Assembly: GCA_016180855.1 (NCBI GenBank)
Contig: JACPAL010000014.1
Coordinates: forward strand, 1 to 38,744
Origin: Deltaproteobacteria bacterium
GTDB taxonomy: Bacteria > UBA10199 > JACPAL01
Direction of reading: 5' to 3'
Length of the DNA: 38,744 nt
Part shown: piece by piece, positions 1 to 38,744 of the stretch
Position numbering within the stretch: position 1 is the stretch's first letter
Layout: each line of letters begins with the position of its first letter
Program-made: the position numbers and the translations under genes
The notes under the pieces: generated by a model
Seen by the model: only the letters and a program-made list of their open reading frames with translations
Databases searched by the model: none
What the model was told of the DNA's origin: nothing

Positions 1-36
1 CATGACGTATCTGAAAAGCCAAAAAAATCAGTGAAA

Positions 37-2721
37 TTACTCGCTCAGCACTAGTCCTGAGTGAATAAATTCGTCACCGAATTTATGAATCGAAGGACTT
101 AGATTCAACAGGTAATCCCGAATCGCCTCGGACTGCTTCCGACTGCTTCCGCCGAGAATCTCTTGCGGGGCTGACTCATCGTTCGGCAGAAAGCCTGGCA
201 TCACAACCCCGGGCGTAAATTTCTGCGGGTCCTTGAGCCATTCCGGAATGAACTCGGGACGGATCCTCTCACGTACAAGCGCCAGATCCGGTCCCCACTG
301 GGCCGGTGCGCCAGGAGGGACAACTCCCCCACGGGCATGACAGGAGTAGCAACTAAAGTAGTCCCGTGAGATCAGTTTTTCCGCCGCCTGCCGCACATCG
401 GGTGACATAACAGGAGGCTTTGTCGGCGAATAAAAATCGGGTCTCACACCGTTCAAAGAGGAAAAGTAGCTGATGATCGCGTTTGCCTGTTCATCCGTAA
501 AACCAAAATTTGGCATCCTGACCTTGATCCAGGGACGAATCTTCGTCCGGGAGGGGTCCTTCAAGAAATCAAACATAAACTCAGGACGAACACGGGCGCC
601 AATGCCATCGAGGATCGGAGGAGGTGCCTCTCCTTCGGCCAGATAATCCTGGATCAGTCTCCCCTCCCCCTCAATCGTATGACATCCTTTACAGTTCAAT
701 CGCGCCACGAGACGACGCCCTTCATCGATCTTTGCCTGATTTATGCGAACCTTGGACATTGTAAACCGCTCCGGCACCTCCTCCTTCTTGAGGCCTGAGA
801 GGAAGAGAACGAGGGCATGCACCTCCTCGTCCGAGAGCCCAAAATTTGGCATCACGGAGCTTGTCTTTTCCGTCAGATACCTCTGGGGATCTTTCAACTT
901 ACCGGCGATCCAGTCATGCCAGGTGCGTGGGACATCCGAATCACCAAAGTCGAGTTCATAAACCGCCTTTCTGCCAATGGTGCTCAAATCCACGGACAGT
1001 TTGGACGCCTTTTCAAAGCCCTGAATGACATGACAACCATAACAGCCATAACGGGAGACAATGAGGAAACCTTCCTTCGCCTTTTCAGGATCATGAAGGG
1101 CAGTTCTGATCTGCTCGTCTCTTTCAAGTGGTTTGCCCTGACGGACAAGATAGGCGGTGATATGAGCCGCCTCCTGGGGGGTCAGATGGAGTCTCGGCAT
1201 TTTGGCCTCAGGATTGTAGAGCTTCGGATCCTGAACCCAGTTGTAGATCCAATCCGCAGAGCTCTTTTCGCCGATTCGATCAAGGTCCGAAGCGAGTCCG
1301 GTTCCCTTCTCGCCCATACGGTGACAACCAAGACAGCCGACCGTTTCAAAGAGCTGCTGACCCATAACGGGATCACCACCCGGGTAACGACCAAACGGAA
1401 ATGAATAGTCCTGCGAAACACTCAAGAGGTACGCCGCCACTTTTTCAGTCTGCCCCACCCCGGTCTGTTCCAGAGGGATGTTTGGCATCTTTGCATGAGG
1501 GAGATAATCTTTCGGATTCTTGATCCACCGGACAAGCCATTCCTCGTTCACCTTGGAACCGATCTTCTGCAGAGAGGGCCCAACCCTGGGAGCCGCTTCA
1601 AAACCCTGAACATTATGACAACCGGTACATCCCAAGTTCCAGAAAAGCTTTTTTCCCTTCAATGCCACATCGGCGAACGGGAGGTTCCACTGATCCTGAT
1701 GACACTTGAAGCAGGACGCCTGCATCGAGTCACCTCGAAGAAGCGGTCTCTCCCAATGCTTGTCAATGCCATGAACAAAGTCATGCTCTTCGAGCGGTTT
1801 CCCCTTGATCTGGGTGGCACGCCCCTGCCCCCCATGACAGGTGGTACAACCAAACTTCTCGACGGGGTGTGAGGCAAAGATTTCAGTACGATGCGGATGG
1901 GTTTTGAACGGATTTTTTTCATTCTCAAAACCGTCCCGATTGATTGCAACGTGGCAAGATTGGCAGCGATCAACCGTACCCCACTGAACCTCAGCCCCCT
2001 TGCCCAGGTCGTCAATAACAACCTGCTGGAGATCAAAACTGCGGGACCGGACCTCTTGGATCTTCTTCCTGATATTTTCAAGTGGTTCAAAATGCTTCTC
2101 TTCTGCCTTTTGCCATTTTTTTAGCTCCCCCTCATATTGGTCCAAAATCGCCTGGGCCTCCAGAAGCCGCTCGGAGGCATCCATCTCATTTTTCTTTAAT
2201 TCCTTGAGCCGCTCTTCCAGCTCATAGTACTTTTTCTTCTGTTCCTCGACCTCCTCTTGATGGCCCGTCTCGAGGGCATGCTTCCATTCATAAAAGGTCT
2301 CATCCTGGTCTGCCTTCGCAAAACCGTAGCGTTGCTTCGCATCTTCATGACGAATCTTGCGTTCCTTCCACTCTTTCTTTGCCTTGCGGTACGCTTCCCC
2401 TTCCAATGCAACCTCAGCCGCCTCCCTTCTCAAACGAATTCGGCGCAGCGAAATATTCTCTTCGGTCACCTGGTCATCCGGTAGGAGATCGTTCTGTTGA
2501 TCCGTCTGTTCAAGAGACTGCTGCGTTGTCTTCCGCTCTTCCTTCAAGCGACCCAGCTCCAGGAGATTGAACTCACCCTGATACCGTTTCCAGCTCCTCC
2601 GGATCACAAATTCATCAAGATAGGCCCAAAGGCTCACCAACAGGAAAAGGCTCCCCAGAACAAATAACCACTTGCTGTAGGAGACCTTTTCAATCGGATC
2701 TGTTTCTTGTGGAGTCGCCAT
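37..2721 (-). CDS. Octaheme cytochrome c with N-terminal anchor and coiled coil, bc-complex partner
   Basis: Probable electron-accepting subunit of the quinol:cytochrome c reductase encoded just upstream. The 894-residue product has a short cytoplasmic N-terminus, one membrane segment (about residues 18-36) and a highly charged coiled-coil region (about 50-235). Eight CXXCH heme sites follow, starting at residues 253, 292, 337, 365, 463, 560, 677 and 791. The last five each sit in a class I cytochrome c-like module with a later MP(N/R/G) motif that can supply the distal Met ligand (M412, M508, M624, M736, M841). The first three lack such a Met and are probably bis-His or differently ligated. 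The rest is predicted periplasmic. It starts 9 bp after the subunit IV gene and is the last gene of that set visible. A further ATG on this strand at the window edge (3-1) may begin another gene. Heme count is directly visible; the role is inferred from context. Confidence 0.9.
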   Translation of the reverse strand: MATPQETDPIEKVSYSKWLFVLGSLFLLVSLWAYLDEFVIRRSWKRYQGEFNLLELGRLKEERKTTQQSLEQTDQQNDLLPDDQVTEENISLRRIRLRREAAEVALEGEAYRKAKKEWKERKIRHEDAKQRYGFAKADQDETFYEWKHALETGHQEEVEEQKKKYYELEERLKELKKNEMDASERLLEAQAILDQYEGELKKWQKAEEKHFEPLENIRKKIQEVRSRSFDLQQVVIDDLGKGAEVQWGTVDRCQSCHVAINRDGFENEKNPFKTHPHRTEIFASHPVEKFGCTTCHGGQGRATQIKGKPLEEHDFVHGIDKHWERPLLRGDSMQASCFKCHQDQWNLPFADVALKGKKLFWNLGCTGCHNVQGFEAAPRVGPSLQKIGSKVNEEWLVRWIKNPKDYLPHAKMPNIPLEQTGVGQTEKVAAYLLSVSQDYSFPFGRYPGGDPVMGQQLFETVGCLGCHRMGEKGTGLASDLDRIGEKSSADWIYNWVQDPKLYNPEAKMPRLHLTPQEAAHITAYLVRQGKPLERDEQIRTALHDPEKAKEGFLIVSRYGCYGCHVIQGFEKASKLSVDLSTIGRKAVYELDFGDSDVPRTWHDWIAGKLKDPQRYLTEKTSSVMPNFGLSDEEVHALVLFLSGLKKEEVPERFTMSKVRINQAKIDEGRRLVARLNCKGCHTIEGEGRLIQDYLAEGEAPPPILDGIGARVRPEFMFDFLKDPSRTKIRPWIKVRMPNFGFTDEQANAIISYFSSLNGVRPDFYSPTKPPVMSPDVRQAAEKLISRDYFSCYSCHARGGVVPPGAPAQWGPDLALVRERIRPEFIPEWLKDPQKFTPGVVMPGFLPNDESAPQEILGGSSRKQSEAIRDYLLNLSPSIHKFGDEFIHSGLVLSE

Positions 2722-2730
2722 GACGTTTTC

Positions 2731-3534
2731 TCAGATATTGAGTCCAATCCAGGGCAGCGAGCAGATATACTTGATGTTCAATGTCCATCGCAGGAGCATT
2801 TTGATCGGCAAGGCCATCATGGTAAGAAAAAGAAAGGCCACAATACCATAGCGAACCGCTCCCAGCTTCTGAAGCGTCTCGCTCGTCTTACTCTTCCAGC
2901 GGTAATAGAGAACGCCTGTCGAATAGTAAGCCGCTATCAATCCTAATCCGAAGAGGGCGGCCATCACCTTTCCACGTAAGAAGTCGATCCCGAAGGTCTG
3001 GGCAATCCAGATATTAAGATCGACGTTGGTCAGTGCCACGACCTTGTGGGGATCCCACTCCTCCCAGGGTGCAAAGAAGTTCCAGCCCGGGCCCCTCAGA
3101 AAAACTCCAACAACAATAAGAAAAATCCAAAGGATGAGAAAACCAAAACAGAACGTTCCAACCGCAAACGGCCGCTCACGAAATGTGTAGTAGCCAGATC
3201 CTTTTGGGTTGGTATCAATATAGGGAATGACCATAAGGCCAACAATAATCAAACTCGGCAGTACAACACCGGCCATCCAGGGATCAAAATAGACAAGCAT
3301 CTCCTGCAGACCAAGAAAATACCACGGGGCCTTTGACGGATTGGGCGTCTTCGCCGGATTGGCCGGCTCCTCCAGGGGGGCGTCGATGACGATTGACCAG
3401 ACGGTGATCCCTATCAAGGCGATCAATCCGATAATGAACTCAACCTTTACCAGATGGGGCCATGTGTGGACCTTGTCCGGATTCAGGGAGGAGGCGGGAA
3501 CAATTTTATCACCTGCTTTGTGCGGTTCTGTCAT
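2731..3534 (-). CDS. petD: Cytochrome b C-terminal half (subunit IV-like) of bc/b6f-type complex
   Basis: Membrane subunit that with the cytochrome b6 half forms the quinol-oxidising (Qo) site. The 267-residue product has hydrophobic segments near 31-50, 88-105, 124-147, 187-210 and 228-245. The Qo-site motif, PEWY in classical complexes, reads A-P-W-Y at residues 69-72, followed by FLGLQE. Variation at this motif is known to track with quinone type and potential, so a low-potential quinone such as menaquinone is plausible but not shown. It is longer than plant or cyanobacterial subunit IV, with extra helices at the C-terminus. It lies 84 bp after the cytochrome b6 gene, with a palindromic repeat in the gap, and 9 bp before the octaheme cytochrome gene. 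Confidence 0.9.
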   Translation of the reverse strand: MTEPHKAGDKIVPASSLNPDKVHTWPHLVKVEFIIGLIALIGITVWSIVIDAPLEEPANPAKTPNPSKAPWYFLGLQEMLVYFDPWMAGVVLPSLIIVGLMVIPYIDTNPKGSGYYTFRERPFAVGTFCFGFLILWIFLIVVGVFLRGPGWNFFAPWEEWDPHKVVALTNVDLNIWIAQTFGIDFLRGKVMAALFGLGLIAAYYSTGVLYYRWKSKTSETLQKLGAVRYGIVAFLFLTMMALPIKMLLRWTLNIKYICSLPWIGLNI

Positions 3535-3557
3535 AGCAATAAGCTAATTCCTTAATC

Positions 3558-3617
3558 TCCCTCTCCCCTTGAGGGAGAGGGAATCCATTCGCCAAAGGCG
3601 GAGGACGGGGTGAGGGG
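3558..3617. repeat. REP-like palindromic element between the two cytochrome b genes
   Basis: A 10-bp inverted repeat (TCCCTCTCCC at 3558-3567, matched at 3573-3582 around a 5-nt loop) is followed by a smaller hairpin (GCC-AAA-GGC, 3591-3599) and a G-rich end reading GGGGTGAGGGGG. This layout resembles the dispersed intergenic repeats with TCCCTCTCCC/GGGAGAGGGA arms seen in many bacterial genomes. It fills nearly all of the 84-bp gap between the petB- and petD-like genes, so it is transcribed within the operon and could act in mRNA processing or attenuation. No other copy occurs in this window. Confidence 0.5.
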
Positions 3618-3618
3618 G

Positions 3619-4422
3619 TCACAACGGCCCTGAGATGCCCCCGTCTTTCCGTACTCTCCAAAAGTGAACAATCATTAATACCGCTGCGGCAATCGGAATA
3701 AAAATACAATGGAGCACATAAAATCGAAGCAGCGTCGGTGCGCCAACAATCGTCCCTGCCGTTAGAAAAGAGCGGGCGTCATATCGGGGGGTGATCACGC
3801 CCGTTAGCTGTTGCATCTGTTCCGCAAGCGGTCCTTCGTGCCCGAGCAACGGGGTCGCCCGTGCCATGTTGGTCCCGACCGTCACAGCCCAGATGGAGAG
3901 CTGATCCCACGGGAGAAGATATCCGGTAAATGAGAGAAGAAATGTGAGGACAAGAAGCAGGACCCCAACGACCCAGTTAAACTCCCGTGGCGGTTTATAG
4001 GAGCCGGTCATAAAGACACGAAACATGTGAAGCATGACAAGAATGACCATCCCGTGCGCCCCCCAGCGATGCATGTTTCTCATCACCATCCCGAACGGGA
4101 CATCAAACTGGAGATATTTCATGTCGACGAAGGCATATTCAGCAACGGGGCGATAGTAAAACATCAGGATCACGCCCGTGACGGTCAGAATCAGGAAAAA
4201 GAGAAAGGTCAGACCACCCGCACACCAGGTATAGGAAATCTTGATCCCGTGGCGCCGCATCTTGGAGGGATGAAGGTGCAGGAAGACATTCGAGGCGGTC
4301 ATGAGGACACGATTACGCGCCGTGTCTTTGTAACCATGTCGAAAGATCGATTTCCAGACGTAGGAATCAACGATCAATTTTCTCAACTCTTCATATTGGG
4401 CTTTAAATTGGATTAAGTTCAT
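3619..4422 (-). CDS. petB: Cytochrome b6-type cytochrome b N-terminal half
   Basis: Diheme membrane subunit of the quinol:cytochrome c reductase. The 267-residue product has four main hydrophobic helices. Heme b ligands are visible as H118 and H132 (13 residues between) and H238 and H253 (14 between), the spacing of b6-type proteins. Cys67, in the stretch [10 protein letters not shown], aligns with the cysteine that covalently holds the extra heme c(n) in cytochrome b6 and in Bacillus-type complexes, so a third, covalent heme is likely. A GYLLPWDQ stretch (167-174) matches the conserved b6 region. The start chosen is the ATG at 4422, which overlaps the Rieske stop codon as ATGA; an upstream in-frame ATG at 4452 would lie inside the Rieske gene. 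Confidence 0.92.
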
Positions 4423-4955
4423 AAAACGACAAACGCCTCCGGATTCTCCCACTCCCCCTTCTCATACAAAAATTTTCTGCTCTTATCGACGATCAATTCC
4501 CCTTCCGCATCAAGCCGCACGGCATATCTTTCAAGAGGGCGCGGGGCCGGGCCCTCAAAATTAATCCCCTCCATCGTAAATCCGCTGCCATGGCAGGGAC
4601 ATTTGAATTTAGTTTCTAGGGGGAGCCAGCGCGGGGTGCATCCGAGATGCGTGCAGATCGCCTGAATCGCAATGATCTTTCCCTTCTCCCTCAGAATCCA
4701 GACCCGCTGTTCCTCTTTGAAACGCTCACTCACCTCCCCCTCAACATAATCCTCCGGCTTGCCGGCCTTGAAGATCGGTGACGGTTCAAAAAGAACGCGG
4801 GGGAACATAAAGCGGACAAACCCCAGAAGCCCCAAACCGATCGCCGAGAGAAAAGCACCCCACCCGGCAAAGCCGAAAAATTCCCGCCGGGTCCAGAGGT
4901 TCCTCTCGTCCCCCCTCTTCGTGATGCCTTCGCTTCCTGGAATCGTGCTTTGCAT
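4419..4955 (-). CDS. petC: Rieske iron-sulfur protein of bc complex, Tat-exported
   Basis: [2Fe-2S] subunit that carries electrons from the Qo site to cytochrome c. In the 178-residue form starting at 4955, a twin-arginine motif (TRREFF, residues 22-27) precedes one hydrophobic helix (about 30-50), which serves as signal and anchor. Cluster ligands are C101 and H103 (CTHLGC) and C119 and H122 (CPCHGSGF); C106 and C121 can form the usual disulfide. The start at 4955 is preferred because AGGAC lies just upstream and the N-terminus then fits Rieske proteins; the longer frame to 5087 adds an unlike leader. The stop overlaps the petB-like start by 4 bp. It lies 58 bp after purA on the same strand. 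Confidence 0.93.
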
Positions 4956-5013
4956 AAAAGTCCTAAAAAAGATGGCTTTTTTAGCAAGAGTGGGAAGAGC
5001 GGTCAAATGAAAA

Positions 5014-7884
<2,871 letters not shown>

Positions 7885-7892
<8 letters not shown>

Positions 7893-9018
7893 GCAGCACC
7901 TTCATGGCAGCCCCGACACCGGCCCCCATTTCAAAACGATAGCCCAAATCGGCCAGCGTCCATTCCAACGCCGCCAAAACCGTCACGACATCGAGGTCAT
8001 CATAATGTCCCATGTGAGCCAGGCGAAATATCTTGCCTTTAAAATCATCCTGGCCGCCGGCAATCGTCAGATTATATTTCTCTTGAAGCGTCTTGTAGAT
8101 CTTCTGACCATCAATACCCGAGGGAGCGATTACTGCGGTGAGCGAATTGACGGGCGATTTTGCAAACAGCGCGAGACCCAATGCGGTCACCCCCGCCCTC
8201 ATCCCGTCAGAGAGACGCTGATGCCTCTCAAAAAGGGGTTGGAGCCCCTCTGTCTGCATCGCCTTGAGTCTCTCGGCCAAACCAAAAATCAACCCGATCG
8301 CCGGTGTATAGGCGGTCTGATTCGTTACAAGACCTTTGAGTTCCTTTCGAAAATCAAAGTAAAACCTGGGGAGATTCCCCTTTTCAGCCGCCTGCCAGGC
8401 CTTGTCCGACAGGCCGATCAAGGCAAGTCCGGGTGGCAACGCAAGCGCCTTCTGAGAGGCACCAATCAATGCATCGATCCCCCATCGGTCCATTGGAAGA
8501 TCCATAGCACCCAGCGCGGAGATTGCATCGACCACTAAAAGACAATCTTTCATGCCACGGGTCAAATCGGCCAGTTTTTCAATCGGATGAGTGACACCCG
8601 TGGAGCTTTCGGACGCCTGAACAAGCACCCCCTTGTAGCCACCTTTTTTGAGAAGTTTTTCAACATCAGCCGGGGAAACAGCCTCGCCCCAAGGAACTTT
8701 GATGATCTCTGGCTCTACCCCATACGCCTTGCAGATCTTCCACCAGCGTTCACCAAATTTACCTCCATCTACAACGATGACCTTCTCTCCCTTTGAAAAG
8801 AGGTTGGTCACTGCCCCTTCCATCGCGCCCGTTCCGGACGAGGCGAGAATCAAGATCTCGTTTTTGGTCTGGAAAAGCCACTTCAGACCACGACGGACTT
8901 CCTCTAATACCGCCTCAAAGGCACGCGTCCGGTGGTGGATGATCGAACCCGCCATCGCCAGCGAGGCCGATTCAGCGACCGCCGTCGGGCCGGGTGCAAA
9001 AAGTCTGTATTTCCGCAT
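7885..9018 (-). CDS. Class V PLP aminotransferase, probable serine-pathway (SerC-substitute) enzyme
   Basis: Belongs to the class V family that includes serine-glyoxylate, alanine-glyoxylate and some phosphoserine aminotransferases. The 377-residue product has the PLP lysine K190 in GASQKAL, the PLP-N1 aspartate D164 in VVDAIS, and the SSGTGAME phosphate-binding region (60-67). Its stop region overlaps serA by 8 bp. In several bacteria and archaea a class V enzyme of this kind next to serA makes phosphoserine from phosphohydroxypyruvate in place of SerC, and that is the most likely job here. A serine- or alanine-glyoxylate aminotransferase is the alternative, which sequence reading alone cannot exclude. 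Confidence 0.88.
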
Positions 9019-9056
9019 GGTAGACGATCGCTTTTAATCTCAGCCGTTATTATGAG

Positions 9057-10244
9057 TCAAGGAGAAGAAGATCTTTTCAGTTTGAGCCGCAAGGCATTTA
9101 ATCGGATAAATCCTTCTGCATCCGCCTGATGATAAACCGAGTCCTTTTCAAACGTGGCATAATCTTCCCTGAAAAGCGATCGGGGAGACTTACGCCCGAC
9201 CACACCACAGTTTCCTTTATAGAGTTTCAAGCGTACCTTGCCGGTCACATTTTTTTGCGCCTCATCGATCAATTTCTGGAGAACCTCCCGCTCCGGAGAA
9301 AACCAGTACCCATAATAGACGAGCTCTGCGTATCGGGAAATCAACGAGTCTCGAAGGTGCATCACCTCCCGATCCATTGTCAGGCTCTCTATTGCCCGAT
9401 GGGCAACATGGAGAACGGTCCCTCCTGGAGTTTCGTAAACCCCGCGACTTTTCATCCCGACATACCGGTTCTCAACAATGTCGGTGCGACCGATCCCATG
9501 CGCTCCCGCAATCCGATTCAAACGCTCAAGGAGCCTGGCAGGCGACAATTTTCTGCCATTGACCGCAACCGGATTCCCCCGCTGGTATTCAACCTCAATC
9601 GTGATTGGTTTCGTGGGGGCGGCCTCCGGATTGCGGGTCATGGTAAAAAGGTTTTGAGGAGGCTCTTTCCATGGATCTTCCAGAATTCCACCTTCGTAGC
9701 TGATATGAAAGAGATTCTGATCCGAGCTGTAAGGTTTCGCCCTAGTCACCGGGACCGGTACCCCCTGCCTTTTGGCATACGCCATCAGATCTGACCGTGA
9801 CTTGAAGTCCCACTCCCTCCAGGGGGCGATGACCCGGGCATCCGGCTTCAAGGCATAGTAGGTCAATTCAAACCGGACCTGGTCATTCCCCTTGCCCGTC
9901 GCTCCGTGGGCCAGCGCATCTGCCTTTTCCCTAACCGCCACCTCCAATTGCTTTTTGGCAATGAGAGGGCGCGCAATCGAGGTTCCCAAAAGGTAGCCTC
10001 CTTCATAAACGGCATTTGCGCGAAGCATCGGAAAGACGAAATCGCCGACAAACTCTTCCCGCAGGTCGGCAACGTACGCCCGCTTGGCACCCGACCGGAG
10101 AGCCTTTTCTCTGATGCGGGTAAAGTCCTCCTTCTGTCCGATATCGGCAATAAAGCAGACCACCTCGCTCTGATAGTTTTCCTTGAGCCAATGAACCATG
10201 ACCGAGGTATCAAGCCCACCCGAGTAGGCGAGGACAATTTTCAT
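9057..10244 (-). CDS. argG: Argininosuccinate synthase
   Basis: Seventh step of arginine synthesis: joins citrulline and aspartate using ATP. The N-terminal PP-loop SGGLDTS (residues 8-14) is intact, and the [12 protein letters not shown] stretch that binds citrulline and aspartate is present. At 395 residues the length matches the family. The start overlaps the argF stop by 4 bp, so argF and argG are coupled. 38 bp separate it from the downstream aminotransferase. No argH is seen in the window, so the last arginine step must be encoded elsewhere. Confidence 0.97.
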
Positions 10245-11143
10245 TTTAACAACATCTCCAGTAATGCCTTCTGTACATGCAACCTATTTTCCGCCTGCTG
10301 CCAGATCCGTGACTGGGAGCCATCCATCACCTCATCCGTGATCTCCTCCCCTCGATGGGCCGGCAGGCAGTGGAGTACAATCGCATCCGGCGCCGCCTCT
10401 TTCAACAGTTTTTGATTGAGCTGATACGGCTGGAACCGTCTCCTCTTTTCCTCCTCCTCTTTCTGTCCCATGGAAAACCAGGTGTCGGTATTGACAACGG
10501 CGGCACCCCGTACCGCCTCGACCGGATCGTCGGTTATTATGACAGAAACATCCTTTTGATTCCGCGCCACTTCCAGGATTTGCCGATCCGGCTCAAATCC
10601 GTGAGGCGTTGCAACGACGAGGGGAAATCGGAGAAGGAGGGCGGCCTGGATCCAGCTATTGGCGATGTTATTCCCATCACCGATGTAGGCAACCTTCCGT
10701 CGCTCCCTTTTGTTTTCCCCCACGGTGAAGAGATCCGCCAAGATCTGACAGGGATGGTAGAGGTCCGAGAGCCCGTTGATCACAGGGACATCGGACGCCT
10801 TGGCAAGCTCCTCAACAATCCCCTGCCCGTACGTCCTGATCAGGATCCCATGGGCATACCGCGAGAGAACCTTTGCCGTGTCGGCATAGGTCTCCCCCCG
10901 CCCGACCTGTGTCGTCCCCGACTCCAAATAGACGGCATCACCGCCCAGCTCCCTCATCGCTATCTCAAAAGAGACGCGGGTGCGGGTTGAGGTCTTTTCA
11001 AAAAGCATTGCGAGTGTCTTCCCCCGAAGCGTACTCCGCACCTTCCCCCTCTTTCTCTCCTTCTTTAAAAGGGTCGCTTTTCTGAAAAGAGACTCGATCT
11101 CTTTGGCGGATAGGTCAGAGAGGCTTTTGAGATCCTTCTTCAT
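10241..11143 (-). CDS. argF: Ornithine carbamoyltransferase
   Basis: Makes citrulline from ornithine and carbamoyl phosphate. The carbamoyl-phosphate motif STRTR (residues 52-56), the HPCQ motif and the [10 protein letters not shown] ornithine-loop motif are all present. The 300-residue length is typical of the anabolic enzyme. The start lies inside the end of argD (29-bp overlap) and the stop overlaps argG by 4 bp, giving a tightly coupled argD-argF-argG block. Confidence 0.97.
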
Positions 11144-12323
11144 TCAATGCCTCTTTGAGGATTTTGATCCCAAAATCAATCTCCTTTTTACGAATTAGAA
11201 GCGACGGGGCCATTCGGATCGTCTGCGAACCAACGGCATTGATCAGGAGACCCTTTTTCAAGCAACGTTCAACAAACGGCCTTGCCTCACAGGTGAGGTC
11301 AATACCCCACAACAGGCCGACTCCCCTCACCTCCTGAACAATAGAATAATCGCCCGGAAGCTGTCTTAACAACCGCTCCAGATAGGGACTGATCTCACCA
11401 ACATTTGGAAGCGCCTCACCCGAAACAGCCTTCACCACTTCAAGCGCCACGGCGGTCACGAAAGGATTTCCACCAAACGTCGAGGCATGATCCCCCGGCA
11501 GAAACGCACTTGCGACGAAATCACGCGCGAGGAGCGCCCCGATCGGCAGTCCGTTGCCGAGCGCCTTCGCAAGTGTCATGATATCCGGGGCAATACCGGA
11601 GTGTTCATAGGCGAACATCTTCCCGGTCCTGCCGATCCCGACCTGGACCTCATCATAAATTAAAAGCAGTTTGTGTCTGTGACAGAGGTCACGGAGCCCT
11701 TTAAAATAGTCAGGCGATGGGAGACGGACACCCCCTTCCCCCTGAACCGGCTCCACCATAATCGCAATCGTCTGGGGAGACAGTATCTTTTCAAGAGAGC
11801 TCAGATCTCCAAAATCAGCGTAACGAAAACCCGGCAGGAGCGGCTCAAATCCTTTTTGGACCTTCTCCTGACCGGTCGCAGAGATCATTCCGAGCGTCCG
11901 GCCATGGAACGATCTGTTCATGGTAATCACTTCATACCGGTCCTGACCCAGAATTTTGCGCGCATACTTTCGTGCCAGTTTCACCGCCCCCTCGTTCGCC
12001 TCCGCCCCGCTGTTACAAAAAAAGACCTTGTCAGCAAAGGAGTGTTCAACCAGCCATTGGGCAAGCTCCGCCTGATGATCAAGATAAAAGACATTGCTTG
12101 TGTGGAGAAGTTTTCCCGCCTGAACCGCGATCGCACGAAGCACCCTGGGATCGGAATGCCCCAGATTACAGACCGCAATTCCGGAAAAAAAATCGAGGTA
12201 TTTCTTCCCCTCGGCATCCCATAACCAACAACCCCTCCCCTTGACCGGGGCCATTGGAAGGCGATTGTAGGTGTTCAGGAGGTATTTCTTGGAAAGCTCA
12301 ATAATCTCGGCGGTACTTGTCAT
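11115..12323 (-). CDS. argD: Acetylornithine aminotransferase
   Basis: PLP enzyme of the class III (ornithine) aminotransferase group that makes N-acetylornithine from the semialdehyde with glutamate. The 402-residue product has the FFCNSGAEANEGA motif (101-113), the PLP-contacting D224 and the Schiff-base lysine K253 in TLAKALGNGLPIGA. Its place next to argF and argG favours ArgD over other omega-aminotransferases. It may also serve as succinyldiaminopimelate aminotransferase, as in enteric bacteria. It begins 17 bp after glmS on the same strand and overlaps argF by 29 bp. Confidence 0.94.
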   Translation of the reverse strand: MTSTAEIIELSKKYLLNTYNRLPMAPVKGRGCWLWDAEGKKYLDFFSGIAVCNLGHSDPRVLRAIAVQAGKLLHTSNVFYLDHQAELAQWLVEHSFADKVFFCNSGAEANEGAVKLARKYARKILGQDRYEVITMNRSFHGRTLGMISATGQEKVQKGFEPLLPGFRYADFGDLSSLEKILSPQTIAIMVEPVQGEGGVRLPSPDYFKGLRDLCHRHKLLLIYDEVQVGIGRTGKMFAYEHSGIAPDIMTLAKALGNGLPIGALLARDFVASAFLPGDHASTFGGNPFVTAVALEVVKAVSGEALPNVGEISPYLERLLRQLPGDYSIVQEVRGVGLLWGIDLTCEARPFVERCLKKGLLINAVGSQTIRMAPSLLIRKKEIDFGIKILKEALNEEGSQKPL

Positions 12324-12340
12324 CTTCGTCTGTTCGTCGC

Positions 12341-14167
12341 CTATTCGACCGTGACACTTTTGGCTAGATTACGTGGTTGGTCAATGTCGGTCCCCTTGTG
12401 GTCAGCAATATGATAGGCCAAAAGTTGCAGCGGAATTGTCATGAGGATCGGCGTGATGTACCAAGGGGCCTTCGGGACATAGATCACGTCCTGACACTTT
12501 TTGGCGATCTGCTTGTCGCCCTGTGTGGCGATCGCAATGACGCTTGCCCCGCGCGCCCGAACCTCTTCGATGTTCCCCATCACCTTCTCATACGTCTTGT
12601 CCTGGGGAGCCAGCACCACCACCGGCATCCCACGATCAATCAGGGCGATCGGTCCATGTTTCATCTCACCGGCAGAATACCCTTCCGCATGAATATAAGA
12701 GATCTCCTTCAGTTTAAGCGCCCCTTCGAGGGCAATCGGATAGTGAATCCCACGCCCAAAATAGAGAAAATTGGGAGAGTGGGCATATTTTTCCGCCAAA
12801 TCACGGAGATCAATCTCCACGAGCTTTTGAATCTGTTTGGGAAGTTTCACGAGGGCATCGAATGTCTCATCACCGAACGAGAACGTCTGGCGGATCCTTC
12901 CCAATCGAAGCGCCATCAGGAGCAACATCACCATCTGGGTCGTAAACGCCTTCGTTGAGGCGACACCGATCTCGGGACCGGCACGGGTATAAAGTGTCGT
13001 GTCTGAACCTCTCGGAATCGCCGAATCAACCACGTTGCAGATTGAAATGACCTTGGCCCCTTTTTCCTTTGCTATCTGGACAGCGGCCAGGGTGTCGGCG
13101 GTCTCACCCGACTGACTGATCGCCACGATGAGCGTTTTTCTATCCAAAATCGGGTTTCGGTAGCGGAACTCGGACGCCTGATCGACCATTACGGGAAGAC
13201 GCGCCATCTCTTCCATATAGTATTTGCCTGCCAGCGCAGCATGATAAGAGGTGCCACAAGCGACAAGGTAGATCTTGTCAAACGGAAATGAACCGTTTCC
13301 GGAAAAGAGCGGATCGACTCCGCGCAGGTAAATGCGCCTCTGTTTCTCAGACAATTGTCCCGAAAGGGTATCCCCAACAACCCTCGGCTGTTCAAAGATC
13401 TCTTTCAGCATGAAATGCTTGAACCCCCCCTTCTCGGCCGTTGAGAGGCTCCAGTTGACTGTCTTGATCGGACGACGCACCTTCTTATGAGAGAGATTCC
13501 ATATCTCACACCGATCCCTCCAGAGAATCCCCGCATCCCTATCCTCCAAAAAGACGACCCGCCGTGTATGCGACAGGATCGCCGGGATATCAGAGGCAAC
13601 AAAATTCTCCCCCTCCCCCAATCCAACGACGAGCGGAGGACTCCCGCGACGGGCAAAATAGATCCGATCCGGCTCCTCTTCGTGAAGAACCGCCAAGGCA
13701 TAAGAGCCCTCAATCTCGGAGAGTGCCTTGAAAAACGCCTTCTCCATAGAAAGGCCGTCATAGAGCCGTTGCTGGATGAGGTGACAGGCAAGCTCGGTAT
13801 CTGTCTCCGTTTTCAGGGTGTGCCCTTTTTTGGCCAGATAGCGGTGAAGCTCTCCGTAATTTTCAAAGATTCCATTATGGACGAGGACGACCGGACCTGC
13901 CTTGTGCGGATGGGCATTAGTTTCATTAGGCCGCCCGTGCGTCGCCCAGCGGGTATGCCCGATACCGAGCGTTCCAACCGGCGCGTTGCTCTTCAATTTT
14001 TTATCAAGCTCAATCAGCTTGCCAACCGACCGGACAATCCGGATCGCCTTTTTCTCCCGAACAGCAATCCCCGCCGAATCATAACCACGATACTCAAGCC
14101 GGCTTAAACCCTCCATGAGGATCGGTGTTGCGTTACTTTTTCCAATATAACCGACAATGCCGCACAT
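12341..14167 (-). CDS. glmS: Glutamine-fructose-6-phosphate aminotransferase (isomerising)
   Basis: Converts fructose-6-phosphate and glutamine to glucosamine-6-phosphate, the entry to cell-wall amino sugars. The 608-residue product has the catalytic Cys2 (MCGIVGYIG) and an N-terminal glutaminase domain with RWATHG and HNGIFENY motifs. Two SIS domains follow, and the typical C-terminal tail ends LAKSVTVE. It lies 12 bp after glmU and is read in the same direction, so the two hexosamine steps are co-transcribed. The 12-bp gap leaves no room for a glmS ribozyme. Confidence 0.98.
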   Translation of the reverse strand: MCGIVGYIGKSNATPILMEGLSRLEYRGYDSAGIAVREKKAIRIVRSVGKLIELDKKLKSNAPVGTLGIGHTRWATHGRPNETNAHPHKAGPVVLVHNGIFENYGELHRYLAKKGHTLKTETDTELACHLIQQRLYDGLSMEKAFFKALSEIEGSYALAVLHEEEPDRIYFARRGSPPLVVGLGEGENFVASDIPAILSHTRRVVFLEDRDAGILWRDRCEIWNLSHKKVRRPIKTVNWSLSTAEKGGFKHFMLKEIFEQPRVVGDTLSGQLSEKQRRIYLRGVDPLFSGNGSFPFDKIYLVACGTSYHAALAGKYYMEEMARLPVMVDQASEFRYRNPILDRKTLIVAISQSGETADTLAAVQIAKEKGAKVISICNVVDSAIPRGSDTTLYTRAGPEIGVASTKAFTTQMVMLLLMALRLGRIRQTFSFGDETFDALVKLPKQIQKLVEIDLRDLAEKYAHSPNFLYFGRGIHYPIALEGALKLKEISYIHAEGYSAGEMKHGPIALIDRGMPVVVLAPQDKTYEKVMGNIEEVRARGASVIAIATQGDKQIAKKCQDVIYVPKAPWYITPILMTIPLQLLAYHIADHKGTDIDQPRNLAKSVTVE

Positions 14168-14179
14168 AAAAAATCTCTC

Positions 14180-15520
14180 TCAACCTCTCTTTTTCTCTTT
14201 CTTACGCTTCTGTTTCACCCAACCTTTTATATTCTTCTGCTCAACACGGGAGACTGCAAGCGAGCCGGAGGGAACCGCTTTTGTCACCGTGGTCCCAGCC
14301 CCAACCCAGGCATTATCCCCAATCGTGACCGGCGCCACAAGCTGGACATCACTTCCAATAAAAACCTTCTTCCCGATCACCGTCCTGTTTTTCCGAAAAC
14401 CGTCGTAATTGCAAGTGATCGTTCCACATCCGACATTCGCACCCTCTCCCACAACCGCATCTCCCAGATAGGTCAGGTGGTTCGCCTTCGCCCCCTTTTT
14501 CATCACGGTTTTTTTAAGCTCGACGAAGTTGCCAACCCTTGCTCCCTCTCCGACGAAACTCCCGGGCCGAAGACGCGCAAAGGGACCGATACGGGCACCC
14601 ACGCCAACAACCGAATCCTCAACCACGGAATAGGGAAAAATCTCCGCTCCCCTACTGATACGGCTTCGTCCGCTGATAATAACCCCCGGATGAATGATGA
14701 CATCCGGCTCGATCACCGTTTCGGATGAGATCCAGATGGAGGAGGGATGTCGGAGAGAAACTCCCTTCTTCATCCATTCCAGGTTGATCCTCTGTCGCAG
14801 GAGCTCTTCCGCCCCTGCCAACTGGGATCGATCATTGATGCCAAGACACTCGCCACTCTCCTTGCTGAAAACAGAGACAACCTTTTTCCCCTCCCGAAGC
14901 AGATGTTCAACAAGATCCGTCAGATAATACTCTTTCTTGAGGGGACTACGACGAATCTCCCGGAGCGGCTTAAGAATCTCTTCGGTCTCCGCGAGATAAA
15001 TACCGGCATTAATCTCCCTCAACTCCTTCTGCTCGGGAGACGCCTCCTTCTCCTCAACAATCCGGTCGACCTCGCCGTCTCCATCCCGGACCACACGACC
15101 ATACCCTGAGGGGTCAAACAGCTCCGTTGTGAGAAAGGCCAAAGAGGCCCTCTCCTCTTCAAATTTTGTCTGAAGAGATCGAAGGGTCTCTAAACGAAGG
15201 AGTGGGACATCTCCGCTCAAAATAAGGAGAGGTCCTTTATGCCCCTTCAAAAAAGAGGCGGCCGAGAGGACCGCATGGGCCGTTCCGAACTGCTCTTTTT
15301 GGAGAACCCACTCTACTTTTTTATTTGGAAAGAGTTTTTTGACGCTCGCCGCTTGATGACCGACAACTGCCAATATTTTTTTGGGTTTTAGTTTCTCCGC
15401 CGTTTCCAGGACGTAGGAAAAGAGCGGTCGGCCGCTCAAGGGATGAAGGACCTTCGGGAGCGCGGACCGCATCCTCTCTCCCCGTCCGGCAGCCAGAATT
15501 AAGACGAGCAAGTTTTGCAT
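14180..15520 (-). CDS. glmU: Bifunctional GlcN-1-P acetyltransferase / GlcNAc-1-P uridylyltransferase
   Basis: Makes UDP-GlcNAc for peptidoglycan and LPS. The N-terminal pyrophosphorylase domain has LAAGRGERM and the [10 protein letters not shown] stretch. The C-terminal left-handed beta-helix has hexapeptide repeats and the acetyl-CoA region with [16 protein letters not shown]. The length of 446 residues is near normal. The ATG at 15520 is chosen; the codon just before it (TTG at 15523) is in frame but adds only one residue. Transcription starts divergently from ssb across a 92-bp gap. Confidence 0.96.
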
Positions 15521-15612
15521 CAATGAACGGTTTTTATCGCCTGGGCGGAAAGAGCGTCAAGGATTTAAAAACAGACTTGCAAAAGAAAAGCTTGCAACCT
15601 ACAAGGAGGAAC

Positions 15613-16041
15613 ATGGCATCCGTGAACAAGGTCATTCTCGTCGGGAATCTGGGACAAGACCCCGAGGTTCGTTATCTCCCGTCCGGTCAGCCGGTAGCCA
15701 ATTTCAGTATCGCCACAACGGAACGTTGGACCGGCAAAGACGGTACTCCGGGTGAAAAGACGGAATGGCACAGGATTGTCGTGTTTGGGAAACAGGCGGA
15801 GAACTGCAAGGAGTATCTGAAGAAAGGGCGTCAGGTTTATATTGAGGGACGACTCCGCTCGCGCGAGTGGAATGACAAGGAGGGGAACAAGAAGACGACG
15901 GTGGAGATCGTCGCCCAGACCGTGCAATTTCTCGGCTCCGGCCCCGGACGTTCTCGCGACTCAGCCCCTTCGGAGGCCCCATCACCGGCCCAGGATCTTC
16001 CCTCTCCCTTGGGATCATCGGATGACGATATTCCGTTCTAA
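15613..16041 (+). CDS. ssb: Single-stranded DNA-binding protein
   Basis: Coats single-stranded DNA in replication, repair and recombination. The 142-residue product has an N-terminal OB fold (about 1-108), starting [14 protein letters not shown] and including the [13 protein letters not shown] strand. A short, Pro/Ser-rich flexible linker follows, and the acidic tail ends DDDIPF, the partner-binding tip. The ATG at 15613 is chosen because AAGGAGGA (15603-15610) sits just upstream and the protein then begins like other SSBs; the longer open frame back to 15523 is not coding. The stop overlaps the trxB start (TAATG). Confidence 0.97.
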
Positions 16042-16961
16042 TGTCTGAAGACGTTATCATTATAGGGTCCGGCCCTGCCGGTTTAACCGCAGCCATCTAC
16101 ACCGCCCGTGCCGATTTAAATCCACTCTGTATTGAAGGGTACCAACGAGGGGGACAGTTGATGCTCACGACGGAGGTGGAAAATTATCCCGGCTTTGAAA
16201 AAGGTATCTTAGGTCCCGACTTGATGGAGACCTTAAGAAAGCAGGCGGAGAGATTTGGAACCCGCTTCCTCACCAAGGATGTCACCCGCGTCGACCTCTC
16301 CAAAACACCTTTTTCCGTCGACGTTGGAAACGAACATTACACCTCGAAGACAATTATCATCTCTACGGGCGCCTCGGCCCGTCTCATCGGCCTACCGAAT
16401 GAAAAAAGACTGATGGGAAAAGGGGTCACGACATGTGCCACCTGTGATGGCGCCTTTTTCCGAAACATGGAGGTGGCGGTCGTCGGAGGGGGTGATTCCG
16501 CCATTGAAGAGGCACTCTTTCTCACGAAATTCGCCAGCAAGGTGACGGTTATCCACCGCCGTGACCAGCTGCGCGCCTCGAAGATCATGCAAGATCGCGC
16601 CCTCTCCAACAAGAAAATCGCCTTTGTCTGGAACACAATTGTGGAGGACGTACTCGGACAGAATGAAGTCGAGGGACTCCAACTCAAGAATGTAAAAAAT
16701 GGCGAGAGCGGCATTCTCAAGGTAGCCGGCCTCTTTGTTGCAATCGGCCACGACCCGAACACGCGACTTTTTCAGGGGCAGGTCAAAATGGATAAAAACG
16801 GCTATATCATGACCCACAACGGCACCAAAACTAACGTCGCGGGTCTCTTCGCCTGCGGCGATGTCCAGGACCCCGCCTATCGTCAGGCGATCACCGCCGC
16901 TGGTAGCGGTTGTATGGCGGCGATTGATTGTGAGAGATTTCTCGAGTCCCTCCCTCACTAA
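16041..16961 (+). CDS. trxB: Thioredoxin reductase
   Basis: FAD enzyme that reduces thioredoxin with NADPH. The 306-residue product has the N-terminal FAD motif GSGPAG (residues 9-14), the redox pair C132 and C135 in CATC, the NADPH-domain motif GGGDSA and the HRRD motif that favours NADPH. A C-terminal GDVQD stretch binds FAD. All catalytic elements are in place. It is coupled to ssb by a one-base stop/start overlap. 114 bp separate it from comM. Confidence 0.97.
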   Translation: MSEDVIIIGSGPAGLTAAIYTARADLNPLCIEGYQRGGQLMLTTEVENYPGFEKGILGPDLMETLRKQAERFGTRFLTKDVTRVDLSKTPFSVDVGNEHYTSKTIIISTGASARLIGLPNEKRLMGKGVTTCATCDGAFFRNMEVAVVGGGDSAIEEALFLTKFASKVTVIHRRDQLRASKIMQDRALSNKKIAFVWNTIVEDVLGQNEVEGLQLKNVKNGESGILKVAGLFVAIGHDPNTRLFQGQVKMDKNGYIMTHNGTKTNVAGLFACGDVQDPAYRQAITAAGSGCMAAIDCERFLESLPH

Positions 16962-17075
16962 CAATAGTAAAACCGGACGGTGATCATTCGAATTATGGAT
17001 GATTCTGTTCTTAAAGCGCCCTTCAACACCCTGCTCAATCTTTATCTGGCACCAAACCTGCAGTAGTTCGAGCCA

Positions 17076-18596
17076 ATGCTCTCGCGGATTTTAAGTGCGG
17101 GTCTGCTCGGAGTTGATGCCTATCTGGTCGAGGTGGAGGTTGATATCTCACTGGGTCTCGCCAAGTGGAATACCGTCGGCCTGCCGGAATCGTCCGTCAA
17201 GGAGAGCCAAGACCGGGTGATTGCCGCCATCCGGAACTCCGGCTATGACTTTCATCGGCGCCGGATCACAGTCAACCTCGCGCCGGCCAACATCCGAAAA
17301 GAGGGAACCGCCTTTGATCTGCCGATCGCCATCGGGCTACTCTCCTCTTCCGAGCTGATTCCAAGAGAGCCCCTGTCCGATTATCTGGTGCTGGGAGAAC
17401 TCTCCTTACACGGAGAGATCAAGCCGGTGCGAGGCGCCCTCCCGATGGCACTTCTGGCAAGATCAAAAAAAATTCCCCACCTCATTTTACCGGAGAAAAA
17501 CAGCGCTGAAGCCGCCGTTGTAAAAGGGGTAACCGTTCTGGGCGTCAGAACCCTCTCCCAGGTTGTCCAACATTTCACGGGAGAGAAAAAACTTTCACCG
17601 ACCGACACCACCACTCCCCAACAAAAGAGGAGCAGGCAAGAGGTCGATTTTTTTGAGATCAAAGGCCAATCCCACGCCAAGAGGGCGATGGAGGTAGCCG
17701 CGGCGGGTGGCCACCATCTCCTTTTGATCGGTCCTCCCGGTTCAGGCAAGACAATGCTCTCCCAGAGACTTCCAACAATCCTCCCCCCCATGAGTTTTGA
17801 AGAGAGTCTGGAGACAACGAGGATTTATAGCGTTGCAGGGCTCCTCCATGGAGAGTCAATACTGCTGGAACGCCCCTTCAGGACGCCCCATCATACGATA
17901 TCGGATGCGGGGCTTGCAGGAGGTGGAGCCACTCCACGACCGGGGGAGATCAGTCTGGCCCACAACGGTGTCCTCTTTTTGGATGAGCTGACCGAATTCA
18001 AAAAAAACGTCATCGATATCCTTCGGCAACCGTTGGAGTCCCAAAAAATTACGATCTCCCGTGCCCATTCAAGCATCACCTTTCCAGCAAGGGTCATGCT
18101 CGTCTCTTCCATGAACCCTTGTCGGTGTGGCTATCTTGGCTCTTCCCTCCCGTGCCACTGCACCCCTCAACAGATTCAACTCTACAGGAGCCGGATCTCA
18201 GGACCTATTCTGGACCGGATTGATCTCCAACTCGAGGTCCCTCCTGTCAAATACAGGGATCTCCTGAGTCAGGAAGAGGGTGAATCCTCATTTTCCATCA
18301 GACAGAGGGTTTTAAGGGCCAGAGAGATCCAAGATCGCCGATTGGCCTGCTTTGAAATTCATTGCAACGGCCAGATGACTCCGCGTCTTATCCGCAAGTT
18401 CTGCACCGTTGGACCGGAGGAATCCTCATTGCTTGAGAGGGCGATTGAAAAATTGAGGCTCTCGGCACGGGCCTATGACCGGATCCTCAAGGTTGCCCGA
18501 ACGATCGCTGATCTGGAAGAGAGTGAAAAAATCGGGCCAACCCACCTCAGTGAAGCGATTCAGTATCGAAGTCTGGACAGGAGTATCTTGCAATGA
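17076..18596 (+). CDS. comM: YifB/ComM family Mg-chelatase-like AAA+ ATPase
   Basis: ComM is a hexameric DNA helicase that drives branch migration in natural transformation; its role outside competent species is less clear. The 506-residue product has the N-terminal Lon/ChlI-like fold (about 1-165), a central AAA+ domain with Walker A GPPGSGKT (219-226), Walker B-like VLFLDE, a Cys-rich insertion (NPCRCGYLG) and the C-terminal chelatase domain. The family's normal N-terminus (MLSRILSAGLLG) supports the start at 17076, although no ribosome-binding site is evident. Its stop overlaps the next small gene as ATGA. Confidence 0.95.
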   Translation: MLSRILSAGLLGVDAYLVEVEVDISLGLAKWNTVGLPESSVKESQDRVIAAIRNSGYDFHRRRITVNLAPANIRKEGTAFDLPIAIGLLSSSELIPREPLSDYLVLGELSLHGEIKPVRGALPMALLARSKKIPHLILPEKNSAEAAVVKGVTVLGVRTLSQVVQHFTGEKKLSPTDTTTPQQKRSRQEVDFFEIKGQSHAKRAMEVAAAGGHHLLLIGPPGSGKTMLSQRLPTILPPMSFEESLETTRIYSVAGLLHGESILLERPFRTPHHTISDAGLAGGGATPRPGEISLAHNGVLFLDELTEFKKNVIDILRQPLESQKITISRAHSSITFPARVMLVSSMNPCRCGYLGSSLPCHCTPQQIQLYRSRISGPILDRIDLQLEVPPVKYRDLLSQEEGESSFSIRQRVLRAREIQDRRLACFEIHCNGQMTPRLIRKFCTVGPEESSLLERAIEKLRLSARAYDRILKVARTIADLEESEKIGPTHLSEAIQYRSLDRSILQ

Positions 18597-18784
18597 ACCT
18601 TTTTGATCGCAACAGAAATGAACTTTCCCGTTACTTCTATGACGTAAGCAAGGCCGTTCTCATTTCCTATATTGCTATTCCAATTTTACAAGGTTCATTT
18701 CACGGAAAATTGGTTCTTGTTGGTGTCGCAGGAACTGTGTTAGCGTTAACACTCGGAATGGCTTTAAAGAAAGGCAAGCAATGA
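18593..18784 (+). CDS. Small two-helix membrane protein, unknown
   Basis: A 63-residue protein with two hydrophobic segments (about 20-34 and 39-55) joined by a short GSFHGK turn, and a basic C-terminal tail (KKGKQ). Its ATG overlaps the comM stop (ATGA) and its own stop overlaps the next tiny gene (ATGA), so all three are probably translated as a chain. It resembles the broad group of short, two-helix membrane proteins annotated as domains of unknown function; I cannot name the family with confidence. No function is assigned. Confidence 0.65.
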   Translation: MNLFDRNRNELSRYFYDVSKAVLISYIAIPILQGSFHGKLVLVGVAGTVLALTLGMALKKGKQ

Positions 18785-18888
18785 TTACCGCTTATATGAC
18801 AGTTATTGTAATGAGCGTGGTAGGACTCGCCTTCGTCCTCTGGTACGACTACTGGTACACCCCACGACACAAAAGGAAAAACCAATAA
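18781..18888 (+). CDS. 35-residue single-helix membrane peptide, unknown
   Basis: A very short gene starting with the ATG that overlaps the previous stop (ATGA). The 35-residue product has one hydrophobic helix (about residues 4-21), then an aromatic stretch (WYDYWY) and a very basic end (RHKRKN). It fits a single-pass membrane peptide. The overlap arrangement and the sharp hydrophobic-aromatic-basic layout suggest that it is a real gene. It ends 3 bp before the convergent gene at 18892. Confidence 0.5.
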   Translation: MITAYMTVIVMSVVGLAFVLWYDYWYTPRHKRKNQ

Positions 18889-18891
18889 ATT

Positions 18892-19227
18892 CTAACCGAA
18901 GATCCTTCGAATCCGAGGGTCATCTTTGGACGCCTCGCAGATTCTCTCAGTCACCTCATCAATGATATCAGGGGTCTGAAAAGGGGCCGCGAGATGCCTT
19001 TTGACCTTGCGGCGCATGTTGATCCGCATGCGTAGCTCATCAAGATCGGTCCAGCTCCTCTTGATAAAATTGACCCCCCATTTTCGCGCCTCCTCGACGA
19101 CATAAAAGCCGTCAGTGACGTCAAAAAGGTGAGGTTTAACCTTCTTCTCAAGCTCCTCCACACCCTGGCCGATAGAATTCGGCAGGACGGTGTGGATAAC
19201 TCCTTTGACCCAGTTTGCCATACCCAT
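18892..19227 (-). CDS. Conserved-looking hypothetical protein, 111 residues
   Basis: I do not recognise the family. The product is soluble-looking, rich in charged residues, with an amphipathic N-terminus, a FDVTDGFYVVEEAR segment in the middle and a basic RMRINMRRKVKRH stretch, then an acidic C-terminus. The start at 19227 is supported by AAGGGGGAC a few bases upstream. It is transcribed towards the comM cluster and diverges from the inositol-phosphate synthase gene, with which it shares a 74-bp intergenic region. Confidence 0.65.
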   Translation of the reverse strand: MGMANWVKGVIHTVLPNSIGQGVEELEKKVKPHLFDVTDGFYVVEEARKWGVNFIKRSWTDLDELRMRINMRRKVKRHLAAPFQTPDIIDEVTERICEASKDDPRIRRIFG

Positions 19228-19301
19228 GATGTCCCCCTTATCGCAAGGGGTTGAATACTAGTTGCTTATTTTTTTTTGGCAAGATAAATGCCGCTCCAAC
19301 T

Positions 19302-20627
19302 ATGGAAAAACTTACCGAAAAACGAACATCCATTCGACCCTCTGATGGAAAACTCGGCATCCTTCTCGTTGGGTTGGGAGCTGTCTCGACCACACTGATT
19401 GCAGGGGTTGAGGCGGTCAAAAAAGGGATTGCCAAACCGATCGGGTCACTGACCCAGATCGGAACAATCCGGCTTGGCAAGAGGACGGAGAACAGAACCC
19501 CTCTTGTCAAAGAGTTTGTTCCGCTCGCCTCCCTCCAGGACCTTGTTTTCGGTGCCTGGGACATATTCCCGGCCAATGCCTATGAATCGGCCCTTCACGC
19601 CGGTGTCCTTGAAAAGACACTGCTGGACCAGGTGAAACCTGAATTGGAAACTGTTGCCCCGATGCCTGCTGTTTTTGACAAAAACTATGTGAGAAAGCTC
19701 GATGGACCGAACGTCAAAAAGACAAAGAACAAGATGGAGGCGGCCGATCAACTTCTTGTTGATTTTGAGCAATTCAAGAAGAAAAACCGTCTTTCTCGCC
19801 AGGTTGTCATCTGGTGCGGATCAACAGAGGTTTACAGCCAGCCAAAGCCGGTTCATCAATCACTGAAGGCGTTTGAGAACGGCTTAAAAGAGAACAACCC
19901 CGATATCGCACCGAGCATGATTTACGCCTATGCCGCCTTAAAGGCCCGTATCCCTTTTGCCAATGGGGCTCCGAATCTGACCGTTGATATTCCCGCCCTG
20001 CAGGAACTGGCGATGGAAAATCACGTCCCGATCTCCGGCAAAGATTTCAAGACGGGGCAAACCTTGCTCAAGACAATCATCGCTCCCGGCCTCAAGGCGA
20101 GATACCTTGGCCTTCAAGGCTGGTTTTCGACCAACATCCTGGGAAATCGTGATGGAGAGGTCTTGGACGACCCCGATGCGTTCAAGACAAAAGAGGAGAG
20201 CAAGCTGGGGGTGCTGGATACAATCTTACAGCCACACCTCTATCCCGATTTATACGGAAAGATGTACCACAAGGTCCGCATCAATTATTACCCGCCCCGT
20301 GGTGACAATAAAGAAGGATGGGACAATATCGACCTGTTTGGTTGGCTCGGTTATCCGATGCAACTCAAGGTCGATTTCCTCTGCCGCGACTCTATTCTGG
20401 CCGCGCCGCTTGTCCTCGATCTGGTTCTTTTTTCGGATCTGGCTCAGCGCGCCGGGATGAAAGGGACCCAGGAATGGCTCTCCTTCTACTACAAGAGCCC
20501 GATGACGGCCCCCGGCCTTTATCCGGAGCATAACCTCTTTATTCAGGAGATGAAGCTCAAGAACACGCTCCGTCATCTCATGGGAGAGCAGCAGATCACC
20601 CACCTCGGTCTCGATTACTACGAATAA
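19302..20627 (+). CDS. ino1: Myo-inositol-1-phosphate synthase
   Basis: Converts glucose-6-phosphate to inositol-1-phosphate using internal NAD+ redox chemistry. It supplies inositol for phosphatidylinositol, compatible solutes or related lipids. From the ATG at 19302 the product has 441 residues. It has the N-terminal NAD motif VGLGAVSTT (23-31), the NGAPNLTVD and SGKDFKTGQT motifs near 225-265 and the NILGNRDG motif, all family hallmarks. A TTG at 19251 would add 17 residues unlike the family. It converges on tnaA, the stops being 6 bp apart. It has no lipid-synthesis gene next to it, so its end product is unknown. Confidence 0.92.
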   Translation: MEKLTEKRTSIRPSDGKLGILLVGLGAVSTTLIAGVEAVKKGIAKPIGSLTQIGTIRLGKRTENRTPLVKEFVPLASLQDLVFGAWDIFPANAYESALHAGVLEKTLLDQVKPELETVAPMPAVFDKNYVRKLDGPNVKKTKNKMEAADQLLVDFEQFKKKNRLSRQVVIWCGSTEVYSQPKPVHQSLKAFENGLKENNPDIAPSMIYAYAALKARIPFANGAPNLTVDIPALQELAMENHVPISGKDFKTGQTLLKTIIAPGLKARYLGLQGWFSTNILGNRDGEVLDDPDAFKTKEESKLGVLDTILQPHLYPDLYGKMYHKVRINYYPPRGDNKEGWDNIDLFGWLGYPMQLKVDFLCRDSILAAPLVLDLVLFSDLAQRAGMKGTQEWLSFYYKSPMTAPGLYPEHNLFIQEMKLKNTLRHLMGEQQITHLGLDYYE

Positions 20628-20633
20628 TGAAGT

Positions 20634-22004
20634 TTAAATCAATTCGAACTGGCAGGTAAAATGCCTGAGTACAGGTGCCTCCCAGGTAATCTTAAGGCCC
20701 CGGATCTGATCCCGATTTCGCAGTAGTTGTTCAAAAACCTCCGCGACATACCTTAAGTGATTGTCGGAAAAGGTCCTGCGTGGAATCGCCAAACGAACCA
20801 TCTCCAAGGCAGGATAACGATTTTCACCGGTTCGGGGATCTCGATCGGCCAACACCGTTCCGACCTCAACACCTCTGATCCCTCCCTCAATGTAGGCAGC
20901 AACCGCCAATGCCTGTGCCGGATATTCCGATTGAGGGATAGGGGGTAGAAACCGTTTTGCATCGATATAGATTGCATGCCCACCAACCGGTTCAATGATC
21001 GGGATCTCTCGTCTTTGAAGACCCTCTCCAAATTGTGCCACTTGCATAATCCGTGTTCGCAGATATTCCTCATCTGTCACCTCACGGAGTCCCTGAGCTA
21101 CAACCCCCATCGTACCACCGGTCATCCCGCCGTAGGTGAGATACCCTTCAAAAAGGATACTATAAACACTGCACTTTTGATACAGCTCCTCATCCCGCAG
21201 GGCGAGAAATCCCCCCATCGCCGAAATCGCATCCTTCTTGGCCGACATCGTTGCCCCATCCGCCTGACTAAACATCTCGCGGCAGATCTTCAAGATCGAC
21301 CAGTCTTTAAAGGCAGGTTCCCGGCTCTTGATAAAGTAGGCGTTCTCCGCAAACCGGGCCATGTCGAAAAAGAGGCGAACCCCGTATCTCTTGCAAAGCT
21401 CGGCCACACCGCGAATGTTTTCCAAAGAGACCGGTTGCCCTCCCCCCGAGTTGCACGTGACCGTGATCAATACAAAAGGTATTCCCTCTCGTGGAGTCGA
21501 CCGAAGAACCTCCTCCAACTTCTCCAGATCAAGATTCCCTTTGAACGGGTGTTGAGTCGTCGGCTCTCTCGCCGCATCGATCGTGCAATCAACGGCTGTC
21601 GCCTTTCTAAATTCAATATGACCTTTTGTCGTATCAAAATGACTGTTGCCTGGGACAATGTCCCCCTCTTTGACTAAGGTCGAGCAGAGGACATTCTCGG
21701 CCCCCCTCCCCTGGTGGGTTGGAATCAGGTAGTCAAAACCGGTCACCTCATAAACCGCCTCCTTCATCTTCTCAAAAGAGGCAGAACCGGCATAGCTTTC
21801 ATCCCCCAAGATCAGTTCGGCCAACTGTTGATTGCTGATCCCCCCGGTTCCGGAATCGGTCAGGAGATCGATCATCACGTATTTTGATGGGATTTTAAAA
21901 AGATTGTACCTTGCCTCTTGGATGATCTTCAGCCGTTCCTCACGGGTTGTCTGATGAATCGGACGGATGACAGAGGTAATGTAGGATTCAAAAGGGGAGC
22001 TCAT
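20634..22004 (-). CDS. tnaA: Tryptophanase (beta-eliminating lyase)
   Basis: PLP enzyme that splits tryptophan into indole, pyruvate and ammonia. The 456-residue product has the THQGRGAEN motif (96-104), which binds PLP phosphate, D214 in FFDMAR, and the Schiff-base lysine K257 in MSAKKDA. The closest alternative is tyrosine phenol-lyase. In the substrate loop the window has G-V-E-V-G, whereas tyrosine phenol-lyase has M-E-R-G with a phenol-recognising Arg; this points to tryptophanase. The K-loop also matches the tryptophanase sequence. No tnaC leader or tnaB permease is next to it, so the usual tna operon control is absent. Confidence 0.86.
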   Translation of the reverse strand: MSSPFESYITSVIRPIHQTTREERLKIIQEARYNLFKIPSKYVMIDLLTDSGTGGISNQQLAELILGDESYAGSASFEKMKEAVYEVTGFDYLIPTHQGRGAENVLCSTLVKEGDIVPGNSHFDTTKGHIEFRKATAVDCTIDAAREPTTQHPFKGNLDLEKLEEVLRSTPREGIPFVLITVTCNSGGGQPVSLENIRGVAELCKRYGVRLFFDMARFAENAYFIKSREPAFKDWSILKICREMFSQADGATMSAKKDAISAMGGFLALRDEELYQKCSVYSILFEGYLTYGGMTGGTMGVVAQGLREVTDEEYLRTRIMQVAQFGEGLQRREIPIIEPVGGHAIYIDAKRFLPPIPQSEYPAQALAVAAYIEGGIRGVEVGTVLADRDPRTGENRYPALEMVRLAIPRRTFSDNHLRYVAEVFEQLLRNRDQIRGLKITWEAPVLRHFTCQFELI

Positions 22005-22083
22005 TCCCTTCCTATACCTGTCTAGAAGAGCTTAATCAACGACTCTAAACAATATCCTGATTGATTGGCTTGCCTTGCTCTTT

Positions 22084-23703
22084 TCACACCCTTCTTGGCA
22101 CGTTGACACGGCGGAACCGTCGCACAAGCCCCATATAAATCTCAAACGGTCTCCCCTCTTCCCGCATCGGATCGCAAAACAGCTCCTTCATCTCTTTTTT
22201 TGAAATTTTCTCCGCCAGAAAGGCATAGTATAGCTTGTCTCCCAACATATAACCCAGGCCATGGGTAACCCCCAAAAAAAGATCGGGCCCCATCTTGAAA
22301 AACCGTTTGTGACGGATTGGATCGCCTCTCTTCTCTTTCTCCTTATGATCCAGAATCAACAGTGCCATCTCCATCTGAAGCCTGCGAGATTTGGGGGACC
22401 CGGGGGACCGGAGATAATTGACAAGCCCTTCATACTCCTTTTCATGAAAGCATTTTCTCTTGTGATTGATAATTTTCGACCCAAAAAAACCGAACGCCTC
22501 GTGCAAGGCATTGGCATAAAAGGCATCCACAAGGTAGCGCGCCTCTTCAGGCCCCGCACAGAGGAACTTTAGAAAATGGGATGCCTCTTCAGCGGCATGA
22601 TTGATCGAAAGATTGGCAAGGTAGATATACTTCTTTGAAGGGATTGAATAGCTTTCGGAGGCAAGGATCTGTTTTTTAATCTGGCGAAGCTGCTGCCGAG
22701 TGAAGCTTCCGTCCTCTTCCAGTTTTTTCAAGAAGCTTAAATCACCGCAGGTAAAAACCTCCACATCCTCCCACTGTGAGGGATCAAGAGAAATTTTCAG
22801 AAATTCTGCTATCCTCCGTAACAATTCCAAAAAGCTGTGTTTGGCATCCACATAATCGATCGATCCCTCCTCATGCTCCAGCCAATTGAGATAAGACTGC
22901 TGCCAGACGATCGGCGGGGTGTTGATCAGACAAAAACTTCTCTTATCAATACGCACAACCTCGACCCGATCTTCGATCTCCTGCTCGGCTAACCTCCAGT
23001 AGATGGTCTCACTGTTCTGATAGAGGATCAGGTCCGACATGCGAGCTGTTTTCATCTCCCTTTGAACCTCCGCGGGAAGATGAGGAGGGGCAACATGCAG
23101 ATCCCCAACAAACAGAATCAGTTTTCGGTCGGGAACAGTACGGGCGATTCTCGCAATGATCTCCGCATTCTCACGATCTCTTCCGGAAAGGGTCAGGTTT
23201 CCCGATAGCGATTTCTCAATCCCGAAGAGAGGTATTTCATGATACCGTGTAAAATCAAAGATCGGCCTGAAGTTCTCCCACAAGTCAAAGTACCAGTACT
23301 TTTCAAACTGAATTCTCTTCAGAAAGGTTTCTGTTGAAATTTTCTCCTGCTGATAGGCCTCCAAAACCGGCTGGTGACGGTGCTGAATCCATTCGATTCC
23401 GACAGCCAGAGAGATTTTTCGTTCAACCAAAAGTCGGAGGAGACGCAGGAGCATCCTCTGGGACTGCTTGTTCGTATGATAATCCCCGAGATAGATGATA
23501 TCCGCATGGTCAACCTGTTGGATCAGCTCCTCAATGCTGGAAATAGCCTCATAATTTTTTAGATATTTTTTGTACCGGTTCTCATAGGCGGAAAATGAAG
23601 GTTCCTGAACGATCGCCTGGCTCCGAATCAGCCGGTCATTCTCTCGAAAAATCCTCTTTTGGAGAAGCAGAAGTTCCTCTCGCGGTGTCAAGGCGCTAGG
23701 CAT
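22084..23703 (-). CDS. ChaN-type (haem-binding uptake, PF04187) domain protein with long unknown C-terminus
   Basis: The N-terminal half (about 60-270) has the ChaN/PF04187 layout: IIYLGDYHTN near residue 70, AVGIEWIQHRHQPVLEAY near 105 and LFVGDLHVAPPHLP near 205. ChaN is an iron-regulated lipoprotein that stacks haem pairs, but this copy has no signal peptide or lipobox, so it is probably cytoplasmic. The C-terminal half (about 280-539) is alpha-helical-looking and unknown. The ATG at 23703 is chosen because GGAGAGAG lies upstream; an in-frame ATG at 23733 has a weaker site. It diverges from gltA. Confidence 0.75.
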   Translation of the reverse strand: MPSALTPREELLLLQKRIFRENDRLIRSQAIVQEPSFSAYENRYKKYLKNYEAISSIEELIQQVDHADIIYLGDYHTNKQSQRMLLRLLRLLVERKISLAVGIEWIQHRHQPVLEAYQQEKISTETFLKRIQFEKYWYFDLWENFRPIFDFTRYHEIPLFGIEKSLSGNLTLSGRDRENAEIIARIARTVPDRKLILFVGDLHVAPPHLPAEVQREMKTARMSDLILYQNSETIYWRLAEQEIEDRVEVVRIDKRSFCLINTPPIVWQQSYLNWLEHEEGSIDYVDAKHSFLELLRRIAEFLKISLDPSQWEDVEVFTCGDLSFLKKLEEDGSFTRQQLRQIKKQILASESYSIPSKKYIYLANLSINHAAEEASHFLKFLCAGPEEARYLVDAFYANALHEAFGFFGSKIINHKRKCFHEKEYEGLVNYLRSPGSPKSRRLQMEMALLILDHKEKEKRGDPIRHKRFFKMGPDLFLGVTHGLGYMLGDKLYYAFLAEKISKKEMKELFCDPMREEGRPFEIYMGLVRRFRRVNVPRRV

Positions 23704-23765
23704 CGGTCTCTCTCCTATATCACATCTTGACATTAAAAAAGAGGGAGTTAGAGTTCCCCGCGTTT

Positions 23766-24890
23766 ATGACAGGTACCAAGGCAGGACTCGAAGGGATTAT
23801 CGCCGGTGAGAGCCAAATCTGCTGGATCGATGGTCAAAAGGGAGAACTGGTTTACTCCGGCTATACGATTCATGACCTGGCCCTCCACTCCACTTTTGAG
23901 GAGGTCGCCTTCCTCCTTTGGAACCACCGTCTTCCCAATAAACGGGAACTCCAATACCTGATCAGCGAGCTTGAAGAGAACTCCGATATTCCGGATGAGA
24001 TCATGGATTTTCTCCAGAGGGTTGCGCCACGCCTCTCAGCGATGGGGATGCTTCGCACATTCGTCTCAATGCTGGCCCACTTTGATCCTGAGGCAGGTGA
24101 CCGCTCCCGTTCCGCCAACGAAAACAAGGCCCTCCGGATTGTCGCCAAAATTCCGACTCTCATCGCCGCCTTCGACCGACTACGAAAGGGGAACCGGATC
24201 GTCCCGTTAAAAAAAGGTCAGAATCTCGCGACCCGTTTCCTCCACCAGCTTAAAGGAAAGGAGCCGGTTCCCGAAGCGTCCAAGGCAATGGATGTCGCCC
24301 TCGTCCTGCATGCGGAGCATAGCTTTAACGCCTCTACCTTTGCAGCCCGTGTCTGTGCCTCCACCCTCTCGGATATTTACTCCTCAGTCACGGCAGCGAT
24401 TGCGACCCTGAAAGGTCCACTGCATGGAGGAGCGAATGAGGAAGTGATTAAGATGCTCCGCCAGATTGGCCACGTCTCACGCGTCAAGCCATATATCGAA
24501 TCGGAACTGGCCGATCGGAAGAAGATTTTCGGTTTCGGACATCGCGTCTATAAAACGATGGACCCGCGGGCAACCCACCTCATGAAGATGTCAGAAAATC
24601 TCGGCCGTGCGACCAACAACCTGAAATGGTTTGAATTGAGCCTTGAAATCCAGAGGGTCATGAAAGAACTGAAGGGACTCGATCCCAATGTCGATTTTTA
24701 TTCCGCCTCTCTTTATGAGACGCTCGGGATCCCGTCGGATCTTTTTACCGGAATCTTTGCAATGTCCCGTTCGACCGGTTGGACGGCCCATATTCTGGAG
24801 CAATACAACAACAACCGTCTGATCCGCCCGGAATGCGAATATACGGGGCAACGAGGGCTTCCGTACGTCCCGATCGATCAACGTCAATGA
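23766..24890 (+). CDS. gltA: Citrate synthase
   Basis: Condenses oxaloacetate and acetyl-CoA to citrate. The 374-residue product, in the short (type I/Gram-positive-like) size class, has the catalytic set H220 (PLHGG), H259 (FGHRVY) and D311 (VDFYS), plus the AEHSFNAST segment. The ATG at 23766 gives an N-terminus ([16 protein letters not shown]) typical of the family; the TTG at 23727 is an unlikely start. The stop overlaps the icd start as ATGA, so the two TCA-cycle steps are co-translated. A 2-methylcitrate synthase role cannot be excluded, but linkage to icd argues for citrate. Confidence 0.93.
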
Positions 24891-26116
24891 GCGAGTCGAT
24901 TCAAATCAGGAAAGATGGTGCCCTGGAAGTACCTGACAACCCGATCATCCCGTTTATTCAGGGAGACGGGACCGGACCGGATATCTGGCGTGCCTCCCAG
25001 TATGTTTTTGATGCCGCCGTCAAGAAGGCGTATGGCGTCCGCCGAAAGATCATCTGGAGAGAGAGCCTGGCCGGTGAAAGGGCTAAAGAGATCTTGGGCG
25101 AGAAATGCCCCCCCAACTATCTGCCGGAAGAGACCCTCGATACCATACGACAATACAAAGTTGCGATCAAAGGACCGCTCACGACCCCTGTAGGAAAAGG
25201 AGTCAGGAGCTTGAACGTTACCCTAAGGCAAGAGCTCGATCTTTATGTCTGTCTCCGGCCCGTGAGGTACTTCAAGGGGGTCCCCTCACCCGTCAAGGCA
25301 CCTGAAAAGGTTGACATGGTCATCTTTCGTGAAAACACGGAGGACATTTATGCCGGCATTGAATGGCCGGAAGGCTCTCCCGAGGCAAAAAAAGTGATTG
25401 CCTTCCTTCAGAAAGAGATGGGAGTCAAAAAAATCCGTTTCCCTGAGAGTTCCGGCATCGGGATCAAGCCGGTTTCGCGTGAAGGGACCGAACGACTCAT
25501 TCGGGCTGCCGTTCGTTATGCCTTGAAGCAAAAGCGCCGCAATCTGACCCTCGTGCATAAGGGGAACATCATGAAATTCACGGAGGGGGCGTTCATGCAG
25601 TGGGGGTATGAGGTGGCAAAGAGGGAGTTTAGGGATCAGGTCGTGACGTGGGAGGAATCGAGGGGAGAGATAAACGGAAAGCTCCTCATCAAGGATGCGA
25701 TCGCTGATAATTTTCTCCAACAGATCCTTACCCGACCCGATGAATACGACGTCATTGCCACACTGAACTTGAACGGCGATTATATCAGCGACGCGTTAGC
25801 CGCCCAGGTCGGAGGGATCGGCATCGCCCCGGGTGGCAATATCAACTATGACACCGGCTGTGCCGTTTTTGAGGCAACACATGGGACCGCTCCAAAGTAT
25901 GCGGGGCAGGACAAGGTCAATCCAAGTTCCGTCATCCTGTCGGGCGTCATGATGCTGGAGTATATCGGCTGGAAAGAGGCGGCCGATCTCATTACGCGAG
26001 GTCTGGAAAGGGCTATTGCCGCCAAGACGGTCACCTATGATTTCCACCGCCAAATGAGCGGTGCAACGCTTGTCTCCTGTTCAGGGTTCGGCAAGGCGAT
26101 CGTCGAAAATATGTAG
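24887..26116 (+). CDS. icd: Isocitrate dehydrogenase (NADP+)
   Basis: Oxidises isocitrate to 2-oxoglutarate and makes NADPH. The 409-residue product is close to the Escherichia coli enzyme throughout. Substrate residues are S108, N110, R114 and R124 (S108 matches the E. coli phosphorylation site S113). The [15 protein letters not shown] motif carries the Lys and Tyr that bind the NADP 2'-phosphate. The start at 24887 overlaps the gltA stop; the longer frame to 24779 lies inside gltA. No isocitrate dehydrogenase kinase gene is visible here. It is followed 10 bp later by a short-chain reductase gene. Confidence 0.96.
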
Positions 26117-26126
26117 GGACCACTCA

Positions 26127-26984
26127 ATGTTCCAACCAGGTCTTCTCAAAAACAAAACGATCCTCATCACGGGTGGAGGAACCGGTCTTGGCAAATCGAT
26201 GGCACTTCGTTTTGCTGAACTCGGGGCCAATCTCGTCCTGGCCGGTCGTCGCGAAGAGGTCTTGAGGGAGGCATCGACAGAGATCAAAAACAAAGGGGCA
26301 AAGGTCTTTTTTAAAGCGGCTGACGTACGAAATTACGACCAGGTCGAGGCGGTCTTCGACGCCGCGGAGAAGGAATTTGGAAAAATTGATGTCCTCGTTA
26401 ACAACGCCGCCGGCAATTTTATCTCACCCACGGAGTTTTTGTCCCCCAACGCCTTTAACGCGGTTGTCGGTATTGTCTTGAACGGCACTTTTCATGCAAC
26501 ACAAGCAGCCGGTCGCCGCTGGATTAACCAGCAGTGCGGTGGACGGGTTTTAAATATCATCACAACCTATGCCTGGACCGGATCGGCCTACGTTGTCCCG
26601 TCTGCCTGTGCAAAGGCCGGCGTCCTTGCGATGACCCGCTCACTCGCGGTAGAATGGGGCAAATACAAAATCAGGCTCAATGCAATTGCACCGGGCCCCT
26701 TCCCGACGGAACAGGCCTGGAAGAATCTCGTCCCGGAGGGGTTCGAGGAGAAATGGAGGAAGAGAATTCCACTTGGAAGGACCGGTCGTCATGAGGAGTT
26801 AAGCAACCTCGCAGCCTACCTTGTCTCCGATTATGCCGATTACATCAACGGTGAGGTCGCAACAATCGATGGGGGCGAATGGATCTCCGGCGCCGGTCAG
26901 TTCAACATGCTGACCGAGATGACCCCCGAGGATTGGGCCCTCATGGCAGAACGGGCCAAGGGGTCAAGACTAACCAAAAGCTGA
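26127..26984 (+). CDS. 2,4-dienoyl-CoA reductase-like short-chain dehydrogenase
   Basis: A 285-residue short-chain reductase closest to the mitochondrial DECR1 type, which reduces 2,4-dienoyl-CoA with NADPH during oxidation of polyunsaturated fatty acids. The nucleotide motif GGGTGLG (16-22) is present. The DECR-type active site is intact: N97 in AAGNFISP, Y148 in ITTYAW and K163 in SACAKAG, with the Tyr-Lys gap of 15 seen in DECR1 and not the classical YXXXK. The start at 26127 follows icd by 10 bp; the frame back to 26061 lies inside icd. Co-transcription with icd suggests supply of NADPH to this enzyme. Confidence 0.85.
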   Translation: MFQPGLLKNKTILITGGGTGLGKSMALRFAELGANLVLAGRREEVLREASTEIKNKGAKVFFKAADVRNYDQVEAVFDAAEKEFGKIDVLVNNAAGNFISPTEFLSPNAFNAVVGIVLNGTFHATQAAGRRWINQQCGGRVLNIITTYAWTGSAYVVPSACAKAGVLAMTRSLAVEWGKYKIRLNAIAPGPFPTEQAWKNLVPEGFEEKWRKRIPLGRTGRHEELSNLAAYLVSDYADYINGEVATIDGGEWISGAGQFNMLTEMTPEDWALMAERAKGSRLTKS

Positions 26985-26994
26985 TCAACCATAA

Positions 26995-27564
26995 TCACCA
27001 CCAGTGCCATTCAACCCCTAAAGTCCCAAAAAGCGCCAGGCCGGTAAACTCTGAGATGACGGGCGAACCGCCCACCTCGAGCACCAGATTCAGATCGCCC
27101 GCCACCGGAAAAGTCGCCCCCAATCCCGTTTCTGCGTACAGGCCATGCTTGATGTTCGAGAAAAACGGTCCGAGCCCGATCAACCAATAGAGATCCAGCG
27201 AAGAGTCCGGTCCGGTCAAATAAAGTAGAGAGTCAAAAGAGCCGACCGCAATATGGGCCGAGGAGGAGGTTCCACCTGTTTTGACGGAATCAGGGTGCAA
27301 GAGATATTGCCCCCGTATATCCCAGCCCCAATGATCGGTCTGACGGCGTCCGATATGGAGCCCAATCCCGTACCCGTTGCTTCCGAAGGTCGGTTGACTC
27401 CTCCGCTCACGCGTCAGATCATTGAAGAGACGATAGCTGCCCGACAATCCCAAACTCCAAACAGGGGGAATCTCGGCCAAAACAGTTTGGTTTAAGAAGA
27501 AAACAAAAAATAAAATTTCAGAGAGAAAGACTTTTTTTTGCCACGATCTGAGAGACATATTCAT
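26995..27564 (-). CDS. Small outer-membrane beta-barrel-like protein
   Basis: A 189-residue secreted protein. It has a signal peptide (residues 1-30, cut after VLA), then alternating hydrophobic and polar strands rich in glycine and aromatic residues. It ends with a C-terminal aromatic residue (VEWHWW), typical of outer-membrane barrels recognised by BamA. The size fits an 8-stranded barrel of the OmpA/OmpX class. No specific family is recognised. It is convergent with the reductase gene (10-bp gap). Confidence 0.7.
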   Translation of the reverse strand: MNMSLRSWQKKVFLSEILFFVFFLNQTVLAEIPPVWSLGLSGSYRLFNDLTRERRSQPTFGSNGYGIGLHIGRRQTDHWGWDIRGQYLLHPDSVKTGGTSSSAHIAVGSFDSLLYLTGPDSSLDLYWLIGLGPFFSNIKHGLYAETGLGATFPVAGDLNLVLEVGGSPVISEFTGLALFGTLGVEWHWW

Positions 27565-27608
27565 AGAATTTGAAGAATAAGGTGATGAGCCTTTATCAAC
27601 ATTCTGTG

Positions 27609-27680
27609 TGCCCCCGGGCAGAATCGAACTGCCATCTTTGCCTTAGGAGTGCACTGCTCTGTCCATTGAGCTACGGGGGC
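27609..27680 (-). tRNA. tRNA-Arg (anticodon CCU)
   Basis: A complete cloverleaf can be drawn on the minus strand. The acceptor stem is GCCCCCG/CGGGGGC, the D stem GCTC/GAGC, the anticodon loop CTCCTAA with CCT at positions 34-36, and the T stem GGCAG/CTGCC with loop TTCGATT. The discriminator base is A; CCA is not encoded. It decodes AGG. The anticodon stem has mismatches at both ends (G27/A43 and A31/G39), with three good pairs between. Confidence 0.9.
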
Positions 27681-27831
27681 CCTAACGGCTCTCCTAGAAT
27701 ACCTTAAATTACTTATCCCGCTCCAACGGGCAAGACAAAAAAGACGCACATCTCACACAATTTTTAACAACTTCTTGCCACAAGCTCTCGAGAAGACCAC
27801 CAGAAACTGAAACAAACAATGGAGGTACCAC

Positions 27832-28248
27832 ATGGCGGACGTTAACCGATTGACCGGAGACATTGTTTCCGTATCAGCCTACGAAGTAACAGGGGAACCC
27901 CAAGCGATCCCACGGCAACAGGGACTGCAAGCCCCATCACTTCGGATCACCTCTGGGGTTTTTCAGATTCCAACCGTTTTAGGAGCCCCTGTATTGCTCG
28001 CCTCTTATGATTCTGGCGAAGATAGAGGCAGCCGAATGATGCATCGCTCTTTGGGAGGGGCAGGGATCGGTGCCCTCCTCGGTCTTGTCTTGGGCATCTA
28101 CAGGGTCAGAAGAGATCCAGTGACTTCGCGCGAGGTATTTATAGGCATTGATGTGCTTATTGACGCTGCTCGTGTCGTCTTTTGGACGACCATAGGTGGA
28201 ATTGGTGGGGCCATCGCCGGACAGGTCAGTGGGTATTACAGCAAGTAG
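27832..28248 (+). CDS. Hypothetical membrane protein, 138 residues, Gly-rich helices
   Basis: I do not recognise the family. A polar N-terminal half (about 1-60) is followed by two hydrophobic, glycine-rich segments (about 73-90 and 114-134) separated by a basic, charged loop (YRVRRDPVTSREV). The glycine pattern resembles a membrane glycine zipper. GGAGGT a few bases upstream of ATG supports the start. It stands alone between a tRNA and a palindromic repeat. No signal peptide is seen. Confidence 0.65.
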   Translation: MADVNRLTGDIVSVSAYEVTGEPQAIPRQQGLQAPSLRITSGVFQIPTVLGAPVLLASYDSGEDRGSRMMHRSLGGAGIGALLGLVLGIYRVRRDPVTSREVFIGIDVLIDAARVVFWTTIGGIGGAIAGQVSGYYSK

Positions 28249-28260
28249 TATTCAATGAAG

Positions 28261-28294
28261 CTCCGCCGCAAGACCGCGGGGTTTCTTGGCGGAG
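28261..28294. repeat. Imperfect palindromic intergenic element
   Basis: CTCCGCC at 28261-28267 pairs with GGCGGAG at 28288-28294. The inner CAAGA and TCTTG extend the stem with a one-base bulge, around a GC-rich loop (CCGCGGGG). It lies 12 bp after the stop of the membrane-protein gene and before vapC. No T-tract follows on the plus strand, so it is a poor terminator and may instead be a dispersed repeat. Only one copy lies in this window. Confidence 0.4.
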
Positions 28295-28331
28295 GCGGAT
28301 AAAATTGACAGGTTCAATTTGTAAATCACTC

Positions 28332-28754
28332 TCAAAATTTCTGCACCCGCAATTCCGGAAATCTTCGAAAATCTGCATCATTGGTTAGCAATGTACAACC
28401 ATGCTCGACAGCGACAGCCGCCAGATAGGCATCGGAAACAAGGTTGCCGGTCGCCTTTGATTCTCTCAGCATAATCGACATGATTTCCCAATGCCTCTCT
28501 CCCGGTTCTACCACCCGGCAGTGATCGAGCTCGAGCAGATTTTCAATAAACAAGAGGGCATCGTCCAAAAGACTCGGCTCCACAAAGATACGTTGATTGG
28601 TTACAATTCTTAAAAAACCGGTTAGTACAAAGCTGGTGAGTGCAAACGGAGAGAGGGAATCGGCCAATTTCTGGAGGGTCTCGGCCGCTTGAGTATGCTG
28701 AGGAGCATCATGCCGATGGGCATAAACCAGAAGATTAATATCCGGAAGGATCAT
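28332..28754 (-). CDS. vapC: PIN-domain toxin (VapC family)
   Basis: A 140-residue PIN-domain ribonuclease-like toxin. The acidic residues D5 (LPDINLL), D108 (VSDAYLAA) and D126/D128 (LTNDADF) are in place. The second acidic position, usual in the middle of the domain, is not clear: the expected Glu region reads LTSFVLTGFLRI. It overlaps its antitoxin partner by 4 bp (ATGA), and the partner is translated first, the normal layout of vapBC modules. Confidence 0.88.
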   Translation of the reverse strand: MILPDINLLVYAHRHDAPQHTQAAETLQKLADSLSPFALTSFVLTGFLRIVTNQRIFVEPSLLDDALLFIENLLELDHCRVVEPGERHWEIMSIMLRESKATGNLVSDAYLAAVAVEHGCTLLTNDADFRRFPELRVQKF

Positions 28755-29017
28755 GAACCCTTTTTGAACTCTTCCTCATCCAGATGATCGAGGATTTGGG
28801 AGGTTGACATGCCCCAGCTAAAACCCGGCATTAATCCTGCCTTGCCGGCAAAGGTCACTAGCTGAAACGATCGCCTCTTTCCCTTCTCTCTCTTTTTTTC
28901 CGTTAAAGCGGAGCGAAGGAGTTCATTGAAGACCACCTTGGCAGTCTTCTCTGACTCTTTGATTTTCTTTATGATTTTACGACTGACATCATCATTAAGC
29001 GTAATGGTGGTTCTCAT
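28751..29017 (-). CDS. vapB: Ribbon-helix-helix antitoxin partner of VapC
   Basis: An 88-residue protein with an N-terminal beta strand and helix pattern (MRTTITLNDDVSRKIIKK) typical of ribbon-helix-helix DNA-binding antitoxins. A basic linker (KKREKGKRR) precedes a C-terminal toxin-binding tail. The pairing with the PIN protein by ATGA overlap supports a vapBC module. It probably represses its own promoter; a direct repeat that could be the operator lies immediately upstream. Confidence 0.82.
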   Translation of the reverse strand: MRTTITLNDDVSRKIIKKIKESEKTAKVVFNELLRSALTEKKREKGKRRSFQLVTFAGKAGLMPGFSWGMSTSQILDHLDEEEFKKGS

Positions 29018-29051
29018 TGATGCTATGATGCCACAAATTGATGCTTATGAC
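29017..29051 (-). promoter_or_regulatory. Direct repeat, candidate VapB operator
   Basis: TTGATGCTATGATG (29017-29030) and TTGATGCTTATGAC (29038-29051), as written on the plus strand, form a 21-bp-spaced direct repeat just upstream of the vapB ATG. Two helical turns between copies suits a ribbon-helix-helix repressor. On the minus strand a weak promoter can be read nearby (TTGTCA, 17 bp, CATCAT). Inferred from sequence only. Confidence 0.35.
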
Positions 29052-29090
29052 AATGAATTTCTTTTCTTTAATTCTAATGTGATCTTTCCA

Positions 29091-29228
29091 CTATGGGATC
29101 AAGCGAAACGACGCCAAGATTTGGCTCAACACTTTTTCTGCTTCCACACGGCTTAATCGCCCCGCCAATTCTTTGTTTTCAAGAAACGGATCCAAGCCAA
29201 ACTCCTCAACAAGAAAGAGATGGCTCAT
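29091..29228 (-). CDS. Possible 45-residue small protein, unknown
   Basis: A short open frame between the VWA gene and vapB in an otherwise empty 290-bp gap (29018-29307). Its ATG has GAAGGTG about 9 bases upstream. The product is amphipathic and helical-looking, with a hydrophobic N-terminus (MSHLFLVEEFGLDPFLEN) and a Leu-rich C-terminus (VEAEKVLSQILASF). The composition looks protein-like and not random, but there is no family match and the gene is short. The rest of the gap shows nothing else convincing. Confidence 0.3.
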   Translation of the reverse strand: MSHLFLVEEFGLDPFLENKELAGRLSRVEAEKVLSQILASFRLIP

Positions 29229-29307
29229 AAATGAACACCTTCAGTACACACAGTCATAATCGATCACCTTCCCATTTTTTAGTAACCGGCCAATAAACCG
29301 ATCGATT

Positions 29308-30576
29308 TCATTCTTCTTTCCTTTTATTTTTTCTATCCCTTCTTCGCTTCCAATACCTATAAATCGCCCAGAGCAAAAGGAGGATCAGGAGCAAAAGTAT
29401 CCCAAGCCCACACCCTTTTTGCTTGGGCGACATCTCCGGCGTACAGCTCCCTCCCCCGCCAAACATAAAAAGGCCGCCACCTAAGCCAGCTCCCGCCCCG
29501 CCTCCTCCTTCTTCTTCCCCCTCGGGCTCGCGGATCTTCATCTCGCCACCACGGCCGATCTTTTCTTCGAGCGTCTTCGCCAGCTCCTGGCAATATTTTA
29601 TGTTCGTGAAGGTCCCGCCAAACTCTTTCGCCAAATCCTTCATTGGTTGTTCGAACCCCTCTTTCACATCAAGCCCGATCACAGAAACCTCCAAGGCGAA
29701 TCCCTTGTTGGCGACATCCCGCGCCGCGATGATCGGGTCATGGCTGCAGGTGTCTTCGCCGTAGGTGATGATAATGAGCTTGTGCAGACGGTCTTTGCGT
29801 GGGGCAAAATCAAGCTCAGTCTGGACGATGGCGTAGGAGAGCGGTGCGGAACCGACCGCTTGAAAACCTTTGACAAGCTCTGCCACCTTTTCTTTCTGAT
29901 CCCTACCGAACGGCAGGAGGAGATCCGAATCCCACCCGCAATTATCGTCAAACAGGGTTTGGGGATGCCGCCCAAAGACACGAAGTCCGATCTCCTGTTC
30001 CGAAGGCAATTGGGAGACGACATTCAGGAGCGCATCTTTTGCGCAGTCAATCCGCTTGGCCGCGCCCATCAACATCTCCAACTCCATGTTTCCGGAGAGG
30101 TCGACCAGAAAATGAATATCCGGTCTTGGCGACTCCCCGACCGAAACTCCAAACTCAGCCACAAATTTGGTCGGAGAGAGACGTCTCCCCTCATGCGCCA
30201 CAAGACCCTCTTCAACCGGTACCGTCTTGACGGCACACCCCTGGTTGACGGCGGTATAGGGGGGGCCTTTGAGGAAGATCAGATAACTCTTGTCGTCGAC
30301 CACAATCCCATAAGGACATTCCCCGCTGTAACTGTGAACCTTGAGTTCCTTCTCCTTGATAAACCCCTTGAGGGTCTGATCGACACGAACCAGAATTTCC
30401 GGAGAAATCTCTTCAGGAATCCCCGGCTCGGTGATATTTTTTATTTTTTGGCCGACAATAATCAGATCGGCCTGCTGGATGGTCTCTTGAAGCCCCAAGG
30501 TCGACTCGCACGGTTCGCAGGACCAAGCGGACCGGGCAAGCAAAGACAAGAACATTAATATCAAAAATGGCTTCAC
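29308..30576 (-). CDS. Secreted/anchored protein with NTR(TIMP)-like and VWA domains
   Basis: A 422-residue exported protein. It has a signal peptide (about 1-19) cut before C20, then an NTR/TIMP-like domain (about 20-114) that begins CEPC and has the ADLIIVGQ and YLIFLKG strands plus paired cysteines. A VWA domain follows (about 153-345) with a metal-site motif D159-L-S161-G-N163 (third position N instead of S) and YGEDTCSHDP. A Gly/Glu-rich linker leads to a C-terminal membrane helix (about 390-408) and a basic tail. It fits a periplasmic or cell-surface binding protein. It lies 3 bp after, and is co-transcribed with, the membrane-anchored gene at 30580. Confidence 0.8.
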   Translation of the reverse strand: MKPFLILMFLSLLARSAWSCEPCESTLGLQETIQQADLIIVGQKIKNITEPGIPEEISPEILVRVDQTLKGFIKEKELKVHSYSGECPYGIVVDDKSYLIFLKGPPYTAVNQGCAVKTVPVEEGLVAHEGRRLSPTKFVAEFGVSVGESPRPDIHFLVDLSGNMELEMLMGAAKRIDCAKDALLNVVSQLPSEQEIGLRVFGRHPQTLFDDNCGWDSDLLLPFGRDQKEKVAELVKGFQAVGSAPLSYAIVQTELDFAPRKDRLHKLIIITYGEDTCSHDPIIAARDVANKGFALEVSVIGLDVKEGFEQPMKDLAKEFGGTFTNIKYCQELAKTLEEKIGRGGEMKIREPEGEEEGGGGAGAGLGGGLFMFGGGGSCTPEMSPKQKGCGLGILLLLILLLLWAIYRYWKRRRDRKNKRKEE

Positions 30577-30579
30577 TGA

Positions 30580-31380
30580 TTATTTGGTCGGCTGCGCCGG
30601 TAACTGCTGCATCTTGTTCAACTGATCCATCATCTGCTGGAACTGCTGCATCCCCTTCTGCATCTCCTGTTTCTGCTGTTCGTTCATCGCCGGGATCGGC
30701 ACCACCCCCAACTGTTGGTTTGCGCCGGGCTTTTCATTCATGTTGATCAGGATTAAGGTCTTCCCATCCTCCGGCGGGGTTGCCACGATCGAGACCTGCC
30801 TCTGCCCCTTGATCCAGTTGCTCATCGGGCTGGGACCGAACACCTGCGGGGTCTGATCTTCCTGCCACCCCCGTTCCGGCATCGCCTGCCGGTAAAAATC
30901 GGCCACCTCGGTCATCGGCTTGTCGGTCTCCAGATGAAGCGACTTGTTCGGCCCCATCAGCATGGAGCCGCTCACGGTGGAAGGCTGAAAGACCGGGATG
31001 TCGGCCGGAAAGTCACGTGGGACATCACCGGTTGGCTTGGTGGCAAAAAGAGTCTGGCCACTCTTATCATCCTTCACTGCTATCCCGCCGGTCTTCAGAT
31101 TGAAATCGATCGGGATCCCGGCCTCCTTGAATCCCTTTTCCAAAGCCTTTTCAAAACGCTCTTGATCGAACTCCCCCTCTTCCTCATCATCCGGCCCTTC
31201 TTCACGACCGGTCACGAGATGACCTGCCTTTTCAGCAAAATACCCCTTGACCATTTTTACACCGATCCCGGCCATCACACTGACACCCCCCCCTACAACG
31301 ACAACCCCAATAACCGCTTTTAGCCAAAGCGGTAACTTCTTCTTGGCAGCCTCAACAATGACCGGTGGTATTTCGCCCAT
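30580..31380 (-). CDS. Membrane-anchored protein with Gln/Met-rich tail, unknown
   Basis: The product of 266 residues has one N-terminal membrane helix (about 17-40) with a short cytoplasmic start, an acidic linker (EEGPDDEEEGEFD), and a folded outer part. The folded part carries DFPADIPVFQP and a helical FYRQAMPERGW segment, features I associate with small periplasmic domains that follow a FP-x-D-x-P motif. The last 40 residues are Gln/Met-rich. The ATG at 31380 is preferred (GGAAGG upstream); an in-frame ATG at 31395 has no site. Followed after 3 bp by the NTR-VWA gene, so the two probably form one envelope system. Confidence 0.65.
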   Translation of the reverse strand: MGEIPPVIVEAAKKKLPLWLKAVIGVVVVGGGVSVMAGIGVKMVKGYFAEKAGHLVTGREEGPDDEEEGEFDQERFEKALEKGFKEAGIPIDFNLKTGGIAVKDDKSGQTLFATKPTGDVPRDFPADIPVFQPSTVSGSMLMGPNKSLHLETDKPMTEVADFYRQAMPERGWQEDQTPQVFGPSPMSNWIKGQRQVSIVATPPEDGKTLILINMNEKPGANQQLGVVPIPAMNEQQKQEMQKGMQQFQQMMDQLNKMQQLPAQPTK

Positions 31381-31514
31381 GCCCCTTCCCCCCATTCTAA
31401 ACAGGCGGTGAGTTTATCAGAAATCAGATGGAGTGGCGACAAAATTATAATCTGTTCGAATCAAAAACCTGCTCGACGTTACCGCCTGAAATCGATATAA
31501 TTGGGATCGTGGGG

Positions 31515-32108
31515 ATGGATGTAGCGTCATCAAATCTGCTCCTTTTCTTCAGGGAGAGAATTCGTGAGGCCCTCCAGAAGCAGAGGCTCAAAACACCGGA
31601 AGGGGTCGAGTTTTACCTCGTTAACCTGCTTCAGGGTTTTTCAAAGGCCGATGAGCTTTTTGCTCCACAACTTTCCGACTACAAACAAAGGCCTCTTGCT
31701 CTCATGATGTGTGAAGCTCTCCAGGCGGGGTTGTATCAGAAGATCGCCCTGCTCAAGAAGGTGGGAGACCTCTCTCTCTTTACTGCAGGCTTCTTCCCCG
31801 ATTCCCTCAAACGCCATCTCGTCGATGTCGACTACTATGTCCAAATGGGGGGGGCCGCCTACGGCAATCTTTCCCAGCTCATGAACCGGGAGCCGGCTTT
31901 TGAGGAGATATTCACAGAGTTGGCGAGCCGATTTATCTCGTATGTCGATGTCCTGTCCGAAGTTAGTGAAAAAACAGATTTTATGTCAGACAAGGATATC
32001 CTTCGACTCTATGAGACCTGGCTTAAAACAGGCAGTGAGCGTGCCAAACAGGCGCTGTCCGAAGAAGGCATTCTGCCTATTGCGGAGGTTCCGCTCAAAA
32101 ACCAATGA
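31515..32108 (+). CDS. Hypothetical alpha-helical protein, first gene of AmgK/MurU operon
   Basis: I do not recognise the family. From ATG 31515 the product has 197 residues, mostly predicted helix, without signal peptide or membrane segment. Start choice is uncertain: in-frame ATG 31428 and GTG 31509 are alternatives, and none has a strong ribosome site. Its stop overlaps the next gene by 4 bp (ATGA). It opens a four-gene set with a sugar kinase and a nucleotidyltransferase, which suggests a role linked to cell-wall sugar metabolism, but this is inference. Confidence 0.65.
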   Translation: MDVASSNLLLFFRERIREALQKQRLKTPEGVEFYLVNLLQGFSKADELFAPQLSDYKQRPLALMMCEALQAGLYQKIALLKKVGDLSLFTAGFFPDSLKRHLVDVDYYVQMGGAAYGNLSQLMNREPAFEEIFTELASRFISYVDVLSEVSEKTDFMSDKDILRLYETWLKTGSERAKQALSEEGILPIAEVPLKNQ

Positions 32109-32734
32109 CCATTCTGGCCCATCTGCAATCACAAATGGAGGAGTTATACAGCCGTCCCCATGAGTTGTTTGTAGAGGATTTTCTGATCGATCCCAGAAAG
32201 ATCCAGCCCATCGAACGGGAAGAGACACTCTTCATTAAGGAACGAGACGGACTCATTGAGATCGGCCTCTATATTGATCCAAAAATTTTCGAAACCTTAA
32301 AGAGGTTTCCGCCTGAACAGAGACTGTCCGGCTCCAATCTCGATTCTTTCTGCACCGCGGTGGAAGGAGTCAGCCATTTTCTCATGGTGAGCTATCGCAT
32401 CCAGCAAAGACAGCCAATTTCACTCCTTGAACTGGAGCTTCAGGGAGAGATCGACAAATACCTCTTCTGCCTACTGACACTCGAACGCCAAAAACGGGAC
32501 GAGCCACTAAGAGAGCTTAAGAATACCCTTTTTGAGAGGTTCAGTCTGTTCCAATCATTGGCGGCGGAAGAGCAAGATCGTTACCATCTTGCAAACCGGT
32601 TAGCCCACCAATACTGCCGAAAGCTTGAAAAGCTAACCCACCCCTTCGAGCGCGGCCACCTCCTGAAGGAGGCGCGTACTTTCCGCCAAAACAACCTCCA
32701 GGGAAAGATCCATTTGTTGACAAACCGAGATTGA
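32105..32734 (+). CDS. Hypothetical cytoplasmic protein, second gene of AmgK/MurU operon
   Basis: A 209-residue soluble protein, mixed then strongly helical, with a conserved-looking FVEDFLIDPRKI stretch near residue 25 and a charged C-terminus. No family recognised. It starts on ATGA inside the stop of the first gene and ends overlapping the kinase start (TTGA), so translation of all three is probably linked. The steady coupling argues that the products act together or need fixed ratios. Confidence 0.7.
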   Translation: MTILAHLQSQMEELYSRPHELFVEDFLIDPRKIQPIEREETLFIKERDGLIEIGLYIDPKIFETLKRFPPEQRLSGSNLDSFCTAVEGVSHFLMVSYRIQQRQPISLLELELQGEIDKYLFCLLTLERQKRDEPLRELKNTLFERFSLFQSLAAEEQDRYHLANRLAHQYCRKLEKLTHPFERGHLLKEARTFRQNNLQGKIHLLTNRD

Positions 32735-33729
32735 CAGAACAACCTGATCCGATGGAACTCCAAAAACTGCATGGAGATGCTTCAAATCGAGTCTACTATC
32801 GTGGAAAGGATACCGATGGCAAAAGCTACGTCCTCATGCAGCTTCCGGAAGGAAACGCCTCTGTCTCGGAGGAGATTACCAACCTAAAAAAAACTGGCAA
32901 GGAACTCCCTTTTCTCAATATCGGAAGCTACCTTAAAAACTGCGGGCTTCCGGTCCCTGAGGTCTACCACTATGATGAACCGTCACGCCAGATCACCCTG
33001 GAGGACTTGGGGGACTTACCGCTCGAAAAACTCCTTCAACAAGCCGGAGAGACTGAAAAGATGAAATGGTATCAAAGGGCCATTGATCTGCTGATCCGCT
33101 TTCAAAACTGCCCCCGTCCTCTTGATAACTCCTGCCTTCTTTTTGAGCGTTCGTTTGATGCCAGACTTTACAACTGGGAATTCGATCATTTTCTTGAGTA
33201 TGGCATCGAAGAGCGGTTTTCCTTTAAGCTGAAGTCTGATGAGACCGACCTCTTTCATCAAGAGACAAAAAAAATAACGGCAGCTCTTGTCGAGTTGCCG
33301 CTGGGCCCGACCCACCGCGATTTCCAGAGCCGGAATCTCATGGTCCAAGGAGAGACACTGCGCCTTATCGATTTTCAGGACGCACTGCTGGGGCCTGCCG
33401 TCTACGATTTGGTCGCCCTGCTCCGTGACTCTTACATCTCTTTGGCTGAGGAAAACGTCCAGAGACTCCTGGACTACTACCTGGAGAGGTCGACCTCTCC
33501 GCCCTCCAAGAACCACCTTCATTTCAAAAAAATGTTCGACTGGATGACGATTCAGCGAAAACTCAAGGACGTCGGACGGTTCATCTATATTGACCGAGTC
33601 AAAAAAAATCCAAATTTTCTCCCTTTTATATCACCTAGTTTAGGTTATGTCCGGACCGCCCTGGAGCGACAACCGGAGTTATCAAGCTTATTCGTTTTGC
33701 TAAAAAAATATGTCCCTGAATTTAAATGA
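32731..33729 (+). CDS. amgK: AmgK-like anomeric sugar kinase (aminoglycoside-phosphotransferase fold)
   Basis: AmgK phosphorylates MurNAc and GlcNAc at the anomeric carbon in a peptidoglycan recycling bypass. The 332-residue product has HGDASNRVYYR (14-24), which resembles the AmgK N-terminal motif, and the kinase motifs THRDFQSRNLMV (catalytic D197, N202) and LIDFQDALLGPAVYDL (metal D214). The start is a TTG at 32731 that overlaps the previous stop; an ATG at 32752 is an alternative. The MurU-like gene follows after 24 bp, the known amgK-murU partnership. The substrate is inferred from this pairing. Confidence 0.82.
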   Translation: MTEQPDPMELQKLHGDASNRVYYRGKDTDGKSYVLMQLPEGNASVSEEITNLKKTGKELPFLNIGSYLKNCGLPVPEVYHYDEPSRQITLEDLGDLPLEKLLQQAGETEKMKWYQRAIDLLIRFQNCPRPLDNSCLLFERSFDARLYNWEFDHFLEYGIEERFSFKLKSDETDLFHQETKKITAALVELPLGPTHRDFQSRNLMVQGETLRLIDFQDALLGPAVYDLVALLRDSYISLAEENVQRLLDYYLERSTSPPSKNHLHFKKMFDWMTIQRKLKDVGRFIYIDRVKKNPNFLPFISPSLGYVRTALERQPELSSLFVLLKKYVPEFK

Positions 33730-33753
33730 CACCATGAAAAATGGAGATCCCGT

Positions 33754-34470
33754 ATGAAGGCGATGGTCCTTGCAGCCGGTTTTGGTGTTCGCCTCCGCCC
33801 GCTCACCCTGACAACCCCCAAGGTGCTTGTCCCGGTTGAGGGGCGACCGTTGATCTCCTATCCCCTACGCCTCCTGGCCAGATTCGGATTTAAAGAGGTC
33901 ATTATCAATCTCCACCATCTTGGGGAGAAGATTGAGTCATCCCTCGAGGATGGAAAGGCGTTTGGAATCCGTATCCGCTATTCCCGAGAAAAGTCGCTGC
34001 TTGGGACGGGAGGGGGAATCCGTCAGGCAAGTCCGCTCTTTCAAGGAGAACCCGTGTTGGTGTTAAACGGAGACATCCTAATCGATCTGAATCTAGAGGA
34101 TTTTATCCGTTTTCATGAGACCCAAAAAGGGATTGCGACTATGGCCTTAAGATCCCTTGAAATTCCTTCGCCCTTCACACCGCTCACAATGAATGCAGAA
34201 AACCATATCCTGCAGATAGGGACCTACGCCGCTCAAGATAATTTCATGTATACGGGGGTGCAGATCCTTGAGCCCCCCTTCTACGAGAGGCTCCCCCTTC
34301 GGGAGAGTTGTCTCATTCAGGAAGGTTACAAGCCAGTGCTGCAGTCAGGGGGGCGGGTCTACGGCTATCCCTATGATGGCTATTGGAATGATGTCGGGAC
34401 CCTGGACCGACTCAAGGAAGTCGATAGCAATCTCAAGTCCGGCAAGATTGCACTCAAATATCAATCCTAA
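33754..34470 (+). CDS. murU: MurU-like nucleotidyltransferase
   Basis: In the AmgK/MurU route this enzyme turns MurNAc-1-phosphate and UTP into UDP-MurNAc. The 238-residue product has the sugar nucleotidyltransferase signature LAAGFGVRLRPLT (6-18) with PKVLVPVEGRP, a GTGGGI motif and a metal-site NGDILID. A GGAG lies just before the start. Family members also make ADP-, GDP- or CDP-sugars, so base and sugar specificity are not proven. Convergent with the DUF4215 protein gene (9-bp gap). Confidence 0.83.
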   Translation: MKAMVLAAGFGVRLRPLTLTTPKVLVPVEGRPLISYPLRLLARFGFKEVIINLHHLGEKIESSLEDGKAFGIRIRYSREKSLLGTGGGIRQASPLFQGEPVLVLNGDILIDLNLEDFIRFHETQKGIATMALRSLEIPSPFTPLTMNAENHILQIGTYAAQDNFMYTGVQILEPPFYERLPLRESCLIQEGYKPVLQSGGRVYGYPYDGYWNDVGTLDRLKEVDSNLKSGKIALKYQS

Positions 34471-34479
34471 CTCACCTGT

Positions 34480-36477
34480 TTAAAGGCAAAGTCCATCTTC
34501 ACAGCCATCAGGACATAGAGTCGTTGCCGATTCCGCAGGTCGCCCATCGATACCACACTCGTACTGAATGAGCTCAAACGAACCATCAACCCTTGTCCTG
34601 CAGAGATCATGCTGGACGACACAATCGCCGCCCGTAACGAAACCAGATGTGGTTGCAGTTGCCGTCGTGCGGGAGCAGGAGCAAGTAGAAACACAGGCCC
34701 CCTCAACAACCCCGGGTGGATCAATACAAACCTCTCCTGGATCGCAAGTCTCAAGGACCCACAGTGAAATTTCGTCAGAGCTGTCATCACAGTGATTTTG
34801 CCAAACACCGGTTCGCTCAGGGTTACAAAAATCTCTCCAAGTATCAATTCGCCCATCGCTCCACGCTACAGTCGTTGTGCCAGGCAGATCAGAGTCATCA
34901 AGCGTGTCGGTATCGGTGCATTCGCTCGTTACAGGATCACCCGGAACACAGGCCCCCTCAACAACCCCGGGTGGATCGTAGCAGGTCTCACCAGCACCAC
35001 AAGGCGTCAAGACCCACGGTGAAATTTCGTCAGAGCTGTCATCACAGTGATTTTGATAAACAGCACTTTGGTCAACATTGCAGAAATCGGCGGTAACGTC
35101 CGTCCGCCCATCACTCCATGCCACCGTTGTTCTCCCAGGCAGATCAGCATCATCTGTCGTATCGGTATCGGTACAAATACTTTCCGGCAGAGGATCATCG
35201 ACACACGCCCCTTCCTCACAGGGGACCCCCTCTTCACATCCATTGATACCGACGGTAATCTCTCCGTCATTTCCACAGATAATGTACCGAACCGAATCCT
35301 CTGTTTCACAACGACTAATATGGGTTGAATCGGGATATTCTCGAAGCCTCGTCCCGGGTTCGAGGGACGCCGCCTCAGGATCTGCACAATCTTCAATGAT
35401 TGCATCCGGGATACGACAGGCGTTGGTACATAAATCGTCATCGATCAAGTTTCCATCGTCGCAGTCCTCACCCAATTCTACAATCTCATTCCCGCAAACG
35501 GGGGCCGGCAAACAATCTCCTCCACAGGTTGGCTCATCATAAAAGAGTAAACAGACAGCCGGTTCTGCAGAGACCGCCTCGCAGCTCCCCCCGACACTAC
35601 AGGCATAACAGGTAACGAGTTCAGGGTCCGGCTCGGTGATCGGTTCATCTGACTCACAAACGGCGCTACAGCCATCATCGGAGACCAAATTTCCATCATC
35701 ACACTCCTCCCCCCTCTCAAAGACTCCATTTCCACAGGTTGAAGGACAGTGGTAAGAGGTAACCGATCGAGAACTTAAAATGCATTCAATCACACAGCGA
35801 TTGCTACAACCATCACCAGAGACTTCATTCCCATCGTCACAGGTCTCATAAGCCTCTATCATTCGATTGCCACATTCCTGCATTTTACAATCAAAGGTAC
35901 AACCATCCCCTGATCGCTGATTTCCATCATCGCACTCCTCTCCATTCTCCAAAATGCCGTTGCCACAGTTGTGCTCAAAGCGGCATTGAGGAGTACAACC
36001 ATCCAGAAAGATATTATTGCCATCATCGCATTGTTCATCCCCCTCCACTGTACCGTTACCACAGTAACTAAAAAAACCGTCAAGACACGGGAAGCAGATC
36101 GTCGTCCAGTCGATATGGCAAAAGGAACCGATACAATTCATCTTCCACAGACTCTTGCTCGGCAGTCCGATCATCGTCATCTGATACTGACCTTTTGATA
36201 ACTTTTTATAGGAGAGGCCTAATTTCTTATTCCCTTTCTTCCAGACAAAAGAAGAGCGCTTGGTATCAAGGGAGGTACAAACCGGTTTAGAGTCCGAATC
36301 AATTTTTTCACAAAACTTCCCCGCGCCAAGATCCAATGTGAGTTCTAATGGCAACCCAACTTTTTTTTGAGTTGAAGAAACAATTTTTCCTGCCTCTTTT
36401 CTAATGGCCACTCCGGAGACGGGTAAGAACAGGATCATCATGAAACAGAGGACAAAGGCCCGATTTGTTGTTTTCAT
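34480..36477 (-). CDS. Secreted Cys-rich protein with five DUF4215 repeats
   Basis: A 665-residue exported protein. It has a signal peptide (about 1-24), then a domain (about 25-135) with paired cysteines. Five Cys-rich repeats of the DUF4215 type (CGNG..E..E.CDDGN...DGC...C) lie at about 139-165, 171-197, 202-228, 248-274 and 328-354. The C-terminal part repeats a Cys-rich module, including two nearly identical 85-residue copies (CTDTDT...EGACV). DUF4215 proteins are common surface proteins in Myxococcota and related groups; the repeats may bind metal or partners. AAGGAGGG precedes the ATG. Function unknown. Confidence 0.85.
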   Translation of the reverse strand: MKTTNRAFVLCFMMILFLPVSGVAIRKEAGKIVSSTQKKVGLPLELTLDLGAGKFCEKIDSDSKPVCTSLDTKRSSFVWKKGNKKLGLSYKKLSKGQYQMTMIGLPSKSLWKMNCIGSFCHIDWTTICFPCLDGFFSYCGNGTVEGDEQCDDGNNIFLDGCTPQCRFEHNCGNGILENGEECDDGNQRSGDGCTFDCKMQECGNRMIEAYETCDDGNEVSGDGCSNRCVIECILSSRSVTSYHCPSTCGNGVFERGEECDDGNLVSDDGCSAVCESDEPITEPDPELVTCYACSVGGSCEAVSAEPAVCLLFYDEPTCGGDCLPAPVCGNEIVELGEDCDDGNLIDDDLCTNACRIPDAIIEDCADPEAASLEPGTRLREYPDSTHISRCETEDSVRYIICGNDGEITVGINGCEEGVPCEEGACVDDPLPESICTDTDTTDDADLPGRTTVAWSDGRTDVTADFCNVDQSAVYQNHCDDSSDEISPWVLTPCGAGETCYDPPGVVEGACVPGDPVTSECTDTDTLDDSDLPGTTTVAWSDGRIDTWRDFCNPERTGVWQNHCDDSSDEISLWVLETCDPGEVCIDPPGVVEGACVSTCSCSRTTATATTSGFVTGGDCVVQHDLCRTRVDGSFELIQYECGIDGRPAESATTLCPDGCEDGLCL
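34691..35200. repeat. Two tandem 255-bp repeats inside the DUF4215 gene
   Basis: 34691-34945 and 34946-35200 are tandem, nearly identical copies (for example ACACAGGCCCCCTCAACAAC occurs at both starts). The 255-bp period equals 85 codons, so copy-number change keeps the frame. A more diverged third start lies at 35201. Confidence 0.85.
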
Positions 36478-36596
36478 ACTCCCTCCTTCAAATACGGGTA
36501 TTTATCGCAATTTCACGAACAAGGTTTCGATGTAATTGCAGATTCTAAAAAATGCGGCGTACGCCTCAAGAGTACAGTTTTTCCACGGTAATGCAC

Positions 36597-36638
36597 AAAA
36601 AAAGAGCCCCAATCTTCTTTTTTCGAAAATCGGGGCTC
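36597..36638 (-). terminator. Rho-independent terminator next to displaced 5S fragment
   Basis: On the minus strand GAGCCCC (36638-36632) pairs with GGGGCTC (36610-36604) around an A/T-rich loop, followed by seven T (36603-36597). It is a relative of the functional 5S terminator at 38030-38062 and keeps the same position relative to the 5S remnant. Confidence 0.8.
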
Positions 36639-36698
36639 AAATTAATTCCTGCAACATCCTACTCTCCCAACGCATCGAGGCGCTAGTACCATCGGCCC
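36629..36698. repeat. 70-bp direct repeat, left copy (5S 3' end plus terminator arm)
   Basis: Identical, base for base, to 38056-38125. It includes one arm of the terminator hairpin, the AATTAATT spacer and the last 53 bases of the 5S gene. The identity stops abruptly at 36698/38125. The two copies bracket vapBC and the collagen-like gene with a 1427-bp period. Confidence 0.95.
36646..36698 (-). pseudogene. 5S rRNA 3'-end fragment
   Basis: These 53 bases equal the 3' end of the complete 5S gene at 38073-38190, but the 5' half is absent. The fragment cannot fold into a full 5S. Just beyond the break (from 36701) a TTGACA promoter element for vapBC begins. Confidence 0.9.
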
Positions 36699-36700
36699 CA

Positions 36701-36744
36701 TTGACAATCCCCTTCCATTTGGTAGTATGTGTAAAGACTACACA
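36701..36744 (+). promoter_or_regulatory. vapBC promoter with palindromic operator
   Basis: TTGACA (36701-36706), 16 bp, then TAGTAT (36723-36728) form a plausible promoter. Overlapping its downstream edge is a perfect inverted repeat TGTGTA-AAGAC-TACACA (36728-36744), well placed for repression by the VapB antitoxin. The promoter begins three bases after the 5S fragment ends. Confidence 0.6.
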
Positions 36745-36776
36745 CGTTGAGATTTGAGAAAGGAGAGCATATCAAT

Positions 36777-36989
36777 ATGCCAACAAATCTTGCTATCGAC
36801 GACAAACTGCTCCGCCGGGCAGTTCGAGTAGGTTCTCTAAAAACAAAAAAAGAGGCAGTGACGATCGCGCTCAAGGAATTTGTGGAACGCCGCGAGCAGA
36901 AGAAGATCCTCGGCTCCTTGGGCACCATCCAATTCCGAAAGAATTGGAATTACAAAAAAGACCGGAGATTGAATGAACATCATCGTTGA
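36777..36989 (+). CDS. vapB: VapB-type antitoxin
   Basis: A 70-residue antitoxin of the VapB/DUF2191 type. The N-terminal strand (MPTNLAIDDKLLRRAVRVG) and the TKKEAVTIALKEFVERR helix are family hallmarks, and the C-terminus wraps the toxin. The ATG at 36777 is chosen because AAGGAG lies upstream and the protein then begins like its family; an in-frame ATG at 36747 is too early. It overlaps vapC by 17 bp and likely represses its own promoter through the palindrome at 36728. Confidence 0.88.
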   Translation: MPTNLAIDDKLLRRAVRVGSLKTKKEAVTIALKEFVERREQKKILGSLGTIQFRKNWNYKKDRRLNEHHR

Positions 36990-37386
36990 TACTTCGGTCT
37001 GGTCACTTGTCCTCCGGCGCCGACAGGTCAATGAAAAGGATCCTTATGTCGTGGCCTTCCGAAGTCATATCGACCGTTCTGACGGTATTCACCTGACAGG
37101 AAACATCCTTCAGGAATTGCTGGATGGTGTGGCTACCGATGTCGATTTTGAGAAACTGGTGAGGCTTCTGGATCCATTTCCCCTTGTTCCTCTAAAAAGA
37201 GATTCTTTCATCCAGGCTTCAAAGTTAAGAAGCCATTGCCGGCGCAAGGGAATTCAGGCGAGCCCTACCGATTTTCTGATTGCAGCTTGCTGCATCGAAA
37301 ATGGTTATCCCCTGCTGACCTCAGACCATGACTTTTTGAGAATTGCAAAACACTCCGATCTAACTCTCCTACCCATCCAACCTTAA
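36973..37386 (+). CDS. vapC: VapC-type PIN-domain toxin
   Basis: A 137-residue PIN ribonuclease. The four-acid site is visible: D6 (IVDTSVW), E48 (ILQELL), D100 (SPTDFLIA) and D118 (TSDHDF). VapC toxins cut tRNA or rRNA and stop translation until neutralised by VapB. It is a different subfamily from the vapC at 28332. The gene ends 6 bp before a terminator hairpin. Its location between 5S-derived repeats suggests a mobile or addiction role. Confidence 0.92.
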   Translation: MNIIVDTSVWSLVLRRRQVNEKDPYVVAFRSHIDRSDGIHLTGNILQELLDGVATDVDFEKLVRLLDPFPLVPLKRDSFIQASKLRSHCRRKGIQASPTDFLIAACCIENGYPLLTSDHDFLRIAKHSDLTLLPIQP

Positions 37387-37392
37387 AAAAGT

Positions 37393-37430
37393 ACCCCGCC
37401 TTCGAAATCGAAGATGGGGTTCAAATTTTT
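37393..37430 (+). terminator. Rho-independent terminator after vapC, related to 5S terminator
   Basis: ACCCC (37393-37397) and GGGGT (37416-37420) enclose an inner CTTCGA/TCGAAG stem, followed by TCAAATTTTT. It shares CCTTCGAA, AAGAT-GGGG and TCAAATT with the 5S terminators at 36604 and 38037, so it may be a diverged third copy of the same element. Confidence 0.7.
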
Positions 37431-37442
37431 CTTGCCATTTCA

Positions 37443-37460
37443 GGGGGGGGGGGGGGGGGG
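37443..37460. repeat. 18-base poly-G tract
   Basis: An uninterrupted run of 18 G lies 28 bp upstream of the collagen-like gene's ATG. Runs of this length slip during replication and can change promoter spacing. A sequencing or assembly artefact is a real alternative. Confidence 0.9.
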
Positions 37461-37488
37461 CAACTTCATTCAACAAAGAGGAGTCCTT

Positions 37489-38013
37489 ATGAAGAAAACA
37501 GTCATCTGCATGGCGGTCTTATTAGTGGCCACCCTTTCGGCCTCTTCATTTGCCAAATCGGCAAGGAGGGGAAGTGAATGCCCTGTCTCCTGTCCGCGAG
37601 GACCGGCCGGGCCTGCAGGACCAGTAGGGCCAGCGGGACCATCATCGGATCTTATTTATATCCGCGTGTCGCCAAGTGGGGAGGTGCCGTGTATCGACAC
37701 CACTGGTCTTGATGTCCTAAACTGCGACTTGTCGGTTTCTACTGTCACGTTCAGTGCATTTTGTGAACCAGGTGATGTGGGACTAACAATTCCAGGTAGC
37801 TATCTCTACACAGGAGGAGATTATGGAGCTACTGTAGAAAGAGGAAGCGAGTACGGGGTCGGTTACTACACAAGAAGTGGCTCAGCATTTTTGCGCGTCA
37901 TCTCAAACCCATCTGCCTACTCGACAGCTGTGGCCTCGGGGGCCAGAGTGACTACGCGCTCGGTCCGCGCTTTTAAGGTCTGCATAGACACGGGTGCCTC
38001 ACTGATCCCTTGA
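37489..38013 (+). CDS. Secreted protein with short collagen-like stretch
   Basis: A 174-residue exported protein. A signal peptide (about 1-22, cut after SFA) leads to a cysteine pair (CPVSC), then five collagen-like Gly-X-Y triplets (residues 38-52: GPA, GPA, GPV, GPA, GPS), then a Ser/Gly/Thr-rich domain with four more cysteines. The ATG at 37489 has AGAGGAG upstream. The longer frame to 37414 runs through the poly-G tract and is not likely translated. Five triplets are too few for a stable triple helix on their own, so the segment may be a linker or trimerising stub. Function unknown. Confidence 0.75.
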   Translation: MKKTVICMAVLLVATLSASSFAKSARRGSECPVSCPRGPAGPAGPVGPAGPSSDLIYIRVSPSGEVPCIDTTGLDVLNCDLSVSTVTFSAFCEPGDVGLTIPGSYLYTGGDYGATVERGSEYGVGYYTRSGSAFLRVISNPSAYSTAVASGARVTTRSVRAFKVCIDTGASLIP

Positions 38014-38029
38014 TCAGATGATGGATTTC

Positions 38030-38062
38030 AAAAAAACCCCGACCTTCGAAAGAAGATCGGGG
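38030..38062 (-). terminator. Terminator of the rRNA operon
   Basis: On the minus strand CCCCGATCTTCTTTCGAAGG then TCGGGG forms a GC-rich stem, followed by seven T. It lies about 10 bp after the 5S 3' end, in the right place to end rrn transcription. The right-hand arm belongs to the 70-bp repeat. Confidence 0.85.
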
Positions 38063-38125
38063 CTCAAATTAATTCCTGCAACATCCTACTCTCCCAACGC
38101 ATCGAGGCGCTAGTACCATCGGCCC
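38056..38125. repeat. 70-bp direct repeat, right copy (inside intact 5S gene)
   Basis: Same 70 bases as 36629-36698. Here it runs into the rest of an intact 5S gene, so this is the parental site and the left copy is the displaced one. Confidence 0.95.
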
Positions 38126-38190
38126 TGAGGGGCTTAACTTCCGAGTTCGGAATGGGATCGGGTGGAACCCCCTCGGCATGGTCACAGGAA
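38073..38190 (-). rRNA. rrf: 5S ribosomal RNA
   Basis: A 118-base 5S gene on the minus strand. Its ends pair (TTCCTG with CAGGAA), and the conserved core CCATTCCGAACTCGGAAGTT and CGATGGTACT segments are present. It follows 23S in normal order. Ends are given to within about 2 bases. Confidence 0.94.
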
Positions 38191-38227
38191 ACTTTTTAGC
38201 ACAAAGAACAGTTGAGCGCTCAAGAGG

Positions 38228-38267
38228 CTGTTCACACCGGCCCACCTTGGGTGGGCCGGTGCAACAG
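38228..38267 (-). other. Strong hairpin in the 23S-5S spacer
   Basis: CACCGGCCCACC (38235-38246) pairs perfectly with GGTGGGCCGGTG (38250-38261) around a 3-nt loop. CTGTT/AACAG extends the stem after a small internal loop. It sits between 23S and 5S without a T-tract, so processing of the rRNA precursor is likelier than termination. Confidence 0.7.
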
Positions 38268-38274
38268 AAAAACA

Positions 38275-38744
<470 letters not shown>

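Follow-up and report, generated by a model that had tools for sequence, protein, structure and literature searches.

A probable b6f-like quinol-oxidising complex with an octaheme cytochrome c in the place of cytochrome f

What does a cytochrome with eight c-type hemes and a long helical region do beside the genes of a quinol-oxidising complex? The question was raised by the window, the whole stretch of 38,744 nucleotides analysed here (G000:C14:1-38744), whose contig ends 36 bp beyond the octaheme gene. The minus strand from 5087 to 37 carries four adjacent genes in the order Rieske protein, cytochrome b6, subunit IV and octaheme cytochrome. Together they probably encode a b6f-like quinol-oxidising complex of the Kustd1480-1485/Nitrospina type, with the octaheme protein replacing cytochrome f and delivering electrons to a soluble carrier and then to an oxidase. 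The complex was assigned to this already known type because of the operons described in PMC3578206 and PMC12954380 and the 58% Rieske match to Kustd1480.

The gene cluster and its heme sites

The Rieske iron-sulfur protein (4419-4955, minus strand; 178 aa if begun at 4955, as its homologues suggest) was identified by Pfam and by PDB match. Its best PDB match was 9rk3, which is Kustd1480 (150.7 bits, E 3e-43, 58% identity), followed by 9rk4, the other Kuenenia Rieske protein, Kuste4569 (80.9 bits, 40% identity). A CHGSGF stretch was common to the window protein and Kustd1480, and from these sequence matches the two are judged orthologous.

The cytochrome b6-like protein (3619-4422, minus strand; 267 aa from the start at 4422) was recognised by Pfam, NCBIfam and PDB b6 matches. 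In the numbering of the 277-aa open reading frame (3619-4452), the heme b ligands H128, H142, H248 and H263 and the heme cN cysteine C77 were conserved in the b6 alignment. Across the same alignment, H59 and H61 of an LHLHP motif (residues 58-62) were also conserved. The subunit IV-like protein (2731-3534, minus strand; 267 aa; Pfam and NCBIfam) had five membrane helices predicted from hydropathy, and SKAPWYF replaced the PEWY motif. The nearest named NCBIfam models for b6 and subunit IV, together with one cytochrome match, were ExtP, ExtQ and ExtS, all below NCBI cut-offs.

The octaheme cytochrome, the putative electron-accepting subunit, is encoded at 37-2721 (minus strand; 894 aa from an ATG) and follows the Rieske, b6 and subunit IV genes, which bears out its earlier description as the fourth gene of a bc/b6f-type complex. 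It had eight CXXCH motifs, at residues 253, 292, 337, 365, 463, 560, 677 and 791, against a mean of 0.0075 and a maximum of one in shuffles of the same composition. Pfam Cytochrom_C matched four separate stretches (E 2e-38), and the three N-terminal CXXCH sites matched cytochrome c7/c3 profiles. From its N-terminus the protein comprised one membrane helix, a long-helix stretch of some 180 residues, the three CXXCH sites just named and five modules of class-I cytochrome c. No Pfam match to cytochrome f was obtained in this adjacent c-type subunit, which is an octaheme protein of class-I/c7 type. Hemes 4 and 5 gave a weak profile match to actinobacterial QcrC.

Axial ligands were assigned from motifs and from an alignment of 41 full-length sequences, the homologues being 29-64% identical to the window protein. 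All eight CXXCH motifs, the Met-Pro pairs at M412, M508, M624, M736 and M841, and H275/H285 were invariant (41/41), and every aligned sequence had a His, in most cases within AHTP or FVHG, between hemes 2 and 3. Because these ligand columns were invariant, five hemes were assigned as His/Met, which is well supported by the sequences, and the three N-terminal hemes as likely bis-His. The likely bis-His sites are heme 1 (CQSCH, residues 253-257; 1951-1965, minus strand, as for all that follow), heme 2 (CTTCH, 292-296; 1834-1848) and heme 3 (CFKCH, 337-341; 1699-1713), the last assigned from its motif and the His between hemes 2 and 3. The His/Met candidates are heme 4 (CTGCH, 365-369; 1615-1629) with Met412, heme 5 (CLGCH, 463-467; 1321-1335) with Met508 in a domain that resembles SoxX, heme 6 (CYGCH, 560-564; 1030-1044) with Met624, heme 7 (CKGCH, 677-681; 679-693) with Met736, and heme 8 (CYSCH, 791-795; 337-351) with Met841. 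The sequence-only reading had proposed five Met-ligated modules after three other heme sites, and had set the protein apart from the mono- or diheme proteins that usually fill its place; the five invariant Met-Pro pairs agree with the first and the eight invariant CXXCH motifs with the second.

The end of the octaheme gene coincides with a copy of a dispersed repeat of about 102 bp (1-104, at the contig end), which supplies the stop codon and the last 20 or so codons. The partly palindromic repeat had 34 matches in the 2.2-Mb genome (the window and 33 further places) and folded moderately well as RNA (z -1.9). Its echo at the octaheme C-terminus was also found at the protein level. The final 20 or so residues thus come from a dispersed DNA repeat and not from the protein family.

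Elsewhere in the window, the product of a gene at 34480-36477 (minus strand) is 665 aa long and carries five disulfide repeats of the cysteine-rich myxococcal type (DUF4215). A cysteine-rich-repeat protein with a different repeat adjoins the complex in another locus (L073). Upstream of the complex lie genes which, from their translations, we take to be purA-like and serA-like.

Distribution and linkage to b6 and subunit IV

At E 1e-30, the octaheme protein was matched in 13 of the 46 genomes from the window's phylum-level group, 33 of the 145 from Omnitrophota and one from Acidobacteria (L009). A wider profile search was positive in 64 of 385 genomes, a count that includes fragments and coil-less relatives. 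Thirteen low-scoring contig matches (Brevibacillus and others) were short cytochrome c matches and were rejected as whole-protein homologues.

All 65 coil-bearing homologues with complete sequence had exactly eight hemes, and b6 or subunit IV directly adjoined the octaheme gene in 61 of them. Sixty of these were scored as such. The one added was L155, in which only 27 bp separate the end of subunit IV from the octaheme gene and the sequence upstream of that is masked. The order Rieske, b6, subunit IV, octaheme was that of the window and of nearly all homologues. The same coil-octaheme layout beside b6 and subunit IV genes, for which the earlier reading had proposed a search, is therefore recurrent. 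Homologues unlinked from any bc complex would have refuted that reading, and for the most part they were not seen. Only four were not adjacent: in one the locus stops at a contig end (L156), in two the bc genes lie about 6-9 kb off on the opposite strand (L157, L159), and in one b6 is on a different contig from the octaheme gene (L162, genome G309). All four genomes nevertheless had a b6 that was 73-76% identical to that of the window. Conversely, four of five genomes checked from the same class that had no octaheme gene gave no b6 match, and the fifth gave only a 43% match. The one hydrazine-synthase match among genomes with a homologue, in G309, was discarded as a sign of anammox, its contig being unlike an anammox gene cluster. 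A HEAT-repeat protein gene stood just upstream of the Rieske gene in 29 loci (L010 485-1369 and 28 others), Omnitrophota and Acidobacteria among them.

Twelve octaheme relatives had no long helices (650-770 aa). Nine of these stood beside b6 and subunit IV, and three had no bc genes nearby (L170, L172, L175). A NarH-like iron-sulfur gene lay upstream in three that had b6 and subunit IV and no recognised Rieske gene (L166-L168), with a molybdoenzyme gene upstream as well in L166 and L167. In three more (L165:10539-12455, L174:2242-4116, L177:2687-4657), an upstream oxidoreductase gene had iron-sulfur and nucleotide-binding motifs, and it was Pyr_redox_2/Fer4_20 in L174 and L177, the two that were scanned. 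This gene was reminiscent of the NAD(P) oxidoreductase described for Kuenenia complexes.

Helices, neighbouring genes and the proposed electron path

The AF2 model of the octaheme protein (mean pLDDT 79, pTM 0.63) placed a helix at residues 15-40 (2602-2679, minus strand), where hydropathy was also greatest (18-36), in agreement with the membrane anchor proposed earlier. The region that follows (residues 43-225; 2047-2595, minus strand) was modelled as helices 43-78, 92-152 (given more finely as 92-106 and 109-152) and 155-225, the last two forming an antiparallel hairpin. The tri-heme stretch (231-328) was of low confidence. Residues 107-196 could be superposed, at an rmsd of about 2 A, on antiparallel hairpins, the LSD1 tower among them. 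Antiparallel hairpins are common, and the match therefore means only that the chain folds back. At E below 0.1, Foldseek matched the model to nothing in the PDB, an absence that does not speak for a new fold. The region measured 153-208 aa in the 41 homologues, and its heptad periodicity was marginal (p 0.05 at 3.5), so that the label "coiled coil" refers to predicted helices. The prediction is of a folded helical hairpin and not of one straight stalk.

The earlier expectation of an anchored stalk that projects a long wire into the periplasm is not supported by this model. In its fuller form, a rigid coiled coil would hold the eight hemes in line deep into the periplasm, where outer-membrane partners might receive electrons for extracellular transfer. 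In favour of such a wire are the eight hemes in a row, the long and charged helical region that all coil-bearing members have, and the origin of the sub-cut-off ExtP, ExtQ and ExtS matches in a Geobacter selenite/tellurite operon. Against it, the modelled chain folds back, the heptad signal is weak, and the helices of Kustd1480-1485 wrap around the complex in an AF3 model (PMC12954380). Moreover, the conserved neighbours were cupredoxin and oxidase genes, and no outer-membrane porin-cytochrome gene was recognised among the recurrent neighbours, which were viewed without a profile scan. The wire is consequently considered improbable.

In about 30 loci, a cupredoxin-like gene with the orientation of the complex lay no more than 7.5 kb away, in most of them directly downstream. 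All 32 selected cupredoxin sequences had His-Cys-His-Met, of which the Cys-His-Met part is conserved by construction, since selection required a C..H..M motif; Glu replaced Met in the L071 copy. The cupredoxin profile matched amicyanin and a blue copper protein, and the fold of its model (pLDDT 90) matched amicyanin, plastocyanin and CuA. Ten loci had COX1 within 7.5 kb of the complex, some of them also COX3, CtaA and CtaB (all four near the complex in L071, CtaA and CtaB in L081).

In the window's own genome (G000), the oxidases and the cupredoxin were all on contigs other than that of the complex. One of two COX1 genes was accompanied by CtaA/CtaB-like genes on C16, and the other, on C12, adjoined an NrfD/molybdopterin cluster resembling alternative complex III. 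The C12 loci L196 and L197, with multiheme cytochromes, molybdopterin/NrfD genes, COX genes and a NarGH-like pair, make up a second respiratory cluster. The cupredoxin, on C17, was 70% identical to one downstream of the complex in G001. The genes around it on C17 were those that follow the complex in G001, in the same relative order, and this synteny suggests that C17 follows C14, the contig of the window.

From the conserved ligands, the model and the neighbours, we infer the following path. Quinol, probably menaquinol, would be oxidised at a site on the positive side; one electron would pass to the b hemes and heme cN in a Q cycle, and the other through the Rieske cluster to the octaheme protein. 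The membrane helix and the folded hairpin would hold the heme domain on the complex, around the Rieske head and not lifted away from it. The three bis-His and five His/Met hemes would then both relay and store electrons on their way to a soluble carrier, perhaps the product of the cupredoxin gene just downstream in many relatives and a cytochrome c in others. The carrier would deliver them to a heme-copper oxidase.

A narrower version of this path is put forward tentatively, with distinctly lower confidence than the complex itself. Omnitrophota, Acidobacteriota and the window's phylum-level group might share a widespread non-photosynthetic chain of b6f, octaheme protein, cupredoxin and oxidase, in which the hairpin would be a clamp controlling movement of the Rieske head, distinct from the NAD(P)H-making role proposed for Kuenenia.

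The complex could also work as proposed for Kuenenia, menaquinol bifurcation driving NAD(P)+ reduction while the octaheme protein feeds a high-potential acceptor. Orthology of the Rieske protein to Kustd1480 is consistent with such working, as are the coil-less L165, L174 and L177 with their upstream iron-sulfur/nucleotide-binding gene. The conserved LHLHP histidines of b6 may in addition be those that AF3 places on the proposed extra interface heme b in Kuenenia. A crude motif scan, however, gave no NAD(P) oxidoreductase gene within 8 kb of any coil-bearing homologue, and none lay directly upstream of the complex in the window, downstream being the 36 bp to the contig end. The recurrent neighbours were oxidase and cupredoxin genes instead, and NAD(P)+ reduction at this locus is held to be unlikely. 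Function can differ between members, since it is the Kuenenia counterpart for which making of NAD(P)H has been proposed.

It is least probable that the octaheme subunit is itself an enzyme converting, for example, nitrite, hydroxylamine or tetrathionate, as the octaheme cytochromes HAO, ONR and OTR are enzymes: the ligand columns gave a candidate distal ligand at every heme in 41 of 41 sequences and no sign of a substrate-open catalytic heme, the five ordinary class-I modules are unlike the HAO and OTR families, and this explanation was rejected on heme ligation.

Comparison with known systems

The multiheme fold with an open active-site heme of HAO, ONR and OTR was not seen in the window protein, which has five class-I Met-ligated domains. 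Geobacter ExtP, ExtQ and ExtS supplied the nearest named models for b6 and subunit IV, each of the three below its cut-off. The c subunit of the actinobacterial bc1-aa3 supercomplex, the diheme QcrC, consists like the window protein of tandem class-I cytochrome c domains; it differs in having two hemes instead of eight, no long helical region and a bc1-type context.

With chloroplast and cyanobacterial b6f the window shares split b6 and subunit IV, the heme cN cysteine, a Rieske protein and, as the likely destination of the electrons, a small blue-copper protein. Unlike them, it has an octaheme protein for cytochrome f, KAPWY for PEWY and two extra helices in subunit IV.

In Nitrospina, a bc operon with split cytochrome b encodes an "atypical octaheme cytochrome c", and Kuenenia and Methylomirabilis have this operon too (PMC3578206). 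As in the window, the N. gracilis operon has an Fe-S subunit beside split b6 and subunit IV, and the octaheme protein is the only adjacent cytochrome c (PMC3578206). It is considered there in relation to a nitrite oxidiser and to reverse electron transport, in a passage that makes no mention of a coiled coil (PMC3578206).

In the AF3 model of Kustd1480-1485 from the anammox bacterium Kuenenia stuttgartiensis, the long helices of the octaheme subunit, Kustd1485, wrap around the complex and the Rieske protein, subunit IV has five helices, and the nearest c hemes are 26-28 A from the membrane cofactors (PMC12954380). The role proposed is making NAD(P)H rather than proton pumping only, Kustd1480 has a potential of +335 mV, and its authors find the need for so many hemes not entirely clear (PMC12954380). 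Shared with the window are the orthologous Rieske protein, split b6 and five-helix subunit IV, and an octaheme protein with a membrane helix and long alpha-helices; the window protein and Kustd1485 are likened here by layout and description. The Kuenenia complex has a putative NAD(P) oxidoreductase, whereas none was seen at the window.

A complex discussed for nitrite oxidisers, NC10 methane oxidisers and anammox now extends to many little-known lineages, and it is tied there to a recurrent copper protein and to oxygen reductases. Versions apparently free of an NAD(P) reductase are simpler systems for direct tests of the octaheme subunit and its helices. The most useful additions of this analysis are the breadth of linkage, the conserved ligands, the cupredoxin and oxidase neighbours and, by a crude motif scan, the apparent absence of the NAD(P) oxidoreductase. 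The arrangement of an octaheme protein for cytochrome f has already been described, and the window is a well-supported further example of it.
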